From: Pedobacter sp. SL55
Lineage (GTDB): Bacteria; Bacteroidota; Bacteroidia; Sphingobacteriales; Sphingobacteriaceae
Length of the DNA: 64,000 bases
Assembly: GCF_026625705.1 (NCBI RefSeq)
Contig: NZ_CP113059.1
Coordinates: forward strand, 992,001-1,056,000
Direction of reading: 5' to 3'
The number at the start of each line of letters is the position of its first letter. Position 1 is the stretch's first letter. The position numbers and the translations under genes are program-made. This document shows positions 1-64,000 of the stretch, piece after piece. Under the pieces are notes generated by a model. It ran no database searches. It was not told where the DNA came from and saw nothing but the letters and a program-made list of their open reading frames with translations.

Positions 1-392
1 CCAATCAACTTGTAAGTGTAACCTGATGTTTCCAAAGTATCTTTAAAAACACCTACAGGTATACCAGACTGGCTAAACATATCGATACTTTTAATTTTAC
101 CATCTAATTCCATTTCGAGCTTCCTATATACTTCTCTGCTGTGAAACTCAAATCCTATTTTACCTTTAGCCAATAATTTTGGAGCTTTTTGATGTAAATA
201 CTTTGAAGCCTTATCTAACGTAATTATTGATGAATGAGAAAACCAAATCGTATCTGTTTCAGAAAAAGTCACATTTTGACTCTTTTTAGTCGAATCTTGA
301 TGAACTTTTGATACCTTCTTATACTTCGAAATGTAGAACATCAAAATAAGAAATGCAACGACAAGAACGGCGAGCAAAATTTTTCTGATCAT
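1..392 (-). CDS. Membrane-anchored hypothetical protein (C-terminus outside window)
   Basis: The reading frame is open from an ATG at 390-392 to the window edge, so only about 130 N-terminal residues are seen. Residues 3-20 form one strongly hydrophobic segment (ILLAVLVVAFLILMFYI) followed by lysines, which suggests a single N-terminal membrane anchor or an uncleaved signal with the rest in the periplasm. I recognise no family. Its start lies 11 bp downstream of the stop of the thioredoxin-fold gene at 404-1654 on the same strand, so it is probably the last visible gene of that operon. Confidence 0.6.
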   Translation of the reverse strand, partial: MIRKILLAVLVVAFLILMFYISKYKKVSKVHQDSTKKSQNVTFSETDTIWFSHSSIITLDKASKYLHQKAPKLLAKGKIGFEFHSREVYRKLEMELDGKIKSIDMFSQSGIPVGVFKDTLETSGYTYKLI

Positions 393-403
393 AATGAGGC
401 GTA

Positions 404-1654
404 TTATTTTTTACTCGACATTGCTTCTATCATTTTAATTGTTTTGGCTTTATCGGCAGCAAATTTTTCTTGTTTAATGGCTAACTCTTGTAAAATAGCT
501 AATTCTGTTTTAGCTTGCAATAAAGCAGCCATACTGTTAGGAATTTTCTCTAACAATTTAATTCTTGTTACTAGATTTTTAGAGAAACGATCCATGCTAA
601 AGGTAGTGTTGTTTTTGAAAGAAAGTATGGTCCAAGCAACCGCACTTTTAAGTACTTGCACCTCTTTGCAATCATTTTCTAAAACTGGGTTAATCCATCT
701 ATCTAACACACCAGAAGATATGTTTTGATAACGATCTTCTGTTAAAAGCAAATTAATGGTTGAAGCATAAACGCTCCACTTTTTTTGATACGCTAATGCA
801 CTAACTTTTAAATCATCGGCTAGAAAATGTCTTTTTTCAAACTGCTGGTTTTCCATTAACGTTATTAATTTTTGAAAAGACTTTTCATCGAACTCTTTCC
901 CATTTTTAACTTGCTCTAGTAACCATTTTGCATATTTATTGTAGATATTTATGGCAAATACATCCGTTCGAGTTTTTTTAAACTTTGCCTCAAAAGCACT
1001 TCTATGTTCAAAAAAATATTGCCCTGCAGTAGAAAATGGATCTGGTTGGTTTTTAGTCATCAGCTCAAAAACATCAGCATCTAGATATTGTTCTTTAGGG
1101 ATAAGCAACAAGTATTTTTCCGTTACCTCCCTAGCTCTTACATCTGCTGTTTTTACTAAAGATTGAAGAAATGCTTTCACATACTCAACGTTGTTTGGAT
1201 CTTTTTGATAACGAACCTCTAATTCTGTTAAGGAGCTGCCGCCATTGAATGCTTTTTCGGCTTCGGCCAATAAAGCGTTTGCCTCCATAAATCCTAACGC
1301 TCTATGTACTACCTCGCCCTCTGCATTTACCCATAATAAGGTTGGAAAAGCACCTACATGAAATTTCTTTTGCAAAGCAATTCCTTCTCCTTTTTCCATA
1401 TCAACTTTGTAACTGATAAAGTTCTTATTGAACAAATCGCCAACTGTTTTTAAAGGAAATATTTCTGCTGATAAGCGCTTGCAAGGCCCGCACCACGAAG
1501 TGTAACAGTCTATGAAGATGAGCTTATTTTCTTTTTTTGCCTTGGCAGTGATTTCTTTCCAAGTACCATTTTCAAAATTTATCCCCTCTGCCGTAGCCGC
1601 CAAAGCAGCTACGGAATTTAAAATGAGGAGCATTACTAACCTAAAATTTTTCAT
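404..1654 (-). CDS. Secreted thioredoxin-fold protein
   Basis: This 416-residue protein has a cleavable signal peptide (residues 1-20) and then a thioredoxin domain at about 25-130 with the redox motif WCGPCK (cysteines 55 and 58) and the cis-proline segment GAFPTLLW. The remaining 280 residues are helical and match nothing I recognise. The family reduces or isomerises disulfides in the periplasm; substrates are unknown. Its start overlaps the stop of the upstream TlpA-like gene by 4 bp (ATGA), so the two are translationally coupled. It belongs to a run of three thioredoxin-fold genes downstream of a SusC/SusD pair, which suggests redox support for that locus. Confidence 0.85.
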   Translation of the reverse strand: MKNFRLVMLLILNSVAALAATAEGINFENGTWKEITAKAKKENKLIFIDCYTSWCGPCKRLSAEIFPLKTVGDLFNKNFISYKVDMEKGEGIALQKKFHVGAFPTLLWVNAEGEVVHRALGFMEANALLAEAEKAFNGGSSLTELEVRYQKDPNNVEYVKAFLQSLVKTADVRAREVTEKYLLLIPKEQYLDADVFELMTKNQPDPFSTAGQYFFEHRSAFEAKFKKTRTDVFAINIYNKYAKWLLEQVKNGKEFDEKSFQKLITLMENQQFEKRHFLADDLKVSALAYQKKWSVYASTINLLLTEDRYQNISSGVLDRWINPVLENDCKEVQVLKSAVAWTILSFKNNTTFSMDRFSKNLVTRIKLLEKIPNSMAALLQAKTELAILQELAIKQEKFAADKAKTIKMIEAMSSKK

Positions 1655-2772
1655 GACTTTTTATCGAAAATTTTCGCCAACTCGATATGCAAAGCATCGC
1701 CCATTAAATTTTTGGCTACTACTTTTCCGTCTGGCCCTACCAATATATTTTGTGGAATAGCATTAATTCCATAAATCTTACCTGCTTCATTCGGCATTTT
1801 AAGGTCCGAAACCTGTTTCCAAGGTAATTGATCTACCTCTACTGCTTGCAGCCAGGCTGTTTTAAATGCCTCGATGTCTAAAGAAACGCCTAAAACCTCA
1901 AATCCCTTAGGATGATATTTGTTATACGCTTTTAAAAGGTTTGGATTTTCGGCTCTGCAAGGTTTGCACCAAGAGGCCCAAAAATCTACCAGAACGTATT
2001 TCCCTGCATAATCAGAAAGTTTTATCTGCTTTCCGTTAGCATCTGGCTGGCTAAAATCAATTGCTTTTTTGCCAATATCTGTTTTACTAAGCAAGGCCAA
2101 ATAATCTGCCATATTTTTACCGGCATTCGTTGCTCTTATTTGTGGCGTAAGCTTATTGAACAAAGGTACTGTGGCACGATAGTCTACCACAAGGCCTACA
2201 TATTTATTTAGTGCCTCTATCCCCAAAAAATTATCTAAATTTTCTTGATAGGCTTGATAGTAAACCTTGGTCATTTCGGCTTCTAAACTTTCTTTGGCCT
2301 TGGCAATTTGTGCATCCAAAAACTCATCGCTAGGCTTACCATCAGTCAATGCTTTCAGCTTGCTTTCAAAAATCTTTTTCCTGCGCTCAATTGGTTTTAG
2401 CGCAGCCTTTAACTGGTCATATCGTTCATTAAGTAACGAAGCTTTCATTTTTGCATGGGCCAGAGAGTCGCTGGGACTTTCTAATAGATTGTTGCCTTTT
2501 TCTACGTATATCCAAACCGACTCGGATTTTCTCTTTCCATCTACTTTTCTGTTGACGGTAAGGAAGCCAAGTATAGGATCTTGTAGTGTACCTTTAAATT
2601 CAAAAATACTATCCTTAAGCTCCACAACTTGCGAGGGCGTTTCTGGATAGGAAAGTTGAGCGGTGGTAAGATTGTTATTTTTGGCAAGCTTTACCTTTAA
2701 GGTATAAGTATTGCTCTGCGCCATAGCTAAAGTTGGTAACCAAAGCATGACAGCGATAAGTAGTTTTTTCAT
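1651..2772 (-). CDS. TlpA-family disulfide reductase with DUF4369-like N-terminus
   Basis: The 373 residues comprise a signal peptide (MKKLLIAVMLWLPTLAMAQ), an N-terminal beta-rich domain of the DUF4369 type (about 22-120), a helical linker, and a C-terminal AhpC/TSA-TlpA thioredoxin domain from about 235. The active site is WCKPC (cysteines 269 and 272), and the GINAIPQN segment holds the cis-proline. Such proteins are periplasmic thiol reductases. It is a close tandem paralogue of the gene at 3271-4398, nearly identical over the last 100 residues, but with lysine instead of glycine between the cysteines, a change expected to alter redox potential. It is coupled to the downstream thioredoxin-fold gene. 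Confidence 0.9.
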   Translation of the reverse strand: MKKLLIAVMLWLPTLAMAQSNTYTLKVKLAKNNNLTTAQLSYPETPSQVVELKDSIFEFKGTLQDPILGFLTVNRKVDGKRKSESVWIYVEKGNNLLESPSDSLAHAKMKASLLNERYDQLKAALKPIERRKKIFESKLKALTDGKPSDEFLDAQIAKAKESLEAEMTKVYYQAYQENLDNFLGIEALNKYVGLVVDYRATVPLFNKLTPQIRATNAGKNMADYLALLSKTDIGKKAIDFSQPDANGKQIKLSDYAGKYVLVDFWASWCKPCRAENPNLLKAYNKYHPKGFEVLGVSLDIEAFKTAWLQAVEVDQLPWKQVSDLKMPNEAGKIYGINAIPQNILVGPDGKVVAKNLMGDALHIELAKIFDKKS

Positions 2773-3270
2773 TTTGTGTATTTGTTAACCTAAGTTTGAT
2801 TTTTAACCTATTGATAATTAGACTTTAAAACTGATGCTGAACTAAATTCAGCATGACGAACCGCCGATCTTTCGTCACCCTGAATTTATTTCAGGGTCAG
2901 CTAACCCGATAGTTTTATATAGTACCGTAAAATAAGCAAATAATAATCGAGCTCAGGTTGTTAATAAATGGTTTTGCTAGCAAATGATAGCCACAACCTC
3001 AATTTCATTAAGTGAAGGATTTTGCTTTGTTAGGCTGAGCTTGCCGATAAATGGGAACAAGTTATCGAAGAATATTTCTCTAACTAAAAATTAAACCAAT
3101 GTATGTCTACTAGCTCAAAATGACGCCTCGGTTTTGTTTTCTTCTTAACTTACTTGCATTGACCGCAACCTAGTAATTGTGGTAAAAAACTCCACTAATT
3201 AGGCTCACTTTACCGCAGTTACCAAAGCACCTGCGGTTTTAAAAAGTGACGCATTACTAACCTGGTTCTT
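2773..3270. repeat. Intergenic spacer with two palindromic stem-loops
   Basis: This 498-bp gap between the two TlpA paralogues has no convincing gene. It contains two adjacent perfect hairpins, arms 2834-2841/2847-2854 (ATGCTGAA with a 5-nt loop) and 2877-2884/2890-2897 (ACCCTGAA with a 5-nt loop), each next to a GTCA/TGAC-like flank. They resemble the dispersed palindromic repeats common between genes in this group and could form transcript ends. The rest (2900-3270) shows nothing I can name. Confidence 0.55.
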
Positions 3271-4398
3271 TTATGATTTTTTATCGAAAATTTCGGCCAA
3301 CTTGGAGTGAAGTCCATCGCCCATTAAGTTTTTGGCAACAACTTTTCCATCGGGCCCTACCAATACATTTTGAGGGATAGCATTAATGCCATAAATCTTA
3401 CCTGCTTCATTTGGCAACTTAAGGTCCGAAACCTGTTTCCAAGGCAATTGATCTACCTCTACGGCCTTTATCCATGCTTGTCTAAAAGCTTCAATATCTA
3501 AAGACACGCCTAATATTTCTAATCCTTTTGAATGATAATTGTTATAAGCTTTTAATACATTCGGATTTTCTGCTCTACAAGGGCCGCACCACGATGCCCA
3601 AAAATCTACCAATACATATTTACCTTTATAATCAGAAAGTTTAACTGGTTTTCCTGCAATGTCTAACTGTGTAAAATCTGGCGCAATGGTTCCAATATCT
3701 GTTTTTTTCAAGTTTGCCATCTGCTCTGCCATTTCTTTTCCTGCTTTGGTAGCTTTAACTCGAGCCGAAAGCTTATCAAACAATGGTGCAGTAGTTCTAT
3801 AGTCGAATATTTTACCTACATACTTGTTCAAAGCCTCAATACTTAAATAGCTATCTGGATTTTTCTTATAAAACTCGTAATAAACGACTGCTATTTGTTC
3901 ATCTATGGCTTCTTTGCCCTTATCTATCTCGGCTATTATTGCTTCATTTTTACGGTCAGCATCGGGCATCTTACGAAGTTTCGCATCCAATTTCTTTTTA
4001 TTTTCCTCTAGTGGTTTCAATGCAGCTTCCAGTTTTTTAAAATCTAGGTTAAGCTTCGAGCCAGTTATTTTGGCATCAGCAAGCAGGTCTGTAGCACTCT
4101 CTAACAAAATGGTTCCAGGCTCTAGGTAAATCCAGTAAATTTCCGTTTTTCTTTTCCCTTGTATTTTTCGGTCTACACTAATAGAAGCCCTAAGTGGATC
4201 TTCTATTTTTCCGGCAAATTCGAAGCTACCGTTTTTAATTTCTACTTCCTCGCTGTGATAAGCTGGGTTTAAGTACACTAAACTAGCACTAAGCAGCTCT
4301 TCTTTTCCTGCCAATTTAGCTTTTATCAAAAAAGTATTGTTTTGTGCCAAAGCCAAAGCAGGCATTAGCAAAGCGATATATAAAATCAGTTTTTTCAT
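3271..4398 (-). CDS. TlpA-family disulfide reductase (tandem paralogue)
   Basis: I chose the ATG at 4398 because it directly begins a signal peptide (MKKLILYIALLMPALALAQ); the frame stays open 51 bp further upstream without a better start. The layout matches the neighbour at 1651-2772: DUF4369-like domain, charged helical linker, then a TlpA thioredoxin domain with WCGPC (cysteines 271 and 274) and the same C-terminal GDG/GDA-LH...LA.IFDKKS ending. It is a periplasmic thiol:disulfide oxidoreductase. It follows the SusD gene by 64 bp on the same strand and probably belongs to its transcript. Confidence 0.9.
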   Translation of the reverse strand: MKKLILYIALLMPALALAQNNTFLIKAKLAGKEELLSASLVYLNPAYHSEEVEIKNGSFEFAGKIEDPLRASISVDRKIQGKRKTEIYWIYLEPGTILLESATDLLADAKITGSKLNLDFKKLEAALKPLEENKKKLDAKLRKMPDADRKNEAIIAEIDKGKEAIDEQIAVVYYEFYKKNPDSYLSIEALNKYVGKIFDYRTTAPLFDKLSARVKATKAGKEMAEQMANLKKTDIGTIAPDFTQLDIAGKPVKLSDYKGKYVLVDFWASWCGPCRAENPNVLKAYNNYHSKGLEILGVSLDIEAFRQAWIKAVEVDQLPWKQVSDLKLPNEAGKIYGINAIPQNVLVGPDGKVVAKNLMGDGLHSKLAEIFDKKS

Positions 4399-4462
4399 TT
4401 GTGTGTATTTTGTAGATAAGCATGATGATTGTTTTGCTACAACCATCATACTTATAAGTAGA

Positions 4463-5839
4463 TTATGGATTTTGCTCCCAAGTTGGGTTGTAAAACATTA
4501 CTTGTTTTGGAATTTGTAAGGTATATCGTGGGCTATTAGGCTCAAGGGTGGCCAACAATTGACCATTGCCCAAATACCTACTTACAGCGGGCATTCGTCC
4601 TTCGGCATCTAGCCTTCTCATATCAAACCATCTCATGCCAACAAAAGCAAGTTCAAAGCCTCTCTCTTCAAACACCTTGTTAAACACCGTTTCTTTATCT
4701 GTAGATGTAAATTTTACATAATCTGCGGCCAAAAAGCGTCTTTTGCGTAAAATGTCTAACTCATCGCAAGCTTTAGTAAACTCATTATTTCGCACTGCCG
4801 CTTCGGCAATAATCAAGTGCATTTCTGCTACGGCAATCCCCCAATTTGGAGAACCCGAGCCTGCAACCACACCAGAATGACGAAAGATTGTACGACCTCT
4901 AGTAGCAAAGGTTAAATCTGTAATTGGCGAGTAAAAAAACTTGAGGCGTAGATCTTTTGTATTAAATGTTTTTAGAAAAGCTTGCGTTGGAATTTCTGTA
5001 CTGATATAGCTTGAGCCACCAATTCTTGCATAAATGGCATCAGATCTTTTAATTAAATGAGGAATAGCTGCGGCATTGGCAATAGTGGTGTAATCTAGGA
5101 TCATGTTAGGCCCCGTATTTAAAGCTAGCTGAGCCTCTTGTGCCGCTTTTGGATAATTGCCCATGTACAGATAAGTTTTTGCCAAAACCCCGTGAGCCGC
5201 AGCAACCGAGCCTCTAAAACGGTTCGAATTATTATCTGCTGGCAAGTATGGTAAAGCAGCAGTAATATCATTGATGATGTGATCGTAAATTTCCTGTACG
5301 GTACTCCTGTTGGGCACTTCATCGGTTACATCAACAGAGGTTACAAATGGTACAGCTAAATCTTTACCAGCGGTTGCCGGGTTGTATACTTTTCCGTATA
5401 AATTTACCAGATACAGGTATTCGAAAGCTCTACCCAACAAAGCTTCTGCTTTTAAGCGTTGCTTCTGCTGCTCTGTACCGTCTTTTGCTTTTTCTACATC
5501 AATAATAACCGTGTTATAAAGGTAAATGGTTTTATACAATGTTGACCATATAGGTGCAGTACCTGGCACCGTTTCTATGGCTTGAGCCTGCCAAGAATAA
5601 ATTCGTTCGTTTACACCAGTTGCAGCTGTAGCAGCAACAAGCGTTGGCAAGTCTTTTCTATCATCTAACCAGTTTAACAGCGGCGATGTAGAAGTTTCTA
5701 AATCCATATTATTTAACCACTCGTCATAGTCGCGTATAGTTTCTAACAGGCGTACACCTTTAGGTTTCACATCAAGATACTTATCACACGATATCAAGAA
5801 CAAGGTTGATATCAGAAAGGTGTATATGTATTTTTTCAT
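4463..5839 (-). CDS. SusD/RagB-family nutrient-binding outer membrane lipoprotein
   Basis: The 458-residue protein begins with a lipoprotein signal (lipobox LISC, Cys about residue 18) and then the typical SusD start CDKYLDVKPKG. TPR-like helical segments and the conserved C-terminal stretch FEERGFELAFVGMRWFDMRRL identify the RagB/SusD family. These surface lipoproteins cap the SusC barrel and capture a nutrient, often a glycan or peptide. The SusC gene ends 19 bp upstream on the same strand, the standard susC-susD order. The substrate cannot be told from sequence. At 458 residues it is on the short side for the family. Confidence 0.93.
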   Translation of the reverse strand: MKKYIYTFLISTLFLISCDKYLDVKPKGVRLLETIRDYDEWLNNMDLETSTSPLLNWLDDRKDLPTLVAATAATGVNERIYSWQAQAIETVPGTAPIWSTLYKTIYLYNTVIIDVEKAKDGTEQQKQRLKAEALLGRAFEYLYLVNLYGKVYNPATAGKDLAVPFVTSVDVTDEVPNRSTVQEIYDHIINDITAALPYLPADNNSNRFRGSVAAAHGVLAKTYLYMGNYPKAAQEAQLALNTGPNMILDYTTIANAAAIPHLIKRSDAIYARIGGSSYISTEIPTQAFLKTFNTKDLRLKFFYSPITDLTFATRGRTIFRHSGVVAGSGSPNWGIAVAEMHLIIAEAAVRNNEFTKACDELDILRKRRFLAADYVKFTSTDKETVFNKVFEERGFELAFVGMRWFDMRRLDAEGRMPAVSRYLGNGQLLATLEPNSPRYTLQIPKQVMFYNPTWEQNP

Positions 5840-5858
5840 TCTTTTAAAACTTAGGAAA

Positions 5859-8800
5859 TTAAAAATTAACTACAAGTGCTGCAGTATACGTAGGCGTTAA
5901 GTAGCTTTTTTCGAAACTTTTAGTAGCTACGCTGTAATTGTGCTTGTTAAGCGCAAATGTGTAAAGATTAGAACCTTGTGCCCTTAGTTCGAAATTTGAA
6001 AGCTTTGCCTTTTTCACAAAGTTGGCCTTTCTAAAACTATAGGCAACGGTTAAATCTCCTAAAGTAAAGTAAGTTCCATCTACAATAAACCGATTGGTTG
6101 CAGACAAATAACTAGCGTAACCGCTGTTAAGTGCAGGCATTACGTCTGGTATGCTTTCATCTCCTGGCTTTCTCCAATAATTATTAGCGCCTTTCAAGGG
6201 TCTGGTAGCTGCGGGATCTAGCAATGGAATTTTTGTGCTAAATCCACCAAAATAATTGATCATGGCAAAAGCATAGAAATCTCCAACATCAACCCTGTTG
6301 CTTAAACCAATATTGTAAGCAGGTATAGATGAACCCACGTAATCTACATCAGCCAAACCTTGGTCGTCTACATCGAAGTTTTTGGTTTTACCGTCTTTAT
6401 CGTAAATGAGTAAACTTTGCCCGTGTTGTCTACGCCAGCATACCTATAGTTAAAAATACCACCTACTGCGTATCCTTCTAAATAACTGGTTCTGTTGCCT
6501 ACGGCGTAGTGATAAGATTTTGGATTTACGGGTACATTCACATTGTAAACCTTCAGAATTTTGCTCATATTTTTTGAGAAAATGAACCCAGTGTTCCAAT
6601 TGAAAGTTCTGCGCTTAATCCAGTCGGCATTTAGGCTAACTTCTAAACCGCCGTTTCTAATGGTACTTTCGTTAATGATAGCCGATGTAACACCTCGAGT
6701 TGGATCAACCTCGTTTGAAGCTAAAACATCTATACTTTTTTTCAAGTAGTAGTCTATATTTCCGCTTACGTTTTTGAAAATGCGATAATCTAATCCTAAG
6801 TTGAAATTGAAAGTTTGTTCCCATCTCAAACGACTATTTGCGGGAGAAAGCAAGCCAAGTGAGTTGATGGTATAATCGAAGTTGTTGGTTTTAGCATTGG
6901 CAATAACTTGTGGCAATACATTTTTTGCAACGTTACCATTAAAACCTAATGCAGCTCTCATTTTTAAATAGTTAACCCAGGTTTGCGATTGTAGAAACTT
7001 TTCTTGATCCACATTCCATCCGGCACCAAAAGACCAAGATGGTTTGTAGCGGTTTTTAGGATCGGAACCAAAAAGATTTGACTGATCTATACGAGCACTC
7101 CCCGTTATCGAATACTTGCCTTTATAGTTGTAAACCGCGTTAAAATATCCCGATAAAAATCTATTTTCTACGTAGCTTTGCTTAAAAAGATCATCGTAAA
7201 CCAACGCCGAATTGTTTCTGCCGTAAACAGATACGTAACCTGCATTTTGTATTAGAGCGTAATTTACGGGGCGTTGCATTAAGGTTTGGTCGCTGTAACC
7301 AAAGTTAGCTGTAGCGCTTGCACTTTCGGCCTGCCTACGCATCTCTAAACCCGAAATTAGGTTAATAGCATGATTGGTGTTAATTTGTTTATTGTAGTCT
7401 AATTGCGCTCTTACGGTGTAACCTTCAGTTTTATTAGTAGTTTGCTTTAAATAATCGCCTTTTGGTACATGTAAAGTTAAGGCTCCGTTAGTGCCAATTT
7501 CTGTATAACGATTAATAATTTGTCTAACTTCTGCAGATGCCTCGTTTGCCAAATGTCGGATATTCGTTGTTGCAGTTTCGTATACTCCACCAAAATTCAA
7601 TTTTAAACCTTTGCCTATATCGTATTTAAAATTAGCTATTAAACGGTTACTGGTTAAATGTCTCTTATCACTTACCAGATTGATTTCTTGGAGTGGATAA
7701 TACAGGTTGTCTAATATACCCAGGGCTTTAGTTACATCGTTGTAATAAGTGGTAACCTTAGAACCTTTGTAGGTAGATAATGGATTACCGTTTGCATCAG
7801 CAAATCTTTCGTAAGGATAAAATGTAGTGATATCTGGTACAGGCGCTCCAAAAGCTTTCAGAATCTTGAAAGTTTGTATTTAACTCTACCGAGAGGCGTT
7901 TGGATAGTTTTAAGTTTGTTCTAGCAGAAAGTTCGAAAAGATTGCTGCCATTTTTTATTTTATTGGCGGCACTATTGTTATATCTGGCCGTGATAAAATA
8001 TTGGGCATTGTCGGTACCTCCAGAAACGTCTATGTTATGCACTTGTGTAGCAGCAGTCCGCAAAAACAAATCAGCGTAGTCGCCAGCATTATTGTAGCTT
8101 CTAAGTGCATCGAACTGATTGTTTGCTTCTTCGTTTGTAATTATGCCTGCAAAATTGCGAGCCATAATAGCATAAGTCTCAGGGTAAGTAAACAAACTGC
8201 CTAAAGTAGGCAAAACCATAAAAGAGTATGCAGTTGACCCTATACCTTTATACAATTCCTTTGAGTGTTCTATTAAAGTATTGGCGCCATCTGGATCCCA
8301 GCGGTAACGTTCGTAATTTTCTTTAGGCGTTAGGCTCAAAGTAGCACGGTAACCTACGTTAGGTTTGCCCAATTTTGCTTTTTTACGTTCAATAACTATT
8401 ACGCCATTTGATGCCCGTACACCATATACTGTAGCGGCGGCGGCATCTCTAAGCACCGTTACCGATTCTATTTCGTTAGGGTTGATGCTGGCCAGCGTTA
8501 ACTCTGTGGGGAAACCATCAATAACGATAAGTGGTTGTTTATTACCGTTAATGGTAGAGATACCTCTGATTTGGAATAAACTATTCCCTTCAAACTCCAC
8601 ATCGTTATTGATTAACAACCCTGGAATTCTGCTTTGCAGCGCAGTTAAAAAATCGGTAGTGTTAATTCGGCTATCGTATTGTTTGTTGTTCATTACCGTT
8701 ACACTACCCGTACTTTGCTCTGGCTTAATATATTGGTAACCTGTAGATATTTGCACTTCGCCGAGGCTACTATCAGTTGGATCTAGCTGTACATCTATCG

Positions 8801-9383
8801 ACTGAGATTTACCAACGGTAACACTTTTAATGGCATAACCTAAAAAGCGAAAAATTAACACATCGCCCTCATCGGCATCAGCCATAAACTTACCGTCTTT
8901 GTTAGTCATGCCAAGTACTACCTTTTTGTTTTTGGAAACGACCGAAACACCCGGAATTGGCTTATTATATTCATCACTAATCGTAATTTCTACCTTGCGC
9001 TGTTGTTTTTGTATAATTATGGTATTAGGCTTTGTGGTAATTACTACAGAGTTTTCTACCACTTTATACTGAAAAGGCAGGCCGTTTAAACTCGCATCTA
9101 GCACATCAGCTACGCTTGCATTTTTTAGGTTTAACGAAACTGCAGGCAGGTTTCTAATGAGATCGTTGTTATAAAAGAAATCGTAGCCAGACTGCTTTTG
9201 AATTTCCTTGAAAACACGCTCAAGTGTAATGTGTTTATTTACAATAGTGATTTGAGCATTTGACGCTGCACTTACTTGGAACAGCACTGCAAAAATCAAT
9301 AAAGTGGTTAGCTTCATAGTTAGTATTAACTTATAGACATGGGGAGTTAGCCCATGTTTTATAACATGTAAAATTTCATACAT
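5859..9383 (-). pseudogene. SusC/RagA TonB-dependent receptor with STN domain, broken by two frameshifts
   Basis: Three consecutive frames together encode one SusC-like receptor. The N-terminal piece (9383 to about 7860) has a signal peptide, an STN domain (about residues 45-115), a CarboxypepD-regulatory beta-domain and the TonB plug with LIVIDGFPTELT and the NGVIVI segment. Near 7850-7865 the frame jumps as if one base had been inserted. The middle barrel part continues to about 6411-6417, where one T seems lost from a T run. The C-terminal part ends in LVVNF, typical of an outer membrane barrel. The indels compensate, so the span is exactly 1175 codons. Either a recent pseudogene or sequence error. 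The STN domain fits signalling to the FecR protein upstream. Confidence 0.88.
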
Positions 9384-9504
9384 TTGTTAAATAGGTTTAG
9401 TTTGTTGGAAAATTGTTTAGCGCAATAGATGACTAGGAAACCTATACCAATCAGGGGCGGTAACGACGCCTCTGATTTCGTTGTTTCCTGTCAATTTAGT
9501 TTGA

Positions 9505-10656
9505 TCAGGTTTTTACAATAAGTTTCCTCCCTTCTATTTTAAACTTTACGTTTTCTGTAGCTTCCATAATTTTGAGCGCATTTTTTAGGGTTTTATTTCT
9601 TGTAATTATTCCGTTGAACTTTTTACCTTCCGATTTTCCTACAAATTCAACTTCGATATCGTACCACCTAGCAATTTTTCTCATTACACTTTCAATTGGC
9701 TCGTCGTCAAACTGGAAATAGCCATTTTTCCAAGCAATGGCTTCTTCGGCATCGGCCAATGTTTGTACATGTAAACCAGAATTGACATTAATACTTACTT
9801 GGTTCGGGCTAAGCACTACCGACTGCTTTGAGTTAGAAACTTTTACAGCCCCCTCTAACAAAGTTGTCTTTACAAAAGCTTCGTCGCTGTAAGTGTTTAC
9901 ATTAAACTTAGTACCAAGCACTTCCAATTCCTGCCCCTTACTTTTAACTTTAAATTTTCTAGCGGGATCTTTGGTTACTTCAAAATAAGCTTCGCCTTCT
10001 AGCTCAACTACCCTTTCTTTACCTTGGTACACCACCGGATACTTTAATTTAGAGGCCGCATTAAGCCATACTTTTGTTCCATCTGATAGAATTAACCGAT
10101 AAGTACCACCTTTGGGGATTTCAATGGTATTATAAGATGCTTGAGAGGCATTAGGTTCCATGTTTTCGTAGCTAATTAACCCGCTACTATCACTAGAAAT
10201 TTGATGATGGGCATCTAAATTGATTAAATTTTTAGAGGCATCTAATACTATCTTTTCGCCATTAGCTAACGTTAAAATTGCTTTATCTGTTCCTGGCTTA
10301 ATTATATGCTCTGTAGCAGCTAGGTTTGCATTGGCTTTATCTTTTAGCAAATTTCTGCCGAAATAGAAACCAAACGTTAGCACAGTAAGTATAGCGGCCG
10401 CAGCTACATACCTTGGCCATAAGCTACGAACCATTGTTGCTTTGCCGCCTGCTATAACAGAAAGGTGTTGCTGATAGGCTTTTTCTGCATCGAAAGTTTC
10501 GCAATAAGCATTAATCAAATGATACAGCTGAATTTCATGTTGCAGAAACTGTTTGTTTTCTGGTAATTCCATCCAACTTTTAAGCAAACTTGCTTCACTT
10601 TGGCTCAGTTCATTCTTTAAGAATTTTGCTATTAACTCTTCTATAGGTTCTTTCAT
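9505..10656 (-). CDS. FecR-family anti-sigma factor
   Basis: The 383-residue protein has a cytoplasmic N-terminal anti-sigma region (about 1-80), one membrane segment at about 82-103 (YVAAAAILTVLTFGFYFG), a periplasmic FecR domain with GGTYRLILSDGTKVWLNA and GEAYFEV, and a C-terminal DUF4974 domain that contacts the receptor's STN domain. It holds the ECF sigma factor inactive until the receptor signals. It lies upstream of the SusC gene and divergent from the sigma gene at 10790. An imperfect hairpin at 9450-9476 sits between it and susC. Confidence 0.94.
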   Translation of the reverse strand: MKEPIEELIAKFLKNELSQSEASLLKSWMELPENKQFLQHEIQLYHLINAYCETFDAEKAYQQHLSVIAGGKATMVRSLWPRYVAAAAILTVLTFGFYFGRNLLKDKANANLAATEHIIKPGTDKAILTLANGEKIVLDASKNLINLDAHHQISSDSSGLISYENMEPNASQASYNTIEIPKGGTYRLILSDGTKVWLNAASKLKYPVVYQGKERVVELEGEAYFEVTKDPARKFKVKSKGQELEVLGTKFNVNTYSDEAFVKTTLLEGAVKVSNSKQSVVLSPNQVSINVNSGLHVQTLADAEEAIAWKNGYFQFDDEPIESVMRKIARWYDIEVEFVGKSEGKKFNGIITRNKTLKNALKIMEATENVKFKIEGRKLIVKT

Positions 10657-10789
10657 GCCTAGTTTAGTTCATTTTTCTATTGTAGTACGTAAAAAAAGAA
10701 AAAACCCCCACGCAAAATCTATTTTTTTTTATTTCATAATATTATACCTTTACTTTTCGGCGCTCCAACCTACCTAGCTTCTCTAGTAA

Positions 10790-11377
10790 ATGACAGATTA
10801 TTCAAAAGCGGATGAAATAAATCTCATAAAGGCAATTCATGCTGGAGAGGAAAGCGCATTGAAATCTATTTACTCTAATTACTACCAAAAGCTCTGTATT
10901 TACATCCTTAACTTTACAACAGACCGAAATTTAGTAGAAGATGTTGTACAAGACACTTTTTTAAAGCTGTGGAATAATCGTGAAATTTTAAGATCAAACG
11001 GTTCCTTAAACGCCTATTTATATAAGATTACCTATAACAACTTTATTGATAATTACAGAAAAACTAAACGGCTGGACCAAGAATTGGATAATATTAGACT
11101 GGCAAGCTTAGCCGAACTACTTGATGAAGATCATGAAGAAGTGTTTAGCCAACGCTTACAAAAAGTTAAAGAAGCGATAGCTCAGCTTCCAGCTCGCTGT
11201 AAAGAAATATTTTTAATGAACAAAGAAAAAGGAATGCGTTATCAGCAAATTGCCGATGAACTAGATATTTCTGTTAAAACTGTAGAAAACCAAATTGGTA
11301 AGGCTTTGCAGGCAATAAGAGCTCATGTTTACCTAATTGTACTCATTATCCTAACGCTGCTTAGTATCAAAGTTTAA
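10790..11377 (+). CDS. ECF RNA polymerase sigma factor (Bacteroidetes family)
   Basis: This 195-residue protein has sigma region 2 (about 28-95, with DVVQDTFLKLWNNR and YLYKITYNNFIDNYRK) and region 4 (about 125-180, QLPARCKEIFLMNKEKG and the helix-turn-helix QIADELDISVKTVENQI). It ends in a short hydrophobic tail, common in this subfamily. It should direct transcription of the adjacent susC/susD locus once released from the FecR protein encoded divergently 133 bp away. The shared spacer 10657-10789 must hold both promoters, though I cannot place them firmly. Confidence 0.94.
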   Translation: MTDYSKADEINLIKAIHAGEESALKSIYSNYYQKLCIYILNFTTDRNLVEDVVQDTFLKLWNNREILRSNGSLNAYLYKITYNNFIDNYRKTKRLDQELDNIRLASLAELLDEDHEEVFSQRLQKVKEAIAQLPARCKEIFLMNKEKGMRYQQIADELDISVKTVENQIGKALQAIRAHVYLIVLIILTLLSIKV

Positions 11378-11410
11378 AAGATTTTTGCTTTTAAAAAAGG
11401 CTTCAAAAGC

Positions 11411-11446
11411 AAAAATCCCCAATCTTTATCAGATTGAGGATTTTTT
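11411..11446. terminator. Hairpin terminator, probably shared by the sigma gene and, before island insertion, tRNA-Asp
   Basis: Arms AAAAATCC-CAATCT and AGATTG-GGATTTTT pair over about 15 bp with one mismatch and a TTATC loop, giving a T run on either strand. It ends the sigma gene on the + strand. On the - strand it begins directly after the partial tRNA-Asp end at 11445, exactly where the tRNA's own terminator would lie in an unoccupied attachment site. Confidence 0.7.
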
Positions 11447-11468
11447 GCGGTCCGGACGGGATCCGAAC
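11445..11468 (-). other. Left attachment site: partial copy of the tRNA-Asp 3' end
   Basis: Bases 11445-11461 are identical to 23283-23299 (TTGCGGTCCGGACGGGA), the acceptor and T-stem end of tRNA-Asp. Allowing two mismatches, the match extends to 11468. A second, tandem copy lies at 11478-11495 with a single mismatch (TTGCGGTCTGGACGGGAC). Only the tRNA tail is present, so this is an integration scar and not a tRNA gene. The tandem copies suggest more than one integration event. The remaining span to 11781 holds the TGGTAAAC pair but no gene. Confidence 0.75.
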
Positions 11469-11575
11469 TTTAAGTCTTTGCGGTCTGGACGGGACAACAA
11501 CTTTCTTGCTTTAAACCCTCTAGAAGCCACTATTTGCGCATACTTTTCATTTTTCCATTTCGTCCCAAAAAAAAG

Positions 11576-11595
11576 TGGTAAACGAATTGGTAAAC
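11576..11595 (+). repeat. Left-end TGGTAAAC pair, candidate integrase arm-type site
   Basis: Two direct copies of TGGTAAAC begin at 11576 and 11588, 12 bp apart. A near-identical pair (one base different over about 24 bp) occurs at 23143-23162, just inside the other border and in the same orientation. Paired short direct repeats near both ends of an element are the usual form of integrase arm-binding sites; this role is inferred. Confidence 0.5.
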
Positions 11596-11781
11596 ATATT
11601 TTTTAAATCCTTTTGGATCAGTTTCAATGAACAACTTATAGTACAAAGATAACAAATTATCTCACATAGCCCATTAAAATCCTTAAAAACCGAAGTGATG
11701 GGAGTCAGCAAAACCAACACAAAGCAAAAGCCACTCAACACAGCGGCTAAGTGGCTTCATTATAAAATCCTAGAATAAACC

Positions 11782-13074
11782 CTAGTTCTTGGCCAATAAG
11801 GTTTCGCTGTAGCTTACCTTGCCATCCTTATCGATCTGTGCCAAACGTACATAGACCTGTGCTTTTGCACGATCCAGTTTTTCCAAGCCCTCTCCATTGA
11901 CTTCCTGCTTGGCGCAGGCAGCGACCATGCAGACCGCAAAAATCATTAGTCCCACTTTCATCCAACGTTTTCTAACGGCCGGTAATAACAACAGCCCAAA
12001 GATGCCAAAACCTGCCAACGCAGTCCCAGCAATTGGAACAGCTAAGCTGTAGTCTAGTGCCGTAGCGGAGTTACCATCGGTAGCTTTCGATTTCGCCGTT
12101 GCCAGTGCTGTCCACGATCGGCCATCATTGGAAGTCTCCACCACAAAACGGTCGCAATTGGCTTCGCTCAATGTCCTCCAGTCCAACTTTAAGCTTCCTG
12201 CATTCAATTTTGCGGAGAAGCTATGCAGTGTCACGGGTAGTACCGTGGTAAAATGTCCTGTTGGCACACTCACTGCGGTACCATTTCCAGATGGCACCCT
12301 AGTCCAGTTGGCCACATTCATCGCCGCTGAGCGGATCGCCGCCGCATTGGCATAGGGCTTTCCAGCTCCATTGAAGTTAGCTGATTCATAGTTGATGTAA
12401 CTACTCCCAGTATAATGCGCTCCTATGAAAAACGCACTCTCTCCAGCTACTAGACCGGGTGGGATATTTGAATTTGTTGTACTGAGCGTTGATGAAGGAT
12501 GACCAGCCATATTCAAGTTGTCCCAATCTGCACTACTGGTGATCAGTGCAAAACTACCCGACTGCACAGCGTTCCAGTGCAGACCAGCGATCATAACCGC
12601 ACCTGCGCCATCAGGCTCTCCACCTCCCTTTTGGAAAATGAAGAACTGGTCTCCAGTATTGCCCATAGAAAGCCTTGGTGAAACCGCCGCAGGTGTACCT
12701 ATGCTGGAACCGTCAACTGTAGCGGCATAAAAACCTGGAGTAAGTGTCAGCACCACTTCTTTGCCTGCCTCAACAACTGCTGTAGTAGTCAAAGAAAGCG
12801 AACCCTCGGTATTGTTATTGGCTGCAAACCAGCCTCCCTTGTAACCCCTATCGGTAAAATAGAGTACCGTTCCCATTGTCATCCTCTTCAGTGCAACAAA
12901 TGAAATCCTATCAAAACGCGGTCCGGTGGCAGTGATTCCAGGCTGGGCGTCATAGCCTGTAAATAGCAGGTCGCCAGCGGCAAGATCGGTCTGGGCTTTT
13001 GTTTTCCCAGTTCCAAACAAAAAGGTTAGGGCCATTAGCAGGCCCGTACACTTTGAGTAGTTAATTTTAAGCAT
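11782..13074 (-). CDS. Secreted protein with a beta-sandwich apparently interrupted by a membrane hairpin and lipobox
   Basis: The 430-residue protein has a signal peptide (about 1-27, ending KTKAQ) and a beta-rich domain with LYFTDRGYKGGWF and TNSNIPPGLVAGES, like lamin-tail-type surface modules. From about 280 it shows a fibronectin-like domain (LPVTLHSFSAKL, LKLDWRTLSEANCDRFVVE) of the kind that precedes secretion tails in this phylum. That domain breaks at residue 346: a hydrophobic stretch (about 347-365), a basic VRKRW cluster (367-371), a second hydrophobic stretch (374-385) and a lipobox-like MVAAC (Cys 387). YVRLAQIDKDGKVSYSE (408-424) then reads like the missing last strands. Possibly a fusion with a small lipoprotein whose own start would be Met 372. 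Function unknown. Confidence 0.7.
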   Translation of the reverse strand: MLKINYSKCTGLLMALTFLFGTGKTKAQTDLAAGDLLFTGYDAQPGITATGPRFDRISFVALKRMTMGTVLYFTDRGYKGGWFAANNNTEGSLSLTTTAVVEAGKEVVLTLTPGFYAATVDGSSIGTPAAVSPRLSMGNTGDQFFIFQKGGGEPDGAGAVMIAGLHWNAVQSGSFALITSSADWDNLNMAGHPSSTLSTTNSNIPPGLVAGESAFFIGAHYTGSSYINYESANFNGAGKPYANAAAIRSAAMNVANWTRVPSGNGTAVSVPTGHFTTVLPVTLHSFSAKLNAGSLKLDWRTLSEANCDRFVVETSNDGRSWTALATAKSKATDGNSATALDYSLAVPIAGTALAGFGIFGLLLLPAVRKRWMKVGLMIFAVCMVAACAKQEVNGEGLEKLDRAKAQVYVRLAQIDKDGKVSYSETLLAKN

Positions 13075-13461
13075 ATTGTATCGTTTTAGTTTGCAAAATT
13101 TATATCGGTCCGCCCCAACTTCTCATACAACTACATGTTGTACAAACCTACTGATTTAATTGCGGTACCGCCAACTATAATTTGACATCAAAAGATATAA
13201 CTGTATAATAGGGTAAACGCCTCGATGAATAAAATGAGTAGGGAGGATCTCTAAGTAATTTTCGAGGACACAGTCAGCCAGTCGCGGTAGTTTGAAAGGC
13301 AAAGCCCCCAATGATTTTGATACTCATTGAGGGCTTCTATTCCCGCAGCCATACGGGCGTATTTTACTATGTAAATAACTATCTGGGTGCAAAGATAGTC
13401 AACATTATGGAATGGCAACTAAAAACCCTTGAGTTGGTACACTTCTAAAACTTTTCTTTAT
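13075..13461. other. Intergenic region with hairpin and possible tiny gene
   Basis: Between the secreted-protein gene and the Fic repeat array there is a strong hairpin at 13302-13314/13324-13336 (AAGCCC-CAATGA pairing with TCATTGAGGGCTT). A - strand promoter-like TATCTTTG lies at 13390-13397 and a 10-bp palindrome GCGGTACCGC at 13162-13171. A 33-codon frame runs on the - strand from an ATG at 13352 to a TAG at 13251 (MAAGIEALNEYQNHWG...) and lies 38 bp after that promoter-like box. The hairpin falls inside this frame, so it may be a leader or a short gene; I cannot decide. Confidence 0.35.
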
Positions 13462-13642
13462 CCAGAAAAGTTTGTAAGAAATGACTGCTTTAGCCAGAAA
13501 AATTTGTAAATTGCAATACTTAGCGATTGCTTAGCCAGAAAAATTTGCATTTCTATCCAGAAAAATTTGTGAATTTACCTACTTTTAGCCAGAAAAATTT
13601 GTGTAAAAAAGGTTGATAGAGCTTTTTAACCAGAAAAATTTG
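13462..13642 (+). promoter_or_regulatory. Array of six phased CCAGAAAAATTTG repeats upstream of the Fic gene
   Basis: Six direct copies of a 13-bp motif start at 13462 (one mismatch), 13494, 13535, 13557, 13589 and 13630. Three copies share the longer form TTAGCCAGAAAAATTTG. Start-to-start spacings are 32, 41, 22, 32 and 41 bp, close to 3, 4, 2, 3 and 4 helical turns; the total of 168 bp equals 16 turns of 10.5 bp. The last copy ends 4 bp before the ATG at 13647, where a ribosome site would lie. The arrangement suggests cooperative binding of a regulator on one DNA face, most simply the AbiEi-like N-terminus of the Fic protein itself. Confidence 0.7.
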
Positions 13643-13646
13643 CAAT

Positions 13647-15128
13647 ATGGACAAGAACATCCCTCTTCATCTACAGGAAATTATTTTCGCATCAAGTGAG
13701 CCTGAGACCAGTAGAGCTATATCCGCACTGGTAAGGGAAGGTAAGCTAAAATTACTGGTTCCCAAAGTCTACACCTCCAACCTACATGAGGATGAGACTA
13801 CTATTCTTAAAAGGCATCTGCTAAAGATACTCGGACATCTTTACAAAGGAGCTATACTCAGCCATCGGTCAGCGTTTGAATATCAGCCTACTTCATCGGG
13901 TGATATTTTCATTACGCATGGTTATGATAAGAAGGTTAAAATGCATGAGGTTACACTGAATTTTCTTAGGGGACCAGGCCCCTTAGAGGGTGATCTTACC
14001 TTTATGGGAGATTTGCATGTTTCTCAAAAAGCTAGGGCCTTTCTGGAATGCCTACAACCATCGAGAAGACCGGGAGCTACCTCGAAAACACTGACTTTAC
14101 CTGAAATTGAATTGAAACTTGATCAGATTATACGGGTAAATGGCGAAGAAGGTATCAATGCGCTTCGTGATAAGGCGAAAGACATTGCCCCCCAGCTGGG
14201 TATGGAAAAAGAATATGAACGATTGGACAAAATGATCGGTGCGCTATTGAGTACCAAGCCATCCAACATCCTAACTTCACCTATTGCGCAGGCCAGGGCA
14301 TTTGGTTCGCCTTACGATCCTGCACGTATAGACCTTTTCCAACATCTTTTTGTAACGTTACAGCAGAATGAATATCCATTGCGTCCAGATCCCAATAAAA
14401 CTGTTGAAGCCTACCGCAATTTCGCTTTCTTCGAAGCTTACTTCTCCAATTTCATCGAAGGAACCAAGTTCAAAGTAGAGGAAGCGATCAAGATTATAGA
14501 AACCGGAAAGCCTTTACCTACAAGGTTCGAAGACGGGCACGATGTCTTGGGTACGTACCAAATCGTAAGCAACCGACAGGAAATGCAGATTGCACCAGCG
14601 ACATCTTCAGAGCTGATCGAAATTATGAAATATCGGCACAAGATCCTGATGAGTGCCAGACCGGAGAAAACCCCTGGCGAGTTTAAGGATGTCAATAACA
14701 GAGCAGGCGCAACCGATTTTGTCGATTTCAATCTGGTAAAGGGAACATTGGAAAAAGGGTTTGATTACTATAACGCCCTTCAGCATCCATTTACCAAGGC
14801 CGCGTTCATGATGTTCATGATCAGCGAGGTCCACCCCTTCCTAGATGGCAACGGTAGAATTGCCCGGGTTATGATGAATGCAGAAATGACCGCCGCAGGA
14901 CAGAGTAAGATTATTGTTCCAAGCGTTTATCGCGAAGATTACCTGGGCGGACTACGAGCGCTCACCCGCAGGAACGAGCCAGAAAAATACATCAGGATGC
15001 TATTAAGGGCATGGAAGTTCAGCGAGACTATTGCTGGCGCCAATATGGATCAGATGCAAGTGATCCTGGATCAGAGCAATGCATTCGAAGAGGGGGAAGA
15101 CTACATACTAAAGATCGTAGGAGAATAA
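13647..15128 (+). CDS. Fic-domain protein fused to an AbiEi-like DNA-binding N-terminus
   Basis: The 493 residues fall into a winged-helix/AbiEi-like N-terminal part (about 1-200: SRAISALVREGKLKLLVPKVY, AILSHRSAFEY) and a Fic AMP-transferase part (about 230-480). The Fic signature HPFLDGNGRIAR is complete at 396-407. The inhibitory motif S/T-xxx-E-G/N appears as SNFIEG at 267-272, before the Fic motif, which is the class II arrangement. Fic enzymes transfer AMP or other groups to target proteins; an AbiEi-type regulator controls toxin operons. The fusion, with the phased repeats directly upstream, suggests an autoregulated self-inhibited effector carried as island cargo. The target is unknown. 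Confidence 0.85.
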   Translation: MDKNIPLHLQEIIFASSEPETSRAISALVREGKLKLLVPKVYTSNLHEDETTILKRHLLKILGHLYKGAILSHRSAFEYQPTSSGDIFITHGYDKKVKMHEVTLNFLRGPGPLEGDLTFMGDLHVSQKARAFLECLQPSRRPGATSKTLTLPEIELKLDQIIRVNGEEGINALRDKAKDIAPQLGMEKEYERLDKMIGALLSTKPSNILTSPIAQARAFGSPYDPARIDLFQHLFVTLQQNEYPLRPDPNKTVEAYRNFAFFEAYFSNFIEGTKFKVEEAIKIIETGKPLPTRFEDGHDVLGTYQIVSNRQEMQIAPATSSELIEIMKYRHKILMSARPEKTPGEFKDVNNRAGATDFVDFNLVKGTLEKGFDYYNALQHPFTKAAFMMFMISEVHPFLDGNGRIARVMMNAEMTAAGQSKIIVPSVYREDYLGGLRALTRRNEPEKYIRMLLRAWKFSETIAGANMDQMQVILDQSNAFEEGEDYILKIVGE

Positions 15129-15129
15129 A

Positions 15130-15167
15130 AAAAGAGGCTGTCTCGGTTTTTGAGACACCCCCCTTTT
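15130..15167 (+). terminator. Terminator of the Fic gene
   Basis: Starting just after the stop, TGTCTC (15139-15144) pairs with GAGACA (15152-15157), extended by an imperfect AAAAGAGG/CCCCCTTTT stem and followed by TTTT. It lies between the Fic gene and an oppositely oriented gene remnant. Confidence 0.55.
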
Positions 15168-15190
15168 GAAAAGCTATATGCTGAGTTTAT

Positions 15191-15372
15191 TTATAGAATA
15201 AGAGAAAAGGGATTTGGTAATATTTCTGCTTTTTTTATGCGTTGGGATACGTTGTTGATCCTATCAAACCGAACATTGGCTGAACCAGCTTGATAAACTC
15301 GGAACATACTATAGTTACTTCCTTTTTCAAAGATAAATTCCCATTCCTGCGGTGAAATGGATAAAACACACC
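15191..15372 (-). pseudogene. C-terminal remnant of a DUF3883 (NO VEIN C-terminal)-like protein
   Basis: The last 58 or so codons before a TAA at 15191 read like the end of a DUF3883 domain: SISPQEWEFIFEKGSNYS, then MFRVYQAGSANVRFDRI. The frame stays open upstream, but that part is IS21 end sequence, so the gene is cut by the IS. DUF3883 is common in restriction and other defence-associated proteins, so this may be what is left of a defence gene. The family call rests on pattern memory and is moderate. Confidence 0.45.
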
Positions 15373-15568
15373 AAAGTGGCCCCCGTTCGCCATATGAAAA
15401 TGGCCCCCTCTGCCAGAGCAAAGTGATCCCCTTCCGCCAAACGAAAGTGATCCCCCTTCGCCAGGCCAAGTTGACCCCCTGAAAAGACCAAAAAGCACCA
15501 GTACTGATCGGTTTCGTCAGACGGGGTTTTTGTTTATGTTTTTCTACGAACAAAAACCCTCGATTACG

Positions 15569-17113
15569 ATGTCCAACACACCGATCAAAATGAATAAACT
15601 ACGACAGATTATCCGTCTTTACTGCCAGGGAACCGGCACAAAGACCATCAACGGTATGGTAGGCACTTCACGTACCACCATCAAAAAGTATTTGCGCATA
15701 TGGCATGAACTGGGTATCACCCACGAAGAATTCAATTCCAGGAGCGATAATGAACTTGCTGTTCTTTTTAATACAAAAACTGCCAAAACGATCAATAGTC
15801 CCCGTATGCAGGAATTGGAACTTCTATTGCCAGAGTACTGTAAAAGGCTAAAAAAGAAAGGTGTAACCCGTGAGTCTCTTCATCTGGAATACATCCTTAA
15901 ACACCCCCAGGGCTACGGACGGTCCCGTTTCAACAATGCTATCCATACCTATCTCCAGCTTTCCAGGCCAGTCATGCACATTGACCATAAAGCCGGCGAT
16001 AAGATCTATATCGACTTTGCAGGAAGCAAACTGCAACTTCATCCAGCCTCAGGTCCGGAGCGTGATGCGGAGGTATTTGTAGCGATCTTGGGCTGCAGCC
16101 AGCTTACGTATGTGGAGGCGGTAGAAAGCCAGCGCAAAGAAGACCTGATCAAGGCCTGTGAGAACGCGTTGCACTATTTTGGGGGTGTGCTGGGGGCCAT
16201 TGTCCCCGACAATCTGCGTTCTGCGGTAACCAGGGGGAGTAAGTACGAAGCCGTGCTCAATGATGAGTTTGCGGCATTTGCCGAGCATTATGCCGTTACC
16301 GTGGTTCCTGCCAGGGTCTATAAGCCCCGTGACAAGTCTTTAGTGGAAGGGGCCGTTAAACTGATCTACAGAAGCATCTACCAACGTCTGGAAGGCCGCA
16401 AGTTCAGTGACCTGGAATCACTTAACGCCGCCATAAGGTCCGCACTGGAGATCCACAACAACAAACCTTTTTCAGGGCGGAGCTATTCACGCAGGGAACA
16501 GTTCGAAGAGGTTGAACGCGAAGCGTTGGGACCGCTCAACCCGATCCGTTACGAAGTGCACAAACAGGTCATGGTAACGGTGATGAAGAACGGTTATGTG
16601 CGTTTAGGCGAAGATATCCACTATTATAGCGTGCCCTACACCTATATCGGCAAGAAAGTAAAAGTGCTTTATACCTCTACCATGGTCCAGATCTATTACC
16701 ACTACACGCAGGTTGCTGCCCATAAACGCACCCGGGCCAAATATCATTACACCACCGGTAAAGAGCACCTGGCCTCACAGCACCGCTTTTTGACCGAATG
16801 GACACCTGAAAAGTTTATGCAGGAAGCCGAGCAGATCCATGAGGATGTGGCCAGATACATCTCTCAGGTCCTGGAACGTAAAGCCTATCCCGAGCAGGCC
16901 TACAAATCATGTTCCGGTATACTGAGCTTCACCAGGCGTGTCGGCCCGGAGCGTCTGGCCAATGCCTGCCGCTGGGCCGATAATCTTGGCCAGTACAACT
17001 ATCCGATCATTGAGGAGATCCTGAGAAAACGGCTGGACCAGCTTACCCCTGAGGATGAGCCGGCCAGCATTCCGGCCCATAACAACATCAGGGGCAAAGA
17101 ATATTATCAGTAA
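15569..17113 (+). CDS. istA: IS21 transposase IstA
   Basis: I start at the ATG of MSNTPIKMNKLRQI (15569), although the frame is open 39 bp earlier. The N-terminal helix-turn-helix (GMVGTSRTTIKKYLRIW) is followed by the DDE core: Asp in IYIDFAG, Asp in IVPDNLRSAV, and Glu in KSLVEGAVKLIYRSIYQ. The 514-residue length fits the family. IstA binds the IS ends and performs strand transfer together with the ATPase encoded 23 bp downstream. The gene looks intact. Confidence 0.93.
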   Translation: MSNTPIKMNKLRQIIRLYCQGTGTKTINGMVGTSRTTIKKYLRIWHELGITHEEFNSRSDNELAVLFNTKTAKTINSPRMQELELLLPEYCKRLKKKGVTRESLHLEYILKHPQGYGRSRFNNAIHTYLQLSRPVMHIDHKAGDKIYIDFAGSKLQLHPASGPERDAEVFVAILGCSQLTYVEAVESQRKEDLIKACENALHYFGGVLGAIVPDNLRSAVTRGSKYEAVLNDEFAAFAEHYAVTVVPARVYKPRDKSLVEGAVKLIYRSIYQRLEGRKFSDLESLNAAIRSALEIHNNKPFSGRSYSRREQFEEVEREALGPLNPIRYEVHKQVMVTVMKNGYVRLGEDIHYYSVPYTYIGKKVKVLYTSTMVQIYYHYTQVAAHKRTRAKYHYTTGKEHLASQHRFLTEWTPEKFMQEAEQIHEDVARYISQVLERKAYPEQAYKSCSGILSFTRRVGPERLANACRWADNLGQYNYPIIEEILRKRLDQLTPEDEPASIPAHNNIRGKEYYQ

Positions 17114-17136
17114 TACATTAACAATCCATAACAAAC

Positions 17137-17883
17137 ATGAATAACGAAACATTAGAGAAGATGCGTCAACTTCGCCTTTATGGCATGTACGATGCTTTTA
17201 AAACCAATCTGGAGACTTCAGTGAAAGAATCCCTTACCGCAGACCAATTCATTGCATTGCTGGTGGCCAGCGAGTGGGATGATCGGCGGAACCGGTCTGT
17301 ACAAAGGGCGATCAGTGGGGCAAGTTTTCGCTACAATGCTTCTTTGGAACAGATCGACTACTCATTTGAGCGTGGTCTGGATAAGAATCAGGTCCACAGG
17401 CTTGCCGGACTCGAGTTTATAAAAGAGCACAAGGATGTGTTCATTACCGGTTCCACTGGAACCGGCAAAAGTTATCTGGCAACCGCTCTGGGCTACCATG
17501 CCTGCCAGAACGGCTACAAAGTGATGTATGTGAATACAGCTAAGCTGATGGGCCAGCTAAAGCTGGCTAAGGCCAAAGGGACCATGCTGGCAGAACTGAA
17601 GCGTATAGAGCGCATGGACATGCTCATATTGGATGACTTCGGCCTCCAGCCATTCGATCCCCAGTCCAGGCTTGCCCTGCTTGATATCATCGAGGACAGG
17701 CACCAGAAGCGTTCTACGGTCATTACTTCGCAGATCCCGGTAAAGGAATGGTACGACATCACTGGTGAAAAGACCGTGGCTGACGCAGTGCTTGACCGCA
17801 TTGTACACCACTCAGTAAGGGTCGAATTGTTTGGAGAATCACTAAGGAGAAAAAAAACTAATCCGGAAAATGTATTTTTGTAG
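17137..17883 (+). CDS. istB: IS21 helper ATPase IstB
   Basis: This 248-residue AAA+ protein has Walker A GSTGTGKSYLAT (about residue 105), Walker B MLILDDFGLQ (about 160), and the DnaC-like helper fold. IstB assembles on target DNA and selects the site for IstA. It follows istA after 23 bp, as expected for a two-gene IS21 operon. Length and motifs are complete, so the IS may be active. Confidence 0.94.
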   Translation: MNNETLEKMRQLRLYGMYDAFKTNLETSVKESLTADQFIALLVASEWDDRRNRSVQRAISGASFRYNASLEQIDYSFERGLDKNQVHRLAGLEFIKEHKDVFITGSTGTGKSYLATALGYHACQNGYKVMYVNTAKLMGQLKLAKAKGTMLAELKRIERMDMLILDDFGLQPFDPQSRLALLDIIEDRHQKRSTVITSQIPVKEWYDITGEKTVADAVLDRIVHHSVRVELFGESLRRKKTNPENVFL

Positions 17884-18010
17884 AAATAATAGTTGTTAAC
17901 CCGGACAAAAAATATCCGTCTCAGGAACCGATCTGCACAACAACTTTTTGTTCTTTTCAAACCTCAACTCTGAGGGGACAGTTTGCAGTGGTGGAAGGGG
18001 GGACAGTTTC

Positions 18011-18226
18011 ATTGGTATATCCAGCAGACCAGAGATCCTGATCGGAACGAAAAAATACCAGATTGAAGCAAATCCCCAGTTTAAAACCATTAATGTCTAT
18101 GACCAAAATGGAAAACGGATATCAAAGGCCGAGCTGTTAGGAAAGCGGACAGTCAAGCAGCAGAATCTGGAAAAGCCAACGGAACAAAAGACCTCAAAAA
18201 AAACTGGCACAAAAGTAACAAAGTAA
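18011..18226 (+). pseudogene. C-terminal fragment of a mobile-element protein cut by IS21
   Basis: The frame continues from the IS21 right end into about 60 genuine-looking codons: EILIGTKKYQIEANPQFKTI, then NVYDQNGKRISKAELLGK and a Lys/Gln/Thr-rich tail to a stop at 18226. The NPQFKTINVYD motif resembles the tails of DUF3945-type proteins found on Bacteroidota mobile elements; this match is weak and from memory. It lies 16 bp upstream of the next small gene, so it was probably first in that operon. The rest of the gene is missing, not merely on the other side of the IS. Confidence 0.45.
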
Positions 18227-18242
18227 CATAATCAATATCGGT

Positions 18243-18533
18243 ATGGAAATTCTCAAACCTTTGACCGATTTCTTTTCATCGATCGAAAAGGACGGTCGGA
18301 TCAGTGTAACGCATATCGCGGTGTACACCGCACTGCTGAAATACTGGCAGCAATCAGGTTTCACAAACCCGCTTCAGGCCTTCAGTTACCAGATCATGGA
18401 GATCGCAAAAATATCAGCACCCATGACCTACAGGAAATGCCTGAAAGACCTGAGCGATTTTGGCTATCTCAAATATCAGCCATCGCATAAAAGCAACCAG
18501 GCGAGCAAGATCATCCTCCACCTGCCAGACTAG
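18243..18533 (+). CDS. Small winged-helix-like protein
   Basis: The 96-residue protein looks like a single winged-helix domain. VTHIAVYTALLKYWQQSG and QIMEIAKISAPMTYRKCLKD could be a helix-turn-helix, followed by a wing (FGYLKYQPSHKSNQASKIIL). The pattern recalls N-terminal domains of phage and plasmid replication initiators, but regulator is equally possible. It begins an operon of three small genes (spacings 8 bp and an ATGA overlap) that converges on the integrase. Confidence 0.6.
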   Translation: MEILKPLTDFFSSIEKDGRISVTHIAVYTALLKYWQQSGFTNPLQAFSYQIMEIAKISAPMTYRKCLKDLSDFGYLKYQPSHKSNQASKIILHLPD

Positions 18534-18541
18534 GATAAAAA

Positions 18542-18874
18542 TTGGAAATAATCATAAATATTCAGGAAATGGAAAAAGTGACAGAGAACAAATTGCAGGA
18601 TTACGATATGAAGGTCTTCATGCTAAATTTGGTGAGTGACCTGAAAAAAGAAATCCTAACGGAGATCAGCAGCATGCTGAAAGACAAACAGGTACCCGAT
18701 ATCAAGAAGTGGATCAAATCGGTAGATGTGAAAAAACTATTGAACATTTCGCATGGCAAGCTTCAGACAATGCGCAACTCGAAATTGATCAGCTATACCC
18801 GGATAGGTGGAACCTTGTACTATAATGTTGACGAAATCCAGCGCATGCTCGAATCACCAAACCGCAGAAGATGA
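18542..18874 (+). CDS. Excisionase/MerR-like helix-turn-helix protein
   Basis: The C-terminal half (about 60-105) has the HTH_17/excisionase pattern: KSVDVKKLLNISHGKLQTMR, then SKLISYTRIGGTLYYNVDEI. The N-terminal half is a charged coiled helix. Such proteins near an integrase usually act as excision factors or regulators. A TTG at 18542 is preceded by AGGA at good spacing; an ATG at 18569 is the alternative start but has AGGA almost touching it. The stop overlaps the next start (ATGA). Confidence 0.72.
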   Translation: MEIIINIQEMEKVTENKLQDYDMKVFMLNLVSDLKKEILTEISSMLKDKQVPDIKKWIKSVDVKKLLNISHGKLQTMRNSKLISYTRIGGTLYYNVDEIQRMLESPNRRR

Positions 18875-19080
18875 GTGAGCTAAAGAAAAAAGGGGTGGGA
18901 TGCAATGTCCCACCAAGCAGGGAGCATGTCGAGATCTATTTCACCTCATTCGGTGCCACGGAAAATGATGCTACACATTTTTTTAGGGAATACTCCCTAA
19001 AAAAATGGAAAAACAGTAGGGGAATACGCATCCTCAACTGGAAGCAACATGCTTGGAGGCGTATCTTTTATGGGCATTGA
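18871..19080 (+). CDS. Small conserved-looking protein with a replication-initiator-like C-terminal motif
   Basis: The 69-residue protein contains FFREYSLKKWKNSRGIRILN followed by WKQHAWRRIFY. A Trp-Lys-x-x-x-G-x-x-Ile-x-Asn-Trp-Lys pattern ends many DnaD/phage replication proteins, so together with the winged-helix protein two genes upstream it could represent a split replication module. That is inference from motif shape only. It is translationally coupled to the upstream gene and followed by a strong bidirectional terminator. Confidence 0.55.
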   Translation: MSELKKKGVGCNVPPSREHVEIYFTSFGATENDATHFFREYSLKKWKNSRGIRILNWKQHAWRRIFYGH

Positions 19081-19089
19081 CCAAATAAG

Positions 19090-19113
19090 AAAGGCTGCCA
19101 ATCGGCAGCCTTT
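19090..19113. terminator. Bidirectional terminator between convergent genes
   Basis: A perfect 10-bp stem (AAAGGCTGCC / GGCAGCCTTT) with an AATC loop lies between the small operon on the + strand and the integrase stop at 19115 on the - strand. Confidence 0.8.
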
Positions 19114-19971
19114 GCTATGAAGCCCTGTTTGTAAGGAGTGGTACTTTCTCAATAACCTTGTCCATCTGCCCCTGTACCATCTGCATGCTTTTCATCAGCC
19201 TTTCCTTGCCTACCTGGCAATATTGGTGCGTTGTCTTGATCGACCGATGGCCGAGCATCAAGGACACGTCCTCCAAGGGGAGGAAGAAGTGGTTGAGCAT
19301 CATGTGGGCAAAGGTATGCCTGGCCAGATGTGTTGTCAATGGCCGGGCAAAGCCGGCCAGCACCCCTACCGGTTTGAGATAGTCATTATATTTTTGGTTG
19401 CTGATCACAGGCAATAGACTGCCGGTCCTCAGTACCACCTCGTGTTCCCTGTAACGTTCGATGATCTCCTCTACGATGGGAAGTACCGGCACAAGCTCAG
19501 TCGCATCCGATTTCTGCCGGTTTCGCATCAGACATTTGCCCCTGCCGCCGTGGTCGATGAGGTTTTCCTGCGTCAGGTTCGCCAGTTCGATATATGCAAA
19601 GCCGGTAAAACACTGGAAAATGAACAGGTCCTTGATGATGTTCAGCTTTGGACTTTCATACCCGGCAGCGTGCAGCTGCATCACCTCTACGTATTCCAAA
19701 GGGACCACCTTCTTGCTCTTGGGATTATACTCGAAGTGCTGCACCCTGTTCTTGTCGAGCCATTCCCTTTCCACTGCATAATCCAGGAATGCCTTCAGGT
19801 GGATGACCCTGCGCTCGGTGGTGACCGGACTCAGCGGGTTCTCCTTGCGCAGGGTAAGGAAGTTGACCATTTCCCGGGCGAAGTCCTGCCTGATGTCACT
19901 TAGACCTGTATGCTTCCCCGAAATTGGTCCGATTAAAAATAGAAAAAAGACACTATTTTTAATTAACAATT

Positions 19972-20238
19972 ATGAAAACAACACAATTTACAGAGGCACA
20001 GATTGTTTCAATATTGAGACAGCATGAAAAAGGCGTTAAGGTAACAGATATTGCCAGAGCAAACGGCATATCAGAGAAGACCTTCTATCGATGGCGAAGC
20101 AAATATGGCGGGATGGAAATTAACGATCTCAAACGCCTAAAGGAACTTGAGGCAGAAAACTCCAAGCTGAAACGGATGTATACCGATCTGGCACTTTTGA
20201 ACGATGCGCTAAAGGATCTGATTGAAAAAAAGCTTTAG
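19972..20238 (+). CDS. IS3-family OrfA (DNA-binding part of the transposase)
   Basis: The 88-residue protein has the classic IS3 OrfA layout: helix-turn-helix ([20 protein letters not shown], then [14 protein letters not shown]) and a leucine-zipper-like helix ([20 protein letters not shown]). A slippery heptamer A-AAA-AAG at 20226-20232, close to the stop, allows -1 frameshifting into OrfB. The gene appears intact. Confidence 0.92.
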
Positions 20239-21050
20239 CGCCTTGCGATAAAAAAGAAGCTGTTACTTTTCTGCTTGTCGAACATCAGATCAGTAAGCGC
20301 AAGGCTTGTGATAGCATTAAAATCTCAAGAAGCAGCTTCAGTTACTTGGCCCGCATAAAGCAGGATGACAAGTACATTGAACTATTAAATGGTTTGACAG
20401 AAAAGCACGTAAGCATAGGTTTTTGGCAATGCTACCATCGGATAAGAAAGTCAGGGGAAATGATCAACCATAAAAAACTCTACAGGATTTACACCGCACT
20501 AAAACTGAACATAAGAAGAAGGGCTAAAAAAAGATTGCCAGCAAGGGTAAAACAGGCTTTGTTCCAGCCCGGCAAAATCAACGAGGTCTGGAGCATAGAT
20601 TTTATGAGTGACAGCTTATGGGATGGCAGAAAAATAAGGTTATTGAACGTGATTGATGATTTTAACAGGGAAGTTTTAACGATAGAAACAGACACATCGC
20701 TGCCAACATTACGGGTAATAAGGAGTTTGGAAGAAATCGCCCAGCAAAGGGGTTATCCCAAAATGATAAGGGTTGACAACGGGCCAGAATTTATTAGTGC
20801 AAAACTGGATATTTGGAGCAAGGAAAATAAGATCCAACTTGTGTTCATTCAGCCTGGTGAGCCCACGCAAAATGCTTATATCGAAAGGTTAAACGGAACT
20901 TTCAGAAGGGATATATTAAATGCCTACGTATTTAAATCAATTCAGGAAGTAAGAACAATAAGTGAAGAATGGATGAATGACTATAACTATAGTAGGCCAC
21001 ATAGAGCACTCAAAAATAAAACACCAATAGAATACAAATTATGCCAATAA
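20232..21050 (+). CDS. IS3-family OrfB (integrase-type catalytic part), made by -1 frameshift
   Basis: In the -1 frame the protein continues from the slippery site as [20 protein letters not shown], the usual start of IS3 OrfB; the first ATG-started frame begins only at 20346. The rve catalytic core is complete: Asp in VWSIDFMSD, Asp in [11 protein letters not shown], and Glu in [16 protein letters not shown]. The OrfAB fusion is the active transposase. Length and motifs are full, so the IS is potentially mobile. Confidence 0.9.
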
Positions 21051-21765
21051 ATTCTATTTTTGATTGGTACGAAATTTAGGGAAGCACACAGACCGATGTC
21101 GGAAATCCCAGTATGGTAACGCACAAAGTCCATCAGGTGGTTACGGGAGGTTTTCCATGTGGTGAACGTAGAGTTCTCCAACAGCTTGGCCTCCACCTGT
21201 AACTGAAGCTCCGCTATTTTGGCATCCATTACTTCAACTAGCGTATGCTTCGCCTCCTTCTGCTTTTTTTCTTCCAACTGGTTCCAGTCAGCACCTTTGC
21301 CGTTAAAGACATTCTTTACCATCTGCGGGCCGACATGCCCACGCTCCCAGCAGAGATTTTCAAAGACCCTGTCCAGGTCCTTCTGGACCTCCATGATCCT
21401 GAAATTGATCTCATCGGCAGCCCTGTTCCCCTCGGTACTCCTTTTGTTTTCGGTGTCCCAGAATTCGGGAGCGATTTTCTTTCCGATGGAAAGATCTACA
21501 TCCTCCCCATCGATGTTAATCTTTACGTACAGTGGCGCCATTCCCTTTTTGTCCGACTTTGCCCTGAAGAGCCAAAACATCACGGACATTTTCTGATTGC
21601 TTTTCATACTACACTTTTTAAGTTCAACAATTTGCCAAAAGTGGCCTGAAGTCCCTAAAACCGATCTTTTCGGAAAAACCATTTACCTAATTTACGGATC
21701 AAGCAAATAATCTGGGGGGATTCATTTAGATTTTTATTTTTGTTGTTCACTCTTGATTTATTTTT

Positions 21766-22113
21766 TTGGAACAGCAGGAACTACTCAAACTACTTCTACC
21801 GACAGAACTTATCGAACATTTTGACCTTATCCGCATCGAACCGATGGAAGATGGTTATCATTTATTTCTTGACCAGCATAATATTCCACCTGCGGAATTT
21901 GCCAGCCACAAGTTGGAATCCAAAGGATTTTTAGATCAGGCAATTATCCGTGATTTTCCCTTGCGTGGCAAAGCCTGTTTCCTTCATCTTCGCCGTCGCA
22001 AATGGCATGACCATGATACCGGCAGATCCGTTTACAGTTCATGGAATACGGTGGCAGAGGGCACGCGTTTAACCGCAGAGTTCGCTGCTTTTTTAAAAGA
22101 ATTTGATCGATAA
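21766..22113 (+). CDS. ISAon1-type transposase, N-terminal region protein
   Basis: The 115-residue protein starts at a TTG and contains HNIPPAEFASHKLESKGFLD and a basic LRRRKWHDHDTG segment. This short first frame is typical of ISAon1-type elements, where it precedes the catalytic frame and probably supplies end recognition. It overlaps the next frame by 11 bp, which fits translational coupling or frameshifting. Confidence 0.75.
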   Translation: MEQQELLKLLLPTELIEHFDLIRIEPMEDGYHLFLDQHNIPPAEFASHKLESKGFLDQAIIRDFPLRGKACFLHLRRRKWHDHDTGRSVYSSWNTVAEGTRLTAEFAAFLKEFDR

Positions 22114-23089
22114 CCATCCTATCAGCTGCAAACTATTGGGTCAGCTGTATGGGCTTGATGGCAGGCGGTTGCAGGAACAATATATTCGTTACCTAAGTGA
22201 TTTCATGGACTGGGACCAACGTTCTCATGCAGGCCACTGGGTTCTATTCGAACAAAATATTGGAGAATACCTAAGCCTGGATGAAGTATGCCTGTCCCGG
22301 GGAGAACTCTATACGGTACTCACCAATAAGGATGCAAAGGGGAAAAAGGGTGCTTTACTGGCTATGGTAAAAGGAACCATCAGCGATCAGGTGATTGCTA
22401 TACTTGAACGCATTCCCTATCGTCTTCGTAAAGAAGTAAAGGAGGTTACTTTGGATCTGGCTCCAACGATGGAGCGTATTGCCAGGCGTGCCTTCCCCAA
22501 GGCAAGACTGGTATCTGACCGCTTTCACGTGCAGCAGCTTGCAGCAGATGCTGTTCAACAAATCCGCATTCAATACCGATGGGAAGCTATCGATCAGGAA
22601 AACAGTGAAATGGAGCTGGCAAAACAGCTAAACCATCCCCATGTGCCTGATATATTAGAAAACGGAGATAGTTTAAAGCAATTACTGGCCCGTAGCAGGC
22701 ACCTGTTATTTAAAGATGAAACAAACTGGACAGCTTCCCAACAGCACAGGTCAGAGCTGCTGTTTGCCAGGTATCCCTTATTAGAGAAAGCCTATCGGCT
22801 GAGCAGGAAACTGTCTCATATCTTTTCAAACACAAAGGAGAAGGGCATCGGTTTTACCAGGCTCGCCAAATGGTATGATGAGGTTGAAAAATCAGCCATA
22901 AAAGCATTTTCAACCGTGGCAAGAACCATACAGAACCACTACCACACCATCCTGAACTACTTTGACAACAGGCATACAAATGCTTCTGCAGAATCGTTCA
23001 ATGCTAAAATCAAAGCACTAAGAACTCAATTCAGAGGAGTCAGAAATGTTGAATTCTTTATGTACAGATTAGCCAAAATATATGCGTAA
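22103..23089 (+). CDS. ISAon1-type DDE transposase
   Basis: The 328-residue protein has an ISL3-like DDE core: Asp in VTLDLAPTME, Asp in RLVSDRFHVQQLAADAV, and Glu in NASAESFNAKIKALRTQFRG. The start is a TTG inside the end of the previous frame. It ends 12 bp before the right inverted repeat. All motifs look intact. Confidence 0.88.
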   Translation: MIDNHPISCKLLGQLYGLDGRRLQEQYIRYLSDFMDWDQRSHAGHWVLFEQNIGEYLSLDEVCLSRGELYTVLTNKDAKGKKGALLAMVKGTISDQVIAILERIPYRLRKEVKEVTLDLAPTMERIARRAFPKARLVSDRFHVQQLAADAVQQIRIQYRWEAIDQENSEMELAKQLNHPHVPDILENGDSLKQLLARSRHLLFKDETNWTASQQHRSELLFARYPLLEKAYRLSRKLSHIFSNTKEKGIGFTRLAKWYDEVEKSAIKAFSTVARTIQNHYHTILNYFDNRHTNASAESFNAKIKALRTQFRGVRNVEFFMYRLAKIYA

Positions 23090-23142
23090 TCTTTCTAGCC
23101 CCCCCCAGATTATTTGCTTGATCCTAATTTACCACCACAAAG

Positions 23143-23162
23143 TGGTAAACGAAATGGTAAAC
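23143..23162 (+). repeat. Right-end TGGTAAAC pair, candidate integrase arm-type site
   Basis: Copies of TGGTAAAC start at 23143 and 23155 with the same 12-bp spacing as the pair at 11576-11595. The first copy is also the right arm of an 8-bp palindrome (TTTACCAC at 23128-23135, GTGGTAAA at 23142-23149), part of which is the ISAon1-type target duplication. Confidence 0.5.
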
Positions 23163-23240
23163 ATTTTTTCTAAACTGACTTGGATTGTTTTGTACAGTTT
23201 ATTTGAAAAAATTTGATAAAAAATGCGTGGAAACAAAAAA

Positions 23241-23260
23241 AGCGCACTGTATAGTGCGCT
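23241..23260 (-). terminator. Terminator downstream of tRNA-Asp
   Basis: A perfect 8-bp stem AGCGCACT / AGTGCGCT with a 4-nt loop is followed on the - strand by a T run, 26 bases after the tRNA end. It lies on the island side of the attachment site, so the island brought a replacement terminator. Confidence 0.7.
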
Positions 23261-23282
23261 TTTAAAGGCTTTTAACTCGACC

Positions 23283-23306
23283 TTGCGGTCCGGACGGGAC
23301 TCGAAC
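23283..23306 (-). other. Right attachment site within the tRNA-Asp 3' end
   Basis: This stretch matches the left border copy at 11445-11468: the first 17 bases are identical, then two mismatches, then CGAAC. It lies within the tRNA acceptor and T-arm, as is common for tyrosine-integrase elements. Confidence 0.7.
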
Positions 23307-23359
23307 CCGCGACCTCCGCCGTGACAGGGCGGCATTCTAACCAGCTGAACTACCGAACC
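23286..23359 (-). tRNA. tRNA-Asp (GTC)
   Basis: A full cloverleaf can be folded: acceptor arms GGTTCGG and CCGGACC (one G-U pair), D-arm AGTTCAGCTGGTTAGAAT, anticodon stem CCGCC/GGCGG around the loop CTGTCAC with anticodon GTC, variable loop AGGTC and T-arm GCGGGTTCGAGTCCCGT. The discriminator base is G and CCA is not encoded (CAA follows). The last 14-24 nt are the island attachment site, and the island end preserves the tRNA sequence. Confidence 0.96.
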
Positions 23360-23511
23360 GTTCGCAACGTTAAACAACCGTTTTCCGTTTTGGTGTTGCA
23401 AATATAGAGCGAATATTTTATTTATTCAACAATAATTTAAAAATAATTTAACACCGCACAAAAACACCTCATTTACAATTCTTTATTTTTCAAAACCATA
23501 TAAATCAAAAA

Positions 23512-23533
23512 GCCCCGCAATCAATCCGGGGCC
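23512..23533 (-). terminator. Terminator of prfA
   Basis: GCCCCG (23512-23517) pairs with the CGGGGC block ending at 23533, and on the - strand the hairpin is followed by TTTTTGA. It lies 26 bp after the prfA stop. Confidence 0.7.
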
Positions 23534-23558
23534 TTATATAATTTCAAACCAAGCAATT

Positions 23559-24633
23559 TTAATTAATTGCTCCTTCTTTCATTTTTTCTGCATTTTCTGC
23601 AAATTGTAACTTATCAATCAACTCTTGAATATCGCCATCCATAATTGAAGGCAAGTTATACAACGTTAAACCAATACGATGATCGGTAACACGCCCTTGC
23701 GGATAATTGTAGGTTCTAATCTTCGCAGATCTATCGCCTGTTGATACCATCGTTTTACGTTTAGCTGCAATATCTCCGTTTTTCTTCTGCAACTCAATAT
23801 CATAAAGCTTACTTCTCAACATCTCCATCGCAATAATACGGTTACCCAATTGCGAACGCTCTTGCTGGCAAACCACCACAATTCCCGAAGGTTTGTGCGT
23901 TAACTGCACTTTGGTCTCTACCTTATTTACGTTCTGTCCACCAGCACCACCAGAACGCGAGGTTTGCAACTCAATATCTGCGGGGTTCAAGTAAAAGTCA
24001 ATTTCTTCAGCCTCTGGCAACACCGCTACCGAAGCTGCCGAAGTGTGTACCCTACCTTGGGTTTCGGTATCTGGCACACGCTGTACACGATGCACACCAC
24101 TTTCGTATTTCAAAGTACCGTAAACATCCCTCACCAGAAACTTTTAAGATTACCTCTTTATAACCTCCAGCAGTACCTTCGGTTACGTCAACAGTTTCTA
24201 CTTTCCAGCCTCTAGTTTCGAAATAACGGGTGTACATACGATACAGATCGCCAGCAAAAAGAGCTGCTTCATCGCCACCAGTACCACCACGAATTTCAAA
24301 TACCGCATTTTTAGCATCTTCAGGATCTTTCGGAATTAACATCAAGCGAATACGTTCCTCCATTTCCTCTTGCTGCACCAACAACAAATCCTGCTCTTCT
24401 TTGGCCATTTCTCTCATCTCCGGATCTTTCTCGTTGTTCAAAATATCTTTGTTTGCCTCAATATTGCTCATTACGTTCTTGTACACTTTGTACTCCTCCA
24501 CAATCTTGGTCAAGTCTTTATATTCCTTGTTCAGCGCAGCAAAACGCTTCATATCCTGTATCACATCCGGATTACTCAACTGCTCCTCTACATCTTCCCA
24601 ACGCAACTTAATGGCTTCTAATTTATCTAACAT
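23559..24633 (-). pseudogene. prfA: Peptide chain release factor 1, frameshifted in this sequence
   Basis: The span of 1075 bases equals a 357-residue RF1 plus one extra base. The N-terminal part runs in one frame from 24633; the rest runs in another to 23559. The shift falls at the GGG run at 24128-24130: dropping one G restores [20 protein letters not shown]. The catalytic GGQ ([20 protein letters not shown]) is present, and PDT at the codon-recognition position ([10 protein letters not shown]) marks RF1 rather than RF2. RF1 releases peptides at UAA and UAG and is essential, so the indel is most likely a sequence error. Programmed frameshifting belongs to prfB, not this gene. Confidence 0.93.
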
Positions 24634-24710
24634 AGTTATTATAAGAAAATCAATATTATTCTTTCAATTAAAGCAAGTCCCGCTTTACGTTTTATTTTTT
24701 TGTCAACTTC

Positions 24711-24773
24711 TGTCATCCTAAGCCTGTCGAAGGATTTTATAGGATACAACGCTTCGATAAACTCAGCGTGACA
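24711..24773. repeat. Dispersed repeat fragment upstream of prfA
   Basis: The segment TGTCATCCTAAGCCTGTCGA through CAGCGTGAC begins and ends with GTCA/TGAC. It has the look of the intergenic repeats that are scattered through genomes of this group. The rest of the 24634-24856 gap shows nothing further. Confidence 0.4.
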
Positions 24774-24856
24774 CTAAACGACGTCACTACAAACAAAAAA
24801 GATACCACTTCAATCGGGTTTATTACACCAAAATCCGTGCAAAAAACCAACACGCT

Positions 24857-25663
24857 TTAATTATCGGACAGCAAAAATACGGCTTTTTCGGTTAACACTG
24901 CAATTAATTTATTGCCCACCGCAACCTGCCTAATTGCAAGAGAAACAGGTAGTGTTTGCTTGGTACTTTCAAAAGTGGCTGGATGATACTTGATCATCTC
25001 CATACCTTTAACGTAAGCAATCACATTACTTGTGATATTAAAATCCGACAGACTATCTATAGGCAGCTCCCGCACATAGCCACCAAACCTATCAAACTGC
25101 AAAACACCTTCGTTCTTTCGCTGAAGAAAAACATATTGGTCAGAAGCAACCATTTTTTTAACATCAACCACTTCATCAAAAAGTTGAAAAAGGTTAGCCG
25201 AACGTACTTCTTCTGTAAAATTACTACTCAATTTAATAAGTGCATTGGCGGTTCTATCAAAAATCCACAAACTATTATTGTTACCCGATGCTACGGCCGA
25301 CACCAACAAATTACTGTTTTTTGCGAAAGAGTAACTCGTAATCTCATTTAAGTTATTGTTTAGCACCACCACCTGTTGAAAATCGGCATAAAAAAGCACT
25401 ACCCGCATCGGATCAGAAACATCCACGCTGTGCAGCCTACCAAAACGATTGTTGCTGTAACGCCACTTCAACTTACCTTTTGCATCGTATTTCAGCAGCT
25501 CTTCCCTTTCCGAAAGTAGGTAAACATTATCCAGGTTATCTGCGTAAACAGCTTTAGCAATCGTATCTATTTGAGCTACTTGTTTCAACTGCGCATTAGC
25601 TTCACTATTATTAAATAGCACAACAATTAAACAATTAAACAGTAAAACAGCTAACCTTTTCAT
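24857..25663 (-). CDS. Secreted beta-propeller-like hypothetical protein
   Basis: The 268-residue protein has a signal peptide (about 1-24, ending SEANAQ) and repeated beta-strand blocks with aromatic-aspartate turns (LLKYDAKGKLKWRYSNNRFG, LWIFDRTANALIKL, VLQFDRFGGYVREL) that look like propeller blades. No catalytic motif is visible. It follows lpxH by 21 bp on the same strand and is probably co-transcribed. A structural or sensing role in the periplasm is possible; the family name is not known to me. Confidence 0.65.
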   Translation of the reverse strand: MKRLAVLLFNCLIVVLFNNSEANAQLKQVAQIDTIAKAVYADNLDNVYLLSEREELLKYDAKGKLKWRYSNNRFGRLHSVDVSDPMRVVLFYADFQQVVVLNNNLNEITSYSFAKNSNLLVSAVASGNNNSLWIFDRTANALIKLSSNFTEEVRSANLFQLFDEVVDVKKMVASDQYVFLQRKNEGVLQFDRFGGYVRELPIDSLSDFNITSNVIAYVKGMEMIKYHPATFESTKQTLPVSLAIRQVAVGNKLIAVLTEKAVFLLSDN

Positions 25664-25684
25664 GATCGATTATTCAATTCCCCT

Positions 25685-26434
25685 TTAGGGGCTAGGGGTA
25701 AAATATTCCAGTCTCAACTCCTCTCCATCAAACACACCGTAAGAACTATAGTTTAACCATTCGCCGATATTGATGTAAATACTTTGCGCATTTAATTTCA
25801 TCTCTATTGGCAAATGCCTATGTCCAAACACAAAATAATCAAAATGTTGCTTTTGCAGCTGCTCTTTAGCATAAATCGCTAACCACTCTTTATCTTCTCC
25901 CAAGAAAACTTCTTCGGCCTTACTTGCTGCCCTACTGTGAGACGACCAAGCACTGGCAATACCCATACCAATTCTAGGCGGCACAACGCCAAACAACCAT
26001 TGACAAACAGGATTTCTAAAAATCTTACGTAAGAACTTATATTTTCTATCACCTGGCCCTAATCCATCGCCATGGTGTAAGTAAAATTTCTTCCCACCAC
26101 GCTCAATAACCAGTTCGTCGCTTACCATCTGCATGCCCATCTCTTTAATAAAGTAATCTTTTACCCACATATCGTGGTTACCTTTAAAGAAATAGATTTT
26201 GATGCCTTTATCAGACATTTCGGCTAATTTACCTTGCAAGCGCACAAATCCTTTCGGCACTACATATTTATATTCGAACCAAAAATCGAATACATCGCCC
26301 ATTAAAAACAGTTCGCTGCAATTTGGAGTGATGAAATTCAGCCATCTTACAATACGGTCTTCACGTCGTCTGCTTTCGGTATGGTTTGGCGAACCTAAAT
26401 GAAAATCTGAAGCGAAATATATGTTCTTAGTCAT
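25685..26434 (-). CDS. lpxH: UDP-2,3-diacylglucosamine diphosphatase
   Basis: I start at the ATG at 26434 (MTKNIYFASDFHLGS), where homology begins; the frame is open 93 bp further but only gives a low-complexity extension. The calcineurin-type metal motifs are complete: ASDFHLGS, LMGDVFDFWFEY, FKGNHDMW, YLHHGDG and FGHRHLP. LpxH removes UMP from UDP-2,3-diacylglucosamine to give lipid X in lipid A synthesis at the inner membrane. At about 249 residues it has normal length. Confidence 0.9.
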   Translation of the reverse strand: MTKNIYFASDFHLGSPNHTESRRREDRIVRWLNFITPNCSELFLMGDVFDFWFEYKYVVPKGFVRLQGKLAEMSDKGIKIYFFKGNHDMWVKDYFIKEMGMQMVSDELVIERGGKKFYLHHGDGLGPGDRKYKFLRKIFRNPVCQWLFGVVPPRIGMGIASAWSSHSRAASKAEEVFLGEDKEWLAIYAKEQLQKQHFDYFVFGHRHLPIEMKLNAQSIYINIGEWLNYSSYGVFDGEELRLEYFTPSP

Positions 26435-26690
26435 TTTTCCAAAGATAAAGAATAAAGAGTTAGGCACAAAGAATGAGGTTAGGCTCTTATTACCCTTTAA
26501 AAAGTTCTGATAACTTTTAAGAACCAAGCTGTCTATTTAGTGCATAAAACAGGTTTTTTATCACATTGTAAAAAATAAAAAATAGCTTCAAACCCCTTGT
26601 CAAAACTGTATATCTATAGATTTAGTAGAATTTTAACCTTTCTATCTAGAACTTATCTAAATAGCTACCGTTTTTTAAAACTTATTTTCG

Positions 26691-26698
26691 TACTTTTG
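26691..26698 (+). promoter_or_regulatory. Bacteroidota-type -7 promoter box
   Basis: TACTTTTG matches the TAnnTTTG consensus and lies 17 bp before the ATG of the reductase gene. A clear -33 TTG is not visible. Confidence 0.55.
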
Positions 26699-26715
26699 CA
26701 CAAATTTTAATTATT

Positions 26716-27726
26716 ATGATCTCTACTGATATAGCTATTATTGGCGCTGGTCCAGTTGGTTTATTTGCAATTTTTGAAGCGGGTTTGTTAAAAATGCGTT
26801 GTCATTTAATTGATTATTTGCCACAGGTAGGCGGTCAGCTATCAGAAATCTATCCTAAAAAACCTATTTACGACATCCCTGGTTTCCCTTCGGTATTAGC
26901 GCAAGAGCTTATCGACAATTTAATGGATCAGGCCAAGCCTTTCCACCCTGGTTTTACTTTGGGCGAGAGAATTGAAGGTTTAGAAAAAAGAGGCGAAGCA
27001 GATTTTGTGTTAACAACCAACATGGGAACCGTAATTGAAGCTAAAGTTGTAGTTATTGCAGGTGGTTTAGGTTGTTTCGAACCTCGTAAACCTGTGGTTG
27101 CTGGATTAGAGAAATTTGAAAACGGCCGTGGTGTAAACTACATGATCTTAGATCCTGAGAAATATCGCGATCAAAAAATGGTAATTGCTGGTGGTGGAGA
27201 TTCTGCCTTAGACTGGACAATTTTCTTAGCTGATGTTTGTAGCGAACTGACTTTGGTACACCGCAGCGAAGCCTTTAGAGGCGCTCCAGACTCGGTTGCC
27301 AAAGTGATGGAGTTAGCTGAAAAAGGAAAAATCAACCTAATTTTAAATAGTAATCTTAACGCTGTACATGGCGAAGGCAAATTAGAAACTGTTGATATTA
27401 TCCATAACAAAACAATGGAAACGGTATCAGTAGCAGCAGATCATTTGATTCCATTGTTTGGTTTAAGCCCTAAATTAGGCCCAATTGAGCAATGGGGATT
27501 AAACATTAGCAAAAGTGCTATCGAAGTAAATGTAGATGATTATTCTACCAATGTACCTGGCGTTTATGCCATTGGCGATATCAATACTTACACCAATAAG
27601 TTAAAACTGATTTTATGTGGTTTCCACGAAGCTGCTTTAATGAGCCACAGCGCTTACCAGTACATGAATCCTGGTGTAAAATACACCATGAAATACACTA
27701 CCGTTAATGGCGTAAGCGAATTCTAA
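26716..27726 (+). CDS. Ferredoxin-NADP(+) reductase, thioredoxin-reductase-like type
   Basis: The 336-residue flavoprotein has an FAD-binding GAGPVGLF motif at residues 9-16, a thioredoxin-reductase-like fold (GGQLSEIYP, then YDIPGFP) and an NADPH-binding GGGDSALDW at about 158. The redox CxxC of true thioredoxin reductases is absent, which marks the type 2 ferredoxin reductase. The next gene, 14 bp downstream, encodes a 2Fe-2S ferredoxin, so the pair probably moves electrons between NADPH and that ferredoxin. Confidence 0.88.
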   Translation: MISTDIAIIGAGPVGLFAIFEAGLLKMRCHLIDYLPQVGGQLSEIYPKKPIYDIPGFPSVLAQELIDNLMDQAKPFHPGFTLGERIEGLEKRGEADFVLTTNMGTVIEAKVVVIAGGLGCFEPRKPVVAGLEKFENGRGVNYMILDPEKYRDQKMVIAGGGDSALDWTIFLADVCSELTLVHRSEAFRGAPDSVAKVMELAEKGKINLILNSNLNAVHGEGKLETVDIIHNKTMETVSVAADHLIPLFGLSPKLGPIEQWGLNISKSAIEVNVDDYSTNVPGVYAIGDINTYTNKLKLILCGFHEAALMSHSAYQYMNPGVKYTMKYTTVNGVSEF

Positions 27727-27740
27727 AATAGAAAACAACA

Positions 27741-28064
27741 ATGAGTGACATTAATATAACTGTTGAAGACAGAGAAGGAAATGTAGCCGAACTAGTAGCG
27801 CCAACCGATATGGGGCTAAGTTTAATGGAATTTCTGAAAGCTAGTGAGTACGATGTATTGGCTACTTGCGGCGGAATGGCTTTATGCGCTACCTGCAGCG
27901 TAGACGTACTTGAAGGCGAAGAGAAGTTGAACCAGATGAGCGATGATGAATACGCTATGCTAGATACTTTACCTGATTTGCTCCCTAATACCAGATTGGC
28001 TTGTCAGTTACAATTAAGCCCTGCAATGGAAGGCTTAAAAGTTAGGCTACACGCTATGGATTAG
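27741..28064 (+). CDS. 2Fe-2S ferredoxin, adrenodoxin type
   Basis: The 107-residue protein shows the cysteine pattern of vertebrate/bacterial-type ferredoxins: CGGMALCATC (C-x5-C-x2-C) and a fourth Cys in RLACQL. MSDDEYAMLDTLPDL between them is the usual acidic helix. It probably is the redox partner of the reductase encoded 14 bp upstream, with which it shares a transcript. Downstream electron acceptors are not visible here. Confidence 0.92.
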   Translation: MSDINITVEDREGNVAELVAPTDMGLSLMEFLKASEYDVLATCGGMALCATCSVDVLEGEEKLNQMSDDEYAMLDTLPDLLPNTRLACQLQLSPAMEGLKVRLHAMD

Positions 28065-28086
28065 TAACAATTTCTTGTAAAAACAT

Positions 28087-28121
28087 AAAAAAAGTCCCGA
28101 CTGTGTCAGGACTTTTTTTTA
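28087..28121 (+). terminator. Terminator after the reductase/ferredoxin operon
   Basis: AAAAAAAGTCC-CGA pairs with TCA-GGACTTTTTTT over 13 of 14 positions and gives a T run on both strands. It may also serve the convergent ompW gene. Confidence 0.8.
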
Positions 28122-28148
28122 TATCTATGTTTAGTTGTATTGCTTTTG

Positions 28149-28784
28149 TTATAGCTTAATTCCGATACCTAAACTGCATAACCAAGGATCTATTTTCGTA
28201 TCCGCAACTACAGTGGCTCCACCTGCCACATTTGGAATCGTAGTTAAGGTTGCATCGGTCCTTAACCAAAGTTTCTTTACATCGAAGTTTAAGAACAACT
28301 TTTTACTGATATCGAAATCTACACCTAGTTGTGCTGCCGGTGCAAAAGCATTTTTGTAAGAAGTTTTTGCAATGGCGGGTGCATTTTTAACACCGTAGAA
28401 AATGGTATAGTTAACTCCTGCCCCAACATAAGGTTGTACCTGAGCACTTACTGGCATGTGATAAGCAAAAGTTAAGGTTGGGGGCAATAACCAAACTTTT
28501 CCTAAATCTACATTGCCTAGTGCAGTATTAATGGCACTTACTTCATGCTTGGTTGTACCTAATATTAAATTGGCAGAAAAGTTTTTAGCAAGGAAATAGG
28601 TAAAATCTAATTCTGGAATAACAGTATTAGAAATATCGACATTTCCGTTAATGGTACTGATTGTGGCACTTTCTTGTGGAACAACTGCGGTTGCTCGTAA
28701 ACGCATTCTAAAATCGCCTTTTTGTTGTGCAAAACTGTTAATAGATAATCCTGCAAATAGGAGGAAGGTTAATATTTTTCTCAT
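28149..28784 (-). CDS. OmpW-family outer membrane protein
   Basis: The 211 residues include a signal peptide (MRKILTFLLFAGLSINSFAQ) and an eight-stranded barrel pattern: RMRLRATAVVPQES, LDFTYFLAKNFSANLILGTT, LGKVWLLPPTLTFAYHM, VQPYVGAGVNYTIFYG, and the C-terminal LCSLGIGIKL. OmpW proteins form small hydrophobic channels. The gene stands alone and converges on the ferredoxin operon. Confidence 0.9.
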   Translation of the reverse strand: MRKILTFLLFAGLSINSFAQQKGDFRMRLRATAVVPQESATISTINGNVDISNTVIPELDFTYFLAKNFSANLILGTTKHEVSAINTALGNVDLGKVWLLPPTLTFAYHMPVSAQVQPYVGAGVNYTIFYGVKNAPAIAKTSYKNAFAPAAQLGVDFDISKKLFLNFDVKKLWLRTDATLTTIPNVAGGATVVADTKIDPWLCSLGIGIKL

Positions 28785-29322
28785 GTTGTTATGTTATTTA
28801 TTGAGACAATATTAACAGGAAACGAGCTTTAAATTAATGAGGGATTACAGGTACTGTAGTGATTTTGATTACTCGGGCTTGCGTTCTTTGCGAATACCTA
28901 AGAACCTTTGCGGTGATTTTTAACGCGAAGAATGCAAAGCCTCGAAAAGAACACGAAGGTTTTTAATGTATTAGAAAACTAGCTTTTACAAACCGCTATC
29001 CCGTTTGTTAGAGGTTTGGGTTAATTAAACCCGATTGAAGTGAAAATGCCTTTTTGTTGCGTCATTTCGACAGCCTGCTCCGAGCACATTCGGAGAGGAA
29101 CGAGGAGAATTGAAAATAAACGAAGTTAAATCTGTTAGGTAGTAGCTGTTAGCTTTGAGATTTCTCACGTACGTTCGAAATGACGGCAAGACAGGCCACA
29201 AAAAGATTGTAACGAAAAGCGGGACTTTCGTAACCCAAGAATTACCGAAACCTGCTTTTCTAAAAACAAAAAATCCCGCTCTTTACAGAATGGGATTTTG
29301 ATATTGTAATAATTCAAGCTTA
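28785..29322. repeat. Intergenic region with dispersed palindromic repeats
   Basis: This 538-bp gap has no convincing gene. At 28880-28960 GCGTTCTTTGCGAATACC and ACGCGAAGAATGCAAAG form a CGCAAAG-type repeat cluster. At 29060-29070/29175-29185 an 11-bp perfect inverted repeat (CGTCATTTCGA / TCGAAATGACG) encloses about 100 bp, and similar GTCATT ends occur at the repeats at 32065 and 24711. Such units fit the REP-like families mobilised by RAYT transposases, one of which is encoded at 38297. Confidence 0.5.
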
Positions 29323-30309
29323 TTATTTAGTAACGTACATTACTTCTTTTACCGCTTTTACCACTTTCTCTGCATTAGGTAAGCTTGCAGCAATTAGAGT
29401 TGGCGCATAAGGCAAAGGCACATCTTGACAAGTAACACGCAAAATAGGCGCATCTAAGTGGTCGAATGCATTTTTCTGTACGTTGAAAGTAATTTCAGAA
29501 GAAATTGAAGCTAATGGCCAAGCTTCTTCTACAATTACCAAACGGTTTGTTTTTTTCACAGAGTTGATGATGGTTGCATAGTCGATTGGACGTACGGTAC
29601 GTAAATCAATAACTTCTGCATTGATACCATCTTTTGCCAATTCCTCAACAGCTGGATTTACCACACGGGTTAACATTTTACCAAAAGTTACAATAGTTAC
29701 ATCTGTACCTTCTTTAACTACGTTGGCTTTACCTATTTCTAAGTAATATTCTTCTGCAGGAACATCGCCTTTATCGCCATACATCACCTCAGATTCCATG
29801 AAAATTACTGGATCTGGATCTAAGATGGCTTGTTTTAATAAACCTTTAGCATCGTAAGGTGTTGCTGGAATTACCACTTTTAAACCTGGACAGTTTGCGT
29901 ACCAGTTTTCGAAGTTTTGCGAGTGCTGTGCACCTAACTGACCTGCGTTACCGGTTGGCCCACGGAAAACTATTGGCACTGAGAACTGACCACCGCTCAT
30001 TGACAACATTTTTGCTGCCGAGTTAATGATTTGGTCGATGGCTACCAATGAAAAGTTGAAAGTCATGAACTCAACAATTGGCTTAAGACCGTTCATTGCA
30101 GCTCCAATTCCGATACCTGCAAAACCAAGCTCGGCAATTGGTGTATCGATGATACGTTTGTCGCCAAACTCATCTAACATACCTTGACTAACTTTATAGG
30201 CACCATTATATTGCGCAACTTCCTCGCCCATCATGAAAACGTTCTCGTCTTTGCGCATTTCTTCGCTCAATGCTTCGCGTAATGCTTCTCTGAATTGGAT
30301 TTCTCTCAT
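29323..30309 (-). CDS. pdhB: Pyruvate dehydrogenase E1 component, beta subunit
   Basis: I start at the ATG of MREIQFREALREALSEEM (30309), where homology begins. The 328-residue protein has the transketolase pyrimidine-binding domain (about 1-180, with MGEEVAQYNGAYKVSQGM, FMTFNFSLVAIDQIINSA and the glycine-rich GPTGNAGQLGAQHSQ) and the C-terminal domain (TIVTFGKML, VIDLRTVRPID, VEEAWP). It pairs with an E1 alpha subunit, not encoded here, to convert pyruvate to acetyl-CoA. It stands alone, flanked by repeats. Confidence 0.9.
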   Translation of the reverse strand: MREIQFREALREALSEEMRKDENVFMMGEEVAQYNGAYKVSQGMLDEFGDKRIIDTPIAELGFAGIGIGAAMNGLKPIVEFMTFNFSLVAIDQIINSAAKMLSMSGGQFSVPIVFRGPTGNAGQLGAQHSQNFENWYANCPGLKVVIPATPYDAKGLLKQAILDPDPVIFMESEVMYGDKGDVPAEEYYLEIGKANVVKEGTDVTIVTFGKMLTRVVNPAVEELAKDGINAEVIDLRTVRPIDYATIINSVKKTNRLVIVEEAWPLASISSEITFNVQKNAFDHLDAPILRVTCQDVPLPYAPTLIAASLPNAEKVVKAVKEVMYVTK

Positions 30310-30463
30310 TGTTTTGTTGAAAATTAACGAAGGCAAATATAATTATTAGTTTATTGCTTTGCAAAGCTTATAAAAATGCATAATTGTAATATTATAATTG
30401 TCTTATAAGCAGTAGAAAATGTTTTAAAACGGCTACTTTACCAAATGAAAATCTGAATTAGAT

Positions 30464-30820
30464 TTATTTCCCTACAGAAATATCTTCTCCAAAATGGATA
30501 ATGTTGCCACTATTATCTAAAATAGAAAATTGACGCATACCCCAGGGCATGTTTTTTAATGACCCATTGGGATGAACAACGCCTTGCTCTTTGTAGGCCG
30601 CGAACAGTTCGTCTACCTCTGTTACCTTAATGTAACAACCCGTAGCTTTTGGGACTTCTGGGTCGCTAGTTGGCCATAAATGGATTTCAATTTCATCCTT
30701 ACTGAAGATGAGATAGCCATCCCAATTGTTATGGAAGGTAAAACCTAATTTTTCGGTGTAGAATTTAATAGTTTCTTTGGCGTTTAGCGAAGCGAGGATA
30801 GGTACTGCGGTTTGTAGCAT
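30464..30820 (-). CDS. VOC-family (glyoxalase/bleomycin-resistance-like) protein
   Basis: The 118-residue protein shows the VOC fold: LASLNAKETIKFYTEKLGF, YLIFSKDEIEIHLWP and a second beta-alpha unit with FAAYKEQG and MRQFSILDNSGNIIHFGE. The last motif holds the metal-binding Glu. Proteins of this size with these motifs include bleomycin-binding proteins and small dioxygenase-like enzymes; the substrate is not evident. It overlaps the stop of the upstream nucleotidyltransferase gene by one base. Confidence 0.82.
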   Translation of the reverse strand: MLQTAVPILASLNAKETIKFYTEKLGFTFHNNWDGYLIFSKDEIEIHLWPTSDPEVPKATGCYIKVTEVDELFAAYKEQGVVHPNGSLKNMPWGMRQFSILDNSGNIIHFGEDISVGK

Positions 30821-31269
30821 TATAAATTTTCTAAATCATCTAAATCTTTAGCTCTTCCTGCGGATTTTTTCGCCGTTATCAAATCGTTTTTATGAATAGT
30901 TCTGATAGATAACTCATCATCTTCAAAAATTACTGCATTATTAAAGGTTTCTGTAAAATGAAGTCCTTTAACTGCAATCATTAAATCAATTGCCGAAGGT
31001 GGGTTTCCATAAGTAAAAACATCCCAATTTTTGTGATAAAGAAAGTTTTCTTCTGTCATATCGAATACAGACATACCGAATTGTTTAAAGGCCATTTTAA
31101 TTTTTCGATAATTTTCTTCTGTACGCTCTACCCAGATATCCATGTCGCCAGTTGTTCGAGAGTAGCCATCTAAGATAACTGAAAAACCTCCTACCAGTAT
31201 TTAACGAACATTATTATGGTTTAACGCATGTAAGAAATCTCTAAAATCTTCATTGAAAATGTTAGCCAT
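30820..31269 (-). pseudogene. Minimal nucleotidyltransferase gene with an internal stop codon
   Basis: From the ATG at 31269 the frame reads MANIFNEDFRDFLHALNH and then NNVR, TAA, ILVGGFSVILDGYSRTT, GDMDIWV to a stop at 30820. The TAA stands where the family normally has Tyr (VRYILVGG), so one T-to-A change explains it. GGFS and DMD are the Pol-beta-type catalytic motifs, so the active site lies downstream of the stop. A protein could restart at the ATG at 31143, but this would lack the GGFS glycine loop. Such enzymes form MNT-type two-gene modules with a small partner. Confidence 0.75.
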
Positions 31270-31471
31270 CGTTATTCCTTGAAGTAGCCGAAAACTTTGT
31301 TCTATCTAAGCGGGGGATATTATTTTCTGGGTAATTAAAGGCAATACTGTTCAAATAATTAGCGATTTTTAAGCGCTCTTGCCATGTGAGATTCTTGTAA
31401 AACTCAGCATGAGATTTTGTCGCTTGTTCTGCAGTTTGTGCCCTAAATGCTGTTCTATCTAAACGGTACAT
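31262..31471 (-). CDS. Small partner protein of the nucleotidyltransferase, with repeated RLDRTxF motif
   Basis: The 69-residue protein starts at the ATG at 31471 (MYRLDRTAF). It has a motif near each end: YRLDRTAFRAQT at the N-terminus and PRLDRTKFSATS at the C-terminus, with a helical segment (WQERLKIANYLNSIAF) between. Its stop overlaps the nucleotidyltransferase start by 8 bp, which implies tight coupling. I recall this small protein as a regular companion of such nucleotidyltransferases in Bacteroidota, possibly a toxin-antitoxin-like pair; its function is not established here. Confidence 0.65.
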   Translation of the reverse strand: MYRLDRTAFRAQTAEQATKSHAEFYKNLTWQERLKIANYLNSIAFNYPENNIPRLDRTKFSATSRNNDG

Positions 31472-31492
31472 ATACAAATATAACCTTTTTAG

Positions 31493-32044
31493 TTAAACAC
31501 GATATTTTTGATAATACTCTGAGTCTATTTCTTCTTCCTGAAAAACCATTTCCTTTTGTATTAATCTATCAAATTGATAATTATTTCTGATCAGGATTTT
31601 CCGAGAATTATCGTTTCTCGGGTCTATTTTAGCTTCGATACTTAATAGATTGATTTGTTCAAAACCAAATCTCTCCACTTCCAAAATCCCCTCGGGCACA
31701 TAACCCTTTCCCCAATAATTTGGATGGAGCATGTAACCTATTTCAGCTCTGCTTTGCTCTGGATAGAAATTAACATAACCCATAATACCATAAATTTCTG
31801 TCGGGTTTTCTAAATTTGAAATTGCCCAGTTGATCGATTTCCCTTCGTTAATACCATCGGTTAACATTTTAATAACCGCTAGCGACTCTTCCTCAGTTTT
31901 GGCTCTGGGCCTGGGTATGAAGCGCATGGCTTCTTCGTTGCCTCTAATTTTCATGATGGCATCAACATCGGTTGGGAGCACCTGTCTTAGCAGCAAGCGC
32001 TTTGTTTTCAGTTCTGGAAATGGGTTGAAGTTGAGGTTTAGCAT
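31493..32044 (-). CDS. GNAT-family N-acetyltransferase (RimJ/RimL-like)
   Basis: The 183-residue protein carries the RimJ/L layout: FPELKTKRLLLRQVLPTDVD, AEIGYMLHPNYWGKGYVPEG (acetyl-CoA-binding loop, with WGKGY in place of the classical Q/RxxGxG), and IEAKIDPRNDNSRKILIRNN. It transfers an acetyl group from acetyl-CoA, often to a protein N-terminus or small amine. The target is unknown. It is followed by a perfect 27-bp inverted repeat and preceded closely by the small partner gene. Confidence 0.88.
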   Translation of the reverse strand: MLNLNFNPFPELKTKRLLLRQVLPTDVDAIMKIRGNEEAMRFIPRPRAKTEEESLAVIKMLTDGINEGKSINWAISNLENPTEIYGIMGYVNFYPEQSRAEIGYMLHPNYWGKGYVPEGILEVERFGFEQINLLSIEAKIDPRNDNSRKILIRNNYQFDRLIQKEMVFQEEEIDSEYYQKYRV

Positions 32045-32064
32045 GAGTTAAAGATATGAAAATG

Positions 32065-32138
32065 TCGTCATTGCGAGGTACGAAGCAATCTATGGACTGC
32101 AGTTCGCTTTAAGATTGCTTCGTACCTCGCAATGACGA
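32065..32138. repeat. Perfect 27-bp inverted repeat (REP-like)
   Basis: Arms 32065-32091 and 32112-32138 are exact reverse complements with a 20-bp spacer and start CGTCATTGCGAGG. It lies between the addB-like stop and the GNAT start, both on the - strand. It can act as a transcript-end structure, and is a typical dispersed repeat of this group. Confidence 0.8.
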
Positions 32139-32151
32139 TGAGGTAAAGTAA

Positions 32152-34992
32152 TTACACCCCAAACAAAGTTTTATATTTAGAATACACATAATTATCTGGC
32201 ACTTGACTAGCCCTAAATGGAATATCCAAATTAAACAGCTCAGCTACCTTAGCTTGCAGTTCTTCTAAAAACAGAGGTTTCACTTCTTCCAAATAAGCAT
32301 CGGTTAAAACTAATTTTCTCGAATTAAAATGCACTTTATTATCCGCCATGGTTTTTACGATAAAAAGATTAGGTTCTACACCAGTTCTTCCAGATTGTTT
32401 TTCGTAGGCATAAGTATAAATCAAAGTCTGTATTAAAGCTTTGTTAATACTTTTACCATCGGTATCGAAAAGTTTTTCTATAGCAGAGAAAGTCAGTTTA
32501 TCTCCGCCAGTTTTATAATCAACAATGCGTGTTACACCATTTTTCTCGTCTACCCTATCAATAAACCCAAAAAGTTTTACTTGTTCTTTTTTACCATTTA
32601 GTTCAAACTCTAGCGATGTGCTAATTTTTTCTTCCAGACTAATAATTGTGAAAGGCGCATCAGCTTCATCTCTATTTAAAATAATTTCTACATAAGCTTC
32701 TACAATGGCTAAAATCACTTTTTGCATTCCTGAATATTCAAGCGTACTTTCTTCGTTGTTAGTCATTACAAAATTGAAAGCCTTTGCCACCAAAGTTTTG
32801 ATGCTACTTCTTTTGAGCTTGATCACTTCTGGAGTAACCATTTTTTTAATTTCTGGCTGATAAAAATACTCCATCACTTTGTGTAAAATGGAACCGATTT
32901 GATTGGCTTCTATCACAGCAGTCACCTCCTCTGGTTCTTTAATTTCCGCTATGTAACGAAAGAAAAAATCTATCGGATTTGAAATATACATGGTTAATGC
33001 AGATGGCGACAACACTTTTTCTCCAGTTAGATATCGTTGCAGTGCTTTTTGAATATTTTCGTCTTTCTTATCTATCTCTATTACATGTTGAGGCTCTGTA
33101 CTAACAGGTAAATTTAGCGCCTTGTAGTTAAATTTAAAGTTACTCTCATACTCCAACTGTTTCAAAATTCTACTCACTTCTCCCGTATTACTTTCATCTG
33201 TCAAGCTATTATAGACAAAACTGATATTCTTTGCTCTTTGCAATAGACGATAAACCATATAAGCAGAAATGGCATCCAAATTTTCTAAGACTGGCAATCC
33301 ATAAGCCCTACGAATACCATCTGGGATAAAGCTATTTCCGATAGACGTTTTCGGGATAATTCCTTCGTTAAAACCTAAAAAAACAATATTATCGAAGTTA
33401 AGGTTACGACTTTCTAACAAACCCATCAGCTGCACTCCTTTTAACGGATCGCCACTTAATGGAACCGAAACACCTTGCAGAGATTTTTGGATTAGCTGCA
33501 CCACAAAGTGAAATTCTTCGTCTTTCACAAAATCTTTCAGCGTATCATTTAATCGTGTGAGCTCTTCTATCGTTTTTACAAACAAATCGGCATCAATCTT
33601 TTTTAATGATTTTTGCGAAGACAAACGCGTTAACAAAAACCGCATCACGCTCAACAGTTCATTCACTAATTCTGCTGGCTCATCCACTTTGTGATAGAAT
33701 TTCTCGAAAATACCGCCTTGTTTTTGCAGTCGACGCACATCAACACTTACCACATTATCTTTTAATAATGCTTCTTGAATATTGGCTTTTAATTTAGTGC
33801 TTAAGCCAGTAAGTGGATGCGTTACAAAAGCTTCGAGTGTTTGGTAAGCTACGCTATTGGCTTCTCTAAGCTCCAGTTGCGTTGTTAACCATAAATCGGC
33901 CAAGCCAAAAACCGTAGAACTCGCCAAGGCAAAACCCATGGTAACGTTTACATCTAGTTGTTCATCCAACGTTTGTAAAGCTGGCATCAGCAAACTTTCA
34001 TCGGCTAAAATAATTGCTGTTGTACCTATTTCTTCATCAACATTTTCATCAATTTCAACAACCTGATTTAAGATTTTGGCCTGCGCACTTTGTCCTTGTA
34101 CTTTGTAAACATTTACCAAATGTGGTTCTGAAGCAAAAGTGTTATTGTGTTCTTCAAAAATGTTCTTCAACCCAAGCTGACGAAGGTTTTTACGCAAGAA
34201 CAAACCTGCTTCCTGCAATTCATCTTCTACATAATAAACGTCTGTATCGAAATAAAACAAGGCTTTACCCGCCTCTTGCAATTGTGTAAAAACTTTTGCT
34301 TCGGCACGGGTAAGTGCATTAAATCCAACGAAGATGATTTTGCCCTTTTCAAAAGATTTGATAAAATCCAAAGAAGCCAAATCTGTATTTGCCAAATGGC
34401 GATAAACCTGCCCGTTGGTAATATAATTTTGTGCTTTTAGCTCTTCTTTAAAACGATGGTAAAGCTTTGGCATTCTGCGCCACATTTTAATGAAAAGCTC
34501 TTGCTGTTTTTTGTGTTTTCCTTCGCTGTACGATTGCCAAAATTGCGCTAAGAACTGGTATTGCTCTTTCGAAAGGTAATCGAATTCTAAATTAATTTCC
34601 GCTACTTCTTCCATTTCTTGGTACAGCTTATCTGCATCTACCAAATCATTATCTATTTGCGCAAAATCGCTTAGCATAATTTTAGCCAGTGGATAAAACT
34701 GACTGCTTTTCATCGGCGTTAATCCTTCTTCTGCCAAAAGCTGATTATACACTTTTAACAGCGTGAAAAACTGCAAATAGAAATCGGCGGTTTTTTCTTT
34801 AACGCTGCCTGCAAAAAACTGTTGTATGGTATATATCGCTGGACTAAAAAATGGTTTTTTGATAATATCTGCTAAATGTTTACGCAAATAAGTAGCGGGT
34901 CTATTGTTGTTAAAAACAATGGCACAATATTGTAAATCATCGCCAAACTTGGCAACTAAATCTTCGGCAACTTCTTTTAAAAATGGGGTCAT
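32152..34992 (-). CDS. addB: AddB-like helicase-nuclease subunit (PD-(D/E)XK)
   Basis: The 946-residue protein ends in a PD-(D/E)XK nuclease domain: SPSALTMYISNPIDFFFRYI (about 670), EKISTSLEFELNGK and the catalytic RIVDYKTGG (Asp about 825). The N-terminal two thirds is an inactivated helicase-like scaffold (FVGFNALTRAEAKVF, VFLGFNEGIIPK). The cysteines that hold an iron-sulfur cluster in classic AddB are absent. It lies 65 bp downstream of the AddA-like gene, so the two form the double-strand-break repair nuclease that resects DNA ends for RecA. The AddB assignment rests on context plus the nuclease motif. Confidence 0.82.
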   Translation of the reverse strand: MTPFLKEVAEDLVAKFGDDLQYCAIVFNNNRPATYLRKHLADIIKKPFFSPAIYTIQQFFAGSVKEKTADFYLQFFTLLKVYNQLLAEEGLTPMKSSQFYPLAKIMLSDFAQIDNDLVDADKLYQEMEEVAEINLEFDYLSKEQYQFLAQFWQSYSEGKHKKQQELFIKMWRRMPKLYHRFKEELKAQNYITNGQVYRHLANTDLASLDFIKSFEKGKIIFVGFNALTRAEAKVFTQLQEAGKALFYFDTDVYYVEDELQEAGLFLRKNLRQLGLKNIFEEHNNTFASEPHLVNVYKVQGQSAQAKILNQVVEIDENVDEEIGTTAIILADESLLMPALQTLDEQLDVNVTMGFALASSTVFGLADLWLTTQLELREANSVAYQTLEAFVTHPLTGLSTKLKANIQEALLKDNVVSVDVRRLQKQGGIFEKFYHKVDEPAELVNELLSVMRFLLTRLSSQKSLKKIDADLFVKTIEELTRLNDTLKDFVKDEEFHFVVQLIQKSLQGVSVPLSGDPLKGVQLMGLLESRNLNFDNIVFLGFNEGIIPKTSIGNSFIPDGIRRAYGLPVLENLDAISAYMVYRLLQRAKNISFVYNSLTDESNTGEVSRILKQLEYESNFKFNYKALNLPVSTEPQHVIEIDKKDENIQKALQRYLTGEKVLSPSALTMYISNPIDFFFRYIAEIKEPEEVTAVIEANQIGSILHKVMEYFYQPEIKKMVTPEVIKLKRSSIKTLVAKAFNFVMTNNEESTLEYSGMQKVILAIVEAYVEIILNRDEADAPFTIISLEEKISTSLEFELNGKKEQVKLFGFIDRVDEKNGVTRIVDYKTGGDKLTFSAIEKLFDTDGKSINKALIQTLIYTYAYEKQSGRTGVEPNLFIVKTMADNKVHFNSRKLVLTDAYLEEVKPLFLEELQAKVAELFNLDIPFRASQVPDNYVYSKYKTLFGV

Positions 34993-35057
34993 TTAATTTA
35001 CGATTTTAGATTGACGAGTTACGATTGTTGAGAAGCAAACATCGTATAACTTAAAAC

Positions 35058-38000
35058 TTATACCTCTTTCAACTCCTGTGTTACTGCGTAAAACAAATAG
35101 CTTTTTACCTTCTCGAAACCCATCTGCGTTAGTAAATCTTTGTAATTTAAAATTTGCTCGAGATGCTGGCTGGTTTGTTCTAACGTGAACTTATAATCGA
35201 TAATGGTTACACCATCTGCATGCACCACAATTCTATCTGGTCGGTGCAATTTTCCATCAGCATCGATGATGTTTTTTTCGATGATATTCTCTGTAGACTG
35301 CGCTAAAATTACTTTGAGTTCTGGATGATCCAGCACCTCCATCACGCCTTCTTTCAACGTATCAAATTCGCCTTTTCCAATCACACCGTTCATCAACATT
35401 TCATTTAAGCAATCTTCTACTTCTTGTGCTGTAGTTGCATTGGCTAAAACCTCGTGTTTTATAGAACCAATCCTACCAGATTGTTCAATATTTAGCACAT
35501 GTTGCAAATGCTTTTCTTGAGATGGTACATACAAAGCTGATAGCCGATTGGTAGTTGGATAGGCTTCCAATTCAAAGTTATTGCTTTCATCAGCCTTCGC
35601 TACTTCTATTACATCCGCTATAATCTCATATCGATTGGTTGTACTAAAATTTTCTTCTTCCGATGCCGGAATTTGAGTGATGACTTGCGCCAAAGCATCG
35701 CCAATCGAGGTAATGTTTGAAGCATCTTTCTTCTCCATCACCGATAGGTACAAATAATCCTTTGATCGAGTAGTGGCAACATAAAGCATGTTTAAAGCAT
35801 CCAAATTACTGTCTAAAACTTCCTTATAATAAGCCTTGGCAACTGTAGAATTACTCAAATCATCTTCAAATTTTAATGGAATTCCGCCCAGTTCTTTATA
35901 AGCTGTTTCTGTTGCCGAAACCCAAAAAATAGAATTGGCTTTGGTTTTTAAATCCCAATTACAAAATGGCACAAAAACCGCTCTAAAAGCCAATCCTTTA
36001 GATTTATGGATGGTAATAATTTGCACGGCATCAGCCTCATCTGGAGAAGGCAATGATTTTTTGACACCATCTTCATCCCACCAAGTAAGGAAATTAACAA
36101 TGCCTTTTTCGCCCATCCTAGTTGCATTGGCAACCAAATCTCTAAAAGCAAGCAGGTAAGGGATATGTTGTTTTAAACCTCCAATACCATAAGCATCAAT
36201 TAGGTTTTCTACCAATTCAATTAAAGGTAATTGCATCCAATTTTGCCAATTTTCGCAGAGCGATTTAGGCAATAACGCAGACAAACTACTCAAAGGTTTT
36301 CCGGTTAAGCCTAAATAAGCCGTGGGCGATACTTCGTTAGCGTGCAAACGATGATAAAGCGAAATACAATTGGCTTTGTATAATGTCGTTTGCTTGTCTA
36401 TGCCCACTAAAGCCTTTAGGGTATTAATGATTAAATCTACCGCTTTACTATTGGCAACCATTAATGCTTCGCCAGATAAAACCGGTATATTTTGCTCCAT
36501 TAAACGGGTTACGCAAAGCATTGCTTCAAAGTTAGAGCGCACCAAAATAGCGATATCTTTAGCTTGGTATGCTTTTTCAGTTTGTATCGTTTTAATTTCG
36601 TCAATCACATCTCGCAAAGCGATTTCACGATATACGGTTTCTGTAAACCTTTCTACATCTTCGCCGGCATCGGCTTTGCCAAAACGTTTAACTTTTACTG
36701 TACCACCCGGCTTGGTAAATGGAGATAGCTTTTGTTTTGCTTTGCCATAAACTGAAATCACAATATCGCTATAGCCATTTTCATCCCACCATTGCAGTAA
36801 TTCATCAGATTTTTCGGTAATGTTAGTATTCAACTGATTTTGCACCACCACAGGCAAAGATTGGTACAAATAGTTGTTAAATTCTATGATGTTTTCGGTG
36901 CTTCGGTAATTTTCCTCTAAGTTATCATCAAGCACATTATGTTCGCCTATTTCGTGTTTAGCTTGTTGGTGTAGGATATTCCAATCGCCATTACGCCAAC
37001 GGTAAATTGATTGTTTGGTATCGCCAACAATTAAGTTATCGATGTGTTTTTGGCTAGGCGAGGCAATCGCATTAGATAAAATAGACCTGAAACTTTTCCA
37101 TTGATTTACGGAAGTGTCTTGAAACTCATCGAACAGGAAATTTCGGTACTTATTGCCAACTTTTTCCCAAATAAAAGATGGGTTATCGCCAGCATCATCA
37201 GTAATTCCGGTAATTAATTTTTGTGCATCGCTAATAAGCAGGTTGTCGTTTTCGTTTCTGTAATCGCTTAACAAAACAGCTACTTCTTGCATTAAACGCA
37301 AATAATATAAGTTCTTATTAAAGGCGATAGACAAGCTATAAGTCGCTAAATTTTGTTCATGATACGTTTTAATATTGATCAATTGCGTATTTAATTCGCT
37401 ATAAAAAGCGGGCAAATCAATTCCTTTTTGAAACCACTCTTCAGGTTCGTCAATGAGTTTAAAAACAGCCTCTAACTTAGAGAAATCTCCGTCAGCAATG
37501 TTGCGAATTTTTAACAAACCATTTCTTGATTTCCCTTTCAGTTGTTCTACTAGGATGCCGTGATTTTCGAAAACCTGCCAAGCCGACGATCCTAATTCTT
37601 TTAACCTATTTTGAAACTGGTTGATTTCTGTTTTGGTAACGCTGATATAGTTTTTGAAAAGTTCGTCTAAGCTGGATAAACCTAATGCATTAATTGATGT
37701 TTCAAAAACTTCGTAACTGTCTTTAAAAACTTCGCCAATTAAATTAATCAGTTCTGCCTTGTAATTCCAACTTTTGTTTTCGCCGATGCGCTCTAATGCC
37801 AAATCGATAATCCATTGCAACAATTGCTGGTTGTGATTTAAACTTTCATCCAGTTTTTGCACCAGCTCGTCTTTTACCTTATCATAGTTCATTTCTAAGG
37901 TGTAATCTGCATTTAAACCCAACTCAAAGGCAAAACCACGAATTACTTTCTGTACAAAACCATCAATGGTACTTACCGCAAAGCGACTGTAATCATGCAA

Positions 38001-38306
38001 AATTTTACGATAAACTTTATCTGCCTTGAGCTTTAATTCCGCTGCACTAAGTCCAGGGTAAGCCTCCAAAACAATCTTGCGATAATCCTCAATTTTCTTT
38101 GAAGCATCGCCCATGGCAAAGCCTTTAAGCACTTCGAGGATACGGGTTTTCATCTCCTCGGTTGCCTTATTGGTAAAGGTTACCGCTAAAATTTCGCGAT
38201 ATTTGTTCTCGCCGCTAAAAAGCAGGGTAAGGTAATGCGCTGTTAAACTGAATGTTTTACCAGATCCAGCCGATGCTTGTAATATTTTGAGTGGTTTTAC
38301 TGCCAT
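35058..38306 (-). CDS. addA: AddA-like UvrD-family helicase/nuclease
   Basis: The 1082-residue protein has a complete UvrD/RecB helicase: Walker A ASAGSGKTFSL (residues 11-21), TFTNKATEEMKTRI, LLFDEFQDTS-like FDEFQDTSVNQW, VGDTKQSIYRWR, and the motif VI segment LNMLYVATTRSKDYLY. A C-terminal RecB-type nuclease follows (HRPDRIVV and VTIIDYKF, Asp about 1037). It unwinds and degrades DNA ends with AddB. The start lies inside the last 10 bp of the RAYT gene, so transcription may come through that gene. Confidence 0.88.
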   Translation of the reverse strand: MAVKPLKILQASAGSGKTFSLTAHYLTLLFSGENKYREILAVTFTNKATEEMKTRILEVLKGFAMGDASKKIEDYRKIVLEAYPGLSAAELKLKADKVYRKILHDYSRFAVSTIDGFVQKVIRGFAFELGLNADYTLEMNYDKVKDELVQKLDESLNHNQQLLQWIIDLALERIGENKSWNYKAELINLIGEVFKDSYEVFETSINALGLSSLDELFKNYISVTKTEINQFQNRLKELGSSAWQVFENHGILVEQLKGKSRNGLLKIRNIADGDFSKLEAVFKLIDEPEEWFQKGIDLPAFYSELNTQLINIKTYHEQNLATYSLSIAFNKNLYYLRLMQEVAVLLSDYRNENDNLLISDAQKLITGITDDAGDNPSFIWEKVGNKYRNFLFDEFQDTSVNQWKSFRSILSNAIASPSQKHIDNLIVGDTKQSIYRWRNGDWNILHQQAKHEIGEHNVLDDNLEENYRSTENIIEFNNYLYQSLPVVVQNQLNTNITEKSDELLQWWDENGYSDIVISVYGKAKQKLSPFTKPGGTVKVKRFGKADAGEDVERFTETVYREIALRDVIDEIKTIQTEKAYQAKDIAILVRSNFEAMLCVTRLMEQNIPVLSGEALMVANSKAVDLIINTLKALVGIDKQTTLYKANCISLYHRLHANEVSPTAYLGLTGKPLSSLSALLPKSLCENWQNWMQLPLIELVENLIDAYGIGGLKQHIPYLLAFRDLVANATRMGEKGIVNFLTWWDEDGVKKSLPSPDEADAVQIITIHKSKGLAFRAVFVPFCNWDLKTKANSIFWVSATETAYKELGGIPLKFEDDLSNSTVAKAYYKEVLDSNLDALNMLYVATTRSKDYLYLSVMEKKDASNITSIGDALAQVITQIPASEEENFSTTNRYEIIADVIEVAKADESNNFELEAYPTTNRLSALYVPSQEKHLQHVLNIEQSGRIGSIKHEVLANATTAQEVEDCLNEMLMNGVIGKGEFDTLKEGVMEVLDHPELKVILAQSTENIIEKNIIDADGKLHRPDRIVVHADGVTIIDYKFTLEQTSQHLEQILNYKDLLTQMGFEKVKSYLFYAVTQELKEV

Positions 38307-38887
38307 GAATTTGATGATGCCTTAATGGTAAATTTGTCTTCGCCCCAATTTAAGGGATTGTTTTGAATATACCTTGATATATTATGGTAGGCCCTTTCTT
38401 TGCGGATGATGTGTTCGTAATCATCACGTTGCCATAAATGCTGGATTTCGGTATTTTGCCATACCCATTTGGTAACGCTTATTTTAAATCCTCTAACTAT
38501 CGAACCTACGGTTTTTGACGTTCCTGGTTGGGGCGGAAAATATTTCGCCCGGTCATTCTGGTCGGTTTGGTTTTCGGGCGAAAGATTTTTCGCCCCTACG
38601 GTTTCATCGGATGGCTGGTGTTTCGTCCAAACGATTTCGACACTGCCGTGGATGTGGTTTGGCATAATTACAAATTCATGCAAAACAACGCTGGGAAAAT
38701 GTTCGGGTATTTGCGACCAACAACCCTCGGCTATTTTACCTTTTTCGATCAACACCATTTCGTCGTTTCCCACCTTTCCAAATCTGCAAATCCTATCTTG
38801 GCAACACAGAGTCAAAAAATATAATCCTTCTTGCGAATAATCATATCCTTTTAAACGAATGGAACGGCGGTGGGGGTAGATTGGCAT
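38297..38887 (-). CDS. REP-associated tyrosine transposase (RAYT)
   Basis: This 196-residue Y1/HUH protein has the HUH pair in EFVIMPNHIHG (His 78 and His 80) and the nucleophile Tyr 157 in LWQRDDYEHIIR, with RRSIRLKGYDYSQ and YFLTLCCQDR upstream. RAYTs nick and mobilise short palindromic repeats in single-stranded form. Between the two motifs, residues 95-121 are encoded by two GGGCGAAA-type palindromes (38530-38595), so the gene carries repeat units inside its coding sequence. Its end overlaps addA by 10 bp. All catalytic residues are present. Confidence 0.88.
   Translation of the reverse strand: MPIYPHRRSIRLKGYDYSQEGLYFLTLCCQDRICRFGKVGNDEMVLIEKGKIAEGCWSQIPEHFPSVVLHEFVIMPNHIHGSVEIVWTKHQPSDETVGAKNLSPENQTDQNDRAKYFPPQPGTSKTVGSIVRGFKISVTKWVWQNTEIQHLWQRDDYEHIIRKERAYHNISRYIQNNPLNWGEDKFTIKASSNSWQ
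38530..38595. repeat. Two GGGCGAAA palindromes inside the RAYT gene
   Basis: Unit 2 is a perfect hairpin, GGGCGAAA (38576-38583) with TTTCGCCC (38588-38595) and a GATT loop. Unit 1 (38530-38550, GGGCGGAAAATATTTCGCCC) is an imperfect version. They are 25 bp apart in a head-to-tail pair and lie in frame. Confidence 0.75.
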
Positions 38888-38965
38888 AGGTTATTCAAAT
38901 AGACTTTAATTTAAACAATTTTGCCCACATAGAAAATGTTCTTTACGCCATTTCGCAACCAAAAA

Positions 38966-39766
38966 CTACTTGTTTCCTCCTTTTTCCCTTGCTTTTTTAA
39001 TCGACTTGCTATTAATCCCCTCCGGACGTTTCTCAATATCAACCTTGTAACCTAACAAATCTCTAATCACTACCGATGCACAAACCCCACCAAAAGCAGC
39101 TGGCAAATAAGAAATGGTGCCGTAAGCAGAGCGCTTGAAATTAGAACCATCAGTCATAATCAGTGATTCCTTCATTACCTCCTCTATAGAAAATACAGCT
39201 TTTATTGTACTTGCATTGCCCAATTTTTTCAAACGTTTACGCACATATTGTGCAAAAACACATTGGTAGGTATCTGTTAAATAGGTTGTACGCAACTTTG
39301 TTGGATCTAGCTTACCGCCAGCGCCCATAGAACTTACAATAGGTAAATTGAACTGTAAAGCGGTTGATAACAAAGTTACCTTTGGCGTAATGCTATCGAT
39401 GCAATCCATCACATAATCAAACTTAGTCGTAAGGATTTCGCGGCATCTTTGGGGTGTTAAAAAATCTTGCACTACATGCAACTTGAGCTCTGGATTAATG
39501 GCCAACAATCGCTCTTTCATAATTTCGGCTTTGCTAACACCGTGGTTAGTTGCCAGCGCCGGCAACTGTCTGTTTCTGTTACTCGGGTCTACCACATCGC
39601 CATCTACAATGGTCATTTCGCCAACACCAGACCTACAAATAAACTCTGCTGCAAAAGAGCCTACACCACCTAAACCAATTACCAAAACGTGCTTTTGCTG
39701 CAACAAATCAATCCCTTGGTTGCCAACCAATAATGCAGAGCGAGATAACCAAGCTAAATCAGACAT
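38966..39766 (-). CDS. tcdA: ThiF-family tRNA threonylcarbamoyladenosine dehydratase
   Basis: The 266-residue protein has the E1-like adenylating core: nucleotide-binding GLGGVGSFAAEF (residues 33-44), NRNRQLPAL, and VMDCIDSITPKVTLL. It ends in a short positively charged tail (SKSIKKAREKGG). TcdA cyclises t6A37 in tRNA to ct6A with ATP. The close start DLAWLSRSALLVGNQGI is typical of TcdA. MoeB or ThiF proper are alternatives, but no ThiS or MoaD gene is nearby. Confidence 0.83.
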   Translation of the reverse strand: MSDLAWLSRSALLVGNQGIDLLQQKHVLVIGLGGVGSFAAEFICRSGVGEMTIVDGDVVDPSNRNRQLPALATNHGVSKAEIMKERLLAINPELKLHVVQDFLTPQRCREILTTKFDYVMDCIDSITPKVTLLSTALQFNLPIVSSMGAGGKLDPTKLRTTYLTDTYQCVFAQYVRKRLKKLGNASTIKAVFSIEEVMKESLIMTDGSNFKRSAYGTISYLPAAFGGVCASVVIRDLLGYKVDIEKRPEGINSKSIKKAREKGGNK

Positions 39767-39791
39767 TTTAATTTAAAGTTACGGGTTGTCT

Positions 39792-39843
39792 GTTACGAGT
39801 TGCGAGCCTTAGGCACTTAGCCACATAACTCGCAACTCGTAAC
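39792..39843. repeat. 15-bp perfect inverted repeat between convergent-looking transcripts
   Basis: Arms GTTACGAGTTGCGAG (39792-39806) and CTCGCAACTCGTAAC (39829-39843) enclose 22 bp. Related TTACGA-rich arms occur at 34996-35030 and 54542-54599. Both flanking genes are on the - strand. Confidence 0.65.
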
Positions 39844-39853
39844 CTGTAACATA

Positions 39854-40514
39854 CTACAACAACCCCAGTTTCTTACAATTGGCAAAAATAATATCTTTAA
39901 GTTTATCTAATGAGATTTTCTTAATTTCGGCCACTTTGTTATAAATTTCTGTGATACTAACATCGGCTTCATCTGTTTCTAAAAAGAATGGCGTCTCTGT
40001 TTTTTCCAAAGCCATTGCGACTTCATCAGATTTTAAAACGGCAGCCCCAAACGATAAATAAAACCCTTGGTTAATGAGCTGTTGTGCCATTTCGTATTTT
40101 TTATTGAACCCATGGATAATCATTGGTACGGTGGGCTGCAAGCGTTTTTTTAAAGCAACCAATTCATCAAAAGCTTTTACGCAATGGATGATTAAAGGTT
40201 TTTTTAGCTCTTCCGCTAATGAAATTTGGGCTTCCAAGGTCTGTAGTTGGTTTTCCATTGGTTCTCCCTTAAGCTTGTCCAAGCCGCACTCGCCAATCAG
40301 CTTTACATTTTCTTGCCTAGCTAAAACGTTCAAATATTTTAGGTTTTTATCAAGCTCTTGCAATTTGCCATACCATGGGTGTATACCAATAGAAATAGGT
40401 TTGGTTTTGGGCATGGCCAAAAAAAATACTTTCGGTTAAAGAAAGGTTTTGTATAGATAAAACTCCTTGCTCTTGCTTGGTTTGATGGGTATGAATATCT
40501 AAAAAAATGCTCAT
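39854..40514 (-). pseudogene. TatD-family metal-dependent hydrolase with a frameshift in a T8 run
   Basis: An ATG at 40514 starts MSIFLDIHTHQTKQ, with the HxH metal ligands of TatD. The frame then reaches a run of eight T (plus-strand A at 40419-40426) and breaks. With seven T it would read TESIFLAMPKTKPISIGIHP and continue to the stop at 39854 as one 219-residue protein. The rest has GECGLDK, LIIHCVKAFDE, HGFNKK and LETDEA, all family motifs. TatD enzymes are Mg-dependent DNases or amidohydrolases. The run could be phase-variable or a base-calling error. Confidence 0.82.
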
Positions 40515-40576
40515 CTATTATAAAGGTAGCAATTACCCTTGTAAAAGTTTTTATGCTGTTTGCATCCCCAACAACA

Positions 40577-41632
40577 CTATTGCTCTTCCTTGAAATAAAG
40601 TTTATAGCAATTCATTCCTTTTTCGGCATCGTATTCTTTCTCTATCAGCTCTTTGTTGCCGTGTATATACACATGAAAATTCTTGTCTAGCTTTAAGATG
40701 CTTTTAAAATCCTTAGCCTGTTTTTTTACTGCAGCGTCAGAAATGTCAAAAGTATCTGCAATTTGCGTATCAAATTCTTCTTCGTAAGATTGTTTGTAGC
40801 TCTTAAATAGCTCAATACCTTCTTCGTTGGCAATTACTTCATTGGCAAATTCGTCGATATCAAAAGTTTCTTTCTCCTTAAAATACTTCATCGAACGGTT
40901 CAATAGATCAATTTTATCTGTTTTTTCTACATCAAATTCTTGATCTAATTTTTCTGTAACAAAGTTCTTGTAAACATCCATCACATTTTGCGTTTTGTTG
41001 AAGTTATCGTTCCTAACTTTTAAAACCAGAAACTGATCTTTCCAATAGGCGGCATCAGATGTACGGCTGGTCGTATCAATTACAACTACTTTGTAACCTT
41101 CTTCCTTTTCGGTGTTAAAAATTAAACAGCCTTTATCTAATTTGTTGATGTTGATACCTTGTTGTTCGTAGCTGATACCAAAACCACTCTGCTCTGGAAA
41201 AACCTTGATAAAGCTTTCTTTGTTCTCTGATCTGAAAATGCCGATGGCATCGTGTAAATCGCCCTCTATCTGCAGGTTTTCAAAATAGCCTACATAAAGC
41301 TCGCCACCTTTAACTTTTGGATGGTCTGCTACCTCAAAAAGGTACTTTGCAATCTCTTGGCTATTTTCGTGAAATTTACCTCCATCTGCAAAAACTTCTG
41401 AAACCAAGCGGTAAATTTCGTTCGAATTTAAATCGTTGCTGTGCTGTGTAAAGCGAAAAACTTCGTTCACTTTTTGAAATGGCGAAAGGAAATACTGCTT
41501 CAACAATTGGTTCAGCATTTCATCTTCTACGTGTATAGAACTGTCGGAAAGCGAATAATATTCTTCGTTTGTTTTGTTACCAACATGATGCACCGAAAGC
41601 TCAGCTAAATTCGATTCGAAAAAAGATACCAT
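40577..41632 (-). CDS. Nucleoid-associated protein, NdpA/YejK family
   Basis: The 351-residue protein matches the 37-kDa nucleoid-associated family by length and by segments such as FFESNLAELSVHHVGNKT, KYLFEVADHPKVKGGELYVG, and FRSENKESFIKVFPEQSGFG. The C-terminal part is charged and helical. The family binds the nucleoid, but its exact job is unsettled. It stands as a single gene downstream of an AT-rich gap. Confidence 0.85.
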   Translation of the reverse strand: MVSFFESNLAELSVHHVGNKTNEEYYSLSDSSIHVEDEMLNQLLKQYFLSPFQKVNEVFRFTQHSNDLNSNEIYRLVSEVFADGGKFHENSQEIAKYLFEVADHPKVKGGELYVGYFENLQIEGDLHDAIGIFRSENKESFIKVFPEQSGFGISYEQQGININKLDKGCLIFNTEKEEGYKVVVIDTTSRTSDAAYWKDQFLVLKVRNDNFNKTQNVMDVYKNFVTEKLDQEFDVEKTDKIDLLNRSMKYFKEKETFDIDEFANEVIANEEGIELFKSYKQSYEEEFDTQIADTFDISDAAVKKQAKDFKSILKLDKNFHVYIHGNKELIEKEYDAEKGMNCYKLYFKEEQ

Positions 41633-41825
41633 AAATTTGAATTGAGGAGCAAAGGTATTAAAAAGTAGGGAGTGAAAAAGAGGTAAAGCAAAACGAGTTG
41701 TGTTTGCGAATTACACCTTGCTGAAATGGCGATGGTGATATTTGTAGCTTTACTACTAGAACTCCAATTTTAGGCTCTGAGTATTAAAACAGAAAGGATG
41801 ACCGCTGGCCATCCTTTCACTTTGT

Positions 41826-43160
41826 TTAACCCCTTCCGGGTCTGCCGCCGCTTTCGCTTCGGCTAGATCTTTCTGAGCTCGAACCATTAGATGATCTACT
41901 GTTTGAGCTAGATGGTTGTGAACGTTCCACAGAACGCTGTACTCTTTCAGTTCGCTGTGGCTGTGAAGAACGTTCTGTACGCTCCATGGTTCTTTGTGGT
42001 ACAGCTTGTTGTGTTCTACCTTCGGCAGAAGATGAACGAGAAGGGAAATTTTCCCTACTGCGCTCCATACGCTCTATACGTTCTGGCGCTACGGTTGCAC
42101 TTGGTCTGTTCGCATTGCCATTACTTTGCTCGTTTGTAGTTGCACTTTCTCTTGATCTGCCAAAAATACTTCCTCTATTGCTACTACGCTCATTGTTGCT
42201 ATCTACTCTTGTTTCTCTTCTTGGAGCGGTTGTTACGCCGCGTTCTCTAGTTGCACTATTGTCGAAACCTCTTTCTGTTCTCTCGCCTCTTCCGTTATTA
42301 GCATTATAAGCACTGTTATCGTTACCACGGCTATCTCTTGTTACCGCACTATTTCTTTCAATCCTATCGCGGGTAACACTACCTGTTATTGCTTGTCTAG
42401 GTGCAGCTTTAGCATTATCGCTACCTCTAGTTGGTCTTGGGGCATAAACATTTACGGTATTGTTTTCAATCCTATTTCCGCCAGATCTAGTTGTTCTAGA
42501 AACATTGTAAACAGTTACGTTTCTATTGGTTGCCCTTCTCACATCATCTATTCTTGGGCCGGTGTAATAGGTTCTATTGTTACGAACGTAGGTATTGTTA
42601 ATAATTATCGTATTTTGAATATATACCCTATTTCTGCCACTGTAATAACGTGGATAGCTATTGTAATAAATATGAGCACTTGGGATAAAGTTCCAGCAGA
42701 AATCTGGAATTACATAACGACGGCCAATGTTAATATTGATACTAATACTAGGCCCCATAGGTGCCCATCCGTAGTATCCGCCGCCACTTCTCCAGTCTAC
42801 CCAAGCTGGCCCCCAAGTGGTATCTGGTATCCAAACCCAATTGTTATACCTGTTGTAAATCCAACGTCCGTAGTGGAAAGGCGCCCATCCCCAATCGTAG
42901 TTAGATACCCAAGTATTACCATACTCTGTCATAGCCCAACGGCCATTGCTATAGTAGGGTCTAAAATCTGCTTGATCTACATCTGGTCGCCAAACGTATC
43001 CATATTCTGGGTCGTTTATCCAAGTTCCATAAGGAGAAAGCTCATCGTAAAATGTTTGCAGAGAAACATCATCGTACTGCGCTTTTGCAATTTGAGTGGT
43101 TCCGGTAAGGAGCAGCAAAAGCCCCAGCATCATCGCTGGAAATTTGATTAAGGTTTTCAT
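41826..43160 (-). CDS. Envelope protein with DUF6600-like aromatic repeats and disordered R/S/N-rich tail
   Basis: The 444-residue protein has a signal peptide (about 1-27) and a domain rich in Trp and Tyr repeats (PYGTWINDPEYGYVWRPDV, GNTWVSNYDWGWAPFHYGRW, NNWVWIPDTTWGPAWVDWR, GGYYGWAPMG) at about 38-140. These are the YGxWxxxxxYGxVW units of DUF6600. A beta-rich part with many NN/RYY repeats follows, and from about 230 a low-complexity Arg/Ser/Asn/Glu tail. The basic tail suggests binding to polyanions or cell wall. No enzyme motif is visible. Confidence 0.78.
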   Translation of the reverse strand: MKTLIKFPAMMLGLLLLLTGTTQIAKAQYDDVSLQTFYDELSPYGTWINDPEYGYVWRPDVDQADFRPYYSNGRWAMTEYGNTWVSNYDWGWAPFHYGRWIYNRYNNWVWIPDTTWGPAWVDWRSGGGYYGWAPMGPSISININIGRRYVIPDFCWNFIPSAHIYYNSYPRYYSGRNRVYIQNTIIINNTYVRNNRTYYTGPRIDDVRRATNRNVTVYNVSRTTRSGGNRIENNTVNVYAPRPTRGSDNAKAAPRQAITGSVTRDRIERNSAVTRDSRGNDNSAYNANNGRGERTERGFDNSATRERGVTTAPRRETRVDSNNERSSNRGSIFGRSRESATTNEQSNGNANRPSATVAPERIERMERSRENFPSRSSSAEGRTQQAVPQRTMERTERSSQPQRTERVQRSVERSQPSSSNSRSSNGSSSERSSRSESGGRPGRG

Positions 43161-43356
43161 GTCCTGTGTGTTTTAAAAATTTATAATTAACCTAACACCA
43201 GAGCTATATCAATTTAAAATCCAAACTGTGTTAAAAGGTGTAAAAAGCTATTAGTTGCAACAAGAAAGTTGCTCATCTACAAGAATTAACGTAAGTTTCG
43301 GCGTTTAAGTGCAAAATCTGTATTAAAATTATGTCATTAGCAAACACAAACAGAAC

Positions 43357-43364
43357 TAAATTTG
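43357..43364 (+). promoter_or_regulatory. Bacteroidota-type -7 promoter box
   Basis: TAAATTTG fits TAnnTTTG, 67 bp before the ATG of the methylase gene at 43432. Confidence 0.4.
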
Positions 43365-43431
43365 ATACACTAAACAACCAAGCAGAACACTTGATTGCAC
43401 TTTATTGTTTTTATAAATTTTAATTTTGTGT

Positions 43432-44145
43432 ATGAAAAAAGGTACTTTGTTTCTAATTCCCGTTCCGCTGGCAGATAATGCTGCCCATAAGTCTTTTACC
43501 CCATTTTTAATTGATACCATTAATAGCATCAAAACTTATATCGTAGAAAATGAAAAAACAGCTCGCAAATTTTTAAAGGAGGCAGGTTTAAAAACTCCGC
43601 AGAGCGAATTGTTGATACACGATTTTGGAAAGCACAAGAGAGGAAGCTCATTAGCCCCATTTTTTAAAGAACTAAACGAAGGCATAGATGTAGGTTTAAT
43701 GAGTGAAGCGGGTTGCCCAGGTGTGGCAGATCCGGGGGCAGAAATTGTGGCCGAAGCACATAGAAGAAATATTAAGGTGGTACCACTTGTGGGGCCAAAT
43801 GCAATGTTACAGGCCTTAATGTCATCTGGCTTTAGCGGACAGAGCTACGCATTTACCGGCTACTTACCCATAGATAAAGGAGATAGGGTAAAACGAATTA
43901 AGGATTTAGAACAATTATCCCAGCGCTACAGGCAAACGCAGCTTTTTATGGAAACGCCTTTTAGAAACAATCATTTGTTAGAAGATATTTTAAAAAACTG
44001 CCAACCCAATACACTATTATGTGTAGCCTGCAATATTAACGCCGAAGATGAATTTATTAAAACCCTGCCAATAAGTTTATGGCGTAAAGAAAAAGTAGAC
44101 CTTCATAAAAAGCCTACCGTGTTTTTAATTTATAAAGGAAATTGA
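43432..44145 (+). CDS. Tetrapyrrole-methylase-fold SAM-dependent methyltransferase, RsmI-like
   Basis: The 237-residue protein has the fold's motifs: TLFLIPVPLAD, FGKHKRGSS, GLMSEAGCPGVADPGAEIVA, VPLVGPNAMLQALMSSGFSG, and FMETPFRNNHLLEDIL. This is the core of RsmI, the enzyme that 2'-O-methylates C1402 of 16S rRNA, but shorter and diverged, so it may be a paralogue with a different target. I start at the ATG at 43432; a TTG 6 bp earlier is less likely. Confidence 0.82.
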   Translation: MKKGTLFLIPVPLADNAAHKSFTPFLIDTINSIKTYIVENEKTARKFLKEAGLKTPQSELLIHDFGKHKRGSSLAPFFKELNEGIDVGLMSEAGCPGVADPGAEIVAEAHRRNIKVVPLVGPNAMLQALMSSGFSGQSYAFTGYLPIDKGDRVKRIKDLEQLSQRYRQTQLFMETPFRNNHLLEDILKNCQPNTLLCVACNINAEDEFIKTLPISLWRKEKVDLHKKPTVFLIYKGN

Positions 44146-44162
44146 TTTCAACCGATTCTCTT

Positions 44163-44186
44163 TAAATCTCTCTTTGGGGAGATTTA
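44163..44186. terminator. Hairpin between convergent genes
   Basis: TAAATCTC and GAGATTTA pair with an 8-nt loop, flanked by CTCT/AGAGAG. It separates the methylase gene from the oppositely oriented operon ending at 44195. Confidence 0.45.
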
Positions 44187-44194
44187 GAGAGGCT

Positions 44195-44638
44195 TTAATA
44201 GGTCTCGCTATCAGGCGGAATACCGTAATCAACAAAATTCACATCGGCTTTTTTCTTTTTGGAAGTAAAAGAGGTAAACAATGATTTTGCTTTGCTAAAT
44301 AGTCCGGTTAAACTTTCTACATCTAAAGATTTGCCCACTTTACCCGAAACCAATGCTGCAATAGCTTTAGTTATAACCCCCGAGCCTCTAAACACCGTTT
44401 TATTTAAAAACATAGGCAGAATTAAGGACATGATACTTCCGCTTAAGTTCGTTTTTCCATCAAGCTTCATTAAGCTTTGCGGGTTAAAGAAATCCTTAAT
44501 TAAATTTAATGGCGAAAATTGCTTGATATAACTTCTAGTATCGTCTTTTAATTGTGCTTCCTTACGTTCACACTCCATTTTAACGCGACTAATTTCAAGA
44601 TGTAATTCTGCCAAAGATTTGATGTCCTTATTCCTCAT
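44195..44638 (-). CDS. Hypothetical protein of the YtxH/holin-X-like operon
   Basis: The 147-residue protein begins with a coiled helix (SLAELHLEISRVKMECERKE), has a hydrophobic middle (SIMSLILPMFLNKTVFRG, SGVITKAIAALVSGKVG), and ends with a charged stretch (SFTSKKKKADVN). I recognise no family. Its start overlaps the previous gene's stop by 11 bp, and the three genes 44195-45283 appear to be one operon, so it probably acts with the membrane proteins there. The two hydrophobic stretches may be membrane-associated. Confidence 0.65.
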   Translation of the reverse strand: MRNKDIKSLAELHLEISRVKMECERKEAQLKDDTRSYIKQFSPLNLIKDFFNPQSLMKLDGKTNLSGSIMSLILPMFLNKTVFRGSGVITKAIAALVSGKVGKSLDVESLTGLFSKAKSLFTSFTSKKKKADVNFVDYGIPPDSETY

Positions 44639-44999
44639 CGTCTGTATCTGCTATCTTATTAAAATATTTTCTGATGAACATGTTTACCAATACCTTCTCG
44701 ATGATTTTGTCTTTAGCGAAGAAAACGATAATGGATAAGAGTAAATAAATTCCAGCCACACAGCCAAAGCCGGCAACCATACTGCCAAATACTTCGGCAA
44801 GGTATAACGCCAAGGTTATGGTGCCTAATAAAAAAGCAAGCACGAAGCAAACTACTACAACCGTGTTGGTAATTAAATCTGCAAATAATTTAGATCCTTT
44901 TTCAACCGATTTTAAGTGTACGTAATCTAGGCGAGTGTCTACATAGCTTTTTGCATCAGAAACAAGCTCTTCAATGGTCTTCTCTTTTTTCTCTTCCAT
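44628..44999 (-). CDS. Holin-X/YqjE-like two-helix membrane protein
   Basis: The 123-residue protein has an amphipathic N-terminal helix (IEELVSDAKSYVDTRLDYVH), two membrane helices (about 42-66 and 72-95), and a charged tail. This is the layout of the YqjE/holin-superfamily III proteins, which are stress-linked membrane proteins and not phage lysis proteins. It lies 17 bp downstream of the YtxH-like gene. Confidence 0.78.
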   Translation of the reverse strand: MEEKKEKTIEELVSDAKSYVDTRLDYVHLKSVEKGSKLFADLITNTVVVVCFVLAFLLGTITLALYLAEVFGSMVAGFGCVAGIYLLLSIIVFFAKDKIIEKVLVNMFIRKYFNKIADTDDEE

Positions 45000-45016
45000 T
45001 ATCGTTTTAAGGTATT

Positions 45017-45283
45017 TTATACATGCTCTACTTCGTCCGAGTATTCTTGCTCAACATCGCGAAGTTTACCTTTAATTGAGTTTACCACTTTGTCTTTTAA
45101 ACCACTTAGGTTATTAATTTCATCAGCAGCTCTTTCTTTGATAGAATCTCCAAAATCCTTTAAGGATTGGCCCAATTTATCACGAGTATCTGTGCCTTTA
45201 TCTGGGGCAAAAAGAATTCCTAATGCCGCTCCCGCAGCTAAGCCAGCCAATAAGGCTACTACCACTTTTGAATTATCGTTCAT
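45017..45283 (-). CDS. YtxH-domain stress-related protein
   Basis: The 88-residue protein has the YtxH signature: one glycine/alanine-rich membrane segment (VVVALLAGLAAGAALGILFA), then PDKGTDTRDKLGQSLKDFGD and an amphipathic helix. Family members are often induced in general stress. It is the first gene of a three-gene operon. Confidence 0.88.
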   Translation of the reverse strand: MNDNSKVVVALLAGLAAGAALGILFAPDKGTDTRDKLGQSLKDFGDSIKERAADEINNLSGLKDKVVNSIKGKLRDVEQEYSDEVEHV

Positions 45284-45490
45284 GTTTTTATAGTTTTATG
45301 TTAATGATAAAAAATTATATAAACTATAGTATTTAAACTATGTATAAATACAAATTGTTTTAAGTATTTGCTTTTTAATAAAGTTTATGTTCCACCACTT
45401 ATGCTATCCCAATATAAGCAAAAAAAAGCCTGTAGCAAATCAAAAACAAATATTGTTCCAATACGTATGCAAAACTTGATGAAAGTTAAA

Positions 45491-46933
45491 TTAGTTTATT
45501 GGCAACTGAATTACAAACAAACTACCTACCTCTTGCGGCTTAAAAATAATGCTTCCTTTGTGGGCAAGCACAGTGCGCTCTGCTTCGGTTAGGCCTAAAC
45601 CCTCGGTATCTTTTTTTGTAGTAAAAAAGGGTTCAAAAATCTGATGTTCTGAGCCTTTGCTAATTCCTTTGCCATTATCTTCAACCAATATAGAATAAAA
45701 GCCGCTATCGTTAATGGTGCTCACATTTAAAACCTTTGGATAGTTCTCCATGCTTTCTATTGCGTTTACAAGAATGTTTACCAGTGCTTTTTTTATCTGC
45801 TTTTTATCTATAAGCAAATGCAAATCTGTTGGCAGCAAATGCTTCTCTAAAACAATACGATGGCCTAAAATCAAGTCGCCTACTTCAACCAATGCCTCTT
45901 CTATCAAGGTATTGATATTGGTTTTTTGAATAACGATAGGCTTATTTTCGGTGCTAGAAACAAAGTTTTTTGTAAGCTGGTTAATGCTATTAAAATTCGC
46001 TTTAATTATTTCTAAACCCGCTTGCAAATTTTCGTTATAAACCAGCGCTTCATCTGTGCTTAAATCATGTAAAACCAGATTAATTGTAGAAAGTGGGTTT
46101 CTTATTTCTTCTGCAAACCCTTTGGCAATGTGCTCAGAGATAGAGAATTTACTTTCGTGTATAGATTTGGCTTCTTGGTGTTTCCTGTAGGTTAGGTCAT
46201 GTATAATGGTATGGTAAACTTCAACCATGTTCTGCAAGTCTATCTGTAAAAAAGAAGAGAGGCTACAGAAATAAACTTGGCCTTTGCTAGAAACCATCTG
46301 ACATTCAAAATCGCTAACCGCTCCTTTGGTTTCTAGCTCTTGTACAAAGTTGTCTCTATCTTCTTGCGTATAAAATAAAGACCTGTCGTTAGTTACCAGC
46401 ATTTCTTTAATATGATAGCCAAAAAAGTCTAGTCCAGCTTTATTGATATCGTGTATTTTGCCAGTAAAATCTGAAATAAGGATAGGTTCTTTTGCTTTGT
46501 CAAAAATGATTTTGAATTTATTTTCGCTTTCTTTTAGCGCTTTAAGTGTTTCTGCCTGTTTTAGCGCATAGCGTATAGACCTATCTAAGGTGTCGGCATC
46601 AATTTTATCTTTTACCAAATAATCTGCAGCGCCAACATTCATGGCTTCTTCATCAATCTGGTAGTCTCCTTTTCCGGTTAGAATAATAATGGGCTCTTTA
46701 ATACCAGATAATACGGCCTCATTTACCAAATCTACCCCAGTGTGTTTACCCAACCTATAATCTACCAAATAAACATCATATTGCCTTTTTAACACTGCAT
46801 TTATACCTTTTTCAAAAGTATCTATCCAAGAAAGTTCGTATTTACTGGCAATGCTACTATGGCTAAAAATGTCTTTAGTAATGATGTAGTCATCCTCATC
46901 ATCATCAATTAACAAAACCTTTACTCTGTTCAT
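45491..46933 (-). CDS. Receiver-PAS-histidine-kinase-like protein lacking the phosphoacceptor His
   Basis: I use the ATG at 46933 (MNRVKVLLIDDDEDDYIITK), 4 bp from the upstream stop. A receiver domain (about 1-120, Asp in VYLVDYRLG), a PAS domain (about 140-255) and a kinase core (about 270-480) follow. The kinase core keeps N-box NILVNAIESM, VEDNGKGIS, FEPFFTTK and a GLGL box, but where the phosphoacceptor motif should read HEIRNPL it has AEEIRNPLS, with Glu for His. It may therefore be a regulatory pseudokinase. It is encoded with a free receiver and a second kinase. Confidence 0.83.
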   Translation of the reverse strand: MNRVKVLLIDDDEDDYIITKDIFSHSSIASKYELSWIDTFEKGINAVLKRQYDVYLVDYRLGKHTGVDLVNEAVLSGIKEPIIILTGKGDYQIDEEAMNVGAADYLVKDKIDADTLDRSIRYALKQAETLKALKESENKFKIIFDKAKEPILISDFTGKIHDINKAGLDFFGYHIKEMLVTNDRSLFYTQEDRDNFVQELETKGAVSDFECQMVSSKGQVYFCSLSSFLQIDLQNMVEVYHTIIHDLTYRKHQEAKSIHESKFSISEHIAKGFAEEIRNPLSTINLVLHDLSTDEALVYNENLQAGLEIIKANFNSINQLTKNFVSSTENKPIVIQKTNINTLIEEALVEVGDLILGHRIVLEKHLLPTDLHLLIDKKQIKKALVNILVNAIESMENYPKVLNVSTINDSGFYSILVEDNGKGISKGSEHQIFEPFFTTKKDTEGLGLTEAERTVLAHKGSIIFKPQEVGSLFVIQLPIN

Positions 46934-46937
46934 ACGT

Positions 46938-47345
46938 TTAATATTTGATATTGAGCCATTTGCCTGCAATGGATGTTGTAATACTCACTAAACCACTAAA
47001 AGATGTTGGTTTGGTAAAAAAATCATTGGCTCCCAGGGCCATAACCGAATCAATGTCATCTTTACTTTTGGAAGTAGACAACACTACCAAAGGGATATCC
47101 CTAGTATCTGTTCTACTTTTTAATTCTTTAACAACACTCCTTCCATCTAATACAGGCATATTCAAATCTACGAGAATTAAACTAGGTAGCTCATTCTTGG
47201 AAATCAATTGGTTTACATATTCTATCAATAATTTTCCATTGCTTAAAAAAGTAACCGCATCTTGATAAATCTCTGAAAAAGCATCTTTAAGCATTAAAGC
47301 ATCATCTGGATCGTCTTCGGCAATTAAAATAAGTGGTTTGTGCAT
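46938..47345 (-). CDS. Single-domain response regulator (CheY-like)
   Basis: The 135-residue protein is one receiver domain: acidic DDPDD at residues 11-15, phosphorylation Asp in LILVDLNMP (about residue 60), Ser/Thr switch in LSTSKS, and Lys in FFTKPTS. There is no output domain. It begins 5 bp after the upstream kinase stop and 4 bp before the next gene, so the three are one operon. It probably shuttles phosphate or competes for it within this signalling set. Confidence 0.92.
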   Translation of the reverse strand: MHKPLILIAEDDPDDALMLKDAFSEIYQDAVTFLSNGKLLIEYVNQLISKNELPSLILVDLNMPVLDGRSVVKELKSRTDTRDIPLVVLSTSKSKDDIDSVMALGANDFFTKPTSFSGLVSITTSIAGKWLNIKY

Positions 47346-47350
47346 AGTAA

Positions 47351-49716
47351 TTATTGAGTAGTGCTATGTTTAAGAGGCAAAACAATAAAGAAAGACGCTC
47401 CTTCTCCTTCTTTACTTTTGGCAAAAATAAAACCGAAATGGTTTTCTACAATTTTTTTGCAGATTGCCAATCCTATTCCTGTACCTTTATAAGCTGTTCG
47501 TGAGTGCAAACGCTGAAACAAATCGAATATTTTTCCTGCATAGCCTTCATCAAACCCTATCCCGTTATCGGTAATTTTTACAACGCAATAATACGAATGT
47601 TGCAAAACGCCCACAACAGGAATTGCACTGCCAATAAGTACTTGAGAAGAAATCTCTAAGATTGGCTGTACGTTTGGCCTTACAAACTTTAACGAATTGC
47701 TAATGATATTTTGAAAAACCTGTGCCAACTGCGACGAAATACCATCTACCTTTTCATTTACCGAAAGTGTAATTTTTGCATTGGTACTTTCTACAGCATA
47801 GTCTAAACCGTGTAGCACACTATCCAATAGCTCTTTTAAATCTACCTCACTAAACTCTTTTACCTCTCGGGTTACTTTAGAAAATGCTAATAAGTCATCT
47901 ATTAATGCTTGCATACGCTCGGCGGCATTTTGCATACGATCAATATAATCTTGCCCTTCGCTGTTAATATTTGCCGCAAATTTGGTCTTCAGCCTGTCGC
48001 CAAACGCCCTAATTTTTCTTAGTGGCTCTTGTAAATCGTGCGAAGCGACATAAGCAAATTGCTCTAGATCTTTGTTAGAAATGTTGAGTTCGTTAATTTT
48101 TTCCTCTAGTTTTCGCTGGGCTTCTTTTAATTGTGTTACATCTTGTGTATTTCCTAAATAAGAAAAACCTTTCCCAATTTCATCTTCTTTAAATTTTGCG
48201 GTAGTAGATACATGTCTAATCTCGCCATTTGGCCTTACTATCCTATAATTTACCTTAAAAGAGGTTTTGTTTTGCCTAGCTTCTATAAATGCTTTCCGTA
48301 ATATTTTAACATCTTCTTTATGTACAAAATTGCTGTAAGAATTAATGTTGATAAGGGTAGAATGAGGCAAGTACCCGTGGATATTGAACATCTCGTCTGA
48401 CCAAACCACCTGCTCGCCATTACTTTGCCACTCCCAACTGCCGTTATTAGAAACGGCCTCGCCTTCGCGTAGTAAGGTTTCATTTTTTCTGAGTTTTAAG
48501 GTAGCTTCTTTAAGCTCGGTAATATCTTGTACAGTGCCTACCAACTTATTTTCTTTGGTTGCAAAATACCCCTGATTTAGCACGTATCGTTTAACCCCAT
48601 CTGGCCTAACAATTTGATATTCGGCGGCAAAATTAGTTTTGTTTTTTACAGCGTTAGCGAGCTCTTTGGCAAGCTTGTTTCTATATTCTGGCAAAACTAC
48701 CTGCTCTGCAATGGCATGCGTGGGATGAAATGTATTGCCCCCAAAACCGTATATCTTGTAAAGCTCATCAGACCATTTATAGGTATTAGCTTTAATGTCT
48801 AACTCCCAACTACCCAACTTCGAAATTTTCTCGGCATTGGCCAACAAGCGCTCTCTTTCTATCAAATTTGCTGTAAGCGCATGTTTCTCTCTTACTTCTA
48901 CATCTAATTTTGCAATAATGCGCTGCTCGTTTCTAACGGTTTCTACGTAATTAAGTATAATTCCGGTTAGCGGCACCAAATAACTAATAAACCTAAGGTA
49001 GTGTGCCGCATTATAATAGGGGTCGAACACGGAAGTGCTGAGCGCCATAAAAAGTTGTGCTAAAAATAGCGGAGCAATGCTTAAAATTAAAAATTTGGAG
49101 AAAATACTGTGAAAACGCAACATAAATTTGGGCAGATAAAACGCAGCCCATACAAACAAGAAAATTAAAGGTAGAAAAGAAAAAAGATCTATTTTAACCA
49201 TTTGGCTTAACACTTGCTTGCGCTGTAAAATAGAATCGGTATTGGCTATAATAAGCACACAACTTATACCCGCTAAAACACAAAAAATAGCTGTTTTATA
49301 GATGGTTTTTCGCTTCTGCTCTGGAGTTCTTAAATATCGAGCCTTTATTTTAAGATAAACAGCAGTTCCTACAAGAAGGGTTAACGAGTAAAAAATCCGG
49401 TTAACCCACCAGATAAAATATAGCTGGTCAGAAAAATCTGCTTCTACCTTTTTTTCATTCAAAATTAAAAGGTAGTAAATATCTAATACGGCCGAGATAA
49501 ATAGCGTAATACCAAACAGGGTAATGGTTACTTCTTTTCGGATATTGTAATCTATTATGGCCAGTATGCCTGTAAAAAATGCGGCAGCAACCCCAAAGGT
49601 TGTCCAAATACTGGTATAAAAATTTTGCTCTACACTAAAAAAAGAAACTGCTTAGATGAATTTTGAAAAAAAATGGATAACACTATGGATAGTAATGGCA
49701 CAATGCAGAGAAACAT
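47351..49716 (-). CDS. Membrane histidine kinase with two PAS domains, frameshifted near its start
   Basis: From an ATG at 49462 the frame encodes 703 residues: several membrane helices, two PAS/PAC domains (about 205-330 and 335-455), and a kinase core with HDLQEPLRKI, NIISNSLKF, DNGIGFDEG and GTGIGLAICKK. The same frame continues upstream, and a hydrophobic start MFLCIVPLLSIVLSIFF at 49716 lies in another frame. Both join if the seven-A run at 49637-49643 (T on the coding strand) had one more base, giving 788 residues. The protein probably senses through its N-terminal membrane domain and acts with the receivers downstream. Confidence 0.85.
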
Positions 49717-49799
49717 TACCATCCATAATATTTTTTTAGAAATGTGATAACGGTTTTTAAACCGAAACGACCCAAATTTTTTGATCAGATTTAGCACTT

Positions 49800-51218
49800 T
49801 TATTTACTATCGAGATCAATGGCTTTCATCTTGTTATAAAGTGTTTTTCTATCGATGTTTAGGATTTTTGCAGCTTTGGTTTTGTTAAAATTAACCTCTC
49901 TTAGTACATTTAAGATAGTTTCATACTCTGCCTCTAATGCTGCGTTTTTCAAGTCTCTAGGTTTGCCTTTCTCGGCATTTTCTGCGTGATCTGCTAATTC
50001 AAAACCTGGAGATTTGGCATAGGTTGAAATTTCTAAAGGAAGCGCTTTTACCTGAATTTCTTCTGTTTCGGTTAACAATGTGGCTCGGCGTACTACATTT
50101 TTTAATTCGCGAACGTTTCCTGGCCAGTTATAGGTTAAAAAGCAATCTATTACCTCCTCAGAGAAGCCCGAAATCTCTTTATTTAATTCTTGATTGGCCA
50201 ACTGCAGAAAGCTTTCGGCAAATGCCAAAATATCTTTGCCTCTTTGACTTATTGGAGGTAGATTAATTGAAAACTCATTGAAACGATGGTAAAGATCTTC
50301 TCTAAACCTACCTTTAGCAATGGCATCTTGAAGGTTTTCATTGGTTGCAACAATAATTCTCACATCCAAATCTATTTCCTTGGTGCTGCCAATGCGTTTT
50401 ATTTTACGCTCTTGTACGGTTCTTAGCAGTGCCGCCTGTATATCGTAAGACAAATTGCCTACCTCATCTAAAAAGAGCGTTCCGCCATTTGCCATCTCAA
50501 AATGACCTATTTTGGTATACAAAGCTCCAGTAAAAGATCCTTTTTCGTGACCAAAAAACTCACTTCCAGCTAGTTCCTTAGTTAACGAACCACAGTCCAT
50601 TGCTACAAAAGGCTTGTCTTTTCTTGGGCTGTTAAGGTGTATCGCTTTAGCTACCGATTCTTTCCCTGTACCACTATCGCCCATTAAAATTACACTGTAT
50701 GCGGTAGGTGCAACCAACAAAATTTGTTTCATCAAATCTTTTGAAGCTCCACTTTGGCCTATCACAAACTCATCGGTAAAAGCGTAAACAGTTTTACCTG
50801 CTTTTACTTTTTCTGCATTTGCCTGTGGTGTGTCCTGAGTGCTCGCATTTAGTGCTATTTGTGTTTCTATAGCTTTGTTTATGGTATTTAAAATCTCGTC
50901 TGGATAGAGCGGCTTTGTAATATAATCATAAGCACCTAGCTTGATAAGTTCTACCGCAAGCTTAATATCCGAATATCCGGTAATGATAATTACGCCTGTT
51001 TTAGGATAGTTATCTTTAATTTTAACCAACATTTCTTTTCCATCGGTATCTTCTAAACGATAATCGCACAGTACCAGATCATAATGATCTTTGGCCAAGT
51101 AATCCATTGCAGAAGTTCCACTGGTAGCGCTGGTTACATCAAAAGAGTTTCTGGTTAAAAATTTAGAGAGCAATAAGCCAATATTTATTTCATCGTCAAC
51201 GATTAATATTTTTTTCAT
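49800..51218 (-). CDS. Sigma-54-dependent response regulator, NtrC family
   Basis: The 472-residue protein has a receiver domain (about 1-120, Asp in LVLCDYRLED), an AAA+ domain with Walker A GDSGTGKESVAKAIH, GSFTGA (a GAFTGA variant contacting sigma-54), Walker B LFLDEVGNL, and a Fis-type HTH at the end (KTKAAKILNIDRKTLYNK). It activates sigma-54 promoters when phosphorylated. It belongs with the histidine kinase set just downstream, and has its own start at the edge of the cluster. Confidence 0.93.
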   Translation of the reverse strand: MKKILIVDDEINIGLLLSKFLTRNSFDVTSATSGTSAMDYLAKDHYDLVLCDYRLEDTDGKEMLVKIKDNYPKTGVIIITGYSDIKLAVELIKLGAYDYITKPLYPDEILNTINKAIETQIALNASTQDTPQANAEKVKAGKTVYAFTDEFVIGQSGASKDLMKQILLVAPTAYSVILMGDSGTGKESVAKAIHLNSPRKDKPFVAMDCGSLTKELAGSEFFGHEKGSFTGALYTKIGHFEMANGGTLFLDEVGNLSYDIQAALLRTVQERKIKRIGSTKEIDLDVRIIVATNENLQDAIAKGRFREDLYHRFNEFSINLPPISQRGKDILAFAESFLQLANQELNKEISGFSEEVIDCFLTYNWPGNVRELKNVVRRATLLTETEEIQVKALPLEISTYAKSPGFELADHAENAEKGKPRDLKNAALEAEYETILNVLREVNFNKTKAAKILNIDRKTLYNKMKAIDLDSK

Positions 51219-51397
51219 AGTTTAATTTAACTAGATGTGAGTGTATAATTTATAAGCTAAAATATGCAAAAAAAAGCAAAATGGGAATTATTTTCTACAC
51301 TTATTGTATTTTATGTAGAAAACATACTTTAACGTATCATTTATACACTATTTGCTTAAAAAAAGCACTTACTTCTAAAAAAACTAAATCTTTGCAG

Positions 51398-52180
51398 CTA
51401 TTGGCCTTTAAAAATAGCTTTTCTTTTCTCTAAGAATGCGGCAGTTCCTTCTTTAAAATCGTGGGTATCAAAGCAATTTCCAAATTCATCAATTTCTGTT
51501 TGGTAGCCATCTGCTTTTGGATTAAACCCTGCATTTATTGCTTTTATAGCGCTTGCAATAGCCAATGGTGCTCGTTGTTTAATTTTATCGAGCAATTCTT
51601 CGGCCCTGGCCAATAAGTCGCTTTGTGGAACCACATAATTAACCAAACCAATTTGTAGGGCTTTTTCGGCGCTAATCATATCAGCAGTAAAAATCATTTC
51701 GAAAGCCAAACCTTTACCAACCAACTGCGCTAAGCGCTGTGTACCTCCATAGCCTGGTATTAAACCCAAAGTAACTTCTGGAAGACCAAGTTTAGCATTA
51801 TCACTCGCAATGCGAATGTGACAAGCCATTGCCAGCTCTAAACCGCCACCTAACGCAAAACCGTTAACGGCAGCAATTACTGGTTTGCTAGAATTTTCGA
51901 TAGCGTTAAAAACATTCTCGTGTCCATCTTTAGCCAATTGTTTACCTTCTTCTAAATTATAACTCTGAAATTCAGAAATATCGGCACCAGCCACAAAAGC
52001 TTTCTCGCCTGCTCCAGTAAGCAAAATAGCCCTAACTTGCTTGTCGGTTTGGGCAGTGGCCACCGCATGAGCTAATTCGTCTAAAACTTCTTTATTTAAT
52101 GCATTAAGTTTCTGCGGACGATTAATAGTAATATAAAGTACGTTGTTGTTTACTTCTGCTAGTAGTTGCTGATAAGTCAT
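51398..52180 (-). CDS. Enoyl-CoA hydratase/isomerase family protein
   Basis: The 260-residue crotonase-fold enzyme has the oxyanion-hole motifs AGADISEFQ and NGFALGGGLELAMACH, and the catalytic-Glu segment LPEVTLGLIPGYGGTQRLAQ. It hydrates 2-enoyl-CoA in fatty or branched-chain acid degradation. It starts 5 bp from a B12-binding protein gene on the same strand; together they hint at short-chain acyl-CoA or branched-chain metabolism. Confidence 0.92.
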   Translation of the reverse strand: MTYQQLLAEVNNNVLYITINRPQKLNALNKEVLDELAHAVATAQTDKQVRAILLTGAGEKAFVAGADISEFQSYNLEEGKQLAKDGHENVFNAIENSSKPVIAAVNGFALGGGLELAMACHIRIASDNAKLGLPEVTLGLIPGYGGTQRLAQLVGKGLAFEMIFTADMISAEKALQIGLVNYVVPQSDLLARAEELLDKIKQRAPLAIASAIKAINAGFNPKADGYQTEIDEFGNCFDTHDFKEGTAAFLEKRKAIFKGQ

Positions 52181-52185
52181 AACGG

Positions 52186-52605
52186 TTAAAAATTACGGTG
52201 TTCAATTACCCAGTTTTCTATATAGGTTACAATATCTTTCATGGTTGTTCCTGGCGGGAATAATTCTCCGACGCCAATTTCCTGTAGTTTTTTCATATCT
52301 CCTTCGGGGATAATGCCACCGCCGGTTACCAGAACATCTGTAAGCCCCTTTTGCTTCATCATGTCTATTACTTTAGGAAAAACGGTCATGTGAGCTCCAG
52401 ATAAAATGGAGATACCGATAGCATCTACATCTTCTTGTAGGGCCGTATTTACTACCATCTCTGGAGTTTGCCTTAAGCCGGTATAAATTACTTCCATGCC
52501 AGCGTCGCGAAGCGAAGTTGCAATTACTTTTGCACCCCTATCATGACCATCTAGGCCAACTTTCGCTACAAGAACTCTGATGGGTCTATTTAAAGTTTTG
52601 TTCAT
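52186..52605 (-). CDS. Stand-alone cobalamin-binding protein, methylmalonyl-CoA mutase C-terminal type
   Basis: I use the ATG at 52605 ([15 protein letters not shown]). The 139-residue protein is one B12-binding domain: DGHDRG (DxHxxG, the lower-ligand motif), SILSGAH (SxL), and TGGGIIP. Its start [19 protein letters not shown] matches the small subunit of mutases such as methylmalonyl-CoA or related enzymes. The catalytic TIM-barrel subunit is not in this window. It lies directly upstream of the enoyl-CoA hydratase. Confidence 0.88.
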
Positions 52606-52766
52606 ATCTGGTATACTTGACAAATGTAAATGTAGTAAAATAGTTGTTTGGTTAATTGGGTGTTTAGTTTTTTAGTATCCTTTAAGTTTAACTTAAAGAT
52701 CTTTATTCCTTGTTCTTTAATCTTTTTCCCATCTTCCAATGCACTTTAAATTACCCTAAATTTGGT

Positions 52767-52774
52767 TAACTTTG
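52767..52774 (+). promoter_or_regulatory. Bacteroidota-type -7 promoter box for glnS
   Basis: TAACTTTG matches TAnnTTTG, about 98 bp before the glnS ATG at 52872. No clean -33 TTG at the standard distance. Confidence 0.45.
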
Positions 52775-52871
52775 AAATTCGAACATCGCCCATTCTATAC
52801 AACCTTTAAATCAGCTTTGTTTACGTTTTATCGATGTTTTTATTTTTGAATTTTAACTTTTGAATTAATAT

Positions 52872-54521
52872 ATGAGCGAGGAAAAATCATTAAACTTTAT
52901 AGAAGAAATTATAGAGAATGATTTAAAAAGTGGAAAGTACGAAACGTTGGTTACACGTTTTCCGCCAGAACCAAACGGCTATTTGCATATTGGCCATGCC
53001 AAAGCAATTTGCCTAAACTTTGGCTTAACGCAGAAATACGGCGGTTATACCAACTTAAGATTTGATGATACCAATCCGGTTACAGAAAAAACGGAATATG
53101 TAAACAGCCAGCAAGAAGATATCCAATGGTTAGGTTTTCAATGGAAAAATGAACTGTACGCTTCTGATTATTTCGATACTTTACATGGTTATGCCGTGCA
53201 GTTAATTGAAAAAGGCCTTGCTTATGTAGACCATAGTACCGCAGAAGAAATTGCGGCGCAAAAAGGTACGCCAACTGAACCTGGTACGCCAAGCCAATAC
53301 AGAAACAGAAGTATTGAAGAAAATTTGGAGCTTTTTGCTAAAATGAAAGCCGGAGAATTTGAAGATGGCGCTTGTATTTTAAGAGCGAAGATTGACATGG
53401 CAAGCCCAAATATGTTAATGCGTGACCCAATTATTTATCGCATTAAACATGCACACCACCACCGCACAGGAGATGCTTGGTGCATTTACCCGATGTATGA
53501 TTTTGCCCACGGGCAAAGTGATAGCATCGAAAACATCACACATTCTATCTGTACCTTAGAGTATGTTTCACACAGAGAATTGTACGATTGGTTCATCGCC
53601 CAGTTGGGCATTTTCCCTTCTAAGCAATACGAATTTGCTCGTTTAAACCTTACCTACACGGTAATGAGTAAACGCAAATTGTTACAATTGGTAAACGAAA
53701 GCTTAGTTTCGGGCTGGGACGACCCTCGTATGCCAACAATTAGTGGTTTGCGCAGAAGAGGTTACACCCCAGAAAGTATCAGAGAGTTTTGTGAACGCAT
53801 TGGTATCGCTAAAAGAGAAAATTTAATTGAGCTGAGTTTATTGGAGTTCTGTATCCGTGAGGATTTAAACAAGAAAGCTACCAGAGCAATGGCGGTGCTA
53901 GATCCAATTAAATTGGTCATCACCAATTACGATGGCGATGGCGAAATCTTAATTGGAGAGAATAACCCGGAAGCAGAAGATAAAGGCGGTACCAGAGAAA
54001 TTCCTTTCAGTAAAGAACTTTGGATAGAACGTGAAGACTTTATGGAAGAACCAGCAAAAAAATGGTTCCGTTTGGCTCCTGGCGCAATGGTTCGCCTAAA
54101 GTTCGCTTACATTGTGAAGTGCGATAATTTTGTGAAAGATGCTGATGGAAATGTAACCGAAATTCACTGTACTTATTTCCCTGAGTCGAAAAGCGGTAGC
54201 GATACCAGCGGACTTACGGTAAAAGGAACCATCCATTGGGTAAGCACTAAACATGCTAAAACTGCTGAAGTGAGATTGTATGATCGCTTGTTCAGTGTGG
54301 TTTCTCCAGATGCAGAAGAAGGCGATTTTAAAGACTATTTAAACCCAAATAGTAAAGAAGTGTTAAGCAACGTTTACATCGAACCTGCTTTAGCCGAGGC
54401 AACTTTGGGAACAGGCTACCAGTTTATCCGTAAAGGTTATTTCTGTTTAGATAAAGATTCTACAGCAGATCATTTGGTGTTTAACCGAGTGGTTTCGTTA
54501 AAAGACGGCTGGAAAGGATAA
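52872..54521 (+). CDS. glnS: Glutamine--tRNA ligase
   Basis: The 549-residue class I synthetase has [17 protein letters not shown] (HIGH motif, about residues 30-46), DDTNPVTE, and the KMSKS-like VMSKRKL (about 266), with [15 protein letters not shown] and a C-terminal anticodon-binding beta-barrel. It joins glutamine to tRNA-Gln. Length is normal. It stands alone with its own promoter-like box and ends before an inverted repeat. Confidence 0.96.
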
Positions 54522-54541
54522 GGGGATTTACGAATGACGAG

Positions 54542-54599
54542 TTACGATTTTAGATTTAGGCATCTAGCCCAATCGTAATTCGTAAATCTAAAATCGTAA
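54542..54599. repeat. 16-bp perfect inverted repeat between convergent glnS and nadD
   Basis: TTACGATTTTAGATTT (54542-54557) pairs with AAATCTAAAATCGTAA (54584-54599). It lies directly at the nadD stop and could end both transcripts. Its TTACGA-rich arms recur at 34996-35030. Confidence 0.7.
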
Positions 54600-55205
54600 T
54601 TATTTATAAAGGCTTTTCTTATCCATAAAATCGATTACAGCATCCGGTACTAAAAACTGGATGCTTTTTTCTTGCTTAATCGCATTGCGGATAAAAGTAG
54701 AAGAAATTTCCATTTGAGGAGTTTCTGTAATCACTACCGATGGATGGTTTATCCATTCGCTCAAATCAATCCCTGGCCGGGGGTAAACAAAAAATTGATG
54801 GTTTTGGAGCAACAGCTCGTAGTTCTTCCATTTTTTAAAGGAAGCTAAATTATCTGCACCCATAATCAAGGCAAATTCCTTCTCAGGATATTTTTCTTTT
54901 AAATGCGTTAAGGTATCAATGGTATAAGAAGGCTGTGGCAACTTAAATTCAATATCGCTCACTTTTAAATGTGGTGCATTTTCAGTAGCCAAGCGAGCCA
55001 TTTCCAAACGGTCGTACATATCTGCCAAACCACTTTTTTGCTTTAATGGATTGTGCGGCGATACCACAAACCAAACTTCTTTCAAGCTGGTGTAAGTAGC
55101 CATGTAATTGGCAATTACCAAATGCCCAATGTGAATGGGGTTAAAAGAACCGAAGAAAAGGCCAGTTAGCAGTTTTCGGTTTTCAGTTTTCAGCGTCTGT
55201 TGCAT
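54600..55205 (-). CDS. nadD: Nicotinate-nucleotide adenylyltransferase
   Basis: The 201-residue protein has the family core GLFFGSFNPIHIGHLVIA (GxFDPxHxGH type), WFVVSPHNPLK, and MEISSTFIRNAI (the ISSTxIR motif). It makes nicotinate adenine dinucleotide from NaMN and ATP. The first 14 residues (MQQTLKTENRKLLT) are unusual: they are coded by a repetitive ACTGAAAACCGAAAACTG-like stretch and look like an intergenic repeat captured in frame. No other ATG is close, so this start is the best available. Confidence 0.88.
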   Translation of the reverse strand: MQQTLKTENRKLLTGLFFGSFNPIHIGHLVIANYMATYTSLKEVWFVVSPHNPLKQKSGLADMYDRLEMARLATENAPHLKVSDIEFKLPQPSYTIDTLTHLKEKYPEKEFALIMGADNLASFKKWKNYELLLQNHQFFVYPRPGIDLSEWINHPSVVITETPQMEISSTFIRNAIKQEKSIQFLVPDAVIDFMDKKSLYK

Positions 55206-55209
55206 AAAA

Positions 55210-55578
55210 TTACTTTGCTCCGTATTTATCTGGATTAGTCATCACATGATTTAGTAGCTTACCAACTTCATCGCTTAGATTAACTAACTTTAAATAATTT
55301 TCTTCACTTAAATATCTACAATCCAGAGCAAATTTGAGCCATCCTTTCGTTTCGCTGTTTTCCATATCACTATCAGATAACTTACTGACAAAGTGTGCGG
55401 GATATCTACGTTTTCTATAAGCCTCTACAATGCAAATATTAGTTGAACGCGATGAACGTCTAATTTGGTCCGTTAATGAGTACATTTCTTCTCTCGGAAA
55501 TGTTTTAGTGATTTCGAAAACAAGCATCGCTAGTTCAAAAGATTTTTTGTAAACCAATAAGTCATTAAAATCACTCAT
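55210..55578 (-). CDS. Four-helix-bundle protein (23S rRNA intervening-sequence type)
   Basis: I start at the ATG at 55578 (MSDFNDLLVYKKSFELAMLV). The 122-residue protein has the family pattern: L-VYKKSFELA, FPREEMYSLTDQIRRSSRST, and YLSEENYLKLVNLSDEVGKL. These proteins were first found inside 23S rRNA intervening sequences and occur widely at other sites; their function is unknown. It sits 4 bp upstream of nadD. Confidence 0.85.
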   Translation of the reverse strand: MSDFNDLLVYKKSFELAMLVFEITKTFPREEMYSLTDQIRRSSRSTNICIVEAYRKRRYPAHFVSKLSDSDMENSETKGWLKFALDCRYLSEENYLKLVNLSDEVGKLLNHVMTNPDKYGAK

Positions 55579-55654
55579 TTGTTTCCATTTCGGTAGATAC
55601 AAAACTGTCTTTAGGCGCTTTCAGGTAACTGAAAATCGTTTACTGAAACCTGCT

Positions 55655-56224
55655 CTAACTGTTCAAAAAATCTCCTACCAACTCCTCCGCCTCTGCACAA
55701 GCAGTTTCTAATTCGAAATTTTTAAGGATTACATCAAATTTATCAGCGTAAGCTAACTCTTTTTCTGCTTTTGCATAACGTTCTTGTAGTTTCTCCTCGC
55801 TATCAGTACCTCTGCCGGCCAAACGTTCTTTTAGCACTTCTAAAGATGGTGGTTGTACAAAAATAGCCAAAGCATCGTCTTCAAATTTTCGTTTTAAACG
55901 CAAGCCACCCTCTACGTCAATGTCAAAAATAACATGTTGCCCATTATCCCAAATACGTTGTATTTCTGAGCGTAAGGTTCCATAAAATGTACCGCTATAC
56001 ACCTCCTCAAACTCCACAAATTGGTGTTTAGATACCTTATGTAAAAACTCTTCAGTAGAAATAAAATAGTAATCTTTACCGTTAACCTCAGTTCCCCTTA
56101 AATCTCTTGTGGTGGCCGAGATAGAAAAACTTAAGTTATCAAATTTGCTTAACAGATGCTTTACAATGGTAGTTTTGCCAGCACCAGATGGAGCCGAAAA
56201 TATAATGAGTTTGCCTTGTTTCAT
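55655..56224 (-). CDS. gmk: Guanylate kinase
   Basis: I use the ATG at 56224 (MKQGKLIIFSAPSGAGKTTI). The 189-residue protein has Walker A SAPSGAGKTT, the GMP-binding SISATTRDLRGTEVNGKDYYF-type segment (about residues 38-58), DIDVEGGLRLKR, and the lid RLAGRGTDSEEKL. It phosphorylates GMP to GDP. The order yicC-gmk-nadD is common in this phylum. Confidence 0.95.
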   Translation of the reverse strand: MKQGKLIIFSAPSGAGKTTIVKHLLSKFDNLSFSISATTRDLRGTEVNGKDYYFISTEEFLHKVSKHQFVEFEEVYSGTFYGTLRSEIQRIWDNGQHVIFDIDVEGGLRLKRKFEDDALAIFVQPPSLEVLKERLAGRGTDSEEKLQERYAKAEKELAYADKFDVILKNFELETACAEAEELVGDFLNS

Positions 56225-56292
56225 ATTTTTAAGACTAAAGACCAAAGCGAAAAGTCCAAAGCTTTAGTCTTTGAGCTTTAAGCTTTAAGCTT

Positions 56293-57168
56293 TTATAACA
56301 CGTTTAGTAGTTGTTCTTTAATTTTTTCTAACTCTTCTTTCATGCCAACCACCAACTGCTGTATCTGTGCATCGTTGGCTTTAGCGCCCATGGTATTAAT
56401 TTCTCTACCAATTTCTTGAGAAATAAAACCAAGTTTTTTACCATTGGCATCTTTATCTTTCAAAGTAGCAATAAAATAATCGCAATGACTTTTTAAACGG
56501 GTTTGCTCTTCCGTAATATCCAGCTTATCAATGTAATAAATCAACTCTTGTTCAAAGCGGTTCTGATCGTAATTTACCTTGCCAACCGTATCTTCTAAAA
56601 ATTGTGTTAACCGTGCTTTAATTGCTGGTATTCTTAGCGGCGCCAAGGTTTCTACCTCTACAAAGAAACCCAGAATATTTTTAATGCGAAGCTCCAAATC
56701 AGCTTTTAACACCTTTCCTTCATCTTCTCTAAACTGACCAAAATTCTTTAGTGCCTTTTGAAAAGTCGCTTCCAAAATTTCCCATTCACTTTCGCTAGCT
56801 TCCTCTTCGGTGTAGGTAATTACCTCTGGTAAATTAAGTACCGAGGGTAACAAATTTGAAATATCAGCGCCCAAGCTTTTGTTAACTTCAACCAGTTGCG
56901 TATAGTATTTCTTTAGCAAGGTTTCGTTTATCGAAGCTCCTTTTTGCGACTCTTCGCTTCGTTCAACCGTAATTGCGATACTCACTTTTCCACGCTCAAC
57001 AACCTTGTTACAAAGGTTGCGCAGGTAAAGTTCTTTATCAGAAAAAGCTCTAGGAATTTTTAAACCCAGCTCTAAAAACTTCGAGTTTAACGATTTTATC
57101 TCTACAGAAAATTTCACACTTCCGTGATCTGTAGAAGCCAAGCCAAAGCCGGTCATTGATTTTATCAT
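56293..57168 (-). CDS. yicC: YicC-family endoribonuclease-like protein
   Basis: The 291-residue protein starts MIKSMTGFGLASTDHG, the hallmark of the family, and has LNSKFLELGLKIPRAFSDKE, the charged central coil, and the C-terminal signature LGFISQEIGREINTMGAKAN. YicC proteins affect RNA turnover and cell survival in stationary phase. It lies 68 bp upstream of gmk on the same strand. Confidence 0.92.
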   Translation of the reverse strand: MIKSMTGFGLASTDHGSVKFSVEIKSLNSKFLELGLKIPRAFSDKELYLRNLCNKVVERGKVSIAITVERSEESQKGASINETLLKKYYTQLVEVNKSLGADISNLLPSVLNLPEVITYTEEEASESEWEILEATFQKALKNFGQFREDEGKVLKADLELRIKNILGFFVEVETLAPLRIPAIKARLTQFLEDTVGKVNYDQNRFEQELIYYIDKLDITEEQTRLKSHCDYFIATLKDKDANGKKLGFISQEIGREINTMGAKANDAQIQQLVVGMKEELEKIKEQLLNVL

Positions 57169-57254
57169 GTGCAAAGATAGTAAAAAGGATTTTAGGTAGA
57201 AGCTGTAAGGTATAAGGTTTTATGCTTGAGTACATTTTAATTAGAAAAGCAGAT

Positions 57255-57437
57255 TTCAGCACATTTGGCTAAACTCGCCCTGCCGTCCATTATAGCCCTC
57301 ATGCTTCGGGGCTGCCATTCCCGTCAGGTTTAAAGAACAAAAACCTGTGCAGCAATTTCACTGCTCATTCCACGTTAATCTCATTGCACAAACTTTGTCA
57401 ATCTTACCAACATCTTGCTTATTAAAGATTGACAAAG
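57255..57437. terminator. Structured intergenic block with a 13-bp inverted repeat at the acyltransferase end
   Basis: CTTTGTCAATCTT (57393-57405) and AAGATTGACAAAG (57425-57437) are perfect arms with a 19-bp spacer and touch the stop codon at 57438, a probable terminator on the - strand. Just before it, 57270-57347 is markedly GC-rich and holds two small stems (AGCCC/GGGCT at 57294-57298/57309-57313 and CAGGTTT/AAACCTG at 57325-57331/57341-57347). I match it to no known RNA family. Confidence 0.5.
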
Positions 57438-58178
57438 CTATCCAGTATTTTCCATAATCGCATCCTCCATCAAATCATAAACTTTCTTTTTTAGCGCAGG
57501 CACATCTTCCATACTTAAACCAACTACCGAAACTTCGGGCAATAAAATAGTTGTTATCATTCCTGGCCTGGCTTTCAACGGATCTTTTCGTGGCAACAAT
57601 TTTCTGTTGTTAAGCATCACAAAAGGGATAATTGGCGTTTGGGTTTCTATCGCAATGCGGAAAGCACCATCATAAAAATCTGCCAAAGGCTTTTCGGTTT
57701 GGTTCATGGTACCTTCGGCAAAAATCAGTACCGATTGTCCGTTGGCAATATCTTTTTTCAGCACTGCTACAGATTGCTCTCTACTTTCTTTACTGCTCCT
57801 ATCTATCAATACCACAATACGCTTGTAAATTAAACCAAACACTGGCACTTTGGTAATTTCTATCTTGCCTAAAGCGCTAAAATATTGCGGAATACTGATA
57901 CAAACCGCCACAGCATCTAAATATGAACCGTGGTTGCCCACATAAATGTGCGACTTTGACCTATCGACTTTAGATTTGTTCTGGGTGGTAATCCAGAAGA
58001 AACTTAACCTACTGAACAGCCACGCCCAAGTTCTTAAAACAACTAAAATAGCTCTCTTAGCAATATTAGTTGGTAAAATTGCCGAAAACAATAACACAAA
58101 AGGCAAAGCAACAAACATCAAAGCAATAAAGATGATGGCGGCATACAGAAGAAATGCAACAGCTAGAATTTTTCGCAT
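57438..58178 (-). CDS. 1-acyl-sn-glycerol-3-phosphate acyltransferase-like protein
   Basis: The 246-residue protein has two N-terminal membrane helices (about 4-33 and 40-58) and a PlsC domain with the HX4D motif in YVGNHGSYLDAV and FAEGTMNQTEKPL, which is the second signature (EGT). It adds an acyl chain to lysophospholipid in the inner membrane. It diverges from the 58249 gene. Confidence 0.87.
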   Translation of the reverse strand: MRKILAVAFLLYAAIIFIALMFVALPFVLLFSAILPTNIAKRAILVVLRTWAWLFSRLSFFWITTQNKSKVDRSKSHIYVGNHGSYLDAVAVCISIPQYFSALGKIEITKVPVFGLIYKRIVVLIDRSSKESREQSVAVLKKDIANGQSVLIFAEGTMNQTEKPLADFYDGAFRIAIETQTPIIPFVMLNNRKLLPRKDPLKARPGMITTILLPEVSVVGLSMEDVPALKKKVYDLMEDAIMENTG

Positions 58179-58248
58179 GAATTAACCTTTTTTAACTTAC
58201 CAACTGGCAAACATTTGCTAAGTTTACAAAATAAAAAGTTACGCTGCA

Positions 58249-58965
58249 ATGTACACTAAAGCAAGGTCTATATTTTCTTTAGTTGTTGTGCTATTCGCTG
58301 TCAACAGCGCTCAAGCTCAGCAAAACTTTACGCTAAACGGCGTCCTATTTGAGAATGCTACCAAAAACAGAATTGCTTTAGCCGAAATTAAAAACAAGCA
58401 AACAGGTTTTTCTACTGGCAGTAATGATATTGGCTTTTTCTCCATCAAAGCCTCTATTGGCGACACTTTGTTGGTAATGAAAAGAAATTTCAACGATTTA
58501 GAGGTAGTGGTTAGCAACAACAAAGACTTGGTTTTATACTTGAATAAAGGAACCACACTAAATGAAGTTACCGTAACTGGCCAAACAAAGAAACAAGCTT
58601 TAGAAGAAATGAGAAAAGACTACCGTAACAAAGGCTCATTTTACGGCGGCAAACCACCTGTACTTTCCTTTCTTTTTTCGCCATTAACTGCTTTTTACGA
58701 ACTCTTCGGCAAAACACCAAAGCAAGCCAGAAGATTTAACCGCATGTACCAAACAGAGATGCAAGACAGCCAAGTAGACCAGCTTTTTAACAAAACCACC
58801 ATTAACCAGCAAACAGGTTTAACCGGCAAAGAACTTGAGAAATTTTTAGTAGACTACAGACCTACTTACGAACAGGCAAAAAATTGGAATGTTTACGACA
58901 GCATCAAATGGATCAACGAATCGTACAAAAAGTATAGCGATACCGTTGGTAAAGTTAAAAATTAA
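58249..58965 (+). CDS. Secreted hypothetical protein with CarboxypepD-regulatory-like domain
   Basis: The 238-residue protein has a signal peptide (about 1-24, ending AQAQ), then a beta-sandwich of the carboxypeptidase-regulatory type (about 25-110: NGVLFENATKNRIALAEI, FSTGSNDIGFFSIKASIGDT, LVLYLNKGTTLNEVTVTGQ). The rest is helical with KTPKQARRFNRMYQTEMQDS. The EVTVTG stretch resembles the start of TonB receptors, but no barrel follows. Likely periplasmic or surface-linked; function unknown. Confidence 0.72.
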   Translation: MYTKARSIFSLVVVLFAVNSAQAQQNFTLNGVLFENATKNRIALAEIKNKQTGFSTGSNDIGFFSIKASIGDTLLVMKRNFNDLEVVVSNNKDLVLYLNKGTTLNEVTVTGQTKKQALEEMRKDYRNKGSFYGGKPPVLSFLFSPLTAFYELFGKTPKQARRFNRMYQTEMQDSQVDQLFNKTTINQQTGLTGKELEKFLVDYRPTYEQAKNWNVYDSIKWINESYKKYSDTVGKVKN

Positions 58966-59031
58966 AAGTAGGTGGTTGGTTTTTTAGGCAACTAGCCAAT
59001 CATCACATCAGCTAATTAATAAATTATCACA

Positions 59032-59760
59032 TTAAATACTCAACGCTTCGCAAGCCTTTTCGGCAGCTAGTTTCTCTGCATTTTTCTTGTTGTAATCTCT
59101 ACCAATTCCGAAGTTCTCGTTACCGATCATTACATGTACGGTAAATAGCTTAGCGCTTTCGCCTTCGCCATTTTCTACCACATCAAAAGTAACCTCTTTA
59201 CCTTGTCGTTGGCACCATTCTATCAGTCGGCTTTTGAAATTAGTTTCTGTAATTTCCAGATGGTGTACATCAACATAAGGCTTAATGATGCGTTTGAGGA
59301 TTAAGTTTTTGGTGAAATTGTAGCCTTTATCTAGGTAAACAGCACCAATTAATGCTTCAAAAGCATCGCCGTACATAGAATGATGTTTAGACTGGAAGTT
59401 TACTGTTTTTTGATCAAAGACAATCAATTCATCAAAACCCATTTTACGGGCTAACTGATTAAGGTTTGCTCTGTTTACAATTTTAGAACGCATTTCTGTT
59501 AAAAAGCCTTCTTCTTTGTAGGGGTAACTCTTAAAAAGCAGTTCGGCCACTACCGAGCCTAAAATTGCATCGCCTAAAAACTCTAACCTCTCGTTACTGC
59601 TTCTACTACCATTTTTTAAAAGTTTGGCCGCAGAGCGATGCCTAAAAGCCATTTGGTATAGCGTAATGTTGCCTGGCACAAAGCCAAGCACATTCTTTAG
59701 TTTTTTTACAAACTGCTTATTAGGCGAAAGATATAGTTTATAAATGCTGAACAAAGACAT
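59032..59760 (-). CDS. rnc: Ribonuclease III
   Basis: I start at the ATG at 59760 (MSLFSIYKLYLSPNKQF). The 242-residue enzyme has the RNase III signature NERLEFLGDAILGSVVAELL (about residue 60), the second metal-binding part DAFEALIGAVYLDKGY, and a C-terminal double-stranded RNA-binding domain (FKSRLIEWCQRQGKEVTFDV, KNAEKLAAEKACEAL). It cuts rRNA precursors and duplex RNA. It is encoded next to fabF and acpP, a common order in bacteria. Confidence 0.94.
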   Translation of the reverse strand: MSLFSIYKLYLSPNKQFVKKLKNVLGFVPGNITLYQMAFRHRSAAKLLKNGSRSSNERLEFLGDAILGSVVAELLFKSYPYKEEGFLTEMRSKIVNRANLNQLARKMGFDELIVFDQKTVNFQSKHHSMYGDAFEALIGAVYLDKGYNFTKNLILKRIIKPYVDVHHLEITETNFKSRLIEWCQRQGKEVTFDVVENGEGESAKLFTVHVMIGNENFGIGRDYNKKNAEKLAAEKACEALSI

Positions 59761-59841
59761 CAACTAGCTTCACAAAATTAAATACAGAAAAGCATTTGTA
59801 TAAATATACGATACAAATGCTTTAAACCCACGGTTTTTGGA

Positions 59842-61095
59842 TTAATCTTCGTATTTCTTAAAAATAACAGAAGCATTGTGCCCACCAAAACCAAAAGTAT
59901 TACTAATAGCTGCCCTAACTGTACGTTTTTGAGCTTTGTTAAAAGTAAAATTCAATTTTGGATCAAAATCCGGGTCGTCATTAAAGTGGTTAATGGTAGG
60001 CGGAACTAAATCATTATTAATTGCGAGAATAGTCGCTAATGCTTCAACTGCACCTGCCGCACCTAATAAGTGCCCAGTCATAGATTTTGTAGAGCTGATG
60101 TTTAATTTGTAAGCATCTTCCCCAAATAAATCTACAATTGCTTTTGCTTCTTGTACGTCTCCAAGCGGAGTAGAAGTGCCGTGTACATTGATGTAATCGA
60201 TATCACTTGTACTTAAACCAGCGTCTTTTAAAGCGTTGGTCATTACCATTTTAGCACCCAAACCTTCTGGATGTGGTGCCGTAATGTGATGTGCATCTGC
60301 ACTCATGCCACCGCCAACAATTTCAGCATAGATTTTAGCGCCACGAGCTTTTGCGTGTTCTAATTCTTCTAAAATTATGGTACCAGCACCTTCTCCCGCT
60401 ACAAAACCATCGCGGTCTTTATCAAACGGACGAGAAGCCGTTGCAGGATCATCATTACGTGTAGACAAAGCATGCATTGCGTTAAAACCACCCATACCGG
60501 CTTCGTTTATAATCGCTTCGGAGCCACCGCTGATAATGATATCGGCCATGCCCAAACGAATATAATTAAAGGCATCAATCATCGCATTGGTTGATGATGC
60601 ACAGGCAGAAACCGTGGCAAAGTTTGGCCCACGCAATCCATACTTGATAGAGATATGCCCTGGGGCAATATCAACAATCATTTTAGGAATAAAGAAAGGG
60701 TTGTACCTTGGCGTACCATCGCCTGTGGCAAAGTTAGAAACTTCGTCCATAAAAGTTTTTAGTCCACCAATTCCTGCTCCCCATATCACGCCAATGCGGT
60801 TAGTGTCTAGTTTAGAGAAATCATATCCTCCATCTTTAACAGCCTCTTCGGTTGATACCAGTGCATATTGTACAAACGGATCCAGTTTGCGAGCTTCTTT
60901 TCTATCCAAATGATCTTCTGGATTGAAATTTTTCACTTCGCAAGCGAATTTCGTTTTGAATTTTTCGGTATTGAAACTTTTGATAGGCGCAGCGCCGCTC
61001 ACACCATTTGTCAATGCTTCCCAAAATTCGGGAACGCTATTTCCAATTGGAGTGAGCGCACCCAACCCAGTTACTACTACTCTTTTTAATCCCAT
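59842..61095 (-). CDS. fabF: 3-oxoacyl-[ACP] synthase II
   Basis: The 417-residue protein has the full ketosynthase triad: Cys in VSACASSTNAMIDA (about residue 165), His in NVHGTSTPLGD (about 305), and His in TKSMTGHLLGAAGAVEA (about 342). It elongates fatty acyl-ACP with malonyl-ACP. It follows acpP by 28 bp and precedes rnc, the usual fatty acid cluster order. Confidence 0.95.
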   Translation of the reverse strand: MGLKRVVVTGLGALTPIGNSVPEFWEALTNGVSGAAPIKSFNTEKFKTKFACEVKNFNPEDHLDRKEARKLDPFVQYALVSTEEAVKDGGYDFSKLDTNRIGVIWGAGIGGLKTFMDEVSNFATGDGTPRYNPFFIPKMIVDIAPGHISIKYGLRGPNFATVSACASSTNAMIDAFNYIRLGMADIIISGGSEAIINEAGMGGFNAMHALSTRNDDPATASRPFDKDRDGFVAGEGAGTIILEELEHAKARGAKIYAEIVGGGMSADAHHITAPHPEGLGAKMVMTNALKDAGLSTSDIDYINVHGTSTPLGDVQEAKAIVDLFGEDAYKLNISSTKSMTGHLLGAAGAVEALATILAINNDLVPPTINHFNDDPDFDPKLNFTFNKAQKRTVRAAISNTFGFGGHNASVIFKKYED

Positions 61096-61123
61096 TTATA
61101 AGTATTGTACAGAAAAAGTATTT

Positions 61124-61360
61124 CTACTTAACGTTTTTTTCTAAATAAGCAATTGCTTGACCTACAGTACCGATAGTTTCAGCTTGGTCATCTGGAATAG
61201 CTACATTGAATTCTTTCTCGAACTCCATGATTAACTCTACAGTGTCTAATGAATCAGCACCTAAGTCGTTTGTGAAAGACGCTTCTGGCGTAACTTCACT
61301 TTCATCAACACCTAGTTTTTCTACGATAATAGCCTTAACTCTTGAAGCAATATCAGACAT
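61124..61360 (-). CDS. acpP: Acyl carrier protein
   Basis: The 78-residue acidic helical protein contains the phosphopantetheine site [15 protein letters not shown], with Ser at about residue 38. It carries growing acyl chains for FabF and related enzymes. The gene starts the acpP-fabF-rnc run on the - strand. Confidence 0.96.
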
Positions 61361-61513
61361 AATTTTATAATTTAATGGTTAAATAATTCAGTGCAAAGAA
61401 AAATAAATTCTAACACATTTCAAATGTTTTTATTTCTCTATCAATTTTAATGCGTTTAAAACCTAAAGTAAAATTAGTTTTATAATTTCGTAATCCTAAT
61501 AAAAAAATACATT

Positions 61514-61933
61514 TTGAACAAAACTTACTTAAAACTATCACTCGATCTGGATTTCGTACTCATCGCCATCACAGCCTCTTTAAAAGATTATGTTTTGTGC
61601 CATAAGATAAACACCAACCTTAATTTTGAGTTTTGTAAAATTGACGATCATGAGGTTTATTTCAATACAGACGAGGCGCCTTTATCGTTTTCTAAGTATT
61701 ATTTTTTTGTGGAAGAAGGAGAGCAAGAATATTTTTTAGTAAGCAATAGAAATAGCGAAGGTTTTTTAATTCCGGAGATGAATAAGGTAGATTTTTTCAT
61801 GGTAATTCATCAATTTATAGATAAGGAAGATCTTAATTTTATCATCAGCAATTTAAACAAAATACCTGATATTCAGGTTGCTGCGCAAATAGATGTGCGT
61901 AAACTGAAGTCTAAAGAAAATTTGGTAATGTAA
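61514..61933 (+). CDS. IPExxxVDY-family protein with TTG start
   Basis: The 139-residue protein belongs to a Bacteroidota family named for its IPExxxVDY motif, here FLIPEMNKVDFFMVIH. The TTG start at 61514 is supported because the family's conserved N-terminus (KTYLKLSLDLDFVLIAI) begins right there. Function is unknown. It lies in front of pyk, the same neighbour order seen in many genomes of the group. Confidence 0.85.
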   Translation: MNKTYLKLSLDLDFVLIAITASLKDYVLCHKINTNLNFEFCKIDDHEVYFNTDEAPLSFSKYYFFVEEGEQEYFLVSNRNSEGFLIPEMNKVDFFMVIHQFIDKEDLNFIISNLNKIPDIQVAAQIDVRKLKSKENLVM

Positions 61934-61962
61934 ATTTTATATTGTTAGTGTAGTAAATACAC

Positions 61963-61970
61963 TATATTTG
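61963..61970 (+). promoter_or_regulatory. Bacteroidota-type promoter for pyk
   Basis: The -7 box TATATTTG fits TAnnTTTG, and a TTG at 61942-61944 lies 18 bp upstream, close to the -33 distance. It is about 90 bp before the pyk ATG at 62062. Confidence 0.6.
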
Positions 61971-62061
61971 AATATCAAATCAAACAGAAATAGTATAATC
62001 ATCGCTTAAACAGATTTGTAATTCTCAAATTTGCGTAGGCTGTAATAACAAAATAATTTTA

Positions 62062-63492
62062 ATGAAACCTTTTCATTCAAGAACCAAAATCGTAGCCACT
62101 TTAGGCCCCGCATCGGCAAAGCCAGATGTTTTGTATAGTATGTTTAACGCAGGTTTAGATGTTTGCAGGTTAAACTTCTCACATGGCTCACAAGCGGACC
62201 ACCAAGCGGTAATTGATACCATTAGGGATATCAATAAAAAACATAAATATAATGTTGGCATTTTAGCTGATTTACAAGGTCCTAAAATTAGGATCGGCAT
62301 GGTAAAAGATGGCGGAATAAACCTAGTTAACGGCAGCAAAACCACCATCACTACACAAGAATGTATTGGTAACGAAGAGCGTATTTACATTACTTACGAG
62401 AACTTTCCAAAAGATGTAAAAGCAGGAGAAATTATCCTTTTAGATGATGGAAAACTGCAAATGCGTGTATTGGAAACCAACTACAAAGATGAGGTAGTTT
62501 GTGAAGTGGTGCATGGCGGAATTTTAACTTCTAGAAAAGGGGTTAATTTACCTAACACCAAAGTTTCTATCCCTTCGTTAACGGTTGAAGACAGAAAAAA
62601 CCTAGAATTTGTATTAGAAAGTGATGTAGAGTGGATTGGTCTTTCTTTTGTGCGTAACGCAGCAGATATTGTTGAGTTAAAAGATATCATTAAAGAAAAA
62701 GGAAAAACGGCTAGAGTTGTTGCCAAAATTGAAAAACCAGAGGCCATTGCCAATATTGATGAAATTATTGCGGTAACAGATGCGGTAATGGTTGCCCGTG
62801 GAGATTTAGGTGTAGAGATGCCTATGGAAGAAGTGCCTTTGTTGCAAAAAATGATTGTAAACAAATGTAGAGCTGCTTCTAAGCCAGTGATTATTGCTAC
62901 GCAAATGCTGGAAAGTATGATTACTACACCTCGCCCAACTCGTGCCGAGGTTAATGACGTGGCCAACTCTGTACTTGATGGCGCTGATGCGGTAATGTTA
63001 AGTGGCGAAACTTCTGTAGGAGAGTTTCCTTTAATTGTGATCGAAACGATGCAGAAAATCATCAATAACATTGAGGAAAACAACTACCCGTTCCACTCAG
63101 AAAAATATTTGAAACCAAAATCTGATAGTTTCTTAGGCGATGCCGTTTGCGACTCGGCTTGTTTCTTGGCTAAACAAACAGATGCTGTAGGTATTGTAAC
63201 CATGACTTCGAGCGGATATACGGCCTTTGAAGTGGCCAGCCATCGTCCGTTTGCACCAATTTTTACTTTTACCAGTAACGAAAGTTTATTGAACACTTTA
63301 AGTTTAGTTTGGGGTGTTAGGGGTTTCTTTTACGATAAATTTGAAAGTACCGATAGGACAATAGAAGAAGTAAACGATGTTTTGAAGAAGAAAAAGCTGG
63401 TTAAAAAAGGCGATGTAGTTATTAACACCGCAGCTGTTCCTTTAGAAAAAAGAAGTAGAACCAATACAGTTAAGGTTACCGTAATAGAGTAG
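62062..63492 (+). CDS. pyk: Pyruvate kinase
   Basis: The 476-residue enzyme has RTKIVATLGPASAKP, DVCRLNFSHGS, the catalytic Lys in ARVVAKIEKPEAIANIDEI, MVARGDLGVEMP, and MLESMITTPRPTRAEVNDVA. It converts phosphoenolpyruvate and ADP to pyruvate and ATP. The C-terminal allosteric domain is present. It follows the IPExxxVDY gene and ends at a strong terminator. Confidence 0.95.
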   Translation: MKPFHSRTKIVATLGPASAKPDVLYSMFNAGLDVCRLNFSHGSQADHQAVIDTIRDINKKHKYNVGILADLQGPKIRIGMVKDGGINLVNGSKTTITTQECIGNEERIYITYENFPKDVKAGEIILLDDGKLQMRVLETNYKDEVVCEVVHGGILTSRKGVNLPNTKVSIPSLTVEDRKNLEFVLESDVEWIGLSFVRNAADIVELKDIIKEKGKTARVVAKIEKPEAIANIDEIIAVTDAVMVARGDLGVEMPMEEVPLLQKMIVNKCRAASKPVIIATQMLESMITTPRPTRAEVNDVANSVLDGADAVMLSGETSVGEFPLIVIETMQKIINNIEENNYPFHSEKYLKPKSDSFLGDAVCDSACFLAKQTDAVGIVTMTSSGYTAFEVASHRPFAPIFTFTSNESLLNTLSLVWGVRGFFYDKFESTDRTIEEVNDVLKKKKLVKKGDVVINTAAVPLEKRSRTNTVKVTVIE

Positions 63493-63512
63493 CAATTACT
63501 TTAAAAAACATG

Positions 63513-63540
63513 AGCCCCGAAATTAATTCGGGGCTTTTTT
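63513..63540 (+). terminator. Terminator of pyk
   Basis: AGCCCCGAA (63513-63521) pairs with TTCGGGGCT (63527-63535), followed by TTTTTT. Confidence 0.92.
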
Positions 63541-63576
63541 GTATACCCATTTTTTTAAAAAGTTGACTTTGCTGAG

Positions 63577-64000
63577 CTACAATACGTACTCCTCGTTAAT
63601 TGGTGTAACTGGCGGCGGTGTATCTTCTTCGCCCATCATTTGCAGTAGGTTAATTTCTATAGTTCTAGTAATTTGATTTAAAGGAATACCAGCTACATTG
63701 TTTTCGAAGGGGTCAACTAAATTCATCCCGTTGATTTGTGTTGACACGAAAACGAAGCCGATGATCCATCCCATAAAAATAGACCAAACGCCCATTTCCT
63801 GGCTAATTACCAAGGTAAAAGAAACTACAAAAAGCCAAATAAAAACCTTGGTTAAATAGCTGTAAGTTGTTGGAAAAACAGTGTTTTTGATACGTTCGCT
63901 CATCCCCATTTGATCGCTAAACCTTACCAACATTTCGTTAATTTGGATAAACTTAAAACCGTCAATTGCGCCGTTTTTAGAAAGTTTTTCTAAATCTTCA
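63577..64000 (-). CDS. Bestrophin-family membrane protein (N-terminus outside window)
   Basis: The frame is open to the window edge, so about 141 C-terminal residues are seen. Segments FPTTYSYLTKVFIWLFVVSF and GWIIGFVFVSTQINGMNLVD match the bestrophin (UPF0187) family, with PFENNVAGIPL as the typical follow-up to the membrane part. Bestrophins form chloride-type channels in the inner membrane. It converges on pyk. Confidence 0.85.
   Translation of the reverse strand, partial: EDLEKLSKNGAIDGFKFIQINEMLVRFSDQMGMSERIKNTVFPTTYSYLTKVFIWLFVVSFTLVISQEMGVWSIFMGWIIGFVFVSTQINGMNLVDPFENNVAGIPLNQITRTIEINLLQMMGEEDTPPPVTPINEEYVL

Follow-up and report, generated by a model that had tools for sequence, protein, structure and literature searches.

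AbiEi and Rv2827c autoregulate on inverted repeats (PMC7319586), and in the operators described in the cited text paired 23-bp inverted repeats are separated by 3 bp or 13 bp. The AbiEi antitoxin, a protein of its own, acts against a nucleotidyltransferase toxin. In CccR of Yersinia pseudotuberculosis, one chain combines an AMP-transferring toxin, an inhibitory Ser/Glu pair and a repressor of its own promoter (PMC9755527), and the same text describes a C-terminal HTH and a dimer on a 46-nt site of two inverted repeats. CbFic2 of Coxiella burnetii is a class II Fic protein with a winged helix, in which DNA binding alters enzyme activity via dimerisation (PMC10628234); according to the cited part of that article the winged helix is C-terminal and the binding is to random DNA, with neither a specific operator nor a repeat array mentioned there. 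RptR, the repressor of a restriction-modification island, represses its own promoter via three direct repeats over the promoter (PMC12255303), which are 9 bp long and lie between 58 and 31 bp upstream of the start codon, and the cited part describes a 9-kDa repressor without an enzyme domain.

The gene described here lies in a stretch of 64,000 nucleotides from Pedobacter sp. SL55 (the window) and encodes an AbiEi-like domain fused to a Fic domain, unlike AbiEi, which is a separate protein. The model proposed below resembles CccR in that toxin, self-inhibitor and autorepressor would share one chain, CbFic2 in that a class II Fic enzyme is combined with a DNA-binding domain, and RptR in that autorepression would act through three direct repeats. 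It differs from the AbiEi/Rv2827c and CccR operators, as far as the cited texts describe them, in that three direct copies with spacings of about 31 and 41 bp take the place of inverted repeats, so an AbiEi domain would here work on direct sites. Among the features of type IV AbiE systems, an AbiEii nucleotidyltransferase gene is not among the two genes next to the fusion gene in the window, and a paired 23-bp inverted-repeat operator is absent from 13300-13800. Among the titles and abstract starts listed in searches of open-access PMC papers, none dealt with AbiEi-Fic fusions, their operator or 31/41 arrays. Autorepressed, self-inhibited Fic proteins are already known; the surprising part is a conserved spacing whose sequence has been replaced.

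Repeat array in front of the AbiEi-Fic gene

The presence of six repeats in front of the AbiEi-Fic gene was confirmed. The original prediction spoke of six 13-bp copies, of which five are exact (CCAGAAAAATTTG at 13494, 13535, 13557, 13589 and 13630), while the copy at 13462 is CCAGAAAAGTTTG, with one mismatch (G instead of A at position 9). Recomputed from the window, the spacings are 32, 41, 22, 32 and 41 as claimed, and the last copy does end 4 bp before the ATG at 13647. All six copies are direct, and no inverted repeat of at least 12 bp was found in 13300-13800. The copies agree at 89-100% across 19 bp, and the bases beside the A-tract (CCA) are faithfully repeated.

The genome-wide motif search that had been proposed as a check found 7 exact occurrences of the 13-mer in the 4.44-Mb genome, of which 5 belong to this array, and the array motif found de novo scored 67.3, compared with at most 15.4 in 20 dinucleotide shuffles; a chance origin is thus ruled out locally. 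With up to 2 mismatches, 15 sites occur in the window (6.5 expected), 6 of which form the array and the remaining 9 are unremarkable. No other site array was seen in the own genome, where the 46 other motif sites are single and at least 6 kb apart, and 22 of the 24 sites read outside the array fall in coding frames, so the motif does not mark a regulon. The 52 sites found with at most 1 mismatch, compared with 16 for the reversed pattern, were not counted as evidence, as the reversed pattern differs in dinucleotides.

The array consists of two modules of three copies and is not a six-site ruler, because other loci also have a second upstream module and the gap between the modules is variable. 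The predicted upstream operator module (13462..13547, plus strand) has three direct copies, at 13462..13474 (the copy with one mismatch), 13494..13506 and 13535..13547, with spacings of 32 and 41. The predicted gene-proximal module (13557..13642, plus strand) repeats these spacings with direct copies at 13557..13569, 13589..13601 and 13630..13642, and is the unit found at 105 of 109 homologue starts. The conserved unit is therefore three copies and not the six first supposed. Likewise, the total of 168 bp, read originally as 16 turns, is not a conserved quantity, since the gap between modules is 22-56 bp in 36 of 38 cases. The phase of these 38 gaps gives a Rayleigh R of 0.51 at 10.5 bp with a mean offset of +2.4 bp, which is suggestive only, the loci being related.

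Domains of the AbiEi-Fic protein

The AbiEi-Fic fusion gene (13647..15128, plus strand) encodes 493 aa. Its AbiEi-like half (aa 1-200; 13647..14246, plus strand) comprises a winged helix, an AbiEi C-terminal domain and a long helix. The predicted resemblance of the N-terminus to AbiEi is missed by Pfam and holds as a fold in a structure model, in which an N-terminal winged helix is followed by the AbiEi C-terminal domain, as in AbiEi antitoxins. The helix at aa 19-30 (13701..13736, plus strand) is, by its inferred role, the presumed recognition helix. Its residues 22-23 are SR in 17 of 19 members of the window's clade, and in the sister clade SKQI is the commonest sequence of residues 22-25 (20 of 62). 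SQQI, considered as the sister-clade helix mark, was wrong and occurs in 2 of the 62.

The Fic motifs are intact. HPFLDGNGR (aa 396-404; 14832..14858, plus strand) is the active-site motif HPFx[D/E]GN[G/K]R of Fic (Fido) AMP transferases. In class II Fic proteins the inhibitory helix is N-terminal in the same chain, with the pattern [S/T]xxxE[G/N] N-terminal of the Fic core. SNFIEG at aa 267-272 (14445..14462, plus strand) has this pattern, so by sequence motif the protein would belong to class II; S267, N268, I270, E271 and G272 are invariant in 20 of 20 members. As to an anti-phage or toxin-antitoxin role, the match of the PADLOC profiles SoFic and PDC-S04 across the Fic domain and the patchy distribution of the gene give a resemblance only.

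Conservation of the array among homologues

The gene is patchy in its distribution: counting the own genome, 21 of 301 genomes of the family and 14 of 395 genomes of the class have a match; a scan of the order gave 20 of 300, in a set overlapping that of the family. Further loci came from GTDB contigs (the best 80 of at least 569 relatives), viral contigs (21 loci) and plasmids (19 records at >=80% coverage, 11 regions read). Phage records searched with one distant member gave no match.

Presence of the motif upstream of homologues had been set beforehand as a test, and the array was found at nearly all homologues examined. With a de novo motif finder that assumes no spacing, 89 of 96 starts scored above all 20 shuffles, and among the adjacent spacings in those 89 loci 132 of 337 are 31-32 and 118 of 337 are 40-42. 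A motif-agnostic lag test over all lag pairs from 18 to 60 found 64 of 107 loci with their best triple at 30-32/40-42, compared with 0 of 202 control segments. The other 43 loci include the window's own locus, whose best triple spans both modules, and 39 of the 43 pass the fixed-geometry test, which uses spacings of 30-33 and 39-43 with the 99th percentile of 515 control segments as threshold. By that test, 105 of 109 non-redundant starts are above threshold (94 above all 515 controls, 11 within the control range) and four fail (L046, L130, L161 and L165), while 3 of 337 neighbouring gene starts pass.

In the 105 loci the first spacing is 31 in 90, 32 in 13 and 30 in 2, and the second is 41 in 81, 42 in 13, 40 in 9 and 39 in 2. 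The spacings are near whole helical turns across homologues, as proposed, and the pitch has to be corrected, from 10.5 to about 10.3 bp per turn, at which the module spacings are best fitted as three and four turns.

The strong cases are found in Bacteroidota and in viral contigs of unknown host (e.g. L138, L143, L153). Among 3 Bacteroidota plasmid loci, L158 and L159 are above all controls and L157 passes within the control range. Among 8 proteobacterial plasmid loci, L163 (Variovorax) and L166 (Rhizobium, 30/40) are above all controls, L160, L162, L164 and L167 are over the threshold within the control range, and L161 (Novosphingobium) and L165 (Alteromonas) fail. Besides the viral contigs of unknown host, the spread beyond Bacteroidota thus rests on few strong cases. 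At L052, in a genome of the same family, a fragment with the AbiEi half alone keeps a 31/41 module (score 15.0, threshold 14.7), and a Fic fragment lies 67 kb away on the same contig.

Turnover of the repeat sequence

The geometry is retained in distant relatives while the repeat sequence varies widely. The copies read CCAGAAAAATTTG in the window, CTTGAAAAATTTG in L034, GCGTGAAAAATTTG in L045 and TGGAAAATATTT in the large sister clade, and GCACTTTTGTTGACA in L143, CCCGATTTATTGC in L138 and AAAAACACGACA in L163. Palindromic sites were considered and rejected: dyad symmetry inside the copies is 4.6 in the window's clade, no higher than in the coding control (4.6), slightly higher in the sister clade (5.0) and lower in the others (4.1). 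A regulatory site that keeps its spacing after its sequence has been replaced is unusual; what is conserved in such a switch would seem to be the protein assembly rather than the bases. The loci also offer about a hundred natural protein/site pairs from which to learn how winged-helix specificity changes.

Co-variation of motif and protein is mixed and gives no clean link to the recognition helix. Distances between motifs (copies 1-2) and between protein domains were compared in 104 loci by partial Mantel tests. The correlation r with motif distance is 0.75 for the AbiEi C-terminal domain, 0.69 for the linker, 0.66 for Fic and 0.59 for the winged helix; relative to Fic, the AbiEi C-terminal domain retains a partial of 0.49, the winged helix 0.17 and its helix 0.10 (p 0.065). 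The helix stands out in the window's clade alone (19 loci; partial 0.33, p 0.005), which is one of 20 such partial tests, and the 62 sister-clade loci show no winged-helix/motif correlation (partial -0.06). Since the winged helix adds little outside the window's clade and nothing in the sister clade, these sequence comparisons support a link between protein and site only in part.

Position relative to the gene start and promoter

Copy 3, taken as the 14-nt test window, overlaps the start codon in 70 of 105 loci and lies inside the frame in 6 (76 together). Starts like ATGGAAAATATTTTA serve at once as first codons and as copy 3 in much of the sister clade, a predicted case of a gene's first codons doubling as an operator site. 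Copy 3 is also formed by the first codons in the distant members L138, L140, L143, L153 and L160, where the N-terminal residues vary with the motif.

The original prediction likened the ATTTG at the end of the motif to the TAnnTTTG promoter box; a role of ATTTG as that box is not supported. In the 62 sister-clade loci the box TAnnTTTG occurs at -27 to -25 in 20 loci, which account for 20 of 23 exact matches within -130..0, and there it lies just after copy 2; the other 42 have no exact box at this place. The window has no exact TAnnTTTG in 13381-13660, and its clade has no box at the sister-clade place. In the promoters described in the cited text (PMC9723704), the Bacteroidota -7 box TAnnTTTG covers positions -12 to -5 relative to the transcript start, so that the transcript of sister-clade loci with the box would start near -14; copy 2 would then fill the promoter spacer, and copies 1-2 would be untranscribed.

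Proposed model of autorepression and alternative explanations

We consider it likely that the 181-bp region is a two-module autorepression operator of the AbiEi-Fic gene. The earlier model of autoregulation is strongly favoured by an array at nearly all homologues with near whole-turn spacing, apart from its details of unit, turn sum and promoter box. In each module, direct sites would follow one another at intervals of about three and about four helical turns, which would set all three on one DNA face. We infer that the AbiEi-Fic protein itself binds these sites through its AbiEi half and that binding represses. As the sites are direct and at fixed turns, the protomers would be aligned in one orientation on that face, where they may bind cooperatively and touch through the AbiEi C-terminal or Fic domains; such contact would fix the 31/41 geometry while the recognised sequence could change along with the DNA-binding half. 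When occupied, the sites would cover the promoter (copies 1-2) and the frame start (copy 3), so synthesis of the protein would be shut off until it is diluted, degraded or released. One chain would be effector (presumably active in Fic AMP transfer), self-inhibitor (SNFIEG) and repressor. At least 569 related loci thereby gain a testable regulatory model.

A bolder reading, which we hold to be unlikely, is that the operator itself is the antitoxin. Three Fic protomers on the 31/41 scaffold would be held off, or kept AMP-removing, by contact that the DNA imposes, and stripping of the module would turn them into active AMP transferases, e.g. after loss of a carrying plasmid or if an infection leads to degradation or unwinding of chromosomal DNA. 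The geometry would then be conserved because the spacing sets the enzyme state and not only repression, and an extra upstream module would add holding capacity. If true, toxin-antitoxin logic would gain a new class, in which a toxin encoded by a single gene is held by DNA.

Autorepression by the AbiEi-Fic protein has to be weighed against four other explanations. A separate regulator of the host might read the array and control the Fic gene, since the AbiEi-Fic protein is itself a presumed binder and motif and winged helix co-vary weakly. This is improbable, however, as the motif differs by lineage but the gene is accompanied by the array, in unchanged geometry, on plasmids and viral contigs too; the host factor would need changing in every lineage at constant spacing, and neither another array in the own genome nor a recurrent partner gene was seen. 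Alternatively, the repeats could be phased A-tracts whose bending of the DNA sets promoter strength without a specific bound protein, which would suit the A-tract-like AAAAATTT and the near whole-turn spacings. We regard bending as very unlikely, because members with short or no A-tracts (L138, L140; L166 at 30/40) keep the geometry, and because bases adjacent to the A-tract, which bending does not need, are faithfully repeated (CCA in the window, CTT in L034, GCGT in L045, GGGT in L042).

It is scarcely credible that the repeats are sites in the mRNA leader for translational self-repression: the 20 sister-clade boxes at -27 to -25 (42 of 62 loci being without an exact box) would put copies 1-2 of those loci upstream of the transcript start, and near whole-turn spacing is a property of DNA, although the overlap of copy 3 with the start codon or frame in 76 of 105 loci speaks for such sites. 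Finally, iterons or recombination sites of a mobile element, present here by accident, might be suspected from the patchy distribution of the gene and from its neighbours, among which an integrase family, judged from two members, is the most frequent (9 of 108 loci). That origin is extremely unlikely, because in chromosomes as well as plasmids the array is locked to the start of this gene and its copy 3 falls on the start codon or close to it.

Related genes and gene neighbourhood

The module is missing from AbiEi-like genes of the same bacterial family that have no Fic part: none of 24 DUF6088 genes and none of 12 usable AbiEi_4 starts pass the fixed-geometry test, and these are not two independent controls, as 8 of the 12 are, by coordinates, genes of the DUF6088 set. 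Both sets tend towards inverted repeats: the median inverted-repeat score is 14.2 for DUF6088 and 13.5 for AbiEi_4, compared with 9.2 for 163 neighbouring starts and 11.4 for AbiEi-Fic starts. Several DUF6088 genes in L229-L245 have one inverted repeat like TTTGTCACAAA...TTTGTGACAAA directly upstream, and known AbiEi operators are likewise inverted.

For SoFic-like genes (Fic_N), 4 of 24 pass the test, at 15.7 to 19.7, and triples with free lags unexpectedly revealed phased inverted repeats. Several of these genes in L181-L208, from the same family, have upstream inverted repeats such as TGTTCATTTT/AAAATGAACA, often 30-41 bp apart, an arrangement that recalls the CccR operator. Autoregulation of Fic genes through phased sites may have more than one origin. 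Two Fic-domain relatives without an AbiEi half do not pass the module test. A small gene upstream of the Acetobacter Fic relatives, considered as a possible detached AbiEi half, proved not to be one in a BLASTP comparison. On an Acetobacter plasmid (L259, locus 1260-3361), a Fic gene without an AbiEi half lies beside a divergent gene annotated as AbiEii/AbiGii-type nucleotidyltransferase.

No neighbour family occurs in more than 9 of 108 loci (with short flanks of 1.5 kb in part of them), and the gene upstream of AbiEi-Fic in the window belongs to no Pfam family. The Fic gene is followed directly by an IS21-type transposase pair (15530-17883; rve integrase core and IstB, PF01695), and a G+C-rich tandem repeat with a 24-bp unit in 3.2 copies lies between the two at 15404-15480. 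Further downstream, a tyrosine integrase on the minus strand (19115-21682) is in two pieces, an Arm-DNA-bind_5 part at 20987-21682 and a catalytic part at 19115-19969. A plus-strand transposase (rve) separates the two, an arrangement that looks like an integrase split by an insertion sequence.
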